Origin: Robertmurraya dakarensis
GTDB lineage: Bacteria; Bacillota; Bacilli; Bacillales; Cytobacillaceae
Direction: 5' to 3'
DNA length: 64,000 bases
NCBI RefSeq assembly: GCF_900156875.1
Contig: NZ_LT707408.1
Span: 1,315,395-1,379,394 of the forward strand
Positions within the stretch are counted from its first letter, which is position 1, and each line of letters opens with the position of its first letter. Below the pieces are notes generated by a model. The model searched no databases and was not told the origin of the DNA. It saw only the letters and a program-made list of their open reading frames with translations. Below are positions 1 through 64,000 of the stretch, one piece after another. A program made the position numbers and the translations under genes.

Positions 1-1125
1 GCATTTGATGGACAATTAAATAACAGTTCAACAAAGAGTGAAATTGCCATGCTTGAAGATGGAATTACTAAAGCTAATATAGACAAAATCAATGCCTTAG
101 ATATTAGAGATTTAATCTTGGTCTTAACTGAGGCCGCTTCATTACCAATGAATGATTTTAAGAATAGTCTCGACAGTAACTTGCAAAATATTTTAAAGGT
201 CGCGAAGAGTATTGAGTTGTTTGATGTAAATAGTCAAGATTCTAGTGTTGAAAAGACAACCTTGAAAGAAATTATTCAACAGTTAACTAAGAAGATTGAA
301 TGGTTAGCGTCCAAGGGAAAAAGTGAAGGTTTAGTTGAGGGCAAACATTCTACTCGAATGGAATATCTTCAAAAAACTATTGGAACACTTCAGGCTGAAC
401 TAAACGGACAAACTTTGATAAAAAAGGAACAAAATGAAGCGAAAACTGTTCTAAAGTCTAGAATAATTAATGGCTTTTCCCTGTTTCAAAATTCTACTAA
501 CCATAAACAGTTCGGATTATCATCTGTCAATGAATTGAAAGAAGTAACAAATCTATCGTATTCAATTCTAGATGATGGTATTGAACAAAAGTCCAGAACA
601 AATAAAATGGAAATAGCAAATGGGTTTAACCTTCAACAACTAGGTAGGCCTGAGCAACTAACATTAATGTTAAATCAATCAGGCAAGCAGATTTCTACTA
701 CTGAGTTAATAAAACAATTTGAAAGTATATTAACCAAAAGTCATCTTACTAACGGTGTTGGCCAACAAAGAATGTTAGTTAAATTAAGCCCTGAACATCT
801 CGGCTCATTGCGTATTGAATTAATTCAAAGAGAAACTGGTATTGTTGCAAGAATTCTCACATCAACACTAGCAGCAAAGGATACTTTAGAATCACAAATA
901 AATGGTTTAAGACAAGCATTCAGTTCACAAAACATTCAGGTGGACAAAATTGAAATTTCTCAACAAATGTCTCAGCAACAGGAAAAGTTTTTAAACAAAG
1001 ATGGCCAACAGCAATCTGGACAGCAGCACCAAGAAAGACCAGGACATCGTCAACTTGATGAATTGAATGACGAGAGTGAGTTTAATACTTCGTTTGAAGA
1101 TGCGTTTTTAAATTTGAAAATATAG
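1..1125 (+). CDS. fliK: Flagellar hook-length control protein FliK, 5' end missing
   Basis: The reading frame is open from base 1, so the gene starts before the window; the ATG at 49 is probably internal. About 374 codons are visible. The C-terminal part (visible residues about 257-325, beginning MLVKLSPEHLGSL) matches the FliK/Flg_hook C-terminal domain that interacts with FlhB to switch export specificity once the hook is long enough. The upstream part is Asn/Gln/Ser rich and poorly conserved, as usual for the ruler region, and the tail is Gln-rich. The stop at 1123-1125 abuts the flgD ribosome-binding site. Identification rests on the C-terminal domain and on position before flgD. Confidence 0.87.
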   Translation, partial: AFDGQLNNSSTKSEIAMLEDGITKANIDKINALDIRDLILVLTEAASLPMNDFKNSLDSNLQNILKVAKSIELFDVNSQDSSVEKTTLKEIIQQLTKKIEWLASKGKSEGLVEGKHSTRMEYLQKTIGTLQAELNGQTLIKKEQNEAKTVLKSRIINGFSLFQNSTNHKQFGLSSVNELKEVTNLSYSILDDGIEQKSRTNKMEIANGFNLQQLGRPEQLTLMLNQSGKQISTTELIKQFESILTKSHLTNGVGQQRMLVKLSPEHLGSLRIELIQRETGIVARILTSTLAAKDTLESQINGLRQAFSSQNIQVDKIEISQQMSQQQEKFLNKDGQQQSGQQHQERPGHRQLDELNDESEFNTSFEDAFLNLKI

Positions 1126-1134
1126 GTGGATACC

Positions 1135-1596
1135 ATGGCAAATACGATTGATACATCCTTATATTTATCAAACCATCAAAAAGAACAAAAAAAAACAGGC
1201 TCTAATAATCTAGGTAAAGATGATTTTTTAAAAATATTGATGGTTCAGCTACAAAACCAAGACCCTTCTAGCCCTATGGAAGATAAAGAGTTTATCTCGC
1301 AAATGGCGACATTTTCTACTTTAGAACAGATTACGAATATGAATACGAACATATTGCGGCTTGTGGAATCACAAGAACAAAATCAACTTATTTCATATAG
1401 TCAATTTATTGGTAAGGAAGTAAGTTGGCATAAAATTGTGGAGACAGAAAATGATGGTGAAGAACCTACAATTCAAGAAGGTTCTGGTAAAGTGGTTTCT
1501 GTACAATTTAAAAATGGTACTGCCACTTTCACACTAGAAGATCAAACAATATTAGAACCAGAGAATATCTCTGAATTAAAAGAGTCTCGTAAGTAG
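1135..1596 (+). CDS. flgD: Flagellar hook assembly scaffold FlgD
   Basis: 153 residues. FlgD caps the growing hook and is needed for FlgE polymerisation outside the cell. The N-terminal block around residues 22-65 (KDDFLKILMVQLQNQDP, then MEDKEFISQMATFSTLEQ) is the family signature. A GTG at 1126 is in frame, but AGGTGG at 1124-1129 sits 5 nt before ATG 1135, so the ATG is preferred. The protein is short compared with enterobacterial FlgD and resembles the compact Bacillus form (YlxG). It follows fliK directly. Confidence 0.93.
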   Translation: MANTIDTSLYLSNHQKEQKKTGSNNLGKDDFLKILMVQLQNQDPSSPMEDKEFISQMATFSTLEQITNMNTNILRLVESQEQNQLISYSQFIGKEVSWHKIVETENDGEEPTIQEGSGKVVSVQFKNGTATFTLEDQTILEPENISELKESRK

Positions 1597-1650
1597 TTAA
1601 TCTATTTAAATCGAACATAAGTGTGAAATTAAAAGGAGAGAAGTGATTGG

Positions 1651-2034
1651 ATGGACAAGTCTGTTTTTAGACCGATACAATCACAGCCGATACCTACTGG
1701 GAATATACGGTCAGCGAAATCGAAGGAACTTTCAACAAATTCGTTTGCAATGCAATTTCAACAAGCGATAGAGGCAAACGATACATTAATTATTAGTAAA
1801 CATGCAAAGGCGCGATTGCTGCAAAGGGATATACATATTAGTGATCGCAGCTGGGATCAAATCCAACAAAAGGTGAATGAGGCAAAGAAATTAGGTGTTA
1901 AGGACTCACTTGTCTTATTAGATAATGCCGCGTTAATTGTGAGTGCTAAAAATAACACAGTTATAACTGCCATGGATTCCCATGAAGCTAAATCACAAAT
2001 TTTTACAAATATAAATGGAACAATTGTAATTTAA
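1651..2034 (+). CDS. TIGR02530-type flagellar operon protein
   Basis: 127 residues. The C-terminal two thirds (SKHAKARLLQRDIHIS, then a SWDQIQQKVNEAKKLGVKDSLVLLDN region and a VITAMD motif) fit the flagellar-operon family known as TIGR02530/flg_new, found between flgD and flgE in many Firmicutes. Its biochemical function is unknown; a role in hook assembly is inferred only from position. The N-terminus is probably disordered (Ser/Gln/Pro-rich). The start is ATG 1651 after GGAGAG at 1635-1640. From memory, B. subtilis 168 lacks a gene at this place. Confidence 0.8.
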   Translation: MDKSVFRPIQSQPIPTGNIRSAKSKELSTNSFAMQFQQAIEANDTLIISKHAKARLLQRDIHISDRSWDQIQQKVNEAKKLGVKDSLVLLDNAALIVSAKNNTVITAMDSHEAKSQIFTNINGTIVI

Positions 2035-2083
2035 TCTATAAGAATGGCTGGACCGATAAGGAAGCCTGGGCTGTGGACCGATA
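2032..2083 (+). promoter_or_regulatory. Tandem sigma-D-like promoter motifs upstream of flgE
   Basis: Two copies of TGGACCGATA lie at 2049-2058 and 2074-2083. Each GACCGATA is preceded at exactly 15 nt by TAAT (2032-2035) or TAAG (2057-2060). The known sigma-D consensus is TAAA-N15-GCCGATAT, so both are near matches in spacing and in the CCGATA core. They would place extra motility-sigma promoters about 30 and 55 nt before flgE. This is a motif match only. Confidence 0.5.
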
Positions 2084-2114
2084 GAAGCAGTTCAACAGAA
2101 AGGAGTATTTAACT

Positions 2115-2951
2115 ATGCTACGTTCAATGTATTCAGGAATAAACGGAATGAAAAATTTTCAAACAAAATTAGATGTGATTGGAAATAATATTGCCAATGT
2201 AAACACTTTTGGTTTTAAAAAAGGTCGTGTTGTTTTTAAAGAGATGATAAGTCAGACGATTTCAGGAGCAACTGGTAATGTTGATAGAGGAGATGGAGCG
2301 GGCGGTGTCAATCCTAAACAAGTGGGTTTAGGTTCACAAATTGCTGCTATTGATACAATTGATACGGAAGGAAGCACCCAAACAACTGGACGTGTTCTTG
2401 ATTTAGCGATTTCTGGTGACGGTTATTTTGCAGTCCGAAGAGGGAATGCAGATGATGGAGAAATGCTATTTACTAGAGCAGGTAATTTATATCTAGATAA
2501 TCAAGGGTATTTAGTAACTTCTGCTGGAGATTACATCCTTGACGAGGAAAGCGGTGCAATCCAAATAAATGGAGGAGCCACAGACGAAATTGCAAATTTA
2601 AGCATCGGTACAGATGGAACTATAACCTACATTGTAGATGGGGCTCCCGAGGAAACTTCCCCAATCGGTATCGCTAGATTCAGGAATAATGCTGGACTCG
2701 AAAAAGCTGGCGAGAATTTATATCGAAATACTGCTAATGCCAGCGAAGATGTTGAAGATGAAGTGGAATTACTTGCACCAGGTGTGGATGGTGCAGGGAA
2801 AATTGTCTCTGGTGCACTCGAAATGTCCAACGTCGATCTTTCCGAAGAATTTACAGAAATGATCGTTGCACAACGTGGATTCCAAGCAAATACAAAAATC
2901 ATTACAACTTCAGATGAAATTCTCCAAGAGTTAGTGAATTTAAAACGATAG
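2115..2951 (+). CDS. flgE: Flagellar hook protein FlgE
   Basis: 278 residues, close to the short Bacillus hook protein. The N-terminus (MLRSMYSGINGMKNFQTKLD, then VIGNNIANVNTFGFKK) is the rod/hook family signature, and the C-terminal coiled-coil region (SNVDLSEEFTEMIVAQRGFQ, then ANTKII) matches FlgE/FlgG. Both ends pair to form the D0 helical core. Hook versus distal rod (FlgG) is decided by context: it follows flgD and precedes swrD/fliL, as in B. subtilis. RBS AAAGGAG at 2099-2105. Confidence 0.9.
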   Translation: MLRSMYSGINGMKNFQTKLDVIGNNIANVNTFGFKKGRVVFKEMISQTISGATGNVDRGDGAGGVNPKQVGLGSQIAAIDTIDTEGSTQTTGRVLDLAISGDGYFAVRRGNADDGEMLFTRAGNLYLDNQGYLVTSAGDYILDEESGAIQINGGATDEIANLSIGTDGTITYIVDGAPEETSPIGIARFRNNAGLEKAGENLYRNTANASEDVEDEVELLAPGVDGAGKIVSGALEMSNVDLSEEFTEMIVAQRGFQANTKIITTSDEILQELVNLKR

Positions 2952-2965
2952 GCTAAGGGAGGGAC

Positions 2966-2993
2966 AGGACTGAATAGGTCGCTTTTCAGTCCT
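2966..2993 (+). promoter_or_regulatory. Perfect 9-bp hairpin in front of swrD
   Basis: AGGACTGAA (2966-2974) and TTCAGTCCT (2985-2993) are exact reverse complements with a 10-nt loop. The only strong Shine-Dalgarno-like run, GGGAGGGA (2957-2964), sits just 5' of the stem, whereas the swrD GTG start lies 3' of it. No U-run follows, so it is not an intrinsic terminator. Confidence 0.6.
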
Positions 2994-3003
2994 GATTAAA
3001 ACT

Positions 3004-3222
3004 GTGATAAACGTTACTAGATTAAATGGAAAATCCTTTATTATCAATGCCATATATATTGAAACAGTTGAAGCTTTTCCAGATACGACCATAACGCTTT
3101 CCAATGGAAAAAAGTATGTCGTTAAGGAGACAGAGGAAGAGGTTGTGGAATTAGTAAAAACATTCTATCAATCTGTTACTCTTATAGGGCGGTATCAGGA
3201 GGGGGTTGAGCATGAAAAATAA
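3004..3222 (+). CDS. swrD: FlbD/SwrD family flagellar motor protein
   Basis: 72 residues; the profile (MINVTRLNGKSFIINAIYIE, then TIEV-like and DTTITLSNGKKYVVKE segments) matches the FlbD/YlzI family, named SwrD in B. subtilis, where it raises flagellar motor power for swarming. The start is GTG 3004; upstream in-frame codons reach a stop at 2971 with no other good start. The usual adjacent SD is missing (see hairpin at 2966-2993). The 3' end overlaps the start of fliL by 11 bp, which suggests translational coupling. Confidence 0.85.
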   Translation: MINVTRLNGKSFIINAIYIETVEAFPDTTITLSNGKKYVVKETEEEVVELVKTFYQSVTLIGRYQEGVEHEK

Positions 3223-3637
3223 ACTAGTCATGATTATGTTAATTATATTAATTGCGATCACTCTCGTTGGTGCTGTTGCGCTCGTGGTAGTTTTAAAATT
3301 CACAGGTGAAGAAGAGAATAAAGAACCGACTATTGATGAAATCTTAGAAGCATCTGTGGATATTCCGCAAATGACCACTAACTTAGCGAACGATGACTAT
3401 ATTAGAATTTCATTTAAGATACAAACCGATAACAAGAAGGCAAAGGAAGAATTGGAAAAGAGAGATTTCCAAGTGAAAAATATCATCATCCATACACTTT
3501 CTGAGAGAACATCTGACGAGTTAAGAGGCGCAGAGGGTCAAACAAAGCTCGAAGAAGATCTTAAAGAGAAAATTAGTGAAATCATGCAAGAAGGAACAGT
3601 GGAGAAAGTCTATATTACTGAATCTCTCCTCCAATAA
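3212..3637 (+). CDS. fliL: Flagellar basal body-associated protein FliL
   Basis: 141 residues. One N-terminal transmembrane helix (about residues 5-30, KLVMIMLIILIAITLVGAVA) is followed by an extracytoplasmic FliL domain with the conserved start of its sheet (DYIRISFKIQ) and a RTSDELRGAEGQ-like helix region. FliL surrounds the stator and supports torque. AGGAGGGGG at 3197-3205 fits ATG 3212 better than the in-frame TTG at 3206. Lies inside the fla/che operon between swrD and fliM. Confidence 0.9.
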   Translation: MKNKLVMIMLIILIAITLVGAVALVVVLKFTGEEENKEPTIDEILEASVDIPQMTTNLANDDYIRISFKIQTDNKKAKEELEKRDFQVKNIIIHTLSERTSDELRGAEGQTKLEEDLKEKISEIMQEGTVEKVYITESLLQ

Positions 3638-3681
3638 TGACAATTACAGACTGAATTTAAGACAGGTGGAGGTGAGGATTC

Positions 3682-4680
3682 ATGTCTGGAGAGGTTTTAT
3701 CACAAAGTGAAATAGATGCCCTGCTTTCTGCTTTGTCTACTGGGGAAATGGATGCAGATGAGCTTAAGAAAGAAACGACAGAGAAAAAAGTAAAGGTTTA
3801 TGATTTTAAAAGAGCACTTCGATTTTCAAAAGATCAAGTAAGAAGTTTAACAAGGATACATGAGAATTTTGCAAGACTCCTCACCACTTTTTTCTCGGCT
3901 CAATTGAGGACATATGTACAAATTACAGTAGCGTCTGCTGATCAAATTCCCTATGAAGAATTTATCCGCTCCATTCCAAAAATGACGATCTTAAATGTTT
4001 TTGAAGTCCCGCCATTAGATGGGCGGATCTTAATGGAAGTAAATCCAAATATCGCATATGCGATGATGGATCGAATGATGGGTGGCAAAGGGACGAGTAT
4101 TAATAAAGTAGAAAACTTAACTGAAATTGAAACGAAGATTATGTCCAATACCTTTGAAAGGTCCTTTGAAAATTTGCGTGAAGCTTGGGAAACATTAGCG
4201 GATATAGATCCGATGTTAACCGATTTTGAGGTGAACCCACAGTTTCTACAAATGGTTTCTCCAAATGAGACGGTAGTGGTCATATCGTTAAATACCGTTA
4301 TCGGTGAGACCACGGGAATGATCAATATTTGTATTCCTCATGTGGTCTTGGAACCGATCATTCCAAAGCTTTCTGTTCATTACTGGATGCAAAATGAGAA
4401 AAAGGCAAGTGAACCCCAGGAACTCGAGGTTTTGGAAAAACGTATTAAGAGAGCAGAGGTTCCAATTAAAGTGGAATTAGGATCTTCTGAAATATCAATC
4501 GAAGATTTTTTAATGCTTGATGTCGGAGACGTTATTGAACTGAATCAGCGAATTGATGAACCGTTAATGATAAAAGTTGGGGATACTCCTAAATTTAAAG
4601 GACAGCCAGGAAAAATGAACAAAAAAATTGCCATTCAAGTTTTAGAAACAGTAAAGGAGGGAGACGACGATGATGAGTGA
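3682..4680 (+). CDS. fliM: Flagellar motor switch protein FliM
   Basis: 332 residues. The N-terminal peptide LSQSEIDALLSAL is the CheY-P docking motif. The middle domain (about 45-230, with KMTILNVFEVPPLDGRILME and MMDRMMGGKG) is CheC-like and contacts FliG; the C-terminal SpoA/FliN-like domain (about 255-325) forms the C-ring base. Its 3' end overlaps the fliY start, and the fliY SD (AAAGGAGGGAG) lies inside the fliM coding sequence. Confidence 0.96.
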   Translation: MSGEVLSQSEIDALLSALSTGEMDADELKKETTEKKVKVYDFKRALRFSKDQVRSLTRIHENFARLLTTFFSAQLRTYVQITVASADQIPYEEFIRSIPKMTILNVFEVPPLDGRILMEVNPNIAYAMMDRMMGGKGTSINKVENLTEIETKIMSNTFERSFENLREAWETLADIDPMLTDFEVNPQFLQMVSPNETVVVISLNTVIGETTGMINICIPHVVLEPIIPKLSVHYWMQNEKKASEPQELEVLEKRIKRAEVPIKVELGSSEISIEDFLMLDVGDVIELNQRIDEPLMIKVGDTPKFKGQPGKMNKKIAIQVLETVKEGDDDDE

Positions 4681-5980
4681 TGATATGCTCTCTCAAGATG
4701 AAATAGATGCATTGTTAAGAGGTACTGATGAACTAGATATTGAAGAAGATCATTCTGATGCAATGGCTGTAGAAGATTTTCTTTCACCAATGGAACGTGA
4801 TGCGCTGGGCGAAGTAGGGAACATTTCTTTTGGGAGTTCGGCTACGGCTCTTTCAACACTATTAAATCAAAAAGTAGAGATTACCACACCAACTGTGATG
4901 ATAATAGCTAAAGGGAAATTGCATGAGGAGTTTCCTCATCCTTATGTAGCGATTCAGGTGAAATACACAGAAGGTTTTTCTGGTACAAATTTACTTGTCA
5001 TTAAGCAAGAGGATGCAGCGATCATTGCAGATTTAATGCTCGGTGGGGACGGAGTTAATCCAAGTGAGCTTTTGGGTGAGATACAATTAAGTGCTGTTCA
5101 AGAAGCTATGAATCAGATGATGGGGTCTTCAGCCACATCAATGTCGACCATTTTTAGTAAAAGAGTTGATATCTCTCCGCCTTCTATCGATATGTTGGAC
5201 CTTAATCAAGGAGAAGGCACTGATAGAATTCCAAATGACGATATACTCGTTAAAATCTCCTTTAGTTTAAAAGTGGGAGAGTTAATTGACTCAAATATCA
5301 TGCAATTACTGCCCCTTGATTTCGCTAAAGGGTTGGTTCAAGAATTGTTAAATCCTGAAAGCATGGAGCAAGCGTCGGCAACTCTAGAAAAAACAGAATT
5401 TGTTGATGACGCTAAAGTACAGGATAGTTTAGGTGACATACCTTATTCACATGAGGTGCAGCCGCCAATGTATCCTAGCACAAATGATTTGCCGCTTGGT
5501 TCCAGACCATCTGAACCTGCAGCTAATCCAAATTCATATCCATATCAGCAAAGTGAACAATTTGCACAGGCGCGGACAGGATACCAAGTTCCACAGCATG
5601 CCGCCCAATCTCAACAGGGTCCACAGCATTATGGAGCAGCCTATCCAGGAGGGGAACAACCAGTTGTTCAACCTGCAGCCTTTTCTAGTTTTGAACAGCA
5701 CCATATGCAAGAAGCTGAAACAAAAAATTTAAATATGTTAATGGATATCCCGCTTCAGGTAACAGTTGAGCTAGGAAGAACGAAGCGTTCAGTCAAAGAT
5801 ATTCTTAGTCTTTCTTCTGGTTCGATTATTGAACTTGATAAATTAGCAGGGGAGCCTGTTGATATCTTAATCAATAATCGGTTGATAGCCAAAGGAGAAG
5901 TCGTAGTAATCGATGAGAACTTTGGAGTTAGGGTAACTGATATCATAAGTCAGAGCGACCGTATCAAAAAACTTAGATAA
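4670..5980 (+). CDS. fliY: Flagellar switch and CheY-P phosphatase FliY
   Basis: 436 residues. Like FliM, it opens with a CheY-P docking peptide (LSQDEIDALLRG). A CheC/FliY phosphatase domain follows (about 45-230) with the two characteristic helices GEVGNISFGSSATALS and AVQEAMNQMMGSSATSMS carrying the E/N active-site pairs. A Gln/Pro/Ser/Tyr-rich linker (about 265-345) leads to a C-terminal SpoA domain (about 355-430) equivalent to FliN. In B. subtilis this protein replaces FliN and removes phosphate from CheY-P at the switch. ATGs at 4670 and 4673 are both possible starts. Confidence 0.95.
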   Translation: MMSDDMLSQDEIDALLRGTDELDIEEDHSDAMAVEDFLSPMERDALGEVGNISFGSSATALSTLLNQKVEITTPTVMIIAKGKLHEEFPHPYVAIQVKYTEGFSGTNLLVIKQEDAAIIADLMLGGDGVNPSELLGEIQLSAVQEAMNQMMGSSATSMSTIFSKRVDISPPSIDMLDLNQGEGTDRIPNDDILVKISFSLKVGELIDSNIMQLLPLDFAKGLVQELLNPESMEQASATLEKTEFVDDAKVQDSLGDIPYSHEVQPPMYPSTNDLPLGSRPSEPAANPNSYPYQQSEQFAQARTGYQVPQHAAQSQQGPQHYGAAYPGGEQPVVQPAAFSSFEQHHMQEAETKNLNMLMDIPLQVTVELGRTKRSVKDILSLSSGSIIELDKLAGEPVDILINNRLIAKGEVVVIDENFGVRVTDIISQSDRIKKLR

Positions 5981-5999
5981 AAAATGGAGGTATTAGATA

Positions 6000-6362
6000 A
6001 TGGGACAAAGGATTTTGATTGTTGACGATGCAGCATTTATGAGAATGATGATAAAGGATATATTAACAAAAAATGGCTTTGAAGTAGTCGGAGAAGCTGC
6101 GGACGGTGCACAAGCGGTAGAGAAATACAAAGAAACACAGCCAGATTTAGTAACAATGGATATTACAATGCCTGAAATGGATGGAATCACGGCATTAAAA
6201 GAAATTAAGAAAATAAATCCACAAGCTAAAGTAATCATGTGTTCTGCCATGGGGCAGCAAGCAATGGTCATAGATGCTATTCAGGCAGGAGCTAAGGATT
6301 TTATTGTAAAGCCATTCCAGGCAGATCGTGTGATAGAAGCTATTTCTAAAACATTGGGATAA
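6000..6362 (+). CDS. cheY: Chemotaxis response regulator CheY
   Basis: 120 residues, a single receiver domain. The acidic pair D9-D10, phosphoacceptor D54 (in VTMDITMPEMDG), the conserved S/T region (CSAMG) and K104 (VKPF) are all present. Phosphorylated by CheA, it binds FliM/FliY; in B. subtilis CheY-P favours counter-clockwise rotation. GGAGG at 5986-5990 precedes ATG 6000. Confidence 0.96.
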   Translation: MGQRILIVDDAAFMRMMIKDILTKNGFEVVGEAADGAQAVEKYKETQPDLVTMDITMPEMDGITALKEIKKINPQAKVIMCSAMGQQAMVIDAIQAGAKDFIVKPFQADRVIEAISKTLG

Positions 6363-6434
6363 CTTATTATCGGAGAAAACACGGTGTTCTCAAAATCACA
6401 GTCAATGTAAATTTTTTATTAGAGGTGCATCCAG

Positions 6435-7115
6435 TTGCAAAGTAAACATCAATTGATTAAGGTATTGTTTCTATTAATCTTTGTTTGGACAAACTCCCAG
6501 TTGGGAGTTTCAGCACAAGAAGTAAACAGTGTTAAGGATTGTATAGAACAGCCTGAAAAATGCAGTGAAGAAAACCTAATCCCGGAAGATACAGACAATG
6601 GTAATAAAGAAAATATTAACGAGAATACTGTCGGTGTAACCGCGTGGGATTTCATAAAGATGATATTTGCAACAATCTTTGTGGTTGCACTTCTCTATCT
6701 CTTACTTAAATTTATTAATAAAAAAAGTCATGTTTATAAATCATCACAAGTGGTTGAAAACATCGGAGGTACTTCCCTTGGTGCAAACCGCTCGGTGCAG
6801 ATCATTAAAGTGGGAAGCCGGGTTTTAGTATTAGGTGTAGGGGAAAATATACAGCTGTTAAAAGAAATTGAAGACGAAGAGGAAGCACGTCGTATCATCG
6901 TAGAACATAATAACAAAATAGAACAGCTAACCAGTCCAAGCGATATTGTGACAAAGGTTTTGAATTTAAGAAAAGCATTAACAACCCAGGAAAAAGAACG
7001 TGAAAAGGAAGCTAGCTCTTTTTCTTCTGTATTAAAGAATCAGCTAGATCATATGTCTCAGGACAGAAAAAAACTATACGATGAAATGGAGAAGAAAGGG
7101 CCAGACGAACGATGA
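6435..7115 (+). CDS. fliZ: Flagellar biosynthesis protein FliZ (FliO family)
   Basis: 226 residues from a TTG start at 6435, 7 nt after AGAGGTG. A signal peptide (about 1-27, ending VSAQE) and a short outer segment with two Cys (DCIEQPEKC) precede a transmembrane helix near residues 72-95 and a cytoplasmic FliO-like domain (VENIGGTSLGANRSVQIIKV). FliO-type proteins help assemble FliP into the export gate. The C-terminus is charged. The stop overlaps the fliP start (ATGA). Confidence 0.88.
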   Translation: MQSKHQLIKVLFLLIFVWTNSQLGVSAQEVNSVKDCIEQPEKCSEENLIPEDTDNGNKENINENTVGVTAWDFIKMIFATIFVVALLYLLLKFINKKSHVYKSSQVVENIGGTSLGANRSVQIIKVGSRVLVLGVGENIQLLKEIEDEEEARRIIVEHNNKIEQLTSPSDIVTKVLNLRKALTTQEKEREKEASSFSSVLKNQLDHMSQDRKKLYDEMEKKGPDER

Positions 7116-7777
7116 ATGAATTTATGGAGTTTTTTAACAATAGTTCCCCAGCGAATGTGGCAACTTCTGTTAAGTTAATACTGCTTTTGACCGTTCTTAC
7201 CCTAGCTCCTAGTATTCTAGTATTAATGACCTCTTTTACTAGAATTGTGATCGTTCTTTCCTTTGTCAGAACGGCGCTTGCTACACAGCAAATGCCACCC
7301 AATCAAGTTATTATTGGTTTATCTCTATTTTTATCCTTTTTTATTATGGCTCCAACATTGCAAGAGGTTAATGACGAAGCCTTAACACCTTTATTTAATG
7401 AAGAGATTAATTTAGAGGAAGCGTACGAAAGGGCATCCCTTCCTTTTAAAGAATTTATGAGTGCGCATACTAGACAAAAGGATTTAGCTTTGTTTTTACA
7501 GTATTCTCAGGCGGATAGACCTGAGTCCATTGAAGACATCCCATTGACAACGCTTGTGCCCGCATTTGCAATAAGTGAAATTAAAACGGCATTTCAAATA
7601 GGTTTTATGATTTTTATCCCTTTTCTAGTGATTGATATGGTTGTAGCCAGTGTACTGATGTCAATGGGAATGATGATGCTGCCTCCTGTCATGATTTCAC
7701 TGCCGTTTAAAATCCTTTTATTTGTATTGGTTGATGGATGGTACTTAGTGGTCAAATCTCTATTAGATAGCTTTTAA
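7112..7777 (+). CDS. fliP: Flagellar type III export gate protein FliP
   Basis: 221 residues with four hydrophobic segments. Family motifs are clear: PSILVLMTSFTRIVIVLSFVR near the N-terminus, PPNQVIIGLSLFLSFFIMAP, and the C-terminal MGMMMLPPVMISLPFKILLF. FliP pentamers with FliQ and FliR form the helical export gate core in the membrane. Starts within the fliZ stop (ATGA overlap). Confidence 0.96.
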   Translation: MNEFMEFFNNSSPANVATSVKLILLLTVLTLAPSILVLMTSFTRIVIVLSFVRTALATQQMPPNQVIIGLSLFLSFFIMAPTLQEVNDEALTPLFNEEINLEEAYERASLPFKEFMSAHTRQKDLALFLQYSQADRPESIEDIPLTTLVPAFAISEIKTAFQIGFMIFIPFLVIDMVVASVLMSMGMMMLPPVMISLPFKILLFVLVDGWYLVVKSLLDSF

Positions 7778-7791
7778 GCAGGTGAACAATA

Positions 7792-8061
7792 ATGACTCCA
7801 GATAGTGTAATAACGATAGCAGAACAAGGAATTTGGGCTGTGCTTTTAATAAGTGGTCCGTTGCTGCTTTTGGCTTTAGTGGTAGGGCTTATCGTTAGTA
7901 TTTTTCAAGCAACCACACAAATTCAGGAGCAGACTCTTGCATTCGTCCCCAAAATTGTCGCAGTTCTAGTGGGAATAGTATTTTTCGGACCATGGATGCT
8001 AAGTAGAATGCTTTCTTATGCGAACGATATCTTTTCTAATCTAACTAGATTTATAGGATGA
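7792..8061 (+). CDS. fliQ: Flagellar type III export gate protein FliQ
   Basis: 89 residues, two transmembrane helices separated by the family motif SIFQATTQIQEQTLAFVPKI. Encodes the small gate subunit that wraps FliP/FliR. It lies 14 nt after fliP and 4 nt before fliR, in the standard fliPQR order. Confidence 0.95.
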   Translation: MTPDSVITIAEQGIWAVLLISGPLLLLALVVGLIVSIFQATTQIQEQTLAFVPKIVAVLVGIVFFGPWMLSRMLSYANDIFSNLTRFIG

Positions 8062-8065
8062 TCAT

Positions 8066-8842
8066 ATGGTTGATTTACTTCCAGAATTTCCAGTCTTTTT
8101 ATTAGTTTTTGTTAGGGTCACTTCATTTTTTATCATGATGCCCCTTTTTTCTTATCGTAACATTCCGACAACACATAAGGCTGGTTTTGGATTATTTCTT
8201 GCTTGGATCATGTTTTATACCATTGATGCTCCGGTCCTTGAAATAAACGGGGAATACCTTTTATTGGTTATGAAAGAAGCGCTCGTGGGATTAATGGTTG
8301 GATTCATTGCTTATTTAATTTTATCAGCTATTCAAATTGCCGGAGGGTTTATCGATTTTCAAATGGGATTTGCAATTGCGAATGTTATTGACCCACAGAC
8401 AGGAGCACAAAGTCCGTTGACGGGTCAATACCTTTATACGATCAGCTTACTTTTTTTGCTTAGTGTAAATGGACATCACTTACTTTTAGACGGAATTTAT
8501 TATAGTTATCAATTTGTGCCATTAGATCAGGCTTGGATACCCTTTGGAGACGAGTCACTAATTTTATTCATAGTCAAATCATTTTCAGCAATGTTTATGA
8601 TTGCGCTCCAGATGTCCTTACCGGTTGTCGCTAGTTTATTTCTTGTTGATGTCGCTTTGGGAATTGTAGCAAGAACAGTACCACAATTAAACGTCTTTGT
8701 AGTCGGCCTGCCATTAAAAATAGGTGTCAGCTTTATCGTCCTTATTGCTGTCATGGCTGTGATGTTTGGAGTGGTCTCACAATTATTCGAATACATGCTT
8801 GTAACAATGAGAAGCCTTATGGATCTTATTGGAGGCTTATAA
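8066..8842 (+). CDS. fliR: Flagellar type III export gate protein FliR
   Basis: 258 residues, about six hydrophobic segments. Conserved blocks include the N-terminal FFIMMPLFSYRNIP, the AGGFIDFQMGFAIANVIDPQ loop and the C-terminal RTVPQLNVFVVGLPLKI motif. It completes the gate with FliP and FliQ. The stop ends one base before the flhB ATG. Confidence 0.95.
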   Translation: MVDLLPEFPVFLLVFVRVTSFFIMMPLFSYRNIPTTHKAGFGLFLAWIMFYTIDAPVLEINGEYLLLVMKEALVGLMVGFIAYLILSAIQIAGGFIDFQMGFAIANVIDPQTGAQSPLTGQYLYTISLLFLLSVNGHHLLLDGIYYSYQFVPLDQAWIPFGDESLILFIVKSFSAMFMIALQMSLPVVASLFLVDVALGIVARTVPQLNVFVVGLPLKIGVSFIVLIAVMAVMFGVVSQLFEYMLVTMRSLMDLIGGL

Positions 8843-9925
8843 ATGAAACTTCTACAATTAGATTTACAGTTCTTTGCTGGAGAAAAAACAGAAAAAGCAA
8901 CACCTAAAAAACGTCAAGATAGCAGGAAAAAAGGACAGGTTGCAAAAAGCCAAGATATCAATACGGCGATTGTGTTATTAGCTGTATTTTTTATTCTGCT
9001 TTTTGCAGGTAAGTACTTTTATAATATTTTATTGTATATTTTTCGTCATGCGTTTGAGGATTATATGCTTATGAACTTAACTGCAAGTAATGTGCAAGTT
9101 ATTTTTTTGGATGTCTTAAAAGAGCTTATATTGGTACTAGCACCAATTATGGCAGTCGCTATGATCGCCGGCATTATTGCAAATTATATGCAGTTTGGCT
9201 TTTTATTTTCGACAGAAGCAATTCAGCCAAAGCTGGAGAAAATCGATCCGATTAAAGGCGCTAAAAGAATATTTTCGGTTCGAGCGATCGTGGAGTTATT
9301 AAAATCGATATTAAAGATAAGTTTTGTAGGTGCAGTTACGTTTTCAGTTTTATGGATTAGGAAAGAAGAGATCCTTATTTTGGCACAAAAAAGCGTAGGA
9401 GCTGGGCTTGCTACAATTGCAAACTTAACCGTACAAATGGGTTTAATTGCTTCGGCGGTATTGATTTTTTTGGCTGTACTAGATTATCTCTATCAGAAGT
9501 ATGATTTTGAAAAAAATATCCGTATGTCAAAACAAGATATAAAGGACGAACACAAAAATATGGAAGGGGACCCCCTCATTAAATCTAAAATCAAACAACG
9601 CCAAAGAGAAATGGCAATGAGACGGATGATGCAAGAGGTTCCCAATGCAGATGTTGTCATTACTAACCCAACTCATTATGCAATAGCCCTTAAGTATGAT
9701 GAAACAAAGTCTGATGCACCCTTTGTTGTGGCAAAAGGGGTCGATTTCGTTGCTCAAAAAATTAAGTATATTGCCAAAGAAAATGAAGTAATACAGGTAG
9801 AGAATCGGCCTTTAGCAAGGGCATTATACAGCCAGACAGAAATTGGCCAAACGATTCCTGAAGAATTTTTTAAAGCAGTAGCTGAAATCCTGGCTTATGT
9901 TTATAAAACAAAAAGAAAAATTTAA
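8843..9925 (+). CDS. flhB: Flagellar export switch protein FlhB
   Basis: 360 residues. The N-terminal FAGEKTEKATPKKRQDSRKK motif, four transmembrane helices (to about residue 220) and a cytoplasmic domain with the autocleavage site N275-P276-T277-H278 are visible. Self-cleavage after the Asn changes export from hook to filament substrates in concert with FliK. No missing residues noted. Immediately follows fliR. Confidence 0.96.
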   Translation: MKLLQLDLQFFAGEKTEKATPKKRQDSRKKGQVAKSQDINTAIVLLAVFFILLFAGKYFYNILLYIFRHAFEDYMLMNLTASNVQVIFLDVLKELILVLAPIMAVAMIAGIIANYMQFGFLFSTEAIQPKLEKIDPIKGAKRIFSVRAIVELLKSILKISFVGAVTFSVLWIRKEEILILAQKSVGAGLATIANLTVQMGLIASAVLIFLAVLDYLYQKYDFEKNIRMSKQDIKDEHKNMEGDPLIKSKIKQRQREMAMRRMMQEVPNADVVITNPTHYAIALKYDETKSDAPFVVAKGVDFVAQKIKYIAKENEVIQVENRPLARALYSQTEIGQTIPEEFFKAVAEILAYVYKTKRKI

Positions 9926-9959
9926 ATGCAATGCTTATAGGAATAGTTGTTCCAAGCTT
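9924..9959 (+). repeat. Junction motif copy 1 (flhB/flhA spacer)
   Basis: AAATGCAATG (9924-9933), then C, TTATAG (9935-9940), a 9-nt gap, and TTCCAAGCTT (9950-9959). The same three blocks in the same order occur in the cheA/cheW spacer at 17215-17241. Function unknown. Confidence 0.45.
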
Positions 9960-9981
9960 TCTATAAATTGGGGGAAAAACG

Positions 9982-12018
9982 ATGCGAGCTAGAGACTTAT
10001 CTGTACTGCTAAGTGTAATTTTAATAGTGGCAATGCTGATCATACCTTTTCCAACTTGGTTGCTCAGTTTGCTCCTAATCGTGAATATTACTTTGGCATT
10101 ACTGATCCTTTTAATATCCATGAATATGAATGAACCGCTTCAATTTTCGATCTTTCCCTCCTTATTATTGCTCGTTACTCTGTTCCGATTGGGACTGAAC
10201 GTTTCGACAACAAGGTCCATTCTTTCTAAAGGAGATGCAGGGACAGTCGTAGAAACGTTTGGATCTTTTGTTGTTGGTGGAAATGTTGTTGTAGGACTTG
10301 TTGTGTTTGTCATTTTGGTTATTATAAATTTTATTGTTATAACAAAAGGTTCAGAACGTGTTTCCGAGGTAGCTGCCCGGTTTACGTTAGATGCCATGCC
10401 CGGGAAGCAAATGAGTATCGATGCTGACTTAAATGCTGGGATGATTTCGGAACATGAAGCGCGTGAACGACGGGAAAAAATTGGCCGTGAAGCTGACTTT
10501 TATGGGGCGATGGATGGTGCGAGTAAATTCGTAAAAGGAGATGCAATAGCCGGAATTATTATCACATTAATTAACCTTATTTTTGGTATTGTTATTGGGG
10601 TAATGCAGTTAGGCCTGCCAATTGGTGATGCGGCTACACAATTTTCTTTGCTAACGGTAGGTGATGGAATTGTCAGTCAGATTCCAGCCCTATTAATTTC
10701 AACTGCAACAGGGATTGTCGTAACAAGAGCCACTTCTGATGGGAACTTAGGAAAGGATATCTCCACCCAATTATTGGCTTATCCAAAAATGCTGTACGTA
10801 ACGGGTGGCACGATCATTTTACTGGGATTATTTACGCCAATTGGCATTTTATTAACACTTCCTGTCGGGGGATTGCTGATTTTTGGCGGCTTTAGGATGT
10901 CAAAGACTCCGGTAGTGGATAAAGAACAGCTTGAGGATTTGGAAGAAGAAGCACAAGCAGATGAAATGAAAAGTCCTGAAAGTGTTGTCAGTCTTTTGAA
11001 TGTTGATCCTATTGAATTTGAGTTTGGGTACGGCCTTATTCCGTTAGCAGATTCAAATCAAGGCGGGGATTTACTTGACCGCATCGTGATGATTAGAAGA
11101 CAGTTAGCGATTGAATTAGGATTAGTGATACCTGTTGTACGAATAAGAGATAATATTCAGCTTCAACCTAATGAATATCGATTAAAAATAAAAGGCAATG
11201 AAATGGCCCGGGGAGAACTGCTGCTCGACCACTACTTAGCGATGAGCCCTGGTGTTGAGGATGAATCGATCGAGGGAATCGATACTGTCGAACCTTCTTT
11301 TGGACTGCCGGCTAAGTGGATTACTGAAGATATGAAAGAACAGGCGGAGATTTTTGGTTATACAGTTGTTGATCCACCATCCGTTGTATCAACACATATC
11401 ACAGAGGTTATTAAGGCGAACGCACATGAATTAATAGGGAGACAAGAAACGAAGCAATTAATTGATCATATTAAAGAGAGCTATCCAATACTGGTAGAGG
11501 AAGTTACACCAAATCCGCTAGCAGTAGGGGAAGTTCAAAAAGTACTTGCGAAGCTGCTGAGAGAAAATGTTTCCGTTCGCAATCTACCAGTTATTTTTGA
11601 AACTTTAGCTGATTATGGAAAAGTTACTTCTGATATGGACTTACTGGCAGAATACGTCCGGCAAGCCTTAGCTAGACAAATTACAAATCAATACAGTTCT
11701 AATGGACAAACATTAAGAGTTGTAACAGTTTCTGGTAAGATTGAAAAAATCATCGCAGATGGAATTCAGGCAACTGAGCATGGAAATTATTTATCGATTG
11801 ATCCTTCGGTCTCACAATCGATTCTTGAAGCTATGGCGGGTCAAATCGAACAGTTATCGCTGATGGAGCAAACTCCGATTGTTTTATGCTCGCCAGCTGT
11901 ACGAATGTATATACGCCAATTGACGGAAAGATACTTTCCGCATGTACCAATCCTTTCTTATAACGAATTAGAGGCCAATGTAGAAGTACAAAGTGTAGGG
12001 GTGGTGAATATTGATTGA
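9982..12018 (+). CDS. flhA: Flagellar export gate protein FlhA
   Basis: 678 residues, the usual family length. Eight N-terminal membrane segments (to about residue 315) contain the FHIPEP-type signature region (FSIFPSLLLLVTLFRLGLNV, then STTRSIL) and the FTLDAMPGKQMSIDADLNAG motif. The rest is the cytoplasmic platform that binds export chaperones. A 56-nt spacer after flhB carries a short motif also found before cheW. Stop overlaps the flhF TTG start. Confidence 0.97.
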   Translation: MRARDLSVLLSVILIVAMLIIPFPTWLLSLLLIVNITLALLILLISMNMNEPLQFSIFPSLLLLVTLFRLGLNVSTTRSILSKGDAGTVVETFGSFVVGGNVVVGLVVFVILVIINFIVITKGSERVSEVAARFTLDAMPGKQMSIDADLNAGMISEHEARERREKIGREADFYGAMDGASKFVKGDAIAGIIITLINLIFGIVIGVMQLGLPIGDAATQFSLLTVGDGIVSQIPALLISTATGIVVTRATSDGNLGKDISTQLLAYPKMLYVTGGTIILLGLFTPIGILLTLPVGGLLIFGGFRMSKTPVVDKEQLEDLEEEAQADEMKSPESVVSLLNVDPIEFEFGYGLIPLADSNQGGDLLDRIVMIRRQLAIELGLVIPVVRIRDNIQLQPNEYRLKIKGNEMARGELLLDHYLAMSPGVEDESIEGIDTVEPSFGLPAKWITEDMKEQAEIFGYTVVDPPSVVSTHITEVIKANAHELIGRQETKQLIDHIKESYPILVEEVTPNPLAVGEVQKVLAKLLRENVSVRNLPVIFETLADYGKVTSDMDLLAEYVRQALARQITNQYSSNGQTLRVVTVSGKIEKIIADGIQATEHGNYLSIDPSVSQSILEAMAGQIEQLSLMEQTPIVLCSPAVRMYIRQLTERYFPHVPILSYNELEANVEVQSVGVVNID

Positions 12019-13178
12019 AGATAAAAAAATATGTCGCTCCCTCTATGCCGGAAGCGATGAAGTTAATCCGCGGTGAATTAGGAAATGATGCAGTTATTTT
12101 AAATTCAAAGATTATTTATACAGGTGGCATTCTTGGCTTTTTTCGAAAGAAAAATATCGAGGTAATTGCTGCAGTTGATGGAATTGCAAAATTGGAACCT
12201 AAAATGAAAGAAGAACCAAAGAAGAAGCAAAACCTCCCTCCAATAAAAGAAGTGGTACCAGAAAGCAGCATACAAGAGATAACAAATAGCAAAGAGAAAT
12301 CACCTAATGAAATTAAGAGTGAACTGCAAGAGATGAAACGAATGATTGCAGGGTTGTCCTCGGCGAATCAAGGCTTAGTTCCTTATCCTGAGCCGATTGA
12401 GAGGGTTAACCACATGTTAATAGAACAAGAAATCGATGGAGAGCTAAGAGAAAAGCTTTCAGCTTCTTTATTAGAAAAATGGTACCTAGAAGGATCGAAT
12501 TCTTCAGACCAGGAAGTACTTTCGTGGTGCAAAGACTTTATGGTTTCAAGTATCTCCAATTTAAAATTTGGAGAAATTACTTTTTCTAAAAAATACGTCA
12601 ATGTTGTGGGTCCAACAGGTGTCGGAAAAACAACAACGCTAGCAAAAATTGCTGCGGACTGTATTTTAAAATTTAATAAAAAAGTGGCGTTTATTACGAC
12701 TGACACTTACCGAATCGCTGCAATTGAACAGCTTAAGACATATGCAAAAATACTATCCATTCCATTAGAGGTTTGCTATGATTTAGCAGATTTTCAAAAG
12801 GCATGTGAAAAGTTCTCTGCAATGGATGTAGTACTGATTGATACTGCAGGGAGAAATTTTCGAAATCGGCAGTATGTTGAAGACTTAAGAAAAGTGGTCG
12901 ATTATAACCGAGAGATGGAGACTTTCTTAGTGTTGTCATTAGCAGCAAAGCAAAAAGACATGGAAGAAATTTATCAACAATTTTCGCAAATTGCTATAGA
13001 CCAATTTATTTTCACAAAAATAGATGAAACGTCTAATTATGGTTCTATGTATAATATGATCAATAAATATCAAATAGGAGCTGCATATATTACAAACGGG
13101 CAAGATGTCCCTGATGATAGAATTGCTGCTTCAGCTGAAAAAATTGTGAATTTAGTTCTCGGGGTTGAAAAACTATGA
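12015..13178 (+). CDS. flhF: SRP-type GTPase FlhF
   Basis: 387 residues from a TTG start overlapping the flhA stop; GGGGTGG lies about 9 nt upstream. The N-terminal part (MKIKKYVAPSMPEAMKLIRG) is the FlhF-specific region, followed by a charged linker (about 60-115) and the NG GTPase domain with P-loop GPTGVGKTT at 199-207, TTDTYRIAAIEQL and a DTAGRN G3 motif. FlhF sets the number or placement of flagella and pairs with FlhG. Confidence 0.95.
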   Translation: MKIKKYVAPSMPEAMKLIRGELGNDAVILNSKIIYTGGILGFFRKKNIEVIAAVDGIAKLEPKMKEEPKKKQNLPPIKEVVPESSIQEITNSKEKSPNEIKSELQEMKRMIAGLSSANQGLVPYPEPIERVNHMLIEQEIDGELREKLSASLLEKWYLEGSNSSDQEVLSWCKDFMVSSISNLKFGEITFSKKYVNVVGPTGVGKTTTLAKIAADCILKFNKKVAFITTDTYRIAAIEQLKTYAKILSIPLEVCYDLADFQKACEKFSAMDVVLIDTAGRNFRNRQYVEDLRKVVDYNREMETFLVLSLAAKQKDMEEIYQQFSQIAIDQFIFTKIDETSNYGSMYNMINKYQIGAAYITNGQDVPDDRIAASAEKIVNLVLGVEKL

Positions 13179-14041
13179 AAGACCAAGCTGAGGCGTTAAG
13201 AAAAAGGCTGCAAATAAAATCTAATCGTCAAAACTCAAAGTCAATTGCAGTTGTGAGTGGTAAAGGCGGAGTGGGGAAATCGAATTTTTCTTTAAATTTT
13301 GCTATTTCTTTGTCTAAGCGGGGACATAAAGTGCTGCTGTTTGATATGGATATCGGTATGGGAAATATCGATATTCTTTTAGGAAATCAAGCGAAGTGTT
13401 CAATCTCTGACTTTTTTGATGGAAAGGAAACACTCAGTAACCTTATTAGTGAGGGGCCTGAACAGCTCCACTATATTGCAGGCGGATCAGGCCTGGAACG
13501 TTTGATAACAATAGATGATGATACGTTCAGCAGCTTTTCTGACGAGCTTTCATCCATCATGGATAACTACCAATATATTATATTTGATATGGGAGCGGGA
13601 GTTACGAAAGAATCACTTTCCTTCATTTTATCTGTAGATGAAATTATCGTTGTAACGACCCCAGAACCAACCTCTATCACGGATGCTTATTCTATGATGA
13701 AGCATATTCATATTCAAAATCAGGATATCCCTTTTTTGATCGTCGTAAATCGGGTCCTGGATGATCGAGATGGGATAAATACTTATAAACGATTAAAAGA
13801 AGTTTCCAAAAGGTTTCTAGGAAGAGATCTTAACGCATTAGGAGTGATCCCTGATGATCGGTCAATCCTAAAAGCCGTAACCTCACAAACTCCTTTTATT
13901 TTGAAGGATGTACGTTCAGATGCTTCAAAAGCAATAATTAGAATAACAGAACGGTACGAAACCCAGCTATTAAAGGAAATGCCAGCCACTAACGCTTTTC
14001 ATTTTGTTACAAAGTTAAAGCGATTTCTGTTTGAAAGGTAG
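13175..14041 (+). CDS. flhG: MinD-like ATPase FlhG (YlxH)
   Basis: 288 residues, ParA/MinD family. The deviant Walker A KGGVGKS is at residues 30-36; the DMDIGMGNIDILLG segment and the DMGAGV motif follow. An N-terminal helix before the P-loop (DQAEALRKRLQ) matches the FlhF-activating region. FlhG stimulates FlhF GTPase and supports ordered C-ring assembly. ATG overlaps the flhF stop by 4 bp. Confidence 0.94.
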   Translation: MKDQAEALRKRLQIKSNRQNSKSIAVVSGKGGVGKSNFSLNFAISLSKRGHKVLLFDMDIGMGNIDILLGNQAKCSISDFFDGKETLSNLISEGPEQLHYIAGGSGLERLITIDDDTFSSFSDELSSIMDNYQYIIFDMGAGVTKESLSFILSVDEIIVVTTPEPTSITDAYSMMKHIHIQNQDIPFLIVVNRVLDDRDGINTYKRLKEVSKRFLGRDLNALGVIPDDRSILKAVTSQTPFILKDVRSDASKAIIRITERYETQLLKEMPATNAFHFVTKLKRFLFER

Positions 14042-14049
14042 TGCTTTAG

Positions 14050-15132
14050 ATGGAAAGGATTAAAGTACTAATCGTTGATGATTCCGCATTTATGAGAAAG
14101 CTTTTACACGACTTCCTGTCAGAAAATCAATCAATCGAAGTCATTGGTACAGCAAGAAATGGGGAAGATGCTATCAAGAAAATCCAAGAATTAAAACCTG
14201 ATGTTGTTACAATGGATATTGAAATGCCTATATTAAATGGATTAGAAGCTCTGCGATACATCATGAGAACCACCCCATTACCTATCGTGATGTTGTCTAG
14301 TACAACTCAAAATGGTGCAGAGAATACCATATTAGCATGTTCATACGGCGCCGTGGACTTTGTAGCGAAGCCATCAGGTGCTATTTCTTTGGATCTTCAT
14401 AAGATAAAAGAAGAACTTATTCAAAAAGTCATTTCAGCGAGCAAGGTAAAAATGCATCAGTTAATGATAAATAACTATGCAAAAAGCACTACTAATGTAA
14501 CGGCGAATTATAGTAAAATAGAACGAGAGAGGCCGATAGATGTAACAGGGAATTCCTCTGCAAAAAAAATAGTTTGTATTGGAACCTCGACTGGAGGACC
14601 TAGGGCTCTGCAGCAGGTTATCGGAAAGCTGCCTAAAGATTTTAATGCGCCTGTACTAGTCGTACAGCATATGCCAGCTGGTTTTACTAAAAGTCTTGCA
14701 AACAGATTGAACTCTATTTCTGACGTGAATGTTAAAGAAGCGGTGGATGGCGAGACGGTCAATAAAGGAACCGTTTATATTGCACCAGGGGGCATGCATT
14801 TGAAAATAAAGGAATTAGGGACAAACTTAACGATTCAACTTGACGCTACGACTCCTCCTAGAAATGGTCATAGACCCTCTGTGGATGTCATGTTTGAGTC
14901 TATTAGCAGATTGAGAGATTATCAAAAGATAGCAGTAATCATGACTGGGATGGGGATGGATGGTACAAAAGGACTTCAAGAGTTAAAAAAATGCGGACCT
15001 GTAACGGCTATTGCAGAATCGCAAGAAACATCCATTGTTTATGGGATGCCAAAAGCAGCCGTTGCAACAAAGCTGGTAGATGAAGTTCAAAATGTCGAAA
15101 ACATTGCAGAAACAATCTTGAAATATGTTTAG
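14050..15132 (+). CDS. cheB: Protein-glutamate methylesterase CheB
   Basis: 360 residues. An N-terminal receiver domain with phospho-site D56 (VTMDIEMP) is joined by a linker (about 120-170) to the esterase/deamidase domain carrying the catalytic Ser in GTSTGGP, His in QHMPAGFT and Asp in MTGMGMDGTKG. It removes methyl groups from chemoreceptors during adaptation. Sits 8 nt after flhG, as in the B. subtilis order. Confidence 0.96.
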   Translation: MERIKVLIVDDSAFMRKLLHDFLSENQSIEVIGTARNGEDAIKKIQELKPDVVTMDIEMPILNGLEALRYIMRTTPLPIVMLSSTTQNGAENTILACSYGAVDFVAKPSGAISLDLHKIKEELIQKVISASKVKMHQLMINNYAKSTTNVTANYSKIERERPIDVTGNSSAKKIVCIGTSTGGPRALQQVIGKLPKDFNAPVLVVQHMPAGFTKSLANRLNSISDVNVKEAVDGETVNKGTVYIAPGGMHLKIKELGTNLTIQLDATTPPRNGHRPSVDVMFESISRLRDYQKIAVIMTGMGMDGTKGLQELKKCGPVTAIAESQETSIVYGMPKAAVATKLVDEVQNVENIAETILKYV

Positions 15133-15149
15133 CCGAAGGAGGCAGAAAC

Positions 15150-17204
15150 ATGGATGTGAACCAATATTTAGAGGTTTTTATTGAAGAAAGTAAGGAACAT
15201 TTGCAAAGCTGTAATGAGCGCTTGCTGGATCTCGAGAAAAATCCAGAAGATATGAGTATTGTAAATGACATTTTTCGTTCTGCACATACTTTAAAAGGGA
15301 TGTCAGCAACAATGGGGTATGAGGACTTAGCAAGTTTAACTCATCAAATGGAAAATGTCCTAGATGCGATTCGAAATAATAAGCTTCATGTAACACCTGA
15401 TTTACTTGATATTGTTTTCTTAGCTGTAGATGATTTAGAAGCCATGGTATTATCAATTGCTGATGGCGGTGATGGGAAACGAGATGTTTCTGAAGTTGTA
15501 TCGAAGCTGAAACAAATTGAAAAAGGTGAAACCACTGCTCAATTGTCTTCAAAGGCTGAAGTGGCAGCTGCTGTTGCTGAAGTGGATCTAGGGACAATAA
15601 TTACCTCGAAAATTGAGTATGACGAGTTTGAATCTACCGTCATACAACAGTCAAAGGAACAAGGGTTTGAAGTGTTTGAAATTACGGTTTCGTTAAGAGA
15701 AGACTGCTTGCTCAAAGCTGCACGAGTATATATGGTTTTTGAAGTACTTGAAAAAATTGGTGAAGTCATTAAGTCCAATCCGCCAGTTGATCAGCTTGAA
15801 GAAGAACAGTTTGATCAAGAGTTTACTGTGACCATTGTTTCAAAAGATCAACTTGATGATATTAAGTTGAAGGTTATGAAAGTATCGGAAGTGGACTCAG
15901 TTGAAATCCATCCTGTTATATTAGAGATTGATCGGGAAAGTCAAGTTTCGTCTGGTACCTTAGTAGAAGAAGAACCTAAAAAAGGTCAAAAAGAGGATAC
16001 ATATCTTCCTGAACAAACACAGAAAAAGAAACAAGCGTCACCAGCTAAACAACAAGTGAATAAGACGATTCGGGTGAATATTGAAAGATTGGATATTTTA
16101 CTAAACTTATTCGAAGAGCTCGTTATTGATCGTGGCAGACTAGAGCAAATCTCCAATGAGTTGAAAAATCAAGAACTTCATGAAACTGTTGAAAAAATGT
16201 CAAGGATTACAGGAGATTTACAAAATATTATCTTAAATATGCGAATGGTTCCTGTCGAAACTGTTTTTAATCGTTTCCCTAGAATGGTTAGACAACTTGC
16301 TCGCGATCTTGGTAAAAAGATTAATCTAGAAATTATAGGTGCTGACACAGAACTGGATAGAACCGTCATAGATGAAATAGGGGATCCTCTTGTACACCTC
16401 ATCCGAAATGCTCTTGACCATGGTGTAGAAACCCCTGAAGTAAGAAAGGCAAATGGCAAGAGTGAAGAAGGAACAGTTGTCTTAAAGGCTTACCACAGTG
16501 GGAATCATGTGTTCATTGAAATCGAAGATGACGGCGCTGGAATAAATAAAGATAAGGTATTAACGAAAGCGCTTAAGAATGGAATCGTTAATGAACAAAC
16601 AGCTGCTGCTCTTACGGATAAGGAAGTATACGAACTAATTTTAGCCTCTGGTTTTTCCACAGCTGAAAAAATATCTGACATTTCCGGCCGCGGTGTAGGT
16701 CTGGATGTTGTAAAAAATACAATCGAATCTTTGGGTGGTTCGGTGACCATAGATTCTAAATTAGGGAAAGGTTCCATTTTTTCTATTCAATTGCCACTAA
16801 CGCTATCCATTATTTCCGTCATGCTGGTAGAAATAGAAAAGGAAAAATTTGCTATACCCCTTTCATCTATTATTGAAACAGCTATCGTCAAAAAGGAAGA
16901 TATCTTAAATGCACATAACCAAAGAGTCATTGATTTTAGAGGTAAAGTAGTACCATTGTTATTCTTAAAAGATATTTTTGAAGTTCCATGCCAAGAAACA
17001 GAGGACCATTTCTATTCAGTGGTGATTGTAAGAAAAGGGGATAAAATGGCTGGATTAGTAGTTGATTCATTTATTGGTCAACAGGAGGTTGTACTGAAGT
17101 CTCTTGGTAACTATTTAACAAATGTATTTGCTATTTCGGGTGCTACCATTCTTGGTGATGGCCAAGTCGCTCTGATTGTTGATTGCAATGCTTTGATTAA
17201 GTAG
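15150..17204 (+). CDS. cheA: Chemotaxis histidine kinase CheA
   Basis: 684 residues. Domains in order: Hpt (phospho-His H46 in RSAHTLKGMSATMG), CheY/CheB-binding P2 (about 145-240), an acidic/basic linker, dimerisation domain (about 300-370), HATPase (N box HLIRNALDHGVETP, G boxes DDGAGI and GRGVGLDVV) and a CheW-like regulatory domain (about 545-680). It phosphorylates CheY and CheB in receptor arrays. Confidence 0.97.
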   Translation: MDVNQYLEVFIEESKEHLQSCNERLLDLEKNPEDMSIVNDIFRSAHTLKGMSATMGYEDLASLTHQMENVLDAIRNNKLHVTPDLLDIVFLAVDDLEAMVLSIADGGDGKRDVSEVVSKLKQIEKGETTAQLSSKAEVAAAVAEVDLGTIITSKIEYDEFESTVIQQSKEQGFEVFEITVSLREDCLLKAARVYMVFEVLEKIGEVIKSNPPVDQLEEEQFDQEFTVTIVSKDQLDDIKLKVMKVSEVDSVEIHPVILEIDRESQVSSGTLVEEEPKKGQKEDTYLPEQTQKKKQASPAKQQVNKTIRVNIERLDILLNLFEELVIDRGRLEQISNELKNQELHETVEKMSRITGDLQNIILNMRMVPVETVFNRFPRMVRQLARDLGKKINLEIIGADTELDRTVIDEIGDPLVHLIRNALDHGVETPEVRKANGKSEEGTVVLKAYHSGNHVFIEIEDDGAGINKDKVLTKALKNGIVNEQTAAALTDKEVYELILASGFSTAEKISDISGRGVGLDVVKNTIESLGGSVTIDSKLGKGSIFSIQLPLTLSIISVMLVEIEKEKFAIPLSSIIETAIVKKEDILNAHNQRVIDFRGKVVPLLFLKDIFEVPCQETEDHFYSVVIVRKGDKMAGLVVDSFIGQQEVVLKSLGNYLTNVFAISGATILGDGQVALIVDCNALIK

Positions 17205-17214
17205 CAGTATAGAA

Positions 17215-17241
17215 AAATGCAATGTTATAGATTCCAAGCTT
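17215..17241 (+). repeat. Junction motif copy 2 (cheA/cheW spacer)
   Basis: AAATGCAATG (17215-17224) runs directly into TTATAG (17225-17230), then one A and TTCCAAGCTT (17232-17241). It parallels 9924-9959 in the flhB/flhA spacer, with shorter gaps between blocks. Confidence 0.45.
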
Positions 17242-17258
17242 AGGTAGGAGTGGTCATT

Positions 17259-17729
17259 ATGACAGAGACTTTAACTGACGATATGAAGTTAATTGTTTTT
17301 CAGTTAAAAGAAAAAGAATACGCTATTCCAGTTCATCAGGTCAACTCAATTGAAAAAGTATTGCATATTACGAGAGTGCCCGGTGTAGCTCCATATGTTA
17401 AAGGGGTCATCAATTTAAGGGGTGTTGTCACCCCGATCATAGATTTGCGCAGGCGTTTTGACCTTGAAGAAGAGCCGTATACAGATAGTACAAGAGTAAT
17501 TATAGCGGGCTTCGATGATCTAGAAGTAGGTTTGATTGTTGATACAGCTAATGATGTTATTGATGTGAATGTGAATTCGATCGAACCGCAGCCAGATGTA
17601 GTTGGTGTAAAGGAAGCAGAGTATATAAGTGGTGTTGTTAAATTAGATAGAAGACTTCTTATCTTGCTTGACTTAAAGAAAGTATTGAATCCCCATGAGT
17701 TAAAAGTGAATTATGGAAATGAAGGATGA
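17259..17729 (+). CDS. cheW: Chemotaxis coupling protein CheW
   Basis: 156 residues. Typical CheW fold with FQLKEKEYAIPVHQVNSIEK, VKGVINLRGVVTPIIDLRRR and a C-terminal LDRRLLILLDLKKVL. It links receptors to CheA. The in-frame GTG at 17250 falls within the SD; AGGAG (17246-17250) gives an 8-nt spacing to ATG 17259, so the latter is chosen. Confidence 0.95.
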   Translation: MTETLTDDMKLIVFQLKEKEYAIPVHQVNSIEKVLHITRVPGVAPYVKGVINLRGVVTPIIDLRRRFDLEEEPYTDSTRVIIAGFDDLEVGLIVDTANDVIDVNVNSIEPQPDVVGVKEAEYISGVVKLDRRLLILLDLKKVLNPHELKVNYGNEG

Positions 17730-17733
17730 TCCT

Positions 17734-18375
17734 ATGAACTTCCTTGATCAATTTACATCGATTCACCTTGATGTATTAAAAGAAATAGGGAATATTGGTG
17801 CAGGTAATGCAGCGACTGCACTTTCATCACTTTTAAATAAAAAGGTTGATATGAAGGTTCCTGATGTAAGGATTGTTTCCTTTAATGAAATGATGGAGCT
17901 TGCTGGGGGCCCTGATAATGTTGTTGCTAGTGTGTTCTTACGTATTGAGGGTGATGCACCAGGAAGTATGTTCTTTATCCTTTCTTTACAGCAAGCTAGC
18001 AGGTTTATCCAACAAATGTTGGGGGATTCAAGTCTATCATTGGATAACCCTCCATATGATGAGATGGCTCTGTCTGCACTGCAGGAGCTCGGTAATATTT
18101 TATCTGGGTCGTATTTATCTTCGCTTTCGGATTTTACCAAACTTGATTTGTACCCATCCGTTCCAGCATTAAGTATTGATATGGTTGGAGCTCTAATCAG
18201 TTTCGGGTTAATAGAATTTTCGCAGGTTAGCGATTATGCTATTGTGATAGACACAGCACTTAATGAGGATGATCATCATCCAACGGAGAGCGTGAAAGGA
18301 CACTTTTTTCTGCTGCCTGATCCAGATTCATTTGAAATTATCTTTCGGTCATTAGGGGTAAGCAGCTATGAATGA
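17734..18375 (+). CDS. cheC: CheY-P phosphatase CheC
   Basis: 213 residues. Two phosphatase helices with the E-x3-N motif are visible: [20 protein letters not shown] and [20 protein letters not shown]. CheC hydrolyses CheY-P and forms a complex with CheD. The start ATG 17734 lies 4 nt after the cheW stop with AAGGA 7 nt upstream; a longer frame beginning inside cheW is less likely. Its 3' end overlaps cheD by 8 bp. Confidence 0.94.
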
Positions 18376-18865
18376 ATGTGCTCAGGTGATAAAAGTAGGG
18401 ATTGCCGATATGAACATGGTAAAGGCTCCTGATCTAATTAGAACCTCAGGCCTAGGTTCCTGTGTTGGTGTGGTTATTTATGATCAAGTAAAGGAACTTG
18501 CAGGTTTAGCCCATATCATGTTACCTGATTCTTCATTAGCGAAGGGCGGATTATTGAATATTGCAAAATTTGCAGATACTGCTGTTAAAGAACTAGTAAA
18601 TCAATTGATTCAAAATGGTTCAAGAACTTATGCTTTAAAAGCAAAAATCGCGGGCGGTGCCCAAATGTTTCAATTTGCTAACTCAAGCGATTTAATGAGG
18701 ATTGGTCCGAGGAATGTGGAGGCGGTTAAACATGAACTAGCCTCACTAAAAATTCCCATTTTAGGTGAGGATGTTGGTGGAAACAGCGGAAGGACCATTG
18801 AATTTAATCCAAAGACATGCATCTTAAAAATTCGGACGGTAAACAAAGGAATTTCGGAGTTATAG
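18368..18865 (+). CDS. cheD: Chemoreceptor glutamine deamidase CheD
   Basis: 165 residues. The catalytic Cys lies in the [13 protein letters not shown] motif, the His in [12 protein letters not shown], and a Thr/Ser-containing KIAGGAQMF segment follows. CheD deamidates receptor Gln residues and is held by CheC, linking adaptation to CheY-P level. Overlap with cheC implies coupled translation. A terminator follows closely. Confidence 0.95.
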
Positions 18866-18899
18866 AATGAATGGAAATTAATAGTTGGAAAATAGAATC

Positions 18900-18928
18900 A
18901 ATCAGCCTCTGTCTAAGGCTGATTTTTT
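18900..18928 (+). terminator. Intrinsic terminator after cheD
   Basis: AATCAGCC (18900-18907) pairs with GGCTGATT (18917-18924) and a run of six T (18923-18928) follows. It would end or weaken fla/che transcription before sigD. Confidence 0.8.
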
Positions 18929-19031
18929 CAGCTCATTTACTAACAATATAACAATATTCTTTCTGTGGAATTCCAATAATGTTTTTAATAATAATTCCCG
19001 CACTCTTTATAAAATGAACAAGGCAAATATT

Positions 19032-19040
19032 TGCTATAAT
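19032..19040 (+). promoter_or_regulatory. Extended -10 promoter before sigD
   Basis: TGCTATAAT (TG-N-TATAAT) ends 39 nt before the sigD ATG. No good -35 is present at 17 nt, as expected of an extended -10 site. With the terminator at 18900-18928 it suggests sigD and downstream genes can be transcribed by the vegetative sigma factor independently of the long operon. Confidence 0.55.
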
Positions 19041-19079
19041 AAACATAAAGAAATTTGCGGATGTTTTTAGGAGGTTACG

Positions 19080-19844
19080 ATGGTACAAACATCAACGAAT
19101 GAGGAACAATTAATATGGTCAAAATGGGTTTCTTCACGTGATGGAGATGCAGGAAACTTATTGGTTAAAAAGTATATGCCTCTTGTTAGTTATCATGTTC
19201 AAAGAGTATCGGTCGGCCTTCCAAAAAACGTTTCAAGGGACGAGCTTCACAGTCTAGGATTAATGGGGCTATTTGATGCATTAGAAAAATTTGATCCTTC
19301 TAGAGAGTTAAAATTTGATACATATGCCTCATTTAGGATCCGAGGGGCCATTATCGATGGGCTGCGAAAGGAAGATTGGTTATCGCGCAGTACGAGGGAA
19401 AAGGCTAAGAAAATAGAAGCGGCCGCAGAAATGTTGGAGCAAAAGCATATGGGTACCGTTACAGCGAAGCACATTGCAGACGAAGTGCAAATGACGGAAG
19501 AGGAAGTATGTACAACAATGAATGAACACTTTTTTGCGAGTATCTTGTCTATTGATGAGCATAGTAACGATCAAGATGAGAAAGATTCTAGCTCTTTTAC
19601 AATAAAAGATCCAAAAGCTGAAGTGCCTGAAGAGAAAATTTTGAAGGATGAATTAATAAAAGAAATGTCAGAGTCGATCAATAGCCTAAATGAAAAAGAG
19701 CAGCTTGTATTAAGTTTATTTTATAAAGAAGAATTAACTCTGACTGAGATTGGTCAAGTATTAGAACTTTCTACTTCGAGAATTTCCCAAATTCATTCAA
19801 AAGCTATATTTAAGCTTAGGCAAGCATTAAATAAACTCATATAA
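19080..19844 (+). CDS. sigD: RNA polymerase sigma factor SigD (FliA family)
   Basis: 254 residues. Region 2 (LVKKYMPLVSYHVQRVSVGL; LGLMGLFDALEKFDPSRELK; FDTYASFRIRGAIIDGLRKE) and region 4 helix-turn-helix (LTEIGQVLELSTSRISQIHS) are complete. SigD directs late flagellar, chemotaxis and autolysin genes. SD TAGGAGG precedes the ATG at 19080. In this genome it is separated from cheD by a 214-nt spacer with a terminator and promoter, rather than following directly. Confidence 0.96.
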   Translation: MVQTSTNEEQLIWSKWVSSRDGDAGNLLVKKYMPLVSYHVQRVSVGLPKNVSRDELHSLGLMGLFDALEKFDPSRELKFDTYASFRIRGAIIDGLRKEDWLSRSTREKAKKIEAAAEMLEQKHMGTVTAKHIADEVQMTEEEVCTTMNEHFFASILSIDEHSNDQDEKDSSSFTIKDPKAEVPEEKILKDELIKEMSESINSLNEKEQLVLSLFYKEELTLTEIGQVLELSTSRISQIHSKAIFKLRQALNKLI

Positions 19845-19887
19845 GCACTTCGTGGAAGTATTAGCACGCTTTGTTAGGAGGAATATG

Positions 19888-21240
19888 ATGGAAGTGCCGT
19901 TTAGAGTGAAGGTTTCAAAGGATTTGTTATCTGCATCTTTAGAAATTATTGGTCCATTTAAAGAGGGCATCACGGCAAATGAACTGGAAGCTTTTCTAAA
20001 GGAAGAAAATATCCATTTTGGTATCAACCATCAGCTGCTTCACGAAATCTCCGTTAATCCTATAAAAATGGATTATCCTATTATAGTTGCAGAAGGATTA
20101 CCGCCGCAGCAAGGAGAAGATGCCTATTTAGTGGCAGAGTATCCAAGTGAGAAAAAGAATAAAAAGAAAGAAGTCAATTTCCGCCATATACTTGATATTC
20201 CGTCTGTTAAGAAAGGACAGATAATAGCCAGGATTGTACCAGAGACATACGGTACAAACGGGACAACTGTCACTGGACAGACATTGCTGCCTCGAAAGGG
20301 AAAGCCATTGAAGGTTAGAGCGGGAAAGAACGTGATCAAACTGGATAATCAATTTATCGCTTCAATAGATGGGCAGGTAAGCATAACGACAAGAAGTATA
20401 TCGGTTAATCCAGTGTTCGAAGTTACGGGTGACCTAGATCTAAAAACGGGGAATGTCCATTTTATCGGGAATGTCGTTATTAGAGGGGATGTCCCAACAG
20501 GGTATGTGATCGAAGCCGGCGGCGACATTAGGATTTATGGATTAGTTGAAGGGGCCCAATTAATAGCAAACGGAAATATACTAGTTTCTGGTGGAATCAC
20601 TGGAGGCAATCGAGGTCATGTTAGTGCAGGCGGAACGATACAAGCAAATTACTTAAATCAAGCAGACGTACAGGCTGTTGAAGATATAATCATTCATTCC
20701 TCTCTATTGCATAGTAAGGTAGAGGCAGGGGGGGCAATAATCTGTAAAAATGGACCTATAATTGGAGGACAAATCTTTTCCGGTAAGGATATTCATGTAA
20801 AGGAGATTGGGAACCACTTATATACAAAAACAGAGTTAACAATGGGATACAACCCAGCCATGGAACAACAAGAAATAGAGCTGATCCAAGAGTCAGAAAA
20901 GGTGTCTGAAAATATCAAAAAATTAGCGCAAATAGAGCAAATACTTCTCAAAGGCATGCAGCAAAAAGCTCAGGTGTCATTACAGGAAAAAGAAGTGCTC
21001 GTAAAACAAAGAGCTACGAAAGAACAGCTTACCCTTCAGTTAAAACGGCTGCAGCAGCAACTTTTAGAGGTGAAGCATGAAAAAGAACGGAGTAAAAGTG
21101 CATCCCTTTTTATATATGAGAAAATCCATCCTAATACAGTCCTTCATTTTGGAAAACAGTCAAGGGTTATTCAAAGAGTTCATACGTATGTAAAGTTTTA
21201 TATCGAAGACGGAGAAATTATGTTTGAATCAATTGGGTAG
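19888..21240 (+). CDS. DUF342/FapA-like polymerising protein
   Basis: 450 residues from ATG 19888 (AGGAGG at 19876-19881; an ATG at 19885 is also possible). The centre (about 160-320) is a repetitive beta-helix rich in V/I/G with DLDLKTGNVHFIGNVVIRGD and VSAGGTIQANYLNQADVQA, the DUF342 (FapA) signature. The C-terminal third (about 335-420) is a predicted coiled coil rich in Gln, Lys and Glu. DUF342 proteins are known as bactofilin-like polymer formers; a motility role here is inferred only from the position between sigD and swrB. Not present at this site in B. subtilis as I recall. Confidence 0.8.
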   Translation: MEVPFRVKVSKDLLSASLEIIGPFKEGITANELEAFLKEENIHFGINHQLLHEISVNPIKMDYPIIVAEGLPPQQGEDAYLVAEYPSEKKNKKKEVNFRHILDIPSVKKGQIIARIVPETYGTNGTTVTGQTLLPRKGKPLKVRAGKNVIKLDNQFIASIDGQVSITTRSISVNPVFEVTGDLDLKTGNVHFIGNVVIRGDVPTGYVIEAGGDIRIYGLVEGAQLIANGNILVSGGITGGNRGHVSAGGTIQANYLNQADVQAVEDIIIHSSLLHSKVEAGGAIICKNGPIIGGQIFSGKDIHVKEIGNHLYTKTELTMGYNPAMEQQEIELIQESEKVSENIKKLAQIEQILLKGMQQKAQVSLQEKEVLVKQRATKEQLTLQLKRLQQQLLEVKHEKERSKSASLFIYEKIHPNTVLHFGKQSRVIQRVHTYVKFYIEDGEIMFESIG

Positions 21241-21277
21241 ACAGCGGTTGTATATTATATAAGGAAGTGATGAGGTT

Positions 21278-21574
21278 TTGAGCTTGAAATCAATAGAAAT
21301 GCAAGTAGCACTTCCGCGAACACAGGATGCTGGAAAATTACAAGAGCAGCTGCAGCAGCGAGGTCAGCTTCATCATGATATGGCAGCACAAACTGGTAAA
21401 AAAGAAGATGAGAAAAAGGCGAAAACGGTTAGTAAGCAAGAACAAAAAGATCGTGCACAATTCCACAAGGAAGGACGAAACGATGATCATCAGCAAGAAA
21501 ATAAAAAGCGAAATAAGGAAAAAACTAAAGTATCACATCCATACAAAGGGACCCGTATGGATTTTAGTGGATAG
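21278..21574 (+). CDS. Small charged protein of unknown function
   Basis: 98 residues from TTG 21278 (AAGGAAG 10 nt upstream; TTG 21284 is an alternative). Only the first third looks structured or conserved, with the motif MQVALPRTQDAGKLQEQLQQ; the rest is highly charged (Lys/Glu/Gln/Asp) and probably disordered, ending in HPYKGTRMDFSG. No enzymatic motif, signal peptide or membrane segment. It sits 37 nt after the DUF342 gene and 9 nt before swrB, so cotranscription is likely. Function not recognised. Confidence 0.65.
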   Translation: MSLKSIEMQVALPRTQDAGKLQEQLQQRGQLHHDMAAQTGKKEDEKKAKTVSKQEQKDRAQFHKEGRNDDHQQENKKRNKEKTKVSHPYKGTRMDFSG

Positions 21575-21583
21575 AGGGATTGT

Positions 21584-22231
21584 ATGACGAATTTTTTACT
21601 ATTTATAAGTCTCACTTTAAATATTATTGCATTCCTATGTATTGTCATTCTTTATTTACGTCAGAACAAATTATTTGAAGTAGAGAAAAAACAAGCTCAG
21701 CTTATTAATGAGATGGAAGAAATTATTTCTGCTTATCTTATTGAAATGAAGGAAGAAAACGAGCAGTTTATTAAAAATGTAAAAAAAGTTCAATCGAATA
21801 GTGCAGCAAATAACCTTCCAAAAAAGGATGCTAGTCAAGAATCGGAAGATAGCAAGGAGAACGAAACTTTAACAGAAAATATCAGCTTTGAATCTAAAGC
21901 CGAAGATACAGCGGGACATGAAGATAACCATATCTATCCAAGGGGAAATGTTTTTCAAGTAGTTCAGGCGTATAGAAATACATATAAGCAGCATGAAGAA
22001 AAAATTGATGATCTTCCTATTACACCGGAAAAGGACTTGAAAACAGAACTAGAAGAGCACCAGCCTATAAATAAAGAGGGACATAATGACAACAATTCCA
22101 CTACAACGTTAAATGAGGCATTAAGATTAAGAAATCAGGGGCATGCGGTGTCAGATATTGCTAAAAAGTTAAATAAAGGGAAGACAGAAATCGAGCTTTT
22201 ACTCAAATTTGGACAAAATGATCAAGAATAA
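21584..22231 (+). CDS. swrB: Swarming motility protein SwrB
   Basis: 215 residues. One N-terminal transmembrane helix (about 4-25) is followed by a coiled-coil segment (about 25-65), an acidic low-complexity middle and a C-terminal helix-turn-helix-like block (ALRLRNQGHAVSDIAKKLNK, then GKTEIELLLKF). In B. subtilis SwrB promotes activation of the flagellar export apparatus. It is longer than the B. subtilis protein because of the acidic middle. Assigned from architecture and its place between sigD and rpsB. Confidence 0.82.
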   Translation: MTNFLLFISLTLNIIAFLCIVILYLRQNKLFEVEKKQAQLINEMEEIISAYLIEMKEENEQFIKNVKKVQSNSAANNLPKKDASQESEDSKENETLTENISFESKAEDTAGHEDNHIYPRGNVFQVVQAYRNTYKQHEEKIDDLPITPEKDLKTELEEHQPINKEGHNDNNSTTTLNEALRLRNQGHAVSDIAKKLNKGKTEIELLLKFGQNDQE

Positions 22232-22232
22232 C

Positions 22233-22261
22233 TTGATAAGAATTCATACATATGCTATATT
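22233..22261 (+). promoter_or_regulatory. Sigma-A promoter for rpsB
   Basis: TTGATA (22233-22238), a 17-nt spacer and TATATT (22256-22261). It lies just after the swrB stop and about 120 nt before rpsB. Confidence 0.65.
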
Positions 22262-22296
22262 TACAAATGGTGTTAATACACACGTTCGTGGATTTG

Positions 22297-22330
22297 GACA
22301 AATGGTGCTGTTAATGTAACAGTTTTTGTC
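22297..22330 (+). promoter_or_regulatory. Hairpin in the rpsB leader
   Basis: CTGTTA (22308-22313) pairs with TAACAG (22317-22322) around an ATG loop, and GACAAA (22297-22302) pairs with TTTGTC (22325-22330) outside. A single TAAAAATG follows, so termination is possible but weak. A site for feedback by S2 is an inference. Confidence 0.45.
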
Positions 22331-22339
22331 TAAAAATGA

Positions 22340-23080
<741 letters not shown>

Positions 23081-23083
23081 TCG

Positions 23084-23207
23084 AAAAGCGGAAGCGCCTT
23101 GATCAGACCCGACTAGCACAAGACGAGCCTCCCGGAAAGGTGTTCTTTACCTTTTTGGGAGGATTGGCTTGTGACTCGAGGGGCTAGGCGCTGGAGCTAG
23201 ACAGCTC
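23084..23207 (+). repeat. Dispersed palindromic repeat, copy A
   Basis: Starts AAAAGCGGAAGCGCC and ends GGGGCTAGGCGCTGGAGCT; the two ends pair through AGCGCC/GGCGCT. An inner stem joins CCTCCC with GGGAGG and AAAGGT with ACCTTT. Same family as 42922-43033 (opposite orientation) and 44460-44567. It begins 4 nt after the rpsB stop. Confidence 0.8.
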
Positions 23208-23225
23208 TTGTTCAAAGAATGAATG

Positions 23226-23265
23226 AAGGTGATTAGAGGGCTTTACCCTTTATCACCTTTTTTTA
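23226..23265 (+). terminator. Terminator between rpsB and tsf
   Basis: AAGGTGAT (23226-23233) pairs with ATCACCTT (23252-23259), with GGG/CCC inside, and a T-run follows. It separates rpsB from tsf or attenuates read-through. Confidence 0.8.
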
Positions 23266-23347
23266 AAGAATAATGTCCCATAATAGATTAGTTTTTACTA
23301 GTCTTGCCAAAAATAATAGTACATAGATCAAAGGAGGATTTCTTATT

Positions 23348-24229
23348 ATGGCAATTACTGCACAAATGGTTAAAGAACTACGTGAAAAAACAGGCGCAGG
23401 TATGATGGACTGCAAAAAGGCACTTCAAGAAGTTGACGGTGATATGGAAAAAGCAATCGATTACCTACGTGAAAAAGGTATCGCAAAAGCTGCTAAAAAG
23501 GGCGATCGTATTGCTGCTGAAGGTTTAACTGCAATTAAAGTTGAAGGAAACGAAGCAGTAATTCTAGAAGTGAACTCTGAAACTGATTTTGTTGCTAAAA
23601 ATGAAGGATTCCAAACGCTTGTTAAAGAGCTTGCAGAGCACCTTCTAGCAAAAAAACCAGCATCTGTAGAAGAAGCTAATGGACAAACAATGGATAACGG
23701 AGCAACTGTTGAAGCGTATATTAATGCTGCCGTAGCAAAAATTGGTGAAAAACTTACACTTCGTCGTTTCGAAGTTAAAACAAAATCCGATAACGATGCT
23801 TTTGGTGCATATCTGCACATGGGTGGCCGTATTGGGGTGCTTTCTGTACTTGAAGGTACAACAGATGAAGATGCAGCTAAAGATGTATCCATGCATATTG
23901 CTGCTTTAAATCCAAAGTATGTATCACGTGACGAGGTTTCTGCAGAAGAAGTAGAACGCGAACGTCAAGTTCTTACTCAACAAGCATTAAACGAAGGCAA
24001 GCCTGAAAATATTGTTGCTAAAATGGTAGAAGGCCGTCTTAGCAAATACTTTGAAGATGTATGTGTAAATGACCAAGCTTTCGTTAAGAACCCTGATCAA
24101 AAGGTAGGACAATTTGTTCAATCTAAAGGCGGAAAAATTCGTGAATTCGTTCGTTATGAAGTAGGAGAAGGAATCGAAAAGCGTGAAGATAATTTCGCTG
24201 AGGAAGTTATGAGTCAAGTTAAAAAATAA
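23348..24229 (+). CDS. tsf: Translation elongation factor Ts
   Basis: 293 residues. The N-terminal UBA-like segment with [20 protein letters not shown] and the [10 protein letters not shown] core motif that contacts EF-Tu are present. EF-Ts exchanges GDP for GTP on EF-Tu. SD AAAGGAGG precedes ATG 23348. Codon use is strongly biased, as for translation genes. Confidence 0.98.
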
Positions 24230-24277
24230 TGATGACGATCTAGATTTCTATAACTGATATCCGTTTAGCGGATTATA

Positions 24278-24305
24278 TAGGGAACACATTGTGTTCCCTA
24301 TTTTT
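24278..24305 (+). terminator. Terminator after tsf
   Basis: TAGGGAACACA (24278-24288) and TGTGTTCCCTA (24290-24300) are exact reverse complements followed by TTTTT. Confidence 0.85.
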
Positions 24306-24336
24306 AAAAAATAATCTTAATAATCGTACGAGAACA

Positions 24337-24345
24337 TGTTAAAAT
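24337..24345 (+). promoter_or_regulatory. Extended -10 promoter for pyrH
   Basis: TGTTAAAAT (TG-N-TAAAAT) lies about 55 nt before the pyrH ATG and just after the tsf terminator. No convincing -35 element. Confidence 0.4.
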
Positions 24346-24400
24346 TCTCATAGAAAAAGGAAGTTTTCCTTATATCTGAAATATACATATGGAGGTTCCG

Positions 24401-25126
24401 ATGAGCAGTCCTAAATACAAACGCGTTGTCTTGAAATTAAGTGGTGAAGCTTTGGCCGGAAATCAAGGATTTGGAATCAATCCAACTGTGATAAAATCCG
24501 TTGCCGGACAAGTGAAAGAGCTAGCAGAATTAGGTGTAGAGGTTGCTGTAGTTGTTGGCGGCGGGAACATTTGGCGAGGGAAAATAGGCGAAGAAATGGG
24601 AATGGATAGAGCAACTGCGGACTATATGGGTATGCTTGCTACTGTAATGAATTCCTTAGCGCTTCAAGATAGTCTTGAACAGCTAGGTATTGAAACTCGT
24701 GTTCAAACGTCAATTGAAATGAGACAAGTAGCTGAACCATATATTCGCAGACGTGCCATTCGTCATCTGGAGAAAACCCGCGTTGTCATTTTTGCTGCCG
24801 GTACAGGGAACCCTTACTTTTCAACAGATACGACCGCTGCTTTACGTGCAGCCGAAATTGAGGCTGATGTAATATTAATGGCTAAAAATAATGTTGATGG
24901 TGTCTACTCTGCAGATCCTCGCGTTGATCAAAATGCGAAGAAATACGAAGAACTTTCTTATTTAGACGTCTTGAAGGAAGGTCTAGCAGTGATGGATTCA
25001 ACAGCTTCTTCATTATGTATGGATAATGATATCCCACTCATTGTTTTTTCAATCATGGAAAATGGAAATATTAAACGAGCTGTTTTAGGTGAATCTATTG
25101 GAACGATTGTAAGGGGGAAAAAATAA
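24401..25126 (+). CDS. pyrH: UMP kinase
   Basis: 241 residues, amino-acid kinase fold. [13 protein letters not shown] at the N-terminus, [31 protein letters not shown] and YSADP motifs mark the hexameric bacterial UMP kinase. It makes UDP from UMP and ATP. The upstream in-frame ATG at 24389 overlaps the SD (GGAGG 24391-24395), so ATG 24401 is preferred. Stop overlaps the frr start by one base. Confidence 0.97.
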
Positions 25127-25683
25127 TGCCAAAACAAGTAATTGCAACTGTAAAGGAGAGAATGACAAAGGCGATTCAAAGTTATTCTCGTGAACTTGCC
25201 GGAATTCGTGCAGGGAGAGCAAATGCATCCTTGCTTGATCGAATTTCTGTTGATTATTATGGAGCTCCGACTCCAATCAACCAATTAGCTGGTGTGTCTG
25301 TTCCTGAGGCAAGACTATTAGTTGTTCAACCATATGACAAGACGATCTTAGGCGAAATTGAAAAAGCAATTTTAAAATCTGATTTAGGGATAACACCTAC
25401 TAATGATGGAAATGTTATTCGTTTAGCGATTCCACAACTAACAGAAGAACGCAGAAAAGAGCTTGTTAAAGTTGTGAAAAAAGAAGCGGAAGAAGCAAAG
25501 GTTGCGATCCGCAATATTCGCCGTGACGGCAATGATGACTTAAAGAAGCTTGAAAAAAGTGGAGGTATTACAGAGGATGAGCTCCGCGGTTATTCTGATG
25601 ACATTCAAAAAGCAACTGATGAGTTTATTGCAAAGATTGACAGCATGACAAAAGATAAAGAAAAAGAAATTTTAGAAGTATAA
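25126..25683 (+). CDS. frr: Ribosome recycling factor
   Basis: 185 residues, full length. [34 protein letters not shown] and the C-terminal [14 protein letters not shown] motif are characteristic. RRF with EF-G splits post-termination ribosomes. Translationally linked to pyrH through a TAATG overlap. Confidence 0.98.
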
Positions 25684-25695
25684 TATGACCCCTTC

Positions 25696-25726
25696 ATACC
25701 CTCTATGTTTAGGGGGTATTTCTTTT
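25696..25726 (+). terminator. Terminator after frr
   Basis: ATACCCTC at 25696-25703 pairs with GGGGGTAT at 25712-25719, followed by a T-rich stretch. Confidence 0.7.
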
Positions 25727-25805
25727 CTAGTTAGTCTTCTTATACTTTTACTTCTTATTTTTGATGCTCGTACATATTTTTTATAGAGATATCTTTTTCC
25801 ATTTT

Positions 25806-25814
25806 TGGTATGAT
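25806..25814 (+). promoter_or_regulatory. Extended -10 promoter for uppS
   Basis: TGGTATGAT (TG-N-TATGAT) lies 75 nt before the uppS start and after the frr terminator. No clear -35. Confidence 0.5.
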
Positions 25815-25888
25815 AGTAGCAGTAAATGAAATTTGATACTTTAAATCATGTTTGGTGAGAAATTCTTATCTTTTTTGGAGGATCCTAA

Positions 25889-26665
25889 ATGTTAGATAAA
25901 CGAAAGTTCTGGAAGAAACAGGATGAATCTTACGAACTCCAAGACCAAATCATTTCAATTAAAAAACAGCCAGTCCCATCCCATATAGCAATTATTATGG
26001 ATGGCAACGGACGCTGGGCTAAGAAAAGAGCGCTCCCAAGGATAGCCGGTCACCATGAAGGAATGAAGGTTGTCCGTAAAATCACAAAGCTTGCAAATGA
26101 ATTGGGTGTTAAAACCCTTACACTATACGCATTTTCAACTGAAAATTGGAAACGCCCGAAAATGGAAGTAGATTATTTAATGAAACTTCCTGAAGAATTT
26201 CTTGGGTCTTTTTTACCGGAACTAATCGAAGAAAATGTGCGTGTAGAAATGATGGGCTATCGAGATAGTTTGCCGTCCCATACGGTAAACGCAGTAGAAA
26301 AAGCAATGCGTGATACGCAAAATAATAATGGTCTTGTCTTGAATTTTGCTTTAAATTATGGGAGCAGATCTGAAATTTTGGATGCGGTCAAAAGCGTCTT
26401 AAATGATTGTAAAAGTGGCATACTGAATGAGAATGAACTAAATGAAGAAGTTTTTTCATCTTATCTGATGACAAGTAAACACGAAGACCCAGACTTGTTG
26501 ATTCGAACAAGCGGTGAAATACGTCTCAGTAACTTTATGCTTTGGCAATTAGCCTATACAGAGTTTTGGTTCACAGAAGTTTTGTGGCCAGATTTTAGTG
26601 AAAAGCATCTTATAGAGGCAGTCCGTGAATTTCAAAATCGTCAGAGGCGTTTTGGTGGAGTATAA
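25889..26665 (+). CDS. uppS: Undecaprenyl diphosphate synthase (cis-prenyltransferase)
   Basis: 258 residues. The catalytic D38 lies in IIMDGNGRWAKKR; the RIAGHHEGMK and TLYAFSTENWKRP motifs and the C-terminal RTSGEIRLSNFMLWQ region complete the family pattern. It condenses isopentenyl diphosphate onto farnesyl diphosphate to make the C55 carrier lipid for cell-wall synthesis. Followed 20 nt later by cdsA. Confidence 0.97.
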   Translation: MLDKRKFWKKQDESYELQDQIISIKKQPVPSHIAIIMDGNGRWAKKRALPRIAGHHEGMKVVRKITKLANELGVKTLTLYAFSTENWKRPKMEVDYLMKLPEEFLGSFLPELIEENVRVEMMGYRDSLPSHTVNAVEKAMRDTQNNNGLVLNFALNYGSRSEILDAVKSVLNDCKSGILNENELNEEVFSSYLMTSKHEDPDLLIRTSGEIRLSNFMLWQLAYTEFWFTEVLWPDFSEKHLIEAVREFQNRQRRFGGV

Positions 26666-26685
26666 CAAAGGTGTTGAATTTGTAA

Positions 26686-27477
26686 ATGAAGCAAAGAGTC
26701 ATAACAGGAGTTATTGCAGCAGGAGTATTCTTACCGATAGTTATTGCAGGTGGAATGCCGATTATTCTATTAACGTACTTATTAGCTTCAATCGCGTTAT
26801 ATGAATTATTAAAGATGCGAAACCTTAAGCTATTATCCATACCGGGTCTTATTTCTTTAGCTGTATTATGGGTCTTCTTAATTCCAAACAGATTTATTGA
26901 TATATTGATTCACCTCAATATCGCAAAGGTAGAGATTGCCCTTATGGCAGTTTTGCTATTTTTAACTTATACGGTTGCAACGAAAAATAGGTTTACTTTT
27001 GACGATGTAGCTTTTTCTTTAATGGCAACATTATATATAGGTATGGGCTTTTTCTACTTTATTGAAACAAGAGAGGCTGGAGGATTAGTATATATCTTTT
27101 ATTCCCTCTTTATTATTTGGGCTACCGACTCAGGGGCATACTTTATTGGCCGTGCGTTTGGGAAGCGAAAATTATGGCCGGAAATTAGTCCAAACAAAAC
27201 GATTGAAGGCTCTATAGGCGGAATATTATCTGCCGTTTTAGTGGCTATTCTTTTTGTGATATTCTCTGATATTGATGCATCATTAATGGAATTAATTTTT
27301 ATAACAGTGTTATTGTCTATATTTGGCCAAGTAGGTGATTTAGTAGAGTCAGCTTTGAAGCGGCATTACGATGTAAAGGATTCAGGCAGAATACTTCCTG
27401 GACATGGTGGTATTTTAGACCGTTTCGACAGCTTGCTTTTTGTGTGGCCATTAATACACTTCTTTCATTTATTGTAA
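26686..27477 (+). CDS. cdsA: Phosphatidate cytidylyltransferase
   Basis: 263 residues, about seven to eight transmembrane segments. The C-terminal CDS signature spans roughly residues 215-245 (FGQVGDLVESALKRHYDVKD, then SGRILPGHGGILDRFD). It converts phosphatidate and CTP to CDP-diacylglycerol for phospholipid synthesis in the membrane. ATG 26686 lies in the uppS-cdsA-dxr-rseP-proS order shared with B. subtilis. Confidence 0.97.
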   Translation: MKQRVITGVIAAGVFLPIVIAGGMPIILLTYLLASIALYELLKMRNLKLLSIPGLISLAVLWVFLIPNRFIDILIHLNIAKVEIALMAVLLFLTYTVATKNRFTFDDVAFSLMATLYIGMGFFYFIETREAGGLVYIFYSLFIIWATDSGAYFIGRAFGKRKLWPEISPNKTIEGSIGGILSAVLVAILFVIFSDIDASLMELIFITVLLSIFGQVGDLVESALKRHYDVKDSGRILPGHGGILDRFDSLLFVWPLIHFFHLL

Positions 27478-27524
27478 TAAGGATGTTAAGCCGCAATAAT
27501 TATACATTATTAAAATCTTACGTG

Positions 27525-27546
27525 GACAATGCCGATAGGCATTGTC
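27525..27546 (+). promoter_or_regulatory. Perfect 9-bp hairpin upstream of dxr
   Basis: GACAATGCC (27525-27533) and GGCATTGTC (27538-27546) flank a GATA loop. There is no T-run after it. The left arm and loop also contain GCCGATAG preceded at 16 nt by TAAA (27511-27514), a sigma-D-like arrangement. Confidence 0.5.
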
Positions 27547-27585
27547 GCTTGCTTGCCTGGTTTTAGGTTGATTGGAGTGAAAGTC

Positions 27586-28731
27586 GTGAAATATATTAGT
27601 TTATTGGGTGCGACAGGTTCTATTGGCACTCAAACTTTGGATATTATAAAAGAGCATCCAACAGAATTTGCATTAGTAGCAATGTCTGTTGGACATAATA
27701 TAAATTTAGCAAAAAAGATAATCGCAGAATTTCAGCCAGAGTTTGTGTCTGTGGCTAATAAGTCTGATCTACAGCTATTAACTTTGGATTTTCCTAACAT
27801 TAAATTCACTTATGGTAATGAAGGTTTGACAGAAGTTGCAACCTATCATACAGCTACAACTTTAGTTAATGCAGTGATCGGAAGTGTTGGTCTTCAGCCG
27901 ACATTACAAGCAATAGAAGCAAGAAAAACGATTTGTATTGCAAATAAAGAAACATTAGTTACTGCAGGTCATTTGGTGATGAGTGCTGCAAAAAAATATG
28001 GTGTGGATTTACTTCCGGTAGACAGTGAGCATTCAGCCATTTACCAGGCATTACAAGGAGAAAGAGAAAAAAATATTGAAAAATTAATATTAACTGCTTC
28101 TGGTGGGAGTTTTAGAGACCGTACTCGCAAAGATTTGGAAAATGTTACAGTTTCTGAAGCATTGAATCACCCAAATTGGTCGATGGGGGCTAAAATTACG
28201 ATTGATTCTGCTACAATGATGAATAAAGGGTTAGAGGTGATTGAAGCCCATTGGCTATTTTCTGTTGGCTATGAAAAAATAGATGTACTGCTGCACAAAG
28301 AAAGTATTATACACTCTATGGTGGAATTTCATGACAGCAGTGTCATTGCCCAACTTGGAACTCCAGATATGAGAGTACCCATTCAGTATGCTTTAACTTA
28401 TCCTGACCGCATGCCATTAAAAACTGCAAAGAAATTAAATCTAGCTGAGATTGGACAGCTTCATTTTTCAAAGATGGATTTTAAACGTTACCGTTGTCTT
28501 GAGTTTGCATATGAGGCAGGTCAAGCTGGCGGGACAATGCCTACTGTACTAAATGCCGCAAATGAGGCGGCTGTCCAAGCTTTTTTGGAAGGGAAAATAA
28601 CTTTTTTACAAATTGAAGATATGATTGAGAAATCCTTAGCCCGTCATGATTGTATCGAAAGCCCTAATCTTACGGTTATAAATGAGGTTGATGAAGAGAC
28701 GCGCGCATTTGTAAACTCACTTCTAAATTAA
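27586..28731 (+). CDS. dxr: 1-deoxy-D-xylulose 5-phosphate reductoisomerase
   Basis: 381 residues from GTG 27586 (TTGGAGTG 7 nt upstream). N-terminal NADPH-binding [10 protein letters not shown], the [11 protein letters not shown] motif, metal/substrate site [10 protein letters not shown] and the [20 protein letters not shown] region are present. It makes 2-C-methyl-erythritol 4-phosphate in the MEP isoprenoid pathway, which supplies UppS two genes upstream. A longer frame from 27529 crosses the hairpin and lacks a good SD. Confidence 0.96.
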
Positions 28732-28745
28732 AAGGTGGTTATAAT

Positions 28746-30008
28746 TTGAGTACAGTTATTGCCTTTATTATTATTTTCGGGGCATTAGTTTTTTTTCATG
28801 AATTAGGCCATTTGGTTTTTGCCAAAAGAGCAGGTATTCTTTGCCGTGAATTTGCCATTGGTTTTGGACCGAAAGTTTTTGCTTTTACGAAGGATGATAC
28901 GGTTTATACAATCAGACTGCTCCCTATCGGCGGTTATGTCCGCATGGCCGGTGAAGATCCTGAGATGGTTGAAATAAAACCAGGATATCGAGTTGGTTTA
29001 ATATTTGATCATGAAGAGCAAGTTAATAAAATTGTCCTAAATAATAAAGAAAAATATCCTGATTTGCGGATTATTGAAGTTGAATATGCTGATATAGAAC
29101 ATGATTTAATCATTAAAGGCTACGAAGAAGGGGATGACGAGTCCCTTAAAACTTTTAAGATCAGCAGGACTGCCAAGCTTGTCGAGAATGGTGCTGAAAC
29201 GTTGATTGCTCCATATGATCGTCAATTTGCATCGAAAACACTTGGACAACGAACGATGGCAATCTTTGCAGGTCCTATGATGAATTTTGTTCTCGCATTT
29301 GTTGTCTTTGTTATCATTGCATTGATTCAAGGAATCCCAACGAATGAGCCCACACTTGGAAAACTGACTCCGGATGGTGCTGCATTAGCAGCTGGCCTTA
29401 AGGAAGGCGATGTTATTCACAGCGTTGATGGAGCAGAAATATCAAGCTGGGCGGATGTTGTTGAAATTATACAGCAAAATCCTGAACGTGAACTAGAGTT
29501 TTTACTAGACCGGAATGGCCAAGAAATGACAATTGATGTTACGCCAAAAAAGCAAGAATTAGAAGATGGAAGAACGATCGGGATCATTGGTGTATATAGT
29601 CCGATGGAAAAGTCGCCGTTAAAAGCGATTGCCTTCGGAGCAACAGAACTGGTAACATGGACAAAAGAGATCTTTGTAGCAGTTGGTAAGCTAATTACAG
29701 GTCAATTTTCGATTGATGCCTTATCAGGTCCTGTTGGGATATATGTTTCAACTGATACAGTGGCACAGTCAGGAATCCTGTATTTAATGAAATGGGCTGG
29801 AGTACTGAGTATCAATTTAGGAATCATGAATTTATTGCCAATACCAGCTCTAGACGGTGGGCGTCTAATGTTTTTTGCAGTGGAAGCACTGAGAGGAAAG
29901 CCGCTTGATAGACAAAAAGAAGGTATTATTCATTTCATTGGTTTTGCTCTTTTGATGCTCTTGATGCTCGTTGTCACTTGGAACGACATTCAACGATTTT
30001 TCTTGTAA
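28746..30008 (+). CDS. rseP: Site-2 intramembrane metalloprotease RseP (RasP)
   Basis: 420 residues from a TTG start. The zinc site HELGH is at residues 18-22 in the first membrane helix; a PDZ domain occupies about 195-275; the NLLPIPALDGGRL motif near the C-terminus carries the third metal ligand. RasP cleaves anti-sigma factors such as RsiW and remnant signal peptides. About residues 75-150 form an inserted charged domain as in Bacillus homologues. Confidence 0.95.
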   Translation: MSTVIAFIIIFGALVFFHELGHLVFAKRAGILCREFAIGFGPKVFAFTKDDTVYTIRLLPIGGYVRMAGEDPEMVEIKPGYRVGLIFDHEEQVNKIVLNNKEKYPDLRIIEVEYADIEHDLIIKGYEEGDDESLKTFKISRTAKLVENGAETLIAPYDRQFASKTLGQRTMAIFAGPMMNFVLAFVVFVIIALIQGIPTNEPTLGKLTPDGAALAAGLKEGDVIHSVDGAEISSWADVVEIIQQNPERELEFLLDRNGQEMTIDVTPKKQELEDGRTIGIIGVYSPMEKSPLKAIAFGATELVTWTKEIFVAVGKLITGQFSIDALSGPVGIYVSTDTVAQSGILYLMKWAGVLSINLGIMNLLPIPALDGGRLMFFAVEALRGKPLDRQKEGIIHFIGFALLMLLMLVVTWNDIQRFFL

Positions 30009-30017
30009 GATTTTTTG

Positions 30018-30042
30018 GGCTATCTCGTAATTAGAGATAGCC
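30018..30042 (+). terminator. Possible weak terminator after rseP
   Basis: GGCTATCTC (30018-30026) pairs exactly with GAGATAGCC (30034-30042), loop of 7. The following sequence has only a short T run, so partial termination or RNA processing is more likely than a strong stop. Confidence 0.45.
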
Positions 30043-30071
30043 TATAGATTTTAATTATAAAGTTTTGATGA

Positions 30072-31793
<1,722 letters not shown>

Positions 31794-31800
31794 GATGATT

Positions 31801-31826
31801 ACCGAGCGATTTTTGCTCGGTTTTTT
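31801..31826 (+). terminator. Terminator after proS
   Basis: ACCGAGC (31801-31807) pairs with GCTCGGT (31815-31821), followed by a six-T run. Confidence 0.9.
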
Positions 31827-31882
31827 CTATTCAGCTGGATATATTTTTCTCTAGGCTGCAAACTAATTCCTTTCGTTAGTTA

Positions 31883-31891
31883 TGTTATAAT
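31883..31891 (+). promoter_or_regulatory. Extended -10 promoter for polC
   Basis: TGTTATAAT (TG-N-TATAAT) lies 76 nt upstream of the polC ATG, between the proS terminator and the gene. Confidence 0.5.
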
Positions 31892-31966
31892 TACTCTTGG
31901 TTTAATTAATAAAACTATTTTTAAGCTGTCGATCAGCCATATTATAAAATGAGGGGAGAGAGGTTG

Positions 31967-34900
31967 ATGAGCAGTGAATCAGGTAAAAAAGAACGTTTCC
32001 AGCTTTTACTCCAACAAATGCAGCTAACGGACGATGCAATCGTTCCATACTTTAAACATGCTGAAATTGATAAAGTTATTGTTGAAAAAAAAGCGAGGAA
32101 ATGGAGCTTCTCTTTTATTTTTGAAAATATATTACCATTCCATGTTTATAACCTTTTTACAACACAACTAAAAAAGACCTTTTCCCATATCGCAGGAGTT
32201 TCTTATACGATAAATGTCAAAAATCAAGAGATCTCTGAACAGTTAATTATAGATTACTGGAAGAGCAGTATAGAAGAGATTGATGGTATGTCACCTCCGA
32301 TTATTAAGTTATTAAATGAACAAATTCCATCTGTTAATGGCAATCGGATTGTTTTAAGAGTTGGCAATGAATTAGAAGGTACTACTGTTAAAAGAAAATA
32401 TGCCAACTTAATAAATGATTCCTATCAGGGGTTTGGTTTTCCTCCTCTTGTCATTGACACAGAAGTGAATGAAAACCATGCGAATGAACAGTACGAACAA
32501 TTTCTACAAGCTAAACGTAAAGAGGATGAAGAAAGAGGTCTGCAGGCATTACTTGAAATGCAGAAACAAGAGGCTGAAAAAGATTCCTCGGGAGGCGAGG
32601 TGCCTTCAGGTCCTGTTACAATTGGTTTAACGATTAAGGATGATGCTGATTTCCGCAGACTCATTGATATTGTCGACGAAGAAAGACGAATTGCGATTGA
32701 AGGGTATGTGTTTGCAAGCGAGACAAAGGAATTGCGCAGTGGAAGAACATTGCTTACCTTTAAGATTACTGATTATACCAGCTCCATTATTGTTAAGATG
32801 TTTTCTCGAGATAAAGAGGACGCAGCCATTTTTGAAAGAGTTAAAAAAGGAATGTGGCTAAAAGTCCGCGGAAGCATCCAGAATGATACATTTGTACGTG
32901 ATCTCGTTATGATTGGAAATGATGTTAATGAAATCAAACCAATTGAGAGAAAAGATACAGCGCCTGATGATGAAAAGCGAGTAGAGTTACATCTTCATAC
33001 GCCAATGAGTCAAATGGATGCTGTCAGTTCTGTAGGAAGCTTGGTATCTCAAGCAAAAAAATGGGGACATAAAGCAATCGCTATAACAGATCATGCTGTG
33101 GCACAATCCTTCCCTGAAGCATTTAGTGCAGGTAAAAAACATGATATTAAGATCCTTTATGGAGTTGAAGCGAACCTTGTTGATGATGGTGTACCTATAG
33201 CCTATAATGATGCGCATCGCTCCCTTGCAGATGACACATATGTCGTATTTGATGTGGAAACAACGGGGTTATCTGCTGCCTATGACACCATTATCGAGTT
33301 AGCTGCAGTGAAAATTAAGGAAGGTGAAATCATTGATCGGTTTGAGGCATTCGCAAACCCTCATCATCCGTTATCTGCAACAACGATTGAATTGACTGGT
33401 ATCACTGATGAAATGGTACAGAACGCACCCGACATTGATGAGGTACTGAGAGATTTTCACCAATGGTCAGAAGATGCCGTTTTCGTTGCCCACAATGCAT
33501 CGTTTGATATGGGGTTCTTAAATGTAGGATACAAAAAAAGCGGCCTTGATAAAGCGAGTAATCCCGTCATTGATACATTAGAATTGGCACGCTTTTTGTA
33601 TCCAGAAATGAAAAACCATCGTCTTAATACATTGGCGAAGAAATTTAATGTTGAGCTCACGCAACATCACCGTGCGATTTATGATGCTGAAGCAACAGGA
33701 CATTTGCTTAACATTATGTTAAAGGAAGCGATTGAAAAAGGGATTGAGTTCCATGATCAGTTAAACGACAACATGGGTCAAGGGAATGCCTATCAACGCA
33801 GCCGTCCCTATCACTGTACGTTGATAGCTCAAAACGATGTAGGGTTAAAAAACCTTTTCAAACTCGTTTCCATCGCTCATATTAATTATTTTTATCGTGT
33901 TCCGCGTATTCCTCGATCCGTCCTGCAAAAATACCGTGAAGGAATTATAGTAGGTTCTGGTTGCGATAAAGGGGAAGTTTTTGAAGGGATGATGCAAAAG
34001 GCGCCAGAAGAGGTTGTCGACACGGCTAGATTTTATGATTATCTTGAGGTTCACCCGAAAGAAGTTTATGCGCATTTATTAGAATTAGATTTAGTGAAAG
34101 ATGAGCAAAACTTGGAAGATATTATTCAAAAAATTATCAAGCTTGGTGAGGATTTAGATCTTCCAGTTGTCGCAACTGGAAATGTTCATTATTTAAATCC
34201 TAATGATAAAATTTACCGGAAAATACTTGTCAATTCCCAAGGCGGGGCCAATCCTTTAAATCGACATAAATTGCCTGATGTACATTTTAGAACAACAAAC
34301 GAAATGCTTGAGGCATTTAGCTTCCTTGGAAAAGAAAAAGCAAAGGAGATTGTTGTAACAAACACGAATAAAATTGCTGATATGGTCGAAGTGATTAAAC
34401 CAATTAAGGACGACTTGTATACACCTAAAATTGAAGGTGCAGAAGAAGAAATGAGGTCAATGAGCTACAGTATGGCCAAAAGTATTTATGGAGATCCTCT
34501 GCCAGAAATCGTTGAGGCACGTTTGGAAAAAGAACTGAAAAGTATTATCGGGCATGGTTTCGCCGTTATCTACTTAATTTCTCATAAGCTTGTAAAAAAA
34601 TCATTAGATGATGGCTACCTTGTTGGTTCCCGTGGATCAGTAGGATCCTCCTTGGTGGCAACGATGACAGAAATTACAGAGGTTAATCCTTTACCGCCGC
34701 ATTATGTTTGTCCTAATTGCAAAACCTCTGAATTTTTTAATGATGGTTCAGTAGGGTCAGGGTTTGATTTGCCTGATAAGGACTGCCCGAACTGCGGAGA
34801 GGTATTCAAAAAAGATGGACATGACATTCCGTTTGAAACTTTCCTTGGTTTCAAGGGAGATAAGGTGCCAGATATCGATTTGAACTTTTCTGGGGAATAT

Positions 34901-36289
34901 CAGCCCCGGGCTCATAACTATACAAAGGTTTTGTTTGGTGAAGATTATGTATACCGTGCTGGTACTATAGGAACAGTTGCTGATAAAACTGCGTTTGGTT
35001 ATGTAAAAGCTTATCAGCAAGATAATGATCTTCAACTACGCGGTGCTGAAATTGAAAGACTAGCTTCTGGCTGCACCGGTGTAAAACGTACAACTGGACA
35101 GCATCCTGGAGGAATTATAGTTGTACCTGATTATATGGACATTTACGATTTTAGTCCGATTCAGTTTCCGGCTGACGATCGAAACTCTGAATGGAAAACG
35201 ACCCATTTTGACTTCCATTCTATCCATGATAATGTATTGAAGTTAGATATTCTGGGACACGATGACCCGACCGTTATTAGGATGCTGCAAGATTTAAGCG
35301 GTATTGATCCAAAGACGATTCCTACCGATGATCCTGAAGTGATGAAAATCTTCAGTGGGACTGAGGCATTAGGTGTAACAGAAGAACAAATCATGTGTAA
35401 AACTGGAACACTTGGCATACCTGAGTTTGGAACACGATTTGTACGTCAAATGCTGGAAGATACAAAGCCAACTACATTCTCAGAATTAGTCCAGATTTCT
35501 GGATTGTCACATGGTACTGATGTATGGCTCGGGAATGCTCAAGAACTAATTCATAACAATATCTGTACACTAAGTGAAGTAATCGGGTGTCGTGACGATA
35601 TCATGGTATATTTGATTTATCAAGGTTTGGAGCCTTCATTTGCTTTTAAAATTATGGAGTCTGTTCGTAAAGGGAAAGGCTTAACAGATGAAATGGAAGA
35701 AGAAATGAGGAAAAATGAAGTTCCGGAATGGTATATTGATTCATGTAAAAAAATAAAATATATGTTTCCTAAGGCCCATGCCGCTGCATATGTCTTGATG
35801 GCAGTTCGAATTGCTTATTTTAAAGTTCATCACCCAATTCTATATTACGCAGCTTATTTCACAGTAAGGGCGGAGGATTTTGATGTAGATGCGATGGCAA
35901 AAGGGTCACAAGCAATAAGAGCAAAAGTTGAAGAAATTAACGCTAAAGGGTTAGATGCAGCACCAAAAGAAAAAAACCTTTTAACCGTATTAGAATTAGC
36001 ACTGGAAATGAGTGAAAGGGGCTACTCTTTCCAGAAGGTGGATCTTTATCGGTCACACGCTTCTGAATTCATTATTGATGGAAAATCCCTGATTCCACCA
36101 TTTAATTCAATCCCTGGACTTGGAACGAATGCCGCGATTAATATCGTAAAAGCAAGGGAAGAAGGAGAGTTTCTTTCTAAAGAAGATTTGCAAAAACGGG
36201 GGAAGGTTTCAAAAACCATTATTGAATACTTGGACAACCACGGATGCTTACAAGATCTACCTGAGCAAAACCAACTATCATTATTTTAG
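31967..36289 (+). CDS. polC: DNA polymerase III PolC
   Basis: 1440 residues, the Gram-positive replicative polymerase with its own proofreading domain. Order: N-terminal domains (to about 210), OB fold (about 220-325), PHP segment ([10 protein letters not shown]), 3'-5' exonuclease with FDVETTG (D429), a Cys4 zinc finger (CPNCK and CPNCG), the palm with PDIDLNF at 968-974, fingers and C-terminal helix-hairpin-helix ([16 protein letters not shown]). ATG 31967 follows GGGGAG; an in-frame ATG at 31949 is a weaker alternative. Flanked by the proS terminator and the rimP promoter, so probably monocistronic. Confidence 0.98.
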
Positions 36290-36357
36290 TAGACAACTCT
36301 ATGTCTATTTAAAACGGCGTCATGCCTTTAGTATCAATGAACGGACAGCTATTCCAT

Positions 36358-36386
36358 TTGCATAAAAAATTTGGATATGGTATAGT
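36358..36386 (+). promoter_or_regulatory. Sigma-A promoter of the rimP-nusA-infB operon
   Basis: TTGCAT (36358-36363), 17-nt spacer, TATAGT (36381-36386). It would start a leader of about 160 nt before rimP. Confidence 0.7.
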
Positions 36387-36420
36387 TTTATTGGAAATAC
36401 TAACGATAACTCTCGTAACC

Positions 36421-36443
36421 AAGAGTGGGGTCACCCCACTCTT
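36421..36443 (+). promoter_or_regulatory. Attenuator-like hairpin in the rimP-nusA leader
   Basis: AAGAGTGGGG (36421-36430) and CCCCACTCTT (36434-36443) form a perfect 10-bp stem with a 3-nt loop. A T-run occurs near 36470. In B. subtilis, NusA is reported to autoregulate this operon by leader termination; the position of this hairpin fits that model, but the gap before the T-run makes direct termination uncertain. Confidence 0.6.
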
Positions 36444-36554
36444 TCGTGTTGTGTAGACTTTTTTTACATAGCTAGCTTATGAATAAGCTTTTGTTTTATC
36501 CTCAAACAGTGCTGATAGATAATTGACATGACCTTTTATGTCAGGAGGGAAATA

Positions 36555-37025
36555 ATGAGTAAAGTGATAGAAGTTGTTGAGGGTTTAGCTGCTCCTATTG
36601 TTGAAGAATTGAATTTAGAATTAGTCGATATTGAATATGTTAAAGAAGGGAAGAACTGGTTCCTTCGTGTGTATATCGATAAAGATAATGGAGTAGATAT
36701 TGAGGAATGTGGAGTTGTCAGCGAAAAACTCAGTGAAAAATTGGACGAAATAGATCCAATTCCATATAACTACTTTCTTGAAGTATCATCACCTGGAGCT
36801 GAACGTCCATTGAAAAAAACAAGGGACTATGAAAAGGCAGTTGGTAAAAATGTGTTTATTAAAACATACGAACCGATTGATGGTGAGAAGACGTTTGAAG
36901 GTGTATTAACGGATTTTAATGGTGAAGAAGTGACGATCGACATTTTAATCAAAACTAGGAAGAAAAGCATTAAAATACCGATGGAAAAAATTGCGAACGC
37001 ACGTTTAGCCGTTACATTCTCTTAA
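36555..37025 (+). CDS. rimP: Ribosome maturation factor RimP
   Basis: 156 residues. The N-terminal alpha/beta domain ([35 protein letters not shown]) and the motif [15 protein letters not shown] identify RimP, needed for 30S maturation. CAGGAGGG precedes ATG 36555; an upstream in-frame ATG at 36528 lies before the SD. First gene of the nusA-infB operon. Confidence 0.96.
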
Positions 37026-37069
37026 GAGTAAAAAATATTGCAGATAGGTTAAAAGGGGGATACATACTA

Positions 37070-38218
37070 ATGAGCAGTGAATTGCTTGATGCTCTTGTAT
37101 TGCTTGAAAAAGAAAAAGGAATCTCAAGGGATGTTATAATTGAAGCAATTGAAGCGGCATTAATATCAGCATATAGAAGAAATTTTAATCAAGCGCAAAA
37201 TGTTCGAATTGATTTAAACCTTGGCTCCGGAACGATGAGAGTGTTTGCTCGTAAAGAAGTAGTTGAGGAAGTATTCGACCCTAGATTAGAAATTTCTTTA
37301 GAGGATGCACGCAAAATTAATCCTAACTATCAGATTGAAGATGTGGTGGAATTAGAAGTAACACCAAAGGACTTTGGCCGTATTGCAGCACAAACTGCAA
37401 AGCAGGTTGTTACTCAAAGAGTTAGAGAAGCAGAAAGAGGTATTATCTATTCTGAGTTTATCGATCGTGAAGAAGATATTATGACTGGGATTGTTCAACG
37501 TGTCGATTCGAAGTTTATTTATGTAAGCTTAGGAAAGATTGAAGCGATCCTGCCAGCAAACGAACAGATGCCGAACGAAAGATATAAACCCCATGATCGC
37601 ATAAAGGTGTTTATTACAAAAGTAGAAAAAACAACGAAAGGTCCACAAATTTTCGTTTCTAGAACACATCCCGGATTACTTAAAAGATTATTCGAGATGG
37701 AAGTTCCTGAAATATATGATGGAACAGTTGAAATAAAGTCTGTGAGCCGCGAAGCGGGGGACCGTTCAAAGATTTCTGTTCATTCCGATAATCCTGAAGT
37801 TGACCCAGTAGGCTCTTGTGTAGGTCCTAAAGGAACGAGAGTACAGGCCATTGTAAATGAGTTGAAAGGTGAAAAAATTGACATCGTAAAATGGTCTGAT
37901 GATCCATTTGTTTTCGTTGCTAATGCTTTAAGTCCTTCTAAAGTGCTTGATGTAATCGTCAACGAGGAAGAAAAGGCAACAACTGTTGTAGTGCCTGATT
38001 ATCAACTATCGCTTGCCATTGGAAAGCGTGGTCAAAATGCTCGTTTAGCTGCAAAGCTGACAGGTTGGAAGATCGACATCAAATCAGAAACAGATGCCAG
38101 AGAGGCAGGGATTTACCCTCGAGAAGAAGGCATTTTAACTTTTGATGATGAAGATGATTCAGACTATGATTCCGACTTCAGCTTAGATTTTGATGATAAC
38201 GAAGATATCCTTGATTAA
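37070..38218 (+). CDS. nusA: Transcription termination/antitermination factor NusA
   Basis: 382 residues. N-terminal RNA-polymerase-binding domain (to about 125), S1 domain (about 135-200), KH1 and KH2 (about 205-345, with GSCVGPKGTRVQAIV and AIGKRGQNARLAAKLTG). No C-terminal acidic repeats of the enterobacterial type, only a short acidic tail. It stimulates pausing and intrinsic termination. Operon with rimP. Confidence 0.97.
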   Translation: MSSELLDALVLLEKEKGISRDVIIEAIEAALISAYRRNFNQAQNVRIDLNLGSGTMRVFARKEVVEEVFDPRLEISLEDARKINPNYQIEDVVELEVTPKDFGRIAAQTAKQVVTQRVREAERGIIYSEFIDREEDIMTGIVQRVDSKFIYVSLGKIEAILPANEQMPNERYKPHDRIKVFITKVEKTTKGPQIFVSRTHPGLLKRLFEMEVPEIYDGTVEIKSVSREAGDRSKISVHSDNPEVDPVGSCVGPKGTRVQAIVNELKGEKIDIVKWSDDPFVFVANALSPSKVLDVIVNEEEKATTVVVPDYQLSLAIGKRGQNARLAAKLTGWKIDIKSETDAREAGIYPREEGILTFDDEDDSDYDSDFSLDFDDNEDILD

Positions 38219-38236
38219 GTGTGAGGTGAATGATGA

Positions 38237-38521
38237 ATGAACATGAAAAAGAAAAAAGTTCCTATGCGAAAATGTGTCGCTACCGGTGAAATGAAGCCGA
38301 AAAAAGAACTCGTTCGCATCGTTCGCTCCAAAGAGGGAGAAGTGTCCATTGACTTAACGGGAAAAAAATCTGGTCGTGGAGCTTATTTATTGAAAGATAA
38401 AGATGCAATTTTAAAGGCGAAGAAGAAAAATATATTAAAAAATCATTTAGAAGCTGAGATCGATGAATCTATTTATGAAGAACTATTAGAAATGATAGAG
38501 AAGGAGAAACGACTATCCTGA
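38237..38521 (+). CDS. rnpM: YlxR-family RNA-binding protein RnpM
   Basis: 94 residues. The YlxR signature MRKCVATGEMKPKKELVRIV and the GRGAYL motif are present; the protein is Lys-rich. In B. subtilis it binds RNase P RNA and modulates its activity. GAGGTG lies 8 nt before ATG 38237; ATG 38243 is also possible. Stop overlaps the ylxQ start. Confidence 0.93.
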   Translation: MNMKKKKVPMRKCVATGEMKPKKELVRIVRSKEGEVSIDLTGKKSGRGAYLLKDKDAILKAKKKNILKNHLEAEIDESIYEELLEMIEKEKRLS

Positions 38522-38826
38522 TGAATTCAAATAATCAATGGATGTCATTACTTGGCTTAGCCAATCGAGCACGTAAAATTATTTCCGGTGAGGAACTCGT
38601 TGTAAAGGAAATTAGAACGAATAAAGCAAAACTTGTTTTATTATCTGCGGACGCATCTGCTAATACAGCGAAAAAAGTAACGGATAAATGCAAATCCTTT
38701 TCAATTCCATATAAAATTGTTGAAAACCGTTTTTTGCTCGGTCAATCGATTGGAAAAGAAGCCCGCGTAGTAGTGGCCGTTTTAGATGCAGGATTTGCTA
38801 AAAAGCTAATCACGTTGCTCGATTAA
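38521..38826 (+). CDS. ylxQ: YlxQ, L7Ae-family RNA-binding protein
   Basis: 101 residues. The L7Ae/L30e fold is indicated by [40 protein letters not shown] and the late Gly-rich loop. Such proteins bind kink-turn RNA; the specific target of YlxQ is unsettled. Overlaps rnpM by one base and precedes infB by 19 nt, the usual Bacillus order. Confidence 0.92.
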
Positions 38827-38845
38827 ATCTAGCGGGGGTGTAAAT

Positions 38846-41071
38846 ATGAGTAAAATCCGAGTTTATGAATATGCAAAACAACATAATGTATCAAGTAAAG
38901 ACGTAATTTCAAAACTAAAAGAAATGAATATAGAGGTTTCTAACCATATGACAACAATAGAAGAAGATACGATCAAAAAGCTTGATCAAACATTCAACAA
39001 ACAAGAGGATAAGCAGCCTCAGAAGAAAAATCAACCTTCAAAACCAGCTCCACAGCAATCCGTTCAGCCGAAATCGAAAGCAAGTGCGTTTGAAGATGAT
39101 GATGATAAAAATACTGCGCCATCTAAGGTGAAAGTAAAGACGGCACCTAAGGCACGTGATGGAAAAAAAGGTGCTCAAGAAAATCAATCTAAAGAGGCAA
39201 AGGCTTTTAATAAAAATAAAGCTAAAAATACTTCAAATAAAAACAAGAATCAGCATAACAAAGGCAAAAACCAGCATCAGCCATCAAACAATCAGCCGCA
39301 AAAGAAAAAAGAGAAGGAACTGCCATCTAAAATCACATTTAGTGAGTCACTTACAGTTGCTGAGCTTGCAAAGAAGCTTCATCGTGAGCCATCTGAGATT
39401 ATTAAGAAACTGTTCATGTTAGGTGTTATGGCGACAATCAATCAAGATCTCGATAAAGATGCTATTGAATTAATTGCTTCTGAGTACGGGGTTGAGGTTG
39501 AGGAAGAAATCAAAATAGATACTACTGATCTAGAGGTTTACTTTACTGAGGATGAAGATGGAGATTTAGTTGAAAGACCATCGGTTGTAACCATTATGGG
39601 GCACGTTGACCATGGTAAAACAACTTTACTTGACTCCATTCGTCATACAAAAGTTACCGCTGGTGAAGCAGGCGGAATCACACAGCATATTGGTGCATAT
39701 CAAGTTGAGGAAAATGGTAAAAAGATTACATTCCTTGATACTCCAGGACACGCCGCTTTTACTACAATGCGTGCACGTGGAGCTAAGATTACCGATATAA
39801 CTATTCTTGTTGTTGCTGCTGATGATGGGGTAATGCCGCAAACTGTTGAAGCAATTAACCATGCGAAAGCAGCAGAAGTACCAATCATTGTTGCTGTTAA
39901 TAAGATTGATAAGGAAGCAGCAAACCCAGACCGCGTGATGCAGGAGTTAACAGAACATGGATTAATTCCTGAAGCATGGGGCGGAGAAACAATTTTTGTC
40001 CCTCTTTCTGCTTTAACAGGTGAAGGAATTGACAACTTATTAGAAATGATTCTTTTAGTGAGTGAAGTAGAAGAATATAAAGCTAATCCAAACCGTAAAG
40101 CCATTGGTACTGTCATTGAAGCTCAATTAGATAAAGGCCGTGGATCTGTAGCAACACTACTTGTTCAGAATGGTACACTTCATGTTGGTGATCCGATCGT
40201 AGTTGGTAATACTTTTGGCCGTGTTCGTGCAATGGTTAATGATCTTGGCCGCCGTGTGAAAGAAGCAGGCCCTTCTACACCAGTAGAAATTACTGGATTA
40301 AATGATGTACCGCAGGCAGGAGATCGCTTTGTTGTATTTGAAGATGAGAAAACAGCCCGCCAAGTTGGGGAAGCAAGAGCATCACTTGCTGTTCAGGCAC
40401 AAAGAAGTGAAAAGACACGTGTAAGTTTAGATAATTTATTTGATCACTTGAAACAAGGTGAAATGAAGGAACTTAACTTAATTGTAAAAGCTGACGTTCA
40501 AGGTTCAGTTGAAGCAGTTGTAGCTGCTTTCCAAAAGCTTGATGTTGAAGGTGTTAAAGTTAAAATCATTCATACAGGTGTAGGAGCTATTAATGAATCT
40601 GACATCACATTAGCTGCCGCTTCAAATGCAATTGTGATTGGTTTCAACGTACGACCTGATGTTAACGCAAAACGTGCAGCTGAGTCTGAGGAAGTTGATA
40701 TCCGCTTACACAGAATTATTTATAAAGCAATTGAGGAAATCGAAGCGGCGATGAAAGGGATGCTTGACCCAGAATTTGAAGAAAAGATCATTGGGCAGGC
40801 AGAGGTTCGTCAAACATTTAAGGTATCAAAGGTTGGTACGATCGCTGGTTCTTACGTTACAGATGGTAAGATTACCCGTCACAGCGGTGTGCGCTTGATC
40901 CGTAATGGCATTGTTATCTTTGAGGGTGAAATCGATGCTTTAAAACGTTTTAAAGATGATGCCAAGGAAGTTGCACAAGGATACGAATGCGGAATTACCA
41001 TTAAAAATTTCAATGATGTGAAAGAAGGAGACATCATTGAAGCATATATTATGGAAGAAGTGGTACGTTAA
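38846..41071 (+). CDS. infB: Translation initiation factor IF-2
   Basis: 741 residues. N-terminal IF2N repeats and a long Lys/Gln/Asn-rich disordered linker (about 50-165) precede the GTPase with G1 GHVDHGKT at 252-259, DTPGHAAF (G3) and NKID (G4), then domains II-IV. It places initiator tRNA on the 30S subunit. Stop overlaps the ylxP start (TAATG). Confidence 0.98.
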
Positions 41072-41352
41072 TGATAGTTGGGCTAGCTGCCTTTGAATGC
41101 TTAATCTACGATGCCCATTCTTTAAAAGAAAAAAGAGCTGTACTGCAAAGGGTGATGACCCGTTTAAAGCAAAAGTTCAACGTATCAGTCTCTGAGGTTG
41201 ATTTTCAAGATGTGTGGCAAAGAACAAAGATTGCTATCGTAGTGGTAACCTCTTCTCAAGTGTCAACAGAAACAGAACTGCAGCATGCATTAAGGTTTAT
41301 CGATTCTTTTCCAGAAATTGAACGTACAATTACGGAGATAGAGTGGTTATAA
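41071..41352 (+). CDS. ylxP: DUF503 family protein YlxP
   Basis: 93 residues, DUF503. Motifs LIYDAHSLKEKRAVLQRVMT and FNVSVSEVDFQDVWQRTKIA are typical. In B. subtilis YlxP has been linked to ribosome (30S) maturation, which agrees with its place between infB and rbfA; biochemical role not certain. One-base overlap with infB. Confidence 0.92.
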   Translation: MIVGLAAFECLIYDAHSLKEKRAVLQRVMTRLKQKFNVSVSEVDFQDVWQRTKIAIVVVTSSQVSTETELQHALRFIDSFPEIERTITEIEWL

Positions 41353-41393
41353 GGAGTCATAACTGCAGAGAGGTTTTAAAACAGTCTAGCTTC

Positions 41394-41467
41394 GGCGCTA
41401 ATCCCTCTGAGAGAAGGTCGCAAGAAATTATAGTTTGCAAATCTCGATGAGGGACTCCAATTGCGCC
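41394..41467 (+). promoter_or_regulatory. Nested hairpin leader between ylxP and rbfA
   Basis: Four nested pairings read by eye: GGCGC (41394-41398) with GCGCC (41463-41467); CCCTC (41403-41407) with GAGGG (41449-41453); GAGA with TCTC; GCAA (41420) with TTGC (41435). GACTCC (41453-41458) could instead pair with GGAGTC (41353-41358), giving a possible alternative fold. Ends 26 nt before the rbfA ATG. Confidence 0.5.
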
Positions 41468-41493
41468 AACGCATTATAACGAGGTGACATAAA

Positions 41494-41862
41494 ATGAGCC
41501 TTAGATCCAATCGTGTTGGAGAACAAATGAAAAAGGAACTAGGGGAAATTATTGGACGGAAAATAAAGGACCCTCGGATAGGGTTTGTGACCGTAACGGA
41601 TGTTCAAGTAACCGGTGATCTGCAGCAAGCAAAAGTGTTTATTTCTGTTCTTGGTGATGATGAACAAAAAGAAAATACTTTAAAGGGACTTGCTAAAGCA
41701 AAAGGCTTTATTCGTTCAGAAATAGGGCAGAGAATCAGACTTAGAAAAACACCGGAAATTATCTTTGAATTTGATGAATCAATCGATTATGGTAACCGGA
41801 TCGACTCTCTTCTTTATCAATTGAAGGAAGATAAATATAAGGATTCTGAACGGGAAGAATAA
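41494..41862 (+). CDS. rbfA: Ribosome-binding factor A
   Basis: 122 residues, KH-like fold. [40 protein letters not shown] and [20 protein letters not shown] are the family motifs. RbfA acts in 16S 5'-end processing and cold adaptation. GAGGTGA precedes ATG 41494. Confidence 0.97.
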
Positions 41863-41881
41863 CAGGTCAGATGAAGGATGG

Positions 41882-41915
41882 AAAAGGGGGTAGACAGTTA
41901 GTCTATCCTTTTTTC
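41882..41915 (+). terminator. Intra-operon terminator-like hairpin between rbfA and truB
   Basis: AAGGGGGTAGAC pairs with GTCTATCCTT and a six-T run follows. Full termination would cut truB-ribF from the upstream operon, so partial read-through or another promoter is implied. Confidence 0.7.
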
Positions 41916-41959
41916 AATTACAAAAGACTGCCAACAGTGTTGAGAAACGGAGGATGTGG

Positions 41960-42868
41960 ATGGAAGGGATTCTGCCATTGTATAAACCTAAAGGAATGAC
42001 ATCACATGATTGTGTCTTCAAGCTGCGTAAAATGTTAAGAACAAAGAAAGTAGGCCATACAGGTACGCTTGACCCCGATGTAACGGGTGTATTGCCAATC
42101 TGTATTGGGAGAGCAACAAAAGTAGCGGAATACATAACGGAGGCTGGAAAATCCTACGAAGGGGAAGTCACAATAGGTTACTCAACAACAACGGAGGATG
42201 CTGGAGGAGACGTTGTTGAGAAGAAGAAAGTTGTTAAAGCATTTTCAAGAGAAGAGATTTTAAATGTACTAAGAAAGTTAACAGGGGAAATACAGCAAAC
42301 ACCTCCTATGTATTCTGCTGTCAAAGTGAATGGAAAGAAACTGTATGAATATGCGAGAAGTGGGATACAAGTTGACCGTCCTACGAGAACAGTCACTATC
42401 TATAGAATTGATTTATTGGATGACCGGGACGTTTTTAGCGGAGAAGAAATAAAATTCCGCTTTCGAGTATCTTGCAGTAAAGGTACGTACATAAGGACTT
42501 TAGCAGTGATGATAGGTGAAGAATTAGGATACCCAGCACATATGTCTGAATTGTCCAGAATCCAGTCAGCTTCTTTTAAGCTGGAAGACTGCTTTACTTT
42601 TGAGAATATTGAGGAAATGATTGAAAAAGGTACGATTATGGAAGCGTTAAAACCGATTGAGGACGGTTTGTTAAATTTGCCGAAATACAAAATAAGTGAT
42701 AAATTAATTGAGAAAGTAAAAAATGGAGCTGTCTTACAAATGCCTGACGAACTGGAGGATGTTGGTCCATTCGTTATGGAAGCTCCAGATGAAACAGCAT
42801 TAGCTATTTATGAGGCTCATCCAAACAAGCCAGGATTAATGAAACCGGTGAAGGTGTTAAGAAATTAA
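41960..42868 (+). CDS. truB: tRNA pseudouridine-55 synthase TruB
   Basis: 302 residues. The catalytic Asp lies in HTGTLDPDVTGVLP; LYKPKGMTSHDCV, TPPMYSAVKVNGKKLYEYAR and CSKGTYIRTLA follow, with a C-terminal PUA-like domain. It isomerises U55 in the T-loop of tRNAs. ATG 41954 has no room for an SD; GGAGG (41949-41953) gives a 6-nt spacing to ATG 41960. Confidence 0.96.
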   Translation: MEGILPLYKPKGMTSHDCVFKLRKMLRTKKVGHTGTLDPDVTGVLPICIGRATKVAEYITEAGKSYEGEVTIGYSTTTEDAGGDVVEKKKVVKAFSREEILNVLRKLTGEIQQTPPMYSAVKVNGKKLYEYARSGIQVDRPTRTVTIYRIDLLDDRDVFSGEEIKFRFRVSCSKGTYIRTLAVMIGEELGYPAHMSELSRIQSASFKLEDCFTFENIEEMIEKGTIMEALKPIEDGLLNLPKYKISDKLIEKVKNGAVLQMPDELEDVGPFVMEAPDETALAIYEAHPNKPGLMKPVKVLRN

Positions 42869-42921
42869 ACCGTTTACACAGGTTTTACAACAATAAAGGT
42901 AAAAGTATAAACTTTGACTAC

Positions 42922-43033
42922 TGTTTAGCTCCAGCGCCTGCCCCCTCAAGGCCACAAGTCACTTCTCTATAGTCAAGGCGGAGAGGTTCGGCTTGGTTGT
43001 CCTAGATTGGACTAGGCGCTTGCGCTTTTCGAG
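42922..43033 (-). repeat. Dispersed palindromic repeat, copy B
   Basis: Read on the minus strand it begins TCGAAAAGCGCAAGCGCCT and ends GGCAGGCGCTGGAGCTA, matching copies A and C at both ends; AGCGCC/GGCGCT form the basal stem. The middle is more diverged. On the plus strand it ends about 10 nt before the ribF start and abuts its SD. Confidence 0.8.
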
Positions 43034-43043
43034 AGAAAGGTGA

Positions 43044-44012
43044 ATGCGCGTGGAAGTAATTAATATTCATCACCCCCATGATTTACAGCAGGATCAATTT
43101 CTGCCGATGGTGATAGCCTTAGGTTATTTTGATGGCGTTCATTTAGGTCATCAAAAAGTGATTAAAACTGCGATGAAGGTTGCGAATGAAAGAGGAATAA
43201 AGAGCGCTGTCATGACATTCGACCCGCATCCATCTGTCGTTCTTCGGAAGGATGTGCAGCATGTCGAGTACATTACTCCACTCCGAGACAAAATTAAACT
43301 CATTTCTGACATGAATGTTGATTTCTTGTTTGTGGTTCACTTTACCAATGAATTTGCGAATCTTTTGCCACAAGAATTTGTGGACCAGTATATCATTGGC
43401 TTGAATGGTGTTCATGTTGTTGCAGGATTTGATTATTCATATGGTAGAATGGGCAAAGGGACAATGGAGACGTTACCATTTCATTCCAGAGAATTTTTTG
43501 ATTTCACAGTGGTGCCGAAGCTTTCGGTTGGACATGACAAAGTAAGTTCAACCCTTATTCGATCCAGCATTCGGAATGGTGAAATGCAAAAGCTTCCTAA
43601 CCTATTAGGTCGATTTTATTCTACAAGAGGTATCGTCATTCATGGCGATAAACGTGGAAGAACAATTGGATTTCCAACTGCGAATACGGATGTGGAAGAC
43701 GCATATCTACTCCCGCCTGTCGGTGTGTACTCTGTACGCTTTCTTGTGGATGGGAACTGGTATGAGGGTGTTTGTAATGTAGGATACAAACCTACCTTTA
43801 ATAAAGAACAATCCAATAGACCATCAATTGAAGTGCATATCTTTGAGTTCAACAAAGACATCTATGGTAAGCAAGTTGTTGTTGAATGGCATGAACGTAT
43901 TCGAGCTGAACAAAAGTTTTCTGGGATTGATGAATTAGTGAAGCAGATAGAAAAAGATAAAGAACATGCACTTCTGTATTTTAAGGAAAATTCGGTTATT
44001 CGCGAATCTTAA
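43044..44012 (+). CDS. ribF: Bifunctional riboflavin kinase / FAD synthetase
   Basis: 322 residues. The N-terminal FAD synthetase domain has the nucleotidyltransferase motif ALGYFDGVHLGHQKVI and the SSTLIRSSI segment; the C-terminal riboflavin kinase domain has GRTIGFPTANTD and KPTF motifs. It makes FMN then FAD. ATG 43044 is close to the AAGG; GTG 43050 is an alternative with better spacing. Known as RibC in B. subtilis. Confidence 0.96.
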   Translation: MRVEVINIHHPHDLQQDQFLPMVIALGYFDGVHLGHQKVIKTAMKVANERGIKSAVMTFDPHPSVVLRKDVQHVEYITPLRDKIKLISDMNVDFLFVVHFTNEFANLLPQEFVDQYIIGLNGVHVVAGFDYSYGRMGKGTMETLPFHSREFFDFTVVPKLSVGHDKVSSTLIRSSIRNGEMQKLPNLLGRFYSTRGIVIHGDKRGRTIGFPTANTDVEDAYLLPPVGVYSVRFLVDGNWYEGVCNVGYKPTFNKEQSNRPSIEVHIFEFNKDIYGKQVVVEWHERIRAEQKFSGIDELVKQIEKDKEHALLYFKENSVIRES

Positions 44013-44062
44013 AATATTCGACATAAAGACACGGGGAGTTATTAAAAATAAAACGTTTAGTC

Positions 44063-44091
44063 TTGCATTTTGTCAGAAATCAGTGTATTCT
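44063..44091 (+). promoter_or_regulatory. Sigma-A promoter for rpsO
   Basis: TTGCAT (44063-44068), 17-nt spacer, TATTCT (44086-44091), about 95 nt before the rpsO ATG. Confidence 0.6.
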
Positions 44092-44115
44092 TATTAACGT
44101 ACCAAAAAATGAACC

Positions 44116-44157
44116 CTTGCTTGGCAAGTCGAATCACCGACGCTTGCTCAGTAAGCG
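44116..44157 (+). promoter_or_regulatory. Structured rpsO leader, candidate S15 feedback site
   Basis: Two adjacent stems: CTTGC (44116-44120) with GCAAG (44124-44128), and CGCTT (44141-44145) with AAGCG (44153-44157). The second ends 13 nt before the SD AGGAGGTG. S15 autoregulatory leaders are known in Firmicutes; assignment here is by position and two stems only. Confidence 0.5.
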
Positions 44158-44184
44158 GGGATGAAAATATAGGAGGTGAAACGG

Positions 44185-44454
44185 ATGGCAATCACAAAAG
44201 AACGTAAAAATGAACTAATCAATGAGTTCAAAGTACATGAGAACGATACTGGATCTCCAGAAGTTCAAATCGCTGTCCTAACAGAGGAAATCAATAACTT
44301 AAATGAACATTTACGTACGCATAAGAAGGATCATCATTCACGTCGTGGTCTTTTGAAAATGGTAGGTAGACGCCGTAACTTACTAACTTACCTTCGTAAT
44401 AAAGATGTTCAACGTTACCGTGAGTTAATCAACAGACTTGGCTTACGTCGATAA
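44185..44454 (+). CDS. rpsO: 30S ribosomal protein S15
   Basis: 89 residues, the usual length. [40 protein letters not shown] and [20 protein letters not shown] are diagnostic. S15 binds the 16S central-domain junction early in assembly. AGGAGGTG at 44171-44178 supports ATG 44185; an upstream in-frame GTG lies inside the SD. Confidence 0.98.
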
Positions 44455-44459
44455 GAACT

Positions 44460-44567
44460 AAAGCGGAAGTGCCTTGTACAGACCCCGAAAAAAGCATCCA
44501 TGAAAGGTGTACTTTCTTTTCTAGGATGGTACTTTTATCTAGAGGGGCTAGGCACTGCAGCTGGATG
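44460..44567 (+). repeat. Dispersed palindromic repeat, copy C
   Basis: Begins AAAGCGGAAGTGCC and ends GAGGGGCTAGGCACTGCAGC. Relative to copies A and B both arms of the basal stem have changed together (AGCGCC/GGCGCT to AGTGCC/GGCACT), keeping the pairing. Inner stem CATCC/GGATG replaces CCTCCC/GGGAGG of copy A. Starts about 6 nt after the rpsO stop. Confidence 0.8.
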
Positions 44568-44570
44568 AAG

Positions 44571-44597
44571 AAAAGCGGGATTTTTTCCCGCTTTTTT
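44571..44597 (+). terminator. Terminator after rpsO
   Basis: AAAAGCGGGA (44571-44580) pairs with TCCCGCTTTT (44586-44595) with a T-run. It directly follows repeat copy C. Confidence 0.9.
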
Positions 44598-44840
44598 GTT
44601 AGCATGAAAACAGTAAAAATTAATAATACATAATCCATTATTTTAAGTATTCATAAATATGTACATACTATAGAAAAGCAGTGTTATATCTTAATGATTA
44701 ATTGACAATAATTGTTTTAAATAACTGAAGGCTATGCAGCTATTTCAGCATTTAACAATTCATTATATATATGCGTGTAAAAAAACATTTTATATAGCTT
44801 AAGCACCATGCAAGTTAGTAAGAGAGGGGTTTTATTAAAC
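44598..44840 (+). other. AT-rich pnp upstream region
   Basis: 243 nt with no gene. It has a TTGACA at 44702-44707 but no acceptable -10 at normal spacing, and a weak CTGAA/TTCAG stem near 44725-44749. B. subtilis pnp is known to be controlled through its leader; nothing decisive is visible here. Confidence 0.5.
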
Positions 44841-46958
44841 ATGGGACAAGATAAGCAAGTCTTCTCGATAGATTGGGCTGGCCGTAGTTTGACTGTTGAA
44901 ATTGGTCAACTTGCAAAACAAGCGAACGGTGCAGCATTAGTACGTTATGGGGATACAGTAGTATTAAGTACTGCTACTGCGTCAAAAGAGCCAAAAAAGT
45001 TAGATTTCTTCCCATTAACGGTTAATTATGAGGAAAGACTTTATGCAGTTGGGAAAATTCCGGGTGGTTTTATTAAAAGAGAAGGCCGTCCGAGTGAGAA
45101 AGCTATTTTGGCAAGCCGTCTAATTGACCGGCCAATTCGTCCGTTATTTGCTGATGGATTTCGTAATGAAGTCCAGGTAGTAAGTATGGTTATGAGTGTG
45201 GATCAAGATTGTTCATCTGAAATGGCTGCAATGTTTGGATCTTCGCTGGCTCTTTCTGTTTCAGACATTCCGTTTGAGGGTCCAATTGCAGGGGTTACCG
45301 TAGGTCGTATCGATGGTAATTTTGTTATTAATCCTACAGTAGAGCAGGCGGAAAAAAGTGACATTCATTTAGTTGTAGCGGGAACAAAGGATGCCATTAA
45401 TATGGTGGAAGCTGGAGCTGACGAAGTCCCAGAGGAGACAATGCTCGAGGCAATTATGTTTGGTCACGATGAAATTAAACGCTTGATTGCTTTCCAAGAA
45501 GAAATAGCTTCTAAAATTGGCAAAGAAAAACTTGAAATTGAATTGTATCAAGTAGATGAAGCTTTAGAAAATGAAGTTCGTGAACTTTGTGAAAAGGACA
45601 TGATTTCAGCTATTCAAGTTCAAGAGAAGCATGCGCGAGAAGATGCGATTAAAGCTGTAAAAGATGAAGTTCTCGCTAAGTATGAGGAGCAAGAAGTTGA
45701 GGAAGACACACTTAAACAGGTAAAGCAAATTCTAGATAAGCTTGTTAAAGGTGAAGTACGCCGCTTAATTACGGAAGAAAAAGTGCGACCAGATGGCCGT
45801 AAGCCTGATGAAATTCGCCCGCTTTCTTCTGAAGTTGGAATACTGCCAAGAACACATGGATCAGGTCTATTCACACGAGGTCAAACTCAAGCTTTAAGCA
45901 TCTGTACTTTAGGTGCGATGGGCGATGTTCAAATTTTAGACGGATTAGGAATCGAAGAAGAGAAGCGCTTTATGCATCATTATAATTTCCCTAACTTTAG
46001 TGTAGGGGAAACAGGTCCAATGAGAGGTCCGGGGCGTCGTGAAATCGGTCATGGAGCACTGGGTGAACGTGCATTAGAACCAATTATCCCTTCCGAAAAG
46101 GATTTTCCTTACACGATCAGACTTGTTTCAGAAGTTCTTGAATCTAACGGATCAACATCTCAAGCAAGTATTTGTGCAAGTACGCTGGCAATGATGGATG
46201 CTGGGGTACCTATTAAAGCACCAGTTGCAGGTATTGCGATGGGATTAGTTAAATCTGGTGAATTCTATACAGTATTAACTGATATTCAAGGGATGGAAGA
46301 CCATTTAGGGGATATGGATTTCAAGGTTGCTGGTACATCTAAAGGGGTAACGGCTCTGCAAATGGATATTAAAATTGCAGGATTATCCCGTGAGATACTG
46401 GAAGAAGCTTTGCAGCAAGCCAAAAAAGGCCGTATGCAGATATTAGATTCTATGCTTGCAACGATTTCTGAACCTAAGAATACCCTTTCGAAGTATGCAC
46501 CAAAGATTTTAACAATGGCAATAAACCCTGATAAAATCCGTGATGTTATTGGACCAAGCGGTAAACAAATCAATAAAATCATCGAAGAAACTGGTGTTAA
46601 GATTGATATTGAGCAGGATGGTACGATCTTCATTGCTTCCACAGAAGAAGAAATGAATCAAAAGGCGAAAAAGATTATTGAAGATATTGTTCGTGAAGTG
46701 GAAGTAGGGCAAATGTACTTAGGTAAAGTAAAACGGATTGAGAAGTTCGGTGCCTTTGTTGAAATATTCAGTGGTAAAGATGGTTTAGTCCATATTTCTG
46801 AACTAGCAGAAGAACGGGTAGGCAAAGTTGAAGACGTTTTATCAATTGGTGATGAAATCCTTGTGAAAGTAACAGAGATCGACAAACAAGGTCGTGTAAA
46901 CCTTTCTCGTAAGGCTGTTTTACGTGAACAAAAAGAGAAAGAACAAGCAAATCAGTAA
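44841..46958 (+). CDS. pnp: Polynucleotide phosphorylase
   Basis: 705 residues. Two RNase PH domains (about 5-220 and 310-545), with [15 protein letters not shown] and the [20 protein letters not shown] catalytic region, then KH ([20 protein letters not shown]) and S1 ([20 protein letters not shown]) domains. It degrades RNA 3' to 5' using phosphate. The start ATG 44841 follows GAGGGG and matches the known Bacillus N-terminus; an ATG at 44808 is in frame but lies before the SD. Confidence 0.98.
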
Positions 46959-46990
46959 GTTTACATTTTATCAATAACTTTACTTGTAAA

Positions 46991-47021
46991 GAAGTCAGGA
47001 AATACCCCTGACTTCTTTTTT
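46991..47021 (+). terminator. Terminator after pnp
   Basis: GAAGTCAGG (46991-46999) pairs with CCTGACTTC (47007-47015), followed by a T-run. Confidence 0.9.
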
Positions 47022-47151
47022 AGATATTGAAGGCAACTCTTAACGGCATCATCTGCTTACTAGATGTATAAAGTTTTATTTAAGTAAGACAGATAGGAAT
47101 GTTCTACCTTGTCCCTCTCCTACATACTTTGTAGGGAAGGAGGCAAACGGG

Positions 47152-48114
47152 ATGAAAAGGTTTATATCTATTGTTACGATGATTTTGCTTGCATTATTAA
47201 TTGTTAATAATTCTCTTACACATCAGTATTTAGGCATTTTAGCAGGGGAAACATTTTTAGTTAATCAACATTCAGATCCTTTGTATGAAGAAATCACTAT
47301 AAAAGGCAAGGAATATGAACGCGAGCCTTCTGATGCAAAAATAGATCCAGTTTGGGGTGCTATTCCTGGATATAATGGTTTGGCCGTGGATGTTGATGCT
47401 TCTTATAAGAAAATGAAAGAAGAAGGAGAATTTATTGCTGAAAGACTGGTCTTTAAGCAGGTGAAACCAGGTGTACACCTGAAAGATCTTCCTCCAAAGC
47501 CTATATATAAAGGGCATCCTGATAAGCCGATGGTAAGTTTTATTATTAATGTTGCATGGGGCAATGAATTTATCTCTCCAATGCTTGCAACGTTAAAGAA
47601 GCATAATGTGCGAGCAACCTTTTTCTTGGAGGGAAGATGGGTCAAGAATCACCCGGAATTAGCAAAAATGATTTCTGAAGCAGGTCATGAAGTTGGGAAT
47701 CATTCTTACTCTCATCCAAATATGCAGCAGCTTTCAGCTAGTGCCATTCGACAGGAGATTTACAAGACGAATGATGTTATTAAAGCGACTACCGGGGTTA
47801 GTCCTGTTTGGTTAGGTCCGCCAAGCGGCAGTTTTCGAGATGAAGTTATCAAAATAGCTGCAGAGGAAAAGATGGGGACTGTTCTATGGAGTGTGGATAC
47901 AATCGATTGGAAGAAACCTACCCCTGAAGTTCTAATTAACCGGGTTATGAGTAAAATTCATAATGGGGCGCTTATTTTAATGCACCCAACAGATGCAACG
48001 TCTAAATCCCTAGAGAGTTTAATTAAGCAAATAAAAGCAAAAAATTTGGAAATAGACACTGTTTCTGAGCTTCTAAGCGAGGACCGAGTCATGAAAACGG
48101 TACATTTAAAATAG
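47152..48114 (+). CDS. ylxY: Polysaccharide-deacetylase-fold protein YlxY, likely catalytically altered
   Basis: 320 residues. An N-terminal membrane anchor or signal (about 1-22) precedes a NodB-fold domain (about 128-300). The second motif is intact (EVGNHSYSHPNM, the HxxxH-type metal ligands), but the first motif, normally TFDDG, is replaced by IINVAWGN, so the general-base Asp is absent. The same replacement occurs in B. subtilis YlxY as I recall. It may bind rather than deacetylate cell-wall glycan; a spore or wall role is inferred. Confidence 0.87.
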   Translation: MKRFISIVTMILLALLIVNNSLTHQYLGILAGETFLVNQHSDPLYEEITIKGKEYEREPSDAKIDPVWGAIPGYNGLAVDVDASYKKMKEEGEFIAERLVFKQVKPGVHLKDLPPKPIYKGHPDKPMVSFIINVAWGNEFISPMLATLKKHNVRATFFLEGRWVKNHPELAKMISEAGHEVGNHSYSHPNMQQLSASAIRQEIYKTNDVIKATTGVSPVWLGPPSGSFRDEVIKIAAEEKMGTVLWSVDTIDWKKPTPEVLINRVMSKIHNGALILMHPTDATSKSLESLIKQIKAKNLEIDTVSELLSEDRVMKTVHLK

Positions 48115-48218
48115 TTATAAAATCATATAGGATAAAAGTTCCTCTCATTAGACAAGATAAGAAGTAATCATATACAGTAATAGATGTAGCAACATGTTTC
48201 AAATCAGGAGGGGTCAAT

Positions 48219-49457
48219 TTGATAAAAAAATATACATGTCAAAATGGAGTTCGGATTGTTTTAGAAAACATCCCTACAGTTCGTTCCGTCGCGATTGGGG
48301 TATGGATTGGTACGGGATCACGCAATGAAACACCTAAAAATAACGGTATTTCACATTTTCTTGAACATATGTTCTTTAAAGGTACAAAAACTCGATCAGC
48401 AAGGGAGATTGCAGAGTCCTTTGATAGTATCGGAGGTCAAGTTAATGCTTTTACGTCTAAGGAATACACTTGCTATTATGCGAAAGTATTAGATACTCAC
48501 GCAAATTTTGCTTTAGATGTTTTAGCAGATATGTTCTTTAATTCTACCTTTGTAGAAGAGGAACTTAATAAAGAGAAAAATGTGGTCTATGAGGAAATTA
48601 AAATGTATGAAGACACGCCAGATGATATTGTGCATGACTTGCTCAGCAAGGCGATTTATGAAAAACATCCTTTAGGTTATCCGATCTTAGGAACGGAAGA
48701 AACGTTAGCAACGTTTACAGGGGAAACGCTCAAAGAATATATGCATAATACATATACACCTGAAAACGTCGTAGTATCTATCGCTGGTAATATTTCAGAG
48801 TCTTTTATTTCAGATGTTGAGAAATACTTTGGTTCGTATGAAGGCGGAAAACAAGAAATCACTGAAGATAAGCCTGTTTTTCACACAAACCATATGGCCC
48901 GCAAAAAAGAAACAGAGCAGGCGCATTTATGTATTGGGTTTGAAGGACTTCAGGTGGGACATGAAGATGTTTACAACCTTATTACATTAAATAACATTCT
49001 TGGTGGAAGTATGAGTTCAAGATTGTTTCAGGATGTTCGGGAACAAAAAGGGCTCGCCTATTCCGTATTTTCCTACCACTCTGCATTCCAGGATTCAGGA
49101 ATTGTAACGATCTATGGTGGAACAGGTGCAAAACAGCTGAATGTATTGTTTGATACGATCCAAGAGACACTTGCTACGTTAAAGGCTGAAGGAATAACAG
49201 AAAAGGAACTTAAAAATAGTAAAGAACAATTAAAGGGCAGCTTAATGTTAAGCCTTGAAAGTACGAATAGCCGTATGAGCCGAAATGGCAAAAATGAGCT
49301 AATTCTTAAGCGCCATCGCAGTTTGGATGAAATTGTAGAACAAATTGACGAAGTGACAAAAGAAAAAGTAGATGAAATGGCAAACAATATTTTCAATGGG
49401 CCATTTTCAGTTTCTTTAATCAGTCCAGACGGAAATCTTCCAAACAACATTCAATAA
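48219..49457 (+). CDS. mlpA: M16-family zinc protease MlpA
   Basis: 412 residues from TTG 48219 after AGGAGGGG. The inverted zinc motif HFLEH (HxxEH) is at residues 46-50, with the distal Glu in the NVVYEEIKMYEDTPDD region; the C-terminal half is the paired inactive domain. It is the processing-peptidase-like MlpA (YmxG) of Bacillus, reported to influence extracellular protease expression. Terminator follows. Confidence 0.95.
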   Translation: MIKKYTCQNGVRIVLENIPTVRSVAIGVWIGTGSRNETPKNNGISHFLEHMFFKGTKTRSAREIAESFDSIGGQVNAFTSKEYTCYYAKVLDTHANFALDVLADMFFNSTFVEEELNKEKNVVYEEIKMYEDTPDDIVHDLLSKAIYEKHPLGYPILGTEETLATFTGETLKEYMHNTYTPENVVVSIAGNISESFISDVEKYFGSYEGGKQEITEDKPVFHTNHMARKKETEQAHLCIGFEGLQVGHEDVYNLITLNNILGGSMSSRLFQDVREQKGLAYSVFSYHSAFQDSGIVTIYGGTGAKQLNVLFDTIQETLATLKAEGITEKELKNSKEQLKGSLMLSLESTNSRMSRNGKNELILKRHRSLDEIVEQIDEVTKEKVDEMANNIFNGPFSVSLISPDGNLPNNIQ

Positions 49458-49469
49458 AAAATCTGACCA

Positions 49470-49508
49470 GAAAACAGTCTATGTTCCAGTAGACTGTTTT
49501 CTTTTCTT
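49470..49508 (+). terminator. Terminator after mlpA
   Basis: GAAAACAGTCTA (from 49470) pairs with TAGACTGTTTTC (to 49501) and a T-rich tail follows. Confidence 0.9.
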
Positions 49509-49571
49509 TATTCTAAATATCCTTCTCTGAAGATACATATATAAAGAGGACAGAGAGGAGGGGATGAACTT

Positions 49572-49817
49572 TTGAGATTAAGCGAATTAAGCGGAAAAGA
49601 AATCGTGGATGTTAAAAAAGCTGAAAGGCTTGGAGTGTTGGGCCAAACAGATCTCGAAATTGATGAGAATACAGGTCAAATTCGTGCATTGCTGATTCCA
49701 TCATTGAAATGGTTCGGCTTCAAAAGACATGGAGGTGAGGTAAGAGTTCCGTGGCACCATATAAAGAAAATCGGAAATGATATGATTATCATTGATATCG
49801 CAGATGAAGAAGAGTAA
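49572..49817 (+). CDS. ymxH: YlmC/YmxH family PRC-barrel sporulation protein
   Basis: 81 residues from TTG 49572 with GAGGGG upstream. PRC-barrel fold: MRLSELSGKEIVDVKKAERL, a D/E-rich turn, and GEVRVPWHHIKKIGNDMIII. YlmC/YmxH proteins are sporulation-linked but of undefined function. It lies alone between terminators, ahead of the dipicolinate operon. Confidence 0.9.
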   Translation: MRLSELSGKEIVDVKKAERLGVLGQTDLEIDENTGQIRALLIPSLKWFGFKRHGGEVRVPWHHIKKIGNDMIIIDIADEEE

Positions 49818-49846
49818 AAGAACTGGCAGCTGCCAGTTCTTTTTAG
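49818..49846 (+). terminator. Terminator after ymxH
   Basis: AGAACTGGCA and TGCCAGTTCT form a near-continuous palindrome followed by TTTTT. Confidence 0.85.
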
Positions 49847-49930
49847 TTTTTTGAGCTCTGTATTTATTGGTTTTCTCTTTCGTTTCTAAATTGATTATGT
49901 CCATTTTAGAGAGTTTCTTTAGGAAAACTC

Positions 49931-49958
49931 ACCATTTGTAATGTTCATACATAGTATG
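49931..49958 (+). promoter_or_regulatory. Candidate sigma-K promoter for spoVFA/B
   Basis: AC at 49931-49932 and CATAGTAT at 49950-49957 with a 17-nt spacer approximate the sigma-K pattern AC-N16/17-CATANNNTA. In B. subtilis spoVF is a sigma-K operon, which supports the reading; the match at the last -10 bases is imperfect. Confidence 0.4.
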
Positions 49959-50018
49959 TTGGAGTAGTTCGTCATACAGATTCCTGTTTAGGACTTTTAT
50001 AAAGAAGGTGAATAATGA

Positions 50019-50921
50019 ATGCTGACAGGGATGCAAATAGCCGTCATTGGTGGCGATGCCAGACAGCTGGAAATTATCCGCAAATTAACTGAGCTGGATG
50101 CAAAGCTTTCGTTGATCGGCTTCGAACAGCTTGACCATGCCTTCACTGGGGCAGTGAAGGAGAAATTAGATGAAGTAGATTTTACCAATATAGACGCGAT
50201 TATATTACCGGTACCTGGTACTAATCTAGAGGGGCAAGTTGAGACCATTTTTTCTAATGAAAAAGTATATTTATATGAAGAAACATTGATGCAGACTCCT
50301 CCTCATTGTACAGTCTATTCAGGTATCAGCAATTCGTATTTAAACGGAATTACTAAAAAAGCAAATCGCCGCCTCGTTCAACTTTTTGAAAGAGATGATG
50401 TAGCGATCTATAACTCCATTCCAACTGTTGAAGGCACTATTATGATGGCTATTCAGCATACTGATTTTACAATTCATGGTTCCAACATTATTGTGCTGGG
50501 GCTTGGAAGAGTAGGAATGAGTGTAGCAAGAACCCTTGATGCCTTAGGTGCAAATGTAAAGGTAGGAGCTAGAAAAAGTGAACATATTGCCCGCATTACG
50601 GAAATGGGGCTGGCTCCTTTTCAACTAAATGAATTAGAAAATTGTGTGAAAGACGTAGATATTTGCATTAACACGATTCCACATTTAATTGTCACAGCTT
50701 CAGTTATCTCAAAAATGCCAGCACATACGTTAATTATCGATTTAGCATCAAAACCTGGTGGAACAGATTTTCGCTATGCTGAGAAAAGAGGAATTAAGGC
50801 ATTACTGGCACCTGGACTTCCAGGAATAGTAGCTCCCAAAACGGCAGGGCAAATATTGGCGAATGTACTTTCGAGAGTTTTAAAAGATGATCTTGAACAA
50901 CGAAAGGGGAAAGTAACATGA
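50019..50921 (+). CDS. dpaA: Dipicolinate synthase subunit A
   Basis: 300 residues (SpoVFA). N-terminal DpaA domain starting MQIAVIGGDARQLEIIRKL, then a Rossmann dinucleotide fold with VLGLGRVGMSVARTLDALGA. With DpaB it oxidises a dihydrodipicolinate-related intermediate to dipicolinate in the mother cell during sporulation. The ATG at 50019 is preceded by AAGAAGGTG. It overlaps dpaB by 4 bp. Confidence 0.96.
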   Translation: MLTGMQIAVIGGDARQLEIIRKLTELDAKLSLIGFEQLDHAFTGAVKEKLDEVDFTNIDAIILPVPGTNLEGQVETIFSNEKVYLYEETLMQTPPHCTVYSGISNSYLNGITKKANRRLVQLFERDDVAIYNSIPTVEGTIMMAIQHTDFTIHGSNIIVLGLGRVGMSVARTLDALGANVKVGARKSEHIARITEMGLAPFQLNELENCVKDVDICINTIPHLIVTASVISKMPAHTLIIDLASKPGGTDFRYAEKRGIKALLAPGLPGIVAPKTAGQILANVLSRVLKDDLEQRKGKVT

Positions 50922-51517
50922 GCTTAAATGGAAAAAGAATTGGATTTGGTTTAACTGGTTCACATTGCACTTATGACGCTGTATTTCCAGAAATCGAGAA
51001 ATTAGTGAATGCAGGAGCAGAAGTAATCCCGGTCGTTACTCATACCGTACAAAATACCGTAACACGTTTTGGTGATGGGGAAGATTGGGTTCAAAGAATT
51101 GTGGAACTGACTGGTAATAGTGCAATTGATTCGATTGTAAAAGCCGAGCCACTAGGTCCAAAAATCCCATTAGATTGCATGGTTATTGCTCCACTGACAG
51201 GGAATTCTATGAGTAAATTCGCAAATGCGATGACAGATTCACCTGTTTTAATGGCAGCAAAAGCAACCTTAAGAAACGGGAAGCCAGTTGTATTAGGAAT
51301 TTCAACGAATGATGCATTAGGCTTAAATGGTGTTAATCTTATGAGATTAATGGCAACTAAGAACATTTTCTTTATTCCTTATGGCCAAGATGATCCTGTC
51401 AAAAAGCCTAATTCAATGGTTGCCAGAATGACTATGCTATCAGAAACTATTGAATCAGCCATACAAGGTCAGCAAATCCAACCTGTTATTGTTGAAAGAT
51501 TTAAAGATGATGAGTAA
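50918..51517 (+). CDS. dpaB: Dipicolinate synthase subunit B
   Basis: 199 residues (SpoVFB), flavoprotein (PPC-decarboxylase-like) fold: GFGLTGSHCTYDAVFPEIEK, PLTGNSMSKFANAMTDSPVL and ATLRNGKPVVLGISTND. Flavin-binding is inferred from the fold. Operon partner of dpaA; its substrate is supplied by DapA encoded downstream. Confidence 0.96.
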   Translation: MSLNGKRIGFGLTGSHCTYDAVFPEIEKLVNAGAEVIPVVTHTVQNTVTRFGDGEDWVQRIVELTGNSAIDSIVKAEPLGPKIPLDCMVIAPLTGNSMSKFANAMTDSPVLMAAKATLRNGKPVVLGISTNDALGLNGVNLMRLMATKNIFFIPYGQDDPVKKPNSMVARMTMLSETIESAIQGQQIQPVIVERFKDDE

Positions 51518-51574
51518 CTAACTGTTATGAAATTGAAGATGTTCTGAAAAATTTATTTCTTTAAAGTGTGAATA

Positions 51575-51583
51575 TGTTAAAAT
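51575..51583 (+). promoter_or_regulatory. Extended -10 promoter for asd
   Basis: TGTTAAAAT (TG-N-TAAAAT) at 51575-51583, the same core as before pyrH. It lies just after dpaB and about 140 nt before asd, which would let asd be expressed outside sporulation. Confidence 0.4.
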
Positions 51584-51611
51584 AAATGATATTATTAGGT
51601 AATCATTTTTC

Positions 51612-51671
51612 GGGCAGCTTCGCCCACTGGTTGGCGGTATGATGACAGCCGCCTCCCAGTATCATTCTTTT
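51612..51671 (+). promoter_or_regulatory. Structured asd leader with terminator-like end
   Basis: GGGC/GCCC (51612-51615 with 51622-51625) is followed by a two-part stem: ACTGG (51626-51630) with CCAGT (51656-51660) and GGCGG (51633-51637) with CCGCC (51649-51653). A T-rich tail ATCATTCTTTTT follows. Could be an attenuator or the dpaB terminator. It does not match the lysine riboswitch. Confidence 0.6.
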
Positions 51672-51723
51672 TAACATCATTAAGCACTACTTAAAAGAAA
51701 TAAGTTGGAAGGGGAAACGTATA

Positions 51724-52773
51724 ATGACAGAAAAAAGAGCTTTTCACGTAGCAGTAGTTGGTGCAACAGGTGCAGTAGGGCAGCAGATGCTAAAAACACT
51801 AGAGGATAGAAAATTTCCCGTTTCTAAGTTAACGGTACTTTCTTCAGCGCGTTCAGCTGGAAAAACGGTCATTTTTAACGGCAAGGAGCATACAGTTGTA
51901 GAAGCTACTCCTGATAGCTTTGAAGGTGTAGATATTGCTTTATTTAGTGCTGGTGGAAGTGTTTCAAAAGAATTAGCTCCAGAAGCGGTTAAGCGGGGAG
52001 CAATTTGTGTAGATAACACAAGTGCATTCAGAATGGATGAAAATACTCCACTTGTTGTGCCTGAAGTGAACGAATCAGACTTGCATAATCATAATGGTAT
52101 TATTGCTAATCCAAACTGTTCTACTATCCAGATGGTTGTAGCGTTGCAGCCGGTTTTAGAAAAGTTCGGCTTAAATAAAGTGATTGTTTCAACGTACCAG
52201 GCTGTTTCCGGTTCTGGCGCAGCAGCGGTCGATGAATTATATGAGCAAACAAAAGCAATTATTAACGAAGAACCATTCGAGCCGCAGATTTTACCTGTTA
52301 AATCGGATAAAAAACATTATCAAATTGCTTTTAATGCGATCCCTCAAATTGATAAATTTGAAGAATCAGGTTATACATTCGAAGAAATGAAAATGATCAA
52401 TGAGACAAAGAAGATAATGCATCTTCCTGAGTTAAAGGTCGCTGCTACATGTGTTCGTCTTCCAGTAGCAACAGGACATTCTGAATCTGTCTACTTTGAG
52501 GTTGATCAAGAAGGTGTAACAAGTGAAGATATAAAAGGACTTTTAAAGTCCGCACCAGGTGTAGTACTTCAGGACGACCCTGACAACCAGATTTATCCAA
52601 TGCCGGCAGATTGTGTTGGGAAAAATGATGTCTTTGTAGGACGTATTCGAAAAGATCTTGATGAAGAAAAAGGCTTCCATATGTGGGTAGTTTCTGATAA
52701 CTTGTTAAAAGGCGCTGCTTGGAATTCTGTTCAAATTGCTGAAAGCCTTGTTAAGCTCGGAATTGTTAAATAA
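51724..52773 (+). CDS. asd: Aspartate-semialdehyde dehydrogenase
   Basis: 349 residues. NADP-binding VVGATGAVGQQMLKTLEDR, catalytic C132 in NPNCSTIQM and the CVRLPVATGHSESVYFEVDQ segment with the active-site His are present. It reduces aspartyl phosphate to aspartate semialdehyde, the branch point to Lys, Thr and Met. Precedes dapG and dapA, giving a compact route to dihydrodipicolinate. Confidence 0.97.
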   Translation: MTEKRAFHVAVVGATGAVGQQMLKTLEDRKFPVSKLTVLSSARSAGKTVIFNGKEHTVVEATPDSFEGVDIALFSAGGSVSKELAPEAVKRGAICVDNTSAFRMDENTPLVVPEVNESDLHNHNGIIANPNCSTIQMVVALQPVLEKFGLNKVIVSTYQAVSGSGAAAVDELYEQTKAIINEEPFEPQILPVKSDKKHYQIAFNAIPQIDKFEESGYTFEEMKMINETKKIMHLPELKVAATCVRLPVATGHSESVYFEVDQEGVTSEDIKGLLKSAPGVVLQDDPDNQIYPMPADCVGKNDVFVGRIRKDLDEEKGFHMWVVSDNLLKGAAWNSVQIAESLVKLGIVK

Positions 52774-52816
52774 TTAATTACTAAATAATATAATAGCTAT
52801 GAGAACAGAGAACTAA

Positions 52817-52840
52817 GAAATCGGGTTGTTTACCGATTTC
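52817..52840 (+). other. 8-bp hairpin between asd and dapG
   Basis: GAAATCGG (52817-52824) pairs with CCGATTTC (52833-52840); no T-run follows. Next to it is a CT-rich stretch with repeated CTCACCTCTGACCTCTCAC. Possible RNA-processing site; function unknown. Confidence 0.45.
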
Positions 52841-52926
52841 CTCCAAGTCTCACCTCTGACCTCTCACATCTAGAAAAGCGCACAATATTTTGTGCATAAG
52901 ACAAGTAGTAATCTCGAGGTGTTACG

Positions 52927-54165
52927 ATGAAAATAATCGTTCAAAAATTTGGAGGTACTTCTGTAAAAAACGAAGAAGCACGAGAGCATGCGATGGGTCA
53001 TATCATGAAAGCAGTTGAAGACGGCTACAAGGCGGTTGTAGTCGTCTCTGCTATGGGAAGAATGGGAGACCCATATGCAACAGATACACTTCTCTCATTA
53101 GTTGGAGGAAGTAAAAGCCTTATTACAAAGAGAGAGCAGGATTTACTTCTATCCTGTGGTGAAGCAATTTCTAGTGTTGTTTTTACAAATATGCTTCTCC
53201 AGAATGGCATAAAAGCAACTTCACTTACAGGCAGTCAAGCGGGTTTCGTGACAAATCATGATCATACGAATGCAAAGATTGTTGAAATGAAATGCGAACG
53301 TCTTTTAAAAGAACTGCAGGAGTATGATGTGGTTGTGGTTGCTGGCTTTCAAGGTGCATCAAAAAATGGTGACACGACCACGATCGGCAGAGGTGGAAGT
53401 GATACGTCTGCAGCTGCATTAGGAGCAGCGCTTCAAGCAGACTGGATTGATATCTTTACCGACGTAGAAGGAATCATGACTGCAGATCCGCGGATCGCGG
53501 AGAATGCTAGACCTCTTTCTGTTGTTACCTATAATGAAGTATGTAACCTTGCTTATCAGGGAGCTAAAGTTATCCATCCGCGAGCTGTAGAAATTGCCAT
53601 GCAAGCTAAAGTTCCTATCCGTATTCGATCCACTTATTCAGAAGGCTTAGGCACATTAGTGACGACACTAAACAGAAGCAGCCGCGGCAGCGATGTCAGG
53701 GAACGAACGGTAACAGGAATTGCGCATCTCGCGCCGGTTACGCAGGTAAAAGTCCTAGCCAAAAAAGACCAATACAATCTTCAGACAGAAGTATTTAAAT
53801 CAATGGCTAATGAAAAAATTAGTGTGGATTTTATCAATATTTCTCCCAACGGTGTCGTTTATACTGTCACGGATGAAATGAGTGATAAAGCAGAAGAAAT
53901 TTTGCAAGGGTTAGGTTATGATCCAGAAATTGAAAGAGAATGTGCGAAGGTTTCTGTAGTTGGTGCAGGGATTGCAGGTGTTCCAGGTATCACGGCAAAA
54001 ATTGTAACAGCTCTTTCAGAAAAAGGGGTAAGAATCCTCCAATCCGCTGACAGCCACACAACTATTTGGGTGCTTGTGAAACAAACCGATCTTGCCACAG
54101 CTGTCAATGCCTTGCATGATGTGTTCGAACTGGAAAAAGAAGCAGTAGAGTATGATCGTATCTAA
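52927..54165 (+). CDS. dapG: Aspartate kinase I (diaminopimelate-sensitive type)
   Basis: 412 residues. N-terminal kinase motif IVQKFGGTSVKNEEAREHAM, TTIGRGGSDTSAAALGAALQ and DVEGIMTADPRI; two ACT domains at the C-terminus (about 265-405). Position in asd-dapG-dapA identifies the B. subtilis DapG isozyme, feedback-inhibited by meso-diaminopimelate; inhibitor specificity is inferred, not read from the sequence. Confidence 0.95.
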   Translation: MKIIVQKFGGTSVKNEEAREHAMGHIMKAVEDGYKAVVVVSAMGRMGDPYATDTLLSLVGGSKSLITKREQDLLLSCGEAISSVVFTNMLLQNGIKATSLTGSQAGFVTNHDHTNAKIVEMKCERLLKELQEYDVVVVAGFQGASKNGDTTTIGRGGSDTSAAALGAALQADWIDIFTDVEGIMTADPRIAENARPLSVVTYNEVCNLAYQGAKVIHPRAVEIAMQAKVPIRIRSTYSEGLGTLVTTLNRSSRGSDVRERTVTGIAHLAPVTQVKVLAKKDQYNLQTEVFKSMANEKISVDFINISPNGVVYTVTDEMSDKAEEILQGLGYDPEIERECAKVSVVGAGIAGVPGITAKIVTALSEKGVRILQSADSHTTIWVLVKQTDLATAVNALHDVFELEKEAVEYDRI

Positions 54166-54243
54166 TTACTTTAAGCGATTAAAAAGCTTCCTCTTTGGTG
54201 CACATCATAATCCGCAGATAGGATAGTTTAAGGGAGTGTAGAT

Positions 54244-55116
54244 ATGGTATTATTTGGGAGAGTTTCGACGGCAATGGTTACCCCTTTTGACAACAAAGGG
54301 CATATTGATTTTGCCAAAACTACTCAGTTAATTAACCACTTAATTGATAACGGGACTGACTCACTAGTTGTTGCTGGTACAACTGGTGAATCGCCAACTC
54401 TTACAAAAGAGGAAAAAATTGCATTATTCCAGCATGTTGTGAAGGTAGTAGATAAGCGGGTTCCAGTCATAGCTGGGACCGGATCAAACAATACCTATGC
54501 TTCAATTGAGCTTACAAAGAAGGCTGAGCAGCTTGGAGTAGATGGAATTATGATTGTTGCTCCATACTATAACAAGCCAAACCAGGAGGGGCTTTACCAG
54601 CATTTTAGACAGATTGCCGAATCTACTACGCTTCCTGTAATGGTTTACAACATTCCTGGTCGTTCCGTCGTAAATATTTTACCAGAGACGATTATCAGGC
54701 TTTCACAAATTGACAATATCGTTGCTGTTAAAGAAGCAAGCGGTGATTTAAATGCGATGACGAAAATTATTGCCGGTACGGATGATAATTTTCTGCTTTA
54801 TAGCGGGGATGATGGAATCACGCTGCCTGTATTATCAATTGGTGGTGCAGGAGTTGTCTCGGTTGCTTCTCATATTATTGGAAAAGAAATGCAAGGAATG
54901 GTTCGAGCGTTTCTTGATGGCGATCATACAAGAGCGGCTAGTATCCACCAATCACTGCTGCCAATAATGGAAGGTTTATTCAAAGCACCAAGTCCCGTAC
55001 CAGTGAAGACGGCGTTGCAGCTTAGGGGCCTGAATGTAGGTTCTGTCCGTTTACCACTTGTACCTTTAACTGAAAGTGAAAGAGGAGATCTTATCAATTT
55101 ATTGGAAAATATTTAA
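54244..55116 (+). CDS. dapA: 4-hydroxy-tetrahydrodipicolinate synthase
   Basis: 290 residues, TIM barrel. VAGTTGESPTLTKEEK, the VMVYNIPGRSVVNI motif with catalytic Tyr and the Schiff-base Lys K163 in VAVKEASGD are present. It condenses pyruvate with aspartate semialdehyde. Its product feeds both peptidoglycan/lysine synthesis and DpaAB. A terminator follows. Confidence 0.97.
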   Translation: MVLFGRVSTAMVTPFDNKGHIDFAKTTQLINHLIDNGTDSLVVAGTTGESPTLTKEEKIALFQHVVKVVDKRVPVIAGTGSNNTYASIELTKKAEQLGVDGIMIVAPYYNKPNQEGLYQHFRQIAESTTLPVMVYNIPGRSVVNILPETIIRLSQIDNIVAVKEASGDLNAMTKIIAGTDDNFLLYSGDDGITLPVLSIGGAGVVSVASHIIGKEMQGMVRAFLDGDHTRAASIHQSLLPIMEGLFKAPSPVPVKTALQLRGLNVGSVRLPLVPLTESERGDLINLLENI

Positions 55117-55150
55117 AGATATATAATAAGATACCTCTTAACTTAAAGTA

Positions 55151-55182
55151 AGAAGCTAATCATAATGATTGGCTTCTTTTTT
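55151..55182 (+). terminator. Terminator after dapA
   Basis: AGAAGCTAATCAT (55151-55163) pairs with ATGATTGGCTTCT (one G-T wobble), followed by a T-run. Confidence 0.85.
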
Positions 55183-55238
55183 ACGGTATAAAACATTTTC
55201 ACGAATGCTTTATCTAGAGCCTCTACTAGATAATTTGG

Positions 55239-55268
55239 TTGTAAAGGCTTTCTCCAATCAAGTATAAT
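55239..55268 (+). promoter_or_regulatory. Sigma-A promoter for rnjB
   Basis: TTGTAA (55239-55244), 18-nt spacer, TATAAT (55263-55268), 55 nt before the rnjB start. Confidence 0.65.
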
Positions 55269-55322
55269 ATTTATAACTGATCTAAGGTCGGACAATCTCA
55301 GGAATTAGGAGGATCTTATACA

Positions 55323-56990
55323 TTGAACACGAGAAAGAACGAAAACATCAAGGTAATGGCTCTAGGGGGAGTTGGTGAAATCGGCAAAAACATGTACATC
55401 GTTGAAGTAGACGAGGACATCTTTGTGATTGACGCCGGATTAATGTTTCCTGAAAATGAAATGCTTGGAATCGACATAGTCATCCCCGATATAACATACT
55501 TAATACAAAATAAACAAAGGGTAAAAGGAGTATTTTTAACACATGGGCACGAAGATCATATCGGTGCTGTGTCTTATTTGCTCCGCCAAATCAAGGTTCC
55601 TGTATATGGAATGAGACTGACTATTGCTCTAACTAAGGCAAAGCTGAAGGAACAAGAATTTAGGGGACAAGCTGAATTTATCGAGGTTACCTCTGATACG
55701 ATAATAGAATTCGATACTGTTCAGGTTTCTTTTTTTAAAACGAATCACAGCATCCCAGATTCTGTGGGGGTATGCATTCAAACGAGTGAAGGATCAATTG
55801 TTTATACGGGGGATTTTAAATTCGATCAATCTGCGACAGACCTTTATAAACCGGAGATTGGTAAGATGGCAAAGATTGGTCAAGATGGTGTCCTTTGTTT
55901 GCTTTCTGATAGTACTGATGCAGAGAAGCCCGGGTATTCTTTATCAGAAACGATTATTAAAAGGGAGTTAATGGATGCCTTTTATAACGCTGAAGGAAGG
56001 ATTATTGCTGCTTGCTTTGCGTCTGATTTAAATAGAATTCAACATATTTTTGACGCTGCCTATGAAAGTCGAAGAAAAATTGCTGTTATAGGGAAAACGC
56101 TTGAGCAAATTTTTGAGATAGCCATCGAGCTCGAATATCTACATGTTCATCATGAACTAATCATTCCAATTTCACAAATACAGGATTATTCTGACCATGA
56201 GATTGTCGTTCTAGCGACTGGAACGCAGGGAGAGCCGATTGAAGTGCTGCAAAAAATGGCAAAAGGTGCTCATAAGCATGTAAATATTCAAGAAAATGAT
56301 ACGGTGTTAATTGCTGCTTCTCCACTTCGAGGTAGTGAGGTACTTATTTTTAAAACGATAGACTTGCTTAGCAGAGCTGGAGCCAATATCATTTCCAGCA
56401 AAAGAATTGTGAATACTTCAAGCCATGGCAGTCACGAGGAATTAAAGTTTATGATCAATCTAATGAATCCTAAATTCTTTCTCCCTGTTCATGGTGAATA
56501 TCGAATGCTCAAGGCACATGAAAAAATTGCAAAAGAATGTGGAGTAACAGACGACCGTATTTTTATCCTTGAAAAAGGGGATGTCTTGGAATTTAAAAAT
56601 GATAAATTAAAACTAGCTGGTAAGGTGCCGGCAGGTAATGTATTAGTAGATGGCAGCGGTGTTGGAGATGTAGGGAATATCGTTCTTCGAGATCGAAAAT
56701 TATTATCTCAAGATGGTATATTAATCGTGGTTGTCACTTTAAACAAAGCAGAAAAGAAAATTTCTGCAGGTCCTGAAATTATCTCGAGAGGATTTGTTTA
56801 TGTTAGAGAATCTGAGAAATTGATGGAAGAGTCAACAAAGTTAGTAAAGTCAATAGTTGAAAAAAGTATATCCAAAGAATCGTTTGATTGGGCTAGTATA
56901 AAGCAGGATATGAGAGATGAATTGAATTATTTCCTATATGAAAAAACAAAACGAAGACCTATGATCTTGCCAATTATCATGGAAGTTTAA
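55323..56990 (+). CDS. rnjB: Ribonuclease J2
   Basis: 555 residues from TTG 55323 (TTAGGAGG upstream). Metallo-beta-lactamase/beta-CASP RNase: the metal motif is THGHEDHIGA (Glu replaces the Asp seen in RNase J1), then a beta-CASP region (about 220-370), SSHGSHEELKFMINL and the C-terminal domain. RNase J2 associates with J1 and has weaker exonuclease activity. Assigned J2 by the HGHEDH variant and by its position after dapA. Confidence 0.93.
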   Translation: MNTRKNENIKVMALGGVGEIGKNMYIVEVDEDIFVIDAGLMFPENEMLGIDIVIPDITYLIQNKQRVKGVFLTHGHEDHIGAVSYLLRQIKVPVYGMRLTIALTKAKLKEQEFRGQAEFIEVTSDTIIEFDTVQVSFFKTNHSIPDSVGVCIQTSEGSIVYTGDFKFDQSATDLYKPEIGKMAKIGQDGVLCLLSDSTDAEKPGYSLSETIIKRELMDAFYNAEGRIIAACFASDLNRIQHIFDAAYESRRKIAVIGKTLEQIFEIAIELEYLHVHHELIIPISQIQDYSDHEIVVLATGTQGEPIEVLQKMAKGAHKHVNIQENDTVLIAASPLRGSEVLIFKTIDLLSRAGANIISSKRIVNTSSHGSHEELKFMINLMNPKFFLPVHGEYRMLKAHEKIAKECGVTDDRIFILEKGDVLEFKNDKLKLAGKVPAGNVLVDGSGVGDVGNIVLRDRKLLSQDGILIVVVTLNKAEKKISAGPEIISRGFVYVRESEKLMEESTKLVKSIVEKSISKESFDWASIKQDMRDELNYFLYEKTKRRPMILPIIMEV

Positions 56991-56991
56991 T

Positions 56992-57020
56992 AAAAAACGA
57001 CACGAATGTGTCGTTTTTTT
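56992..57020 (+). terminator. Terminator after rnjB
   Basis: AAAAAACGACAC pairs with GTGTCGTTTTTT around a GAAT loop; ends in seven T. Possibly bidirectional because of the A-run. Confidence 0.9.
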
Positions 57021-57122
57021 ATGCCATTATTAATTCTCTTATCTACCACATTTTCAAATAACTCGCATGAATTATTCCTTGCGGTTTCATACTAACGATA
57101 TCATGCTTGAAGGGAGAATAAT

Positions 57123-57875
57123 GTGATGGACCAAGAGAATAGAAAGAATATGCAAGGTAGTGAAGGTACTGATCAGCCAAAGGAAGATAAACCATCACCC
57201 TTAATGGAAAAAATTCAACAATTAGGCCAAACAAGTGTACCACAGCTTTCGCAAGATTCTAAAATACATTGTTTAACAATTGTTGGTCAAATAGAAGGCC
57301 ATTTACAGCTGCCGCCGCAGAATAAAACAACAAAGTATGAACATATTATTCCGCAAATTGTTGCAATTGAACAAAACCCAAAAATAGAGGGTCTGCTTGT
57401 CATCTTAAACACGGTAGGGGGGGATGTGGAAGCTGGTCTGGCTATCTCAGAAATGCTAGCTTCTTTATCTAAGCCTACTGTATCAATCGTATTAGGAGGA
57501 GGGCATTCAATTGGTGTTCCAATTGCTGTCTCATGTGATTATTCATTTATAGCCGAAACAGCCACGATGACGATACATCCAATTCGACTTACCGGATTGG
57601 TGATTGGCGTACCGCAAACATTTGAATACCTTGATAAAATGCAAGAACGAGTTGTAAGCTTTGTAACAAAGCATTCAAATATAGCGGAAGAAAAGTTTAA
57701 GCATTTGATGTTCGAAAAAGGAAATCTAACAAGAGATATTGGAACAAATGTAATTGGGACTGATGCAGTTGAATACGGTCTTATCAATGAGGTAGGCGGT
57801 ATAGGCCAAGCTATGAAAAAGCTGAATGAACTTATTGAAATAAATAAGGAAGAGAATGAAGGGATTATTCAATGA
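57123..57875 (+). CDS. tepA: ClpP-like translocation-enhancing protease TepA
   Basis: 250 residues. Crotonase/ClpP fold: [40 protein letters not shown]-like region and the nucleophile segment [15 protein letters not shown], then [11 protein letters not shown]. TepA is linked to sporulation and to secretion in B. subtilis. The N-terminal 45 residues are variable and charged. GTG 57123 or ATG 57126 can both serve as start. Overlaps ylzJ by 4 bp. Confidence 0.93.
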
Positions 57876-58081
57876 TCTTATATACGATGATGCCTCAGGA
57901 ACTTGTATTTCCAACTAATAACGAAGTATATGATAACCTTACACAGATTGATTATGAAGGTATTCCATTAATGGTAGAAAGAACTGATGACCATGCTTAT
58001 CGTGTGGTAAGAGTGATGAGCACAAATCCTGACCACTTTTTAGATTCCAGATGTTTGCCTGGCAGTAAGATATCGATTTAA
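57872..58081 (+). CDS. ylzJ: YlzJ-like protein
   Basis: 69 residues. [20 protein letters not shown] and a [20 protein letters not shown] core match the YlzJ family that accompanies tepA and spoIIIE in Bacillus. Function unknown. It overlaps tepA by 4 bp, which suggests coupled expression. Confidence 0.88.
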
Positions 58082-58101
58082 CAGAGAAGGATCATAGTTT
58101 A

Positions 58102-58155
58102 TGCTATAATAATAGTAACTTCAGTAAAGGCAGCCCCTAGGAGGCTGCTTTCTTT
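58102..58155 (+). promoter_or_regulatory. Promoter followed by hairpin upstream of spoIIIE
   Basis: TGCTATAAT (58102-58110) is an extended -10 site. About 20 nt later GCAGCC (58130-58135) pairs with GGCTGC (58143-58148), flanked by AAAG/CTTT, and a T-rich tract follows. It may terminate ylzJ transcription or attenuate spoIIIE. Confidence 0.55.
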
Positions 58156-58221
58156 CTGCATACGTTTGGAAGGCTGGAATTATGAGTACGATATTAATAA
58201 CAAAAATGTCAGGTGATTTAA

Positions 58222-60573
58222 ATGGCGAAGAGAAAAAGAAGAAGTTCAAAAAATCAACAGAATATTAAACGAACCCTTAAGTTTGAATTAATAGGGCTCA
58301 TATTAGTCGCGCTTTCTGCGATATCAATGGCTGAATTAGGAGCAGTTGGGACATCTGTAGTCTTATTTTTTCGCTTCTTCATTGGTGAGTGGTACATGGT
58401 GTCATTGCTTGCGTTGGTAATCTTGGGTGGATACTTTATATGGAAACGGGAAATCCCTTCCTTTTTTCATCCAAAATTGATTGGAATTTATCTTATCATA
58501 TCCGCACTACTATTATTAAGTCATGTCACCCTTTTTCAACTATTAATTAATGGCGGGAAATTTGACGATCCGAGTGTTATCGCAAATACTTGGGAACTCT
58601 TTTGGATGGAAGTAGGGGGAGAAACAAGTACGAATGATTTGGGCGGTGGAATGATTGGCTCACTTCTTTTTGCCCTATTTTATTTTTTATTTGATGAAGC
58701 TGGAACAAAGATTATAGCAGCTGTATTAATCATTATTGGCTTTATTCTTCTGACAGGCAAAACTTTTGGAGAAGCGGTGGGGAAAGTCTTCCTTTCCTTA
58801 GTTGGTTTCTGTAGAAATCAATGGTCAGCTTTTATCGATGATCTTACGAAATGGAATGAAAAACGCCTTGAAAGAAGAGAAACACGCAGGCGAGAACGTG
58901 CTGAGCAAAGAGAGGAAGAAGAAGAGGATGAACAAGAACCTACCATAACGATTAATAGTCATGATAGTGAAATTGTATCTTCAGAGCCGATCATCTCTAG
59001 CTTTGCTGAAAGAGCTTACGTTGAAACAGATACTAATGTGCAGACAGAATCAGAAACTCTCAGCAGAGAAAGTGTTCAAGAAGACGATACTGTGGGCTCA
59101 GAAGATGATACAGCCCCACCTATTACATTTACAGAGGTGGAAAATGTTGATTACGAACTTCCGCCAATTCGTTTATTGAAACTTCCACGGCAAACAGACC
59201 AAAGCGGGGAGTATGAATTAATACATGCGAATGCAGCAAAATTGGAAAGAACATTCCAAAGCTTTGGCGTTAAAGCACGTGTGACTCAAGTCCATCTAGG
59301 ACCAGCAGTCACAAAATATGAGGTTCACCCGGATGTCGGTGTGAAGGTGAGTAAAATTGTCAGCTTAAGTGATGATTTAGCGCTAGCACTTGCTGCTAAG
59401 GATATTCGTATTGAAGCACCTATTCCAGGAAAGTCTGCGATTGGGATTGAAGTTCCAAATTCAGAGGTAGCAGTTGTGTCATTAAGGGAAGTGTTAGAAT
59501 CAAAACAAAATGACAAACCTGACGCAAAGTTGATGATCGGATTAGGACGAGATATCACCGGGGGAGCAGTCCTTGCGGAGTTAAATAAAATGCCCCATCT
59601 ACTTGTTGCTGGTGCTACTGGAAGTGGGAAAAGTGTCTGTATTAATGGGATCATTACAAGTATTTTAATGCGGGCAAAGCCTCATGAAATCAAGCTAATG
59701 ATGATTGATCCTAAGATGGTTGAACTAAATGTCTATAACGGGATTCCGCATTTACTTGCACCTGTTGTGACGAATCCGAAAAAAGCTGCTCAGGCGCTTC
59801 AAAAAGTTGTCAGCGAAATGGAACGCAGATATGAGCTTTTTTCTCATACAGGAACTAGAAATATCGAAGGTTATAATGAACATGTAAAGAGAAGTAATTT
59901 AGAGGAAGGAAGTAATCACCCGCTGCTTCCGTACATCGTGGTAATTGTTGATGAGCTCGCAGATCTAATGATGGTTGCATCTTCTGATGTGGAGGATGCC
60001 ATCACTAGATTAGCACAAATGGCACGTGCCGCAGGTATTCACCTTATCATCGCAACACAGCGTCCGTCTGTTGATGTTATTACAGGAGTGATTAAGGCCA
60101 ATATACCGTCAAGAATAGCATTTGCAGTTTCTTCAGCAACAGATTCACGTACTATTTTAGATATGGGGGGAGCGGAGAAACTGTTAGGAAGGGGAGATAT
60201 GTTATTTCTGCCTGTAGGAGCTTCGAAGCCTATCCGTGTTCAAGGAGCTTTTTTATCTGATGATGAAGTTGAAGAAATTGTAGATTTTGTCATTGGACAA
60301 CAAAAAGCACAGTATCAGGAAGAAATGATTCCGGAAGATGTTCCTGAAACAACTTCTGAAGTAAATGACGACCTTTATGAAGAAGCAGTCCAGCTCGTTC
60401 TAGAAATGCAAACGGCATCAGTGTCGATGCTGCAGAGACGATTTAGAATCGGTTATACTAGAGCAGCTCGTTTAATTGATGAAATGGAATTAAGAGGAAT
60501 TGTAGGCCCTTATGAAGGAAGCAAGCCAAGAGTTGTCCTAATGGAGAAGCCATCAGAAGAAGCAAGTTCTTAA
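58222..60573 (+). CDS. spoIIIE: DNA translocase SpoIIIE
   Basis: 783 residues. Four to five N-terminal membrane helices (about 22-175), an acidic linker (about 210-310), the alpha/beta motor with Walker [10 protein letters not shown], Walker [16 protein letters not shown], and a C-terminal gamma winged helix (about 715-775, [20 protein letters not shown]) that reads SRS/KOPS-type sequences. It pumps the trapped chromosome into the forespore. Confidence 0.97.
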
Positions 60574-60578
60574 AATAA

Positions 60579-60589
60579 TTTCACTTTAT
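60579..60589 (+). repeat. Left 11-bp direct repeat TTTCACTTTAT
   Basis: Identical to 60787-60797. It lies 5 nt after the spoIIIE stop and bounds the structured element at 60590-60797. Confidence 0.75.
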
Positions 60590-60797
60590 CGCAGGTTAAC
60601 GGGCAGTAAGCCCCCACCTTGGATATTATGAGTATACAAAGAAGATAGGAAGGGGCCAACTGCCCGTAAAAGCCCGACGACGGACAGGATGTCCTAGTCA
60701 GGTGAAAGCCACAGGACGTGGCGGGTTGAACGTGATTAGTTCAACTAACCATCAGTGAGTAAAAACAAAACCCTCACTGATGGAAGTTTCACTTTAT
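60590..60797 (+). mobile_element. 208-bp ORF-less, highly structured element (possible non-autonomous transposon or guide-RNA-like remnant)
   Basis: Bounded by perfect TTTCACTTTAT repeats. Exact pairings by eye: ACGGGCAGT (60599-60607) with ACTGCCCGT (60659-60667), with GCCCC/GGGGC inside; GGACA (60682-60686) with TGTCC (60690-60694); GCCAC (60708-60712) with GTGGC (60718-60722); GTTGAAC (60725-60731) with GTTCAAC (60739-60745); CCATCAGTGAG (60749-60759) with CTCACTGATGG (60773-60783). CCCG (60673) may close on CGGG (60722) around two stems. GC-rich compared with the flanks. No reading frame. The terminal hairpin plus a T-rich flank recalls IS200/IS605 right ends and their omega-RNAs; a HEARO-type RNA or an unknown leader RNA are alternatives. 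Confidence 0.6.
60787..60797 (+). repeat. Right 11-bp direct repeat TTTCACTTTAT
   Basis: Second copy of 60579-60589, just 3 nt after the 11-bp terminal hairpin (60749-60783). Removing 60590-60797 would leave one copy, as expected of an empty site. Confidence 0.75.
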
Positions 60798-60821
60798 TTA
60801 TACCTAAAAAAGTGATATAGT
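60793..60821 (+). promoter_or_regulatory. Weak sigma-A-like promoter for the GntR gene
   Basis: TTTATT (60793-60798), 17-nt spacer, TATAGT (60816-60821). The -35 overlaps the right direct repeat, so the element boundary may form part of the promoter. Confidence 0.35.
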
Positions 60822-60846
60822 ATTTTCGATTAGTAGGAAAGATTGA

Positions 60847-60864
60847 ACATCAGAGGTCTGATGT
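60847..60864 (+). promoter_or_regulatory. Palindrome, candidate operator of the GntR regulator
   Basis: ACATCAGA (60847-60854), GG, TCTGATGT (60857-60864): a perfect 8-bp inverted repeat about 26 nt downstream of the -10 and 28 nt before the GntR start. Size and place fit an autoregulatory operator. Confidence 0.5.
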
Positions 60865-60891
60865 CTTGAGATTATGGTTGGGGGAAGCGAT

Positions 60892-61617
60892 ATGTCCATC
60901 AAGTCTGATAATAGGCATTTATACTTACAAGTGATCGACAGGATCAAGCAAGATATTGAAAAAGGTATATATAAAGAGAAAGAAAAATTACCTTCTGAAT
61001 TTGATCTTGCTAAACTACTTGGGGTCAGCAGGGCCACATTAAGAGAAGCTCTTAGGATTTTAGAAGAAGAAAATGTGATTATTCGCAGGCATGGAGTTGG
61101 GACTTTTGTTAATGCAAAGCCTCTATTCTCTTCTGGAATTGAGCAACTTAGCAGTGTGACAAGCATGATCGTACAAGCAGGGATGAAACCCGGTACCATT
61201 TTCCTAAGCTCAGGCACTGTAAGTGCTACGGAGGAGGACGTTCGACATTTTCATTGTTCTAGAGAAGATGAAATTGTCGTGATTGAACGGGTTCGGACAG
61301 CAAACGGTGAACCAGTTGTCTATTGTGTTGATAAAGTACCAAATAAGTACTTACCTGAGACTTTTTCACATGAAGAAGAATCGATCTTCAATATATTAGA
61401 AGAGGAAGCACACCGAAAGATTACATACGCTATCACAAAAATCGAACCAATTGGATATCACGAAAGAATTTCGCCAATACTACAGTGTGAGCCAGAAACT
61501 GCATTGCTTATCTTAAAGCAGATGCATTTTGATGAAATGGATGAACCTATCCTTTACTCGATTAATTATTTTAGGGCAGATAAGTTCAGTTTTCATGTCT
61601 TACGTAAAAGAATTTAG
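60892..61617 (+). CDS. ymfC: GntR family (HutC subfamily) transcriptional regulator
   Basis: 241 residues. N-terminal winged helix (about 8-75: [49 protein letters not shown]) and C-terminal UTRA ligand-binding domain (about 90-235). GGGGGAAG 5 nt before ATG 60892 supports this start over ATG 60874. Position after spoIIIE matches B. subtilis ymfC. Next to a nucleoside-type BMP transporter, it probably senses that substrate or a derivative; this is inference. Confidence 0.88.
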
Positions 61618-61679
61618 ACTGGACTGGGTAATTTCTACTCTAAATTTCCTACTAAATCAAATCATAGGGGGTAAGAACC

Positions 61680-62783
61680 TTGAAGAAGCGTAAATTTGGA
61701 TTAGCACTATCACTTGTACTTGCTGCTGGAACTTTTCTAAGCGCTTGCGGCGGCGGTGCTGAAGAAGGTCAAGAAGAAGGCGGCGGAGCTGCTACTGAAG
61801 CACCAGATTTTAAAGCAGGACTTGTTACGGATACCGGTGGTGTAGATGATAAGTCATTTAACCAATCTGCATGGGAAGGTCTTCAAAGATTTGGATCAGA
61901 GATTGGTCTAAAAGAAGGTGAAGGTTACCGCTATTTACAATCAAGTGAAGAATCAGAATATATTCCAAATCTAGGGCAATTTGCTGATGCAGGGTTTGAT
62001 GTTACATTTGCTGCAGGCTTCTTGCTTGAGGATGCTGTTCAAACATCAGCAGAGCAAAATACTGATGCGAAGTTTACATTAATCGATAGTCTGTTAGCTG
62101 ACGAAGAAGGAAACACAGTGTTCCTTGATAATGTTTCTAACGTTACTTTTGATGAACATACTGGATCTTTCCTTGTTGGTGTTATTGCTGCAAAGCATAC
62201 AGCAACGAATAAGGTTGGTTTCATTGGCGGAGTTGACTCACCTCTAATTAAGAAATTCGAAAACGGATTCAAAGCAGGGGTTAAGTCAGTTAATCCTGAA
62301 ATTGAAGTTGTATCACAATATGCAGGTGACTTTAATAAGCCAGAAATTGGTACTAGTATTGCTGCAACGATGTATACACAGGGAGCTGATATCATTTATC
62401 ATGCTGCTGGTGGTACTGGTAATGGTGTATTTACTGAAGCAAAGAACCGTAAGTCAAATGGAGAAAATGTTTGGGTAATCGGAGTGGACCGAGACCAGCA
62501 TGAAGAAGGTATGCCAGAAAACGTTACTTTAACATCAATGGTTAAGCGAGTTGACAACGCTGTATACCAAATTGCTAAAGATACAATGGATGGAAACTTC
62601 CCTGGAGGAAAAGAGACAGTTTTTGGTCTTGCTGAAGATGGAGTTGGAATCTCTGAGAGCCAAGAAAATGTCAGTCAAGAAGCATTAGATTTGGTTGAAG
62701 AATTCAAGCAAAAAATCCTTGACGGTGAGATTACAGTTCCTAAAACAGATGAAGAATATGCAGAATTCGAGGCAGCTCTCTAA
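61680..62783 (+). CDS. BMP family ABC transporter substrate-binding lipoprotein
   Basis: 367 residues from TTG 61680 (AGGGGG upstream). Lipoprotein signal with lipobox LSAC (Cys at about residue 23), then a Gly/Glu linker and the BMP/PnrA-like domain (GLVTDTGGVDDKSFNQSAWE; GFIGGVDSPLIKKFENGFKA; VDRDQHEEG). Such proteins bind purine nucleosides; with the downstream ATPase it resembles the nupN (yufN) guanosine system of B. subtilis. Ligand not proven. Confidence 0.92.
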   Translation: MKKRKFGLALSLVLAAGTFLSACGGGAEEGQEEGGGAATEAPDFKAGLVTDTGGVDDKSFNQSAWEGLQRFGSEIGLKEGEGYRYLQSSEESEYIPNLGQFADAGFDVTFAAGFLLEDAVQTSAEQNTDAKFTLIDSLLADEEGNTVFLDNVSNVTFDEHTGSFLVGVIAAKHTATNKVGFIGGVDSPLIKKFENGFKAGVKSVNPEIEVVSQYAGDFNKPEIGTSIAATMYTQGADIIYHAAGGTGNGVFTEAKNRKSNGENVWVIGVDRDQHEEGMPENVTLTSMVKRVDNAVYQIAKDTMDGNFPGGKETVFGLAEDGVGISESQENVSQEALDLVEEFKQKILDGEITVPKTDEEYAEFEAAL

Positions 62784-62809
62784 GGGTTGAATTTTGAATA
62801 AAAAAGATC

Positions 62810-62848
62810 AAGGCTAGTGGTGAACTACTCTACTAGCCTTTCTTTTCT
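62810..62848 (+). terminator. Terminator after the BMP lipoprotein gene
   Basis: AAGGCTAGT (62810-62818) pairs with ACTAGCCTT (62832-62840), then TCTTTTCT. Likely partial, giving more binding protein than membrane components. Confidence 0.8.
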
Positions 62849-62871
62849 AATAGGCTTACTTATACCCTTTT

Positions 62872-62919
62872 ATTGGCTCATTTATCTTTCAGGTTTTCCT
62901 GTATGATAAATGAGCCAAT
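62872..62919 (+). other. Perfect 15-bp hairpin between BMP and ATPase genes
   Basis: ATTGGCTCATTTATC (62872-62886) and GATAAATGAGCCAAT (62905-62919) are exact reverse complements with an 18-nt loop. No T-run follows. Second stem-loop in this spacer after the terminator. Confidence 0.7.
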
Positions 62920-63010
62920 AATCAGCTTGAATATAAAAGAGCCTAAATTGAAAATAAATAGATAAAAGAAATACAATTTCTTTTCCATTTTGAAAATGGG
63001 AGTGTTAAAA

Positions 63011-64000
63011 GTGGAAGAATATGTAATTGAAATGAATAATATACGAAAAGAATTCCCAGGTATTGTTGCCAATGATAATATTACTCTTCAACTTAAAAAA
63101 GGTGAAATTCATGCATTACTTGGAGAAAATGGTGCTGGAAAATCAACATTAATGAATGTTCTTTTTGGTTTATATCAACCTGAAGAAGGTGAGATAAAAG
63201 TAAAAGGACAACCAGTTAAGATAACAGATCCTAATGTTGCGAACCGATTAGGAATTGGGATGGTTCATCAGCATTTCATGCTCGTTCATAATTTTACGGT
63301 AACGGAAAATATTATTCTTGGCAGTGAGCCAACTAAATCGGGGAAAATCAATATTTCAGATGCTGCTAAGAAAGTAGATGAACTTTCCAAGCAGTACGGA
63401 CTTTCTGTGGATCCGTATGCGAAAATTGAAGATATATCGGTAGGGATGCAGCAACGTGTCGAAATTTTGAAAACGCTGTATCGTGGAGCTGAGATCTTGA
63501 TTTTCGATGAACCAACTGCTGTGTTAACTCCTCAAGAAATTAAAGAGCTCATTCAGATTATGGACAGATTAGTGAAAGAGGGCAAATCTATCATTCTCAT
63601 CACCCATAAATTAAAGGAAATAATGGAAGTTTGCGACCGCTGTACAGTTATCCGCAAAGGAAAAGGAATTGGTACGGTGAACATTTCTGAAACTAACCCA
63701 GACCACCTGGCTGAGTTAATGGTAGGTAGAGAGGTTCACTTTAAAGTTGATAAAAAAGAAGCTGTGCCGAAGGACGTTGAATTAGAGATTAAAGACCTTG
63801 TTGTGATGGATGCACGGAATATTCCAAGTGTAAATGGGCTGAACTTGAGTGTTAAGGCTGGGGAAATACTTGGTATTGCAGGTGTTGATGGTAACGGACA
63901 AACTGAGTTAATTGAAGGGATTACCGGACTTAGAAAGGTGAAGTCTGGAAGTATCAAAATTAATGGGAAAGAAGTCGTGAACCTTTCCAGTCGTAAAATC
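63011..64000 (+). CDS. ABC transporter ATP-binding protein, sugar/nucleoside type (3' end missing)
   Basis: 330 codons visible from GTG 63011; an in-frame ATG at 62996 lacks an SD. The frame is open to the window end. First nucleotide-binding domain: Walker A GENGAGKST at residues 38-46, Q-loop region VHQHFM, signature SVGMQQR, Walker B ILIFDEP. A second domain begins near residue 257 with a degenerate Walker A (GVDGNGQTE), as in RbsA/NupO-type double ATPases. Partner of the upstream BMP lipoprotein; permease genes should follow beyond the window. Confidence 0.93.
   Translation, partial: MEEYVIEMNNIRKEFPGIVANDNITLQLKKGEIHALLGENGAGKSTLMNVLFGLYQPEEGEIKVKGQPVKITDPNVANRLGIGMVHQHFMLVHNFTVTENIILGSEPTKSGKINISDAAKKVDELSKQYGLSVDPYAKIEDISVGMQQRVEILKTLYRGAEILIFDEPTAVLTPQEIKELIQIMDRLVKEGKSIILITHKLKEIMEVCDRCTVIRKGKGIGTVNISETNPDHLAELMVGREVHFKVDKKEAVPKDVELEIKDLVVMDARNIPSVNGLNLSVKAGEILGIAGVDGNGQTELIEGITGLRKVKSGSIKINGKEVVNLSSRKI

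Follow-up and report, generated by a model that had tools for sequence, protein, structure and literature searches.

On the evidence of sequence comparison, positions 60590-60797 of the DNA analysed here are one copy of a gene-less, hairpin-rich mobile repeat that is scattered through many soil relatives of Bacillus. The whole stretch, 64,000 nucleotides of contig NZ_LT707408.1 of Robertmurraya dakarensis, is referred to as the window. We consider it probable that this copy is a non-autonomous member of a Bacillales repeat that moves as a single strand in the manner of IS200/IS605 elements, with the transposase supplied in trans. An odd 208-bp stretch is in this way recognized as a copy of a widespread and recently active repeat family. 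The window element is best described as a composite variant of a repeat of known kind, present here by insertion, and its mode of movement is likely single-stranded. The original prediction had described an ORF-less, structured element between direct repeats and had interpreted it as a decayed or non-autonomous mobile element; the observation was partly confirmed and the interpretation partly supported.

Most of what had been observed at the locus was reproduced. The 11-mer TTTCACTTTAT is exact at 60579-60589 and at 60787-60797, and is absent elsewhere on the + strand of the 64-kb window. The region 60560-60840 gave a folding energy of -93.5 kcal/mol, compared with a mean of -61.3 ± 4.7 for shuffled sequences (z -6.9; 0/200 shuffles as good). 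No ORF of at least 40 amino acids was found across the element, and the GC content of 60590-60786 was 49.7%, against 41.3% and 32.8% in the flanks. The window contains 11 exact 11-bp direct-repeat pairs at a spacing of 150-300 bp (some mutually overlapping), and 20 mononucleotide shuffles gave a mean of 4.6, so the direct repeat is by itself weak evidence. The case for a mobile element rests on the comparison with relatives instead.

The element was absent from this locus in all six congeners, each of which has TATTTATTTAT where the window reads TTTCAC-TTTAT-TTAT. This comparison concerns the right junction only, as the left flank of the window cannot be aligned with those of the congeners. 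At the threshold used, the six congener genomes gave no match to the element anywhere (0/6). A promoter at the far end of the element had also been proposed as a sign of insertion, and this did not hold: no sigma-70-like site was found there on the + strand. The TATAGT-containing stretch TATAGTATTTTCG (60798-60900, upstream of the GntR gene) is common to five of the six congeners, and the sixth has TATATTATTTTCG (TATATT) in its place. Since congeners without the element have this stretch, it is older than the insertion. The window insertion can accordingly be placed, from this alignment, upstream of an older, conserved stretch before the GntR gene. The parts of the window copy are listed below.

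60590..60797, + strand: mobile element (208 bp), beginning past the left TTTAT and ending with the right TTTAT, as indicated by pentamer polarity, empty sites and 12 places in the own genome.
60585..60589, + strand: target TTTAT in the left flank, outside the element; the left pentamer varies among copies and the right does not, and the congeners have TATTTATTTAT.
60579..60584, + strand: TTTCAC, a probable right-tip remnant of a former tandem neighbour, or chance.
60599..60667, + strand: hairpin 1, with arms ACGGGCAGT / ACTGCCCGT and 5' foot TTA(A); the arms covary in 37 full-length relatives.
60668..60677, + strand: first half of the conserved centre, AAAAGCCCGA, cut by the insert; short copies have the uninterrupted GCCCGATTGGTTCAACTAAC.
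60678..60735, + strand: double-hairpin insert (58 bp), RF01690-related, with hairpins at 60682-60694 (loop AGGAT) and 60708-60722 (loop AGGAC).
60736..60748, + strand: second half of the conserved centre, TTAGTTCAACTAA, with CTAA as the 5' foot of hairpin 2, from the alignment.
60749..60783, + strand: hairpin 2, CCATCAGTGAG / CTCACTGATGG, from fold, covariation and alignment.
60784..60797, + strand: right tip AAGTTTCACTTTAT, whose last five bases are the element-borne cleavage-like site (right TTTAT in 83/84 copies).

The 11-bp repeats had been taken as the boundaries of the element. These were revised: the element extends from about 60590 to 60797, and the left TTTAT belongs to the target. 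As for the TTTCAC on the left (60579-60584), a tandem neighbour that has since been lost most likely left it behind as its tail, unless it arose by chance. Internal junctions in the tandem arrays of genome G031 read GAAGTTTCACTTTAT in 31/31 cases, and two other copies in the own genome (L002 and L012) have TTTCACTTTAT on the left side too.

The basic repeat unit measures ~153 bp and consists of two hairpins, a conserved centre and the right tip GTTTCACTTTAT. At 208 bp the window copy is longer because of its insert, which splits the centre into GCCCGA before and TTAGTTCAACTAA after. From 89 right-end matches in 80 loci, 37 full-length copies with 145-170 bp between their ends were aligned. After TTTAT, the order of parts in these copies is CSCRN, a YTAA foot, hairpin 1 (most commonly with the arms ACGGGCAGT / ACTGCCCGT), the centre AAAAGCCCGATTGGTTCAACTAA, hairpin 2 (CMATCAGTGGGG / CCCCACTGATKG) and the tip GAAGTTTCACTTTAT; the invariance of the tip reflects its inclusion in the search pattern. 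The YTAA feet are common to both hairpins, and RNAalifold predicts that part of the hairpin-2 foot is itself paired. Changes on both sides were seen in 12 of the 31 predicted pairs, as a raw count without shuffle or tree control, and several base pairs of hairpin 1 were altered on both sides jointly. No terminal inverted repeats were seen by eye in the 37-copy alignment.

Units of other lengths also occur. Many are lengthened by nested hairpin modules, which occupy the centre or the hairpin-2 loop. Short units of ~54-63 bp made up 7 of the 89 right-end matches, and minimal elements of ~53-58 bp are recurrent (L109, L116, L117, L119, L148, L175); the long unit has two CCCCCAC repeats, and the short forms apparently arose by deletion between them. 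One orthologous site holds a long unit in G447 (L342) and a short unit in Cytobacillus firmus DS1 (L175). At six other loci (L133, L145, L146, L283, L286, L288), the centre contains part of the right end of a different copy, in inverted orientation (GTGAGATACAGTGAAACTT..AGTTGAACCAATCGGG).

The search of genomes for further copies, proposed along with the original prediction, gave 16 matches to the window element in the own genome, which we read as 12 places. Of a first set of 101 genomes, 47 matched, with the own genome counted in. Matches were found in at least 119 of 397 sampled Bacillales genomes, in 59 of 136 genera, the number of genomes being a lower bound because scoring was confined to two candidates in each genome. 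Among named contigs, a pattern scan gave at least 119 stretches, from genera that include Cytobacillus, Niallia, Lysinibacillus, Oceanobacillus, Peribacillus, Psychrobacillus and Sporosarcina. One of these stretches lies on a 4.6-kb Modestobacter contig, which is probably contamination. A single match was found on plasmids, in Pseudalkalibacillus, and six hits on viral contigs, where no transposase was seen between the element ends. Four viral contigs (L408-L411) carry a 100-bp variant of the element near one end (GGTGAGGGCTAATAATCAG form).

Comparison of genomes within genus g17 revealed precise empty sites. Copy L267 of genome G022 is absent from seven relatives in this genus: the flanks join at a single TTTAT in G041, G447, G449, G451, G455 and G457, and at TTGAT in G454. 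G452 has an insert of ~270 bp at this site. A second precise empty site was obtained by comparing L339 with L146 of C. firmus DS1. The own-genome copy L247, the second to be compared with the congeners, is absent from them, and its junction is not alignable. Absence of any empty site and of other copies had been named as evidence against an insertion; both were found. Median pairwise identity was 96.2% in G447 and 96.8% in G449 (15 copies each, best matches to L267), and one copy in G041 is identical to the L267 copy. Movement is therefore recent. In addition, G031 contains at least eight tandem arrays of 3-8 units that share one TTTAT (e.g., contig C1, 4053947-4055189). The one array examined has a 153-bp period with four of six units identical, and the sequences suggest that the arrays arose by local amplification of single insertions. 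The claim of an insertion was thus borne out, as the congeners are without the element and the element is dispersed and mobile.

The original prediction read the direct repeats as the mark of insertion. Under a target duplication of TTTAT, any odd pentamer on the left would be expected again on the right. Among the 30 copies of G447 and G449, TTTAT was found on the right in 30/30 and on the left in 22/30. The final count was made on 84 distinct non-tandem copies from G031, G022, G447 and G449, and copies directly preceded by another right end were left out (18 in G031, 2 in G022 and 2 in G447). TTTAT was present on the right in 83/84 and on the left in 63/84, and the two sides are discordant, contrary to a duplication. 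By genome, the left side had TTTAT in 31/41 (G031), 12/15 (G022), 10/13 (G447) and 10/15 (G449), and the right side in 41/41, 14/15, 13/13 and 15/15, respectively. Bases mismatched to TTTAT numbered 27/420 on the left and 1/420 on the right. Taken singly, G031 (Fisher p 0.0009) and G449 (0.03) gave a significant contrast; G022 (0.06) and G447 (0.24) did not, and the p value for the pooled sets was 1e-7. The only copy with both pentamers deviant (L285, 80% identical) has two pentamers that differ. Because the left pentamer varies and the right one is fixed, we take the left to be the target and the right to be carried by the element. One of the three closest pairs of copies (L332 and L340) has the odd left pentamer GTTAT in common, which counts against this reading, since it would be expected if the pentamer travels with the element. 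A count with a loose pattern, which included many false matches, gave no left/right contrast in G031 or in G447 and G449 together and was superseded by the 84-copy count. The asymmetry makes the movement of bcr1-like TTTAT repeats directly testable.

The pattern of the repeat ends suggests movement as single-stranded DNA. The window copy probably entered the spacer ahead of the GntR gene, 3' of a TTTAT. A single top strand would be cut 3' of a TTTAT-like sequence at both ends, and the YTAA feet of both hairpins, which read as complementary to the TTA of TTTAT, may be the guides that pair with it. Cutting would be carried out by a transposase acting in trans. The window copy itself represents a composite subtype, in which a double hairpin of Bacillaceae-1-like type separates one half of the conserved centre from the other. 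As the polarity is IS200/IS605-like, the comparison with IS200/IS605 holds for the mode of working. This part of the original prediction stood with respect to the subterminal hairpins, the T-rich target on the left only and the element-borne cleavage-like site on the right. Membership of the repeat in IS200/IS605 was not shown, because Y1 transposases were absent from 5 of 11 genomes and no gene-bearing copy was found in the parts looked at.

IS200/IS605 elements are described as using the lagging-strand template (PMC6006769), and the orientation of the repeat relative to replication was determined in four genomes. The contig start was taken as the origin (DnaA comes first in G031, G447 and G464; dnaA confirmed by Pfam) and the terminus was assumed at half length. 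Among the matches listed for G031, the element points with the fork at 35/39 sites; by context, these include 11/12 between divergent or convergent genes, 2/2 at head-on genes and 21/24 at co-directional genes. Among the matches listed, the element points with the fork in 9/15 cases in G447 and 8/13 in G464, neither of which is significant, and in 12/15 in G449, for which the origin was assumed. The evidence for a strand bias across these genomes is mixed.

A survey of 11 genomes of genus g17 detected Y1 transposase genes (PF01797) in six and none in the other five (G447, which is one contig, G041, G022, G451 and G452). Three of these five (G447, G022 and G041) have signs of recent movement. 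In the repeat-bearing set, PF01797 was not detected in 4 of 14 genomes (G041, G018, G022 and G036). Three Y1 genes, confirmed by Pfam as PF01797, are present in the own genome (G000 C11 3069810-3193832; L076-L078), and from their length we take them to be RAYT-like. Those at L077 and L078 adjoin other palindromes, of the TGTTYCAC and GGTACC types, as seen by eye. The IS200 elements of G455 and G031 were rejected as mobilisers, their determined ends being unrelated to the repeat ends. No autonomous copy was found in G022 on reading 57 matches (40/54 candidates scored). Among 85 pairs of left and right ends in the named and viral loci, no gene was found between the ends of an element; three of the pairs exceed 420 bp, and two of ~490 bp were left aside. 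One candidate of >420 bp (L194), with an MFS gene between its ends, is a false pair: the right end belongs with a separate left end. The full-length relative envisaged in the original prediction, with a gene between its ends, was not found in the parts looked at, nor was a nuclease gene seen with the element there. Either the genomes gain and lose a Y1 enzyme, or movement is due to an unrecognised enzyme.

The insert of the window copy was matched by Rfam family RF01690 (Bacillaceae-1) on the minus strand at 60681-60746, with 27.7 bits. This is below the gathering score of 35, so the insert is not assigned to the family, and its sequence indicates a related, sub-threshold form of the RF01690 double hairpin. 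The insert has the identical placement in all seven G018 copies fetched (L228-L234). In relatives, nested RF01690-related modules scored 38.8-79.8 bits, which is above the gathering score. Scans at gathering level covered 35 loci (16 + 19), most of them picked for holding these elements, and gave 21 matches, with the right end of an element at most 220 bp downstream in 21/21. The module occurs nested in either orientation. At five of the 35 loci (L237-L241), where it lies outside elements, no RF01690 match was obtained at threshold, and modules without TTTAT-type ends in sight were found in G035, G036, G050, G051 and G060. Bacillaceae-1 is entered as 'Y' in the column 'RNA?' by Weinberg et al. 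2010 (PMC2864571). The nesting of RF01690 inside the elements casts doubt on its annotation as an RNA gene, because covariation in a mobile DNA hairpin can mimic RNA structure.

The AGGAY loops of these modules read as RUCCU on the other strand, the name by which such loops are called. Within AGGAY loops of Bacillaceae-1-like modules, a mini-element of ~50 bp (AAGGAAAGCT..GCGATACATCGC..) was observed at six loci. It is flanked by AGGAY on both sides in L098, L287, L289 and L293; the flanks differ in L102 (AGGAT, AGGAC), and the right one is altered in L160. As read from these sequences, the mini-element is a third level of nesting. Judged by eye, a tnpB-like reading frame at another locus (L027, G050 C18) appears to contain a Bacillaceae-1-like hairpin repeat. 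An interpretation of the CAGGAYG loops as CsrA-like was dropped because the modules occur in both orientations.

Other explanations of the repeat can be weighed against these data. One is a TTTAT-flanked MITE moved by cut-and-paste or by a site-specific recombinase, for which TTTAT would be a 5-bp target duplication or a crossover site. It would account for the presence of TTTAT at either side of most copies, for the tandem arrays with one common TTTAT and for the single pentamer in empty sites, and it is close to the view of bcr mobility printed in PMC6542083, where site-specific recombination at TTTAT is given as possible. We nevertheless regard it as distinctly unlikely: the pentamers vary independently (deviant on the left in 21/84 and on the right in 1/84), the two deviant pentamers of L285 are different from each other, and the 37-copy alignment revealed no terminal inverted repeats. 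In its specific form as the MITE of a DDE transposon, it was rejected on the absence of terminal inverted repeats in that alignment (by eye) and the discordant pentamers. The strong fold, the covarying hairpins and the cataloguing of RF01690 as RNA would also fit a conserved RNA linked to the GntR operon downstream, be it a leader, a riboswitch or an sRNA, and bcr repeats are described as often lying within transcripts (PMC3446304). Such an RNA is very improbable, however, as the element is absent at the locus in 6/6 congeners and, at the threshold used, from the congener genomes, and copies occur at many unrelated places with both gene orientations around them. The leader RNA that the original prediction had kept as an alternative is, as a locus-tied regulator, already contradicted by these comparisons. 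Almost no credence can be given to a decayed IscB/HEARO or TnpB/omega-RNA element, which the original prediction had offered as one of its readings, although the hairpin ends and the T-rich target on the left speak for it. No Rfam family reached the gathering threshold in the window, and the Rfam check found HEARO to be missing from the seven weak, sub-threshold matches at 60500-60900, a result that bears on omega-RNA only if Rfam has such models. No coding relative was found in the parts looked at.

Two further possibilities share the single-strand mode of movement. The repeat could be a PATE in the strict sense, derived from an ordinary IS200/IS605 element with a Y1 gene that is present in some strains or is plasmid-borne and quickly lost. 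This is a sub-case of the preferred explanation, with which its probability overlaps, and it is a serious possibility, if one of somewhat less than even chance. The polarity and architecture are as in the preferred explanation, and Y1 genes occur in 6/11 genomes of genus g17, and the own genome has three. On the other hand, the IS200 ends in G455 and G031 are unrelated, two of the three own-genome Y1 genes lie beside other palindromes (by eye), and five genomes of genus g17 are without Y1, of which three (G447, G022 and G041) have signs of recent movement. It is also conceivable, though rather unlikely, that the repeats still move by single-strand, TTTAT-targeted transposition without a known Y1 (HUH) enzyme, and that 'Bacillaceae-1 RNA' is a nested DNA module whose AGGAY/RUCCU loops are landing sites for smaller inserts and not components of an RNA. 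Movement in genomes without a known Y1 enzyme would mean that an unrecognised single-strand transposase is used.

The preferred explanation, a non-autonomous repeat moved in trans as a single strand, can be compared with several known systems. In published descriptions, IS608 inserts 3' of a tetranucleotide, which remains in the left flank, and its guides lie 5' of both hairpins (PMC5934647). The repeat also lies 3' of a short T-rich target kept on the left, and its hairpins each have a short 5' foot sequence; it differs from IS608 in being without a transposase gene and in having TTTAT at both ends, compared with TTAC and TCAA (PMC5934647). Like REP sequences associated with RAYT, it is a palindromic dispersed repeat that is possibly moved in trans by a Y1 enzyme, but two of the three own-genome Y1 genes lie beside other palindromes (by eye), and no PF01797 was detected in G447 or G022. 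PATEs and other non-autonomous IS200/IS605 derivatives have subterminal hairpins, a target on the left only, an element-borne right site and no duplication, all of which the repeat resembles. It differs from them in that no cognate Y1 element was found and several repeat-bearing genomes gave no Y1 gene. With RF01690, the window insert has in common the double hairpin with AGGAY loops, whereas the module is here nested inside a mobile repeat, in either orientation.

There is also a close resemblance, by description, to the repeats of the Bacillus cereus group, for which a TTTAT motif and MITE-like behaviour are in print (PMC6542083, PMC3446304). Of these, bcr1 is listed at 147 and 167 bp (PMC2267715) and is described as having plasmid copies too (PMC6542083). 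The element is hence not undescribed in the strong sense that had been claimed for it. Its distribution, its polarity and the nesting of RF01690 go beyond the printed accounts found in a literature search of limited depth, and the RF01690 link may be in print. According to what is reportedly stated in a 2004 abstract on bcr1, the unit is ~155 bp and absent from large plasmids. Like bcr1-bcr3, the repeat is described by a ~155-bp unit with TTTAT at both ends and no ORF, by many dispersed structured copies and by MITE-like behaviour. Homology with bcr1, compared by description and not by sequence, is plausible. The repeat differs from bcr1-bcr3 in occurring beyond the B. cereus group (in Cytobacillus, Niallia, Lysinibacillus, Oceanobacillus, Peribacillus and others), in the RF01690-like insert of the window copy and in the asymmetry of TTTAT that the present analysis revealed.
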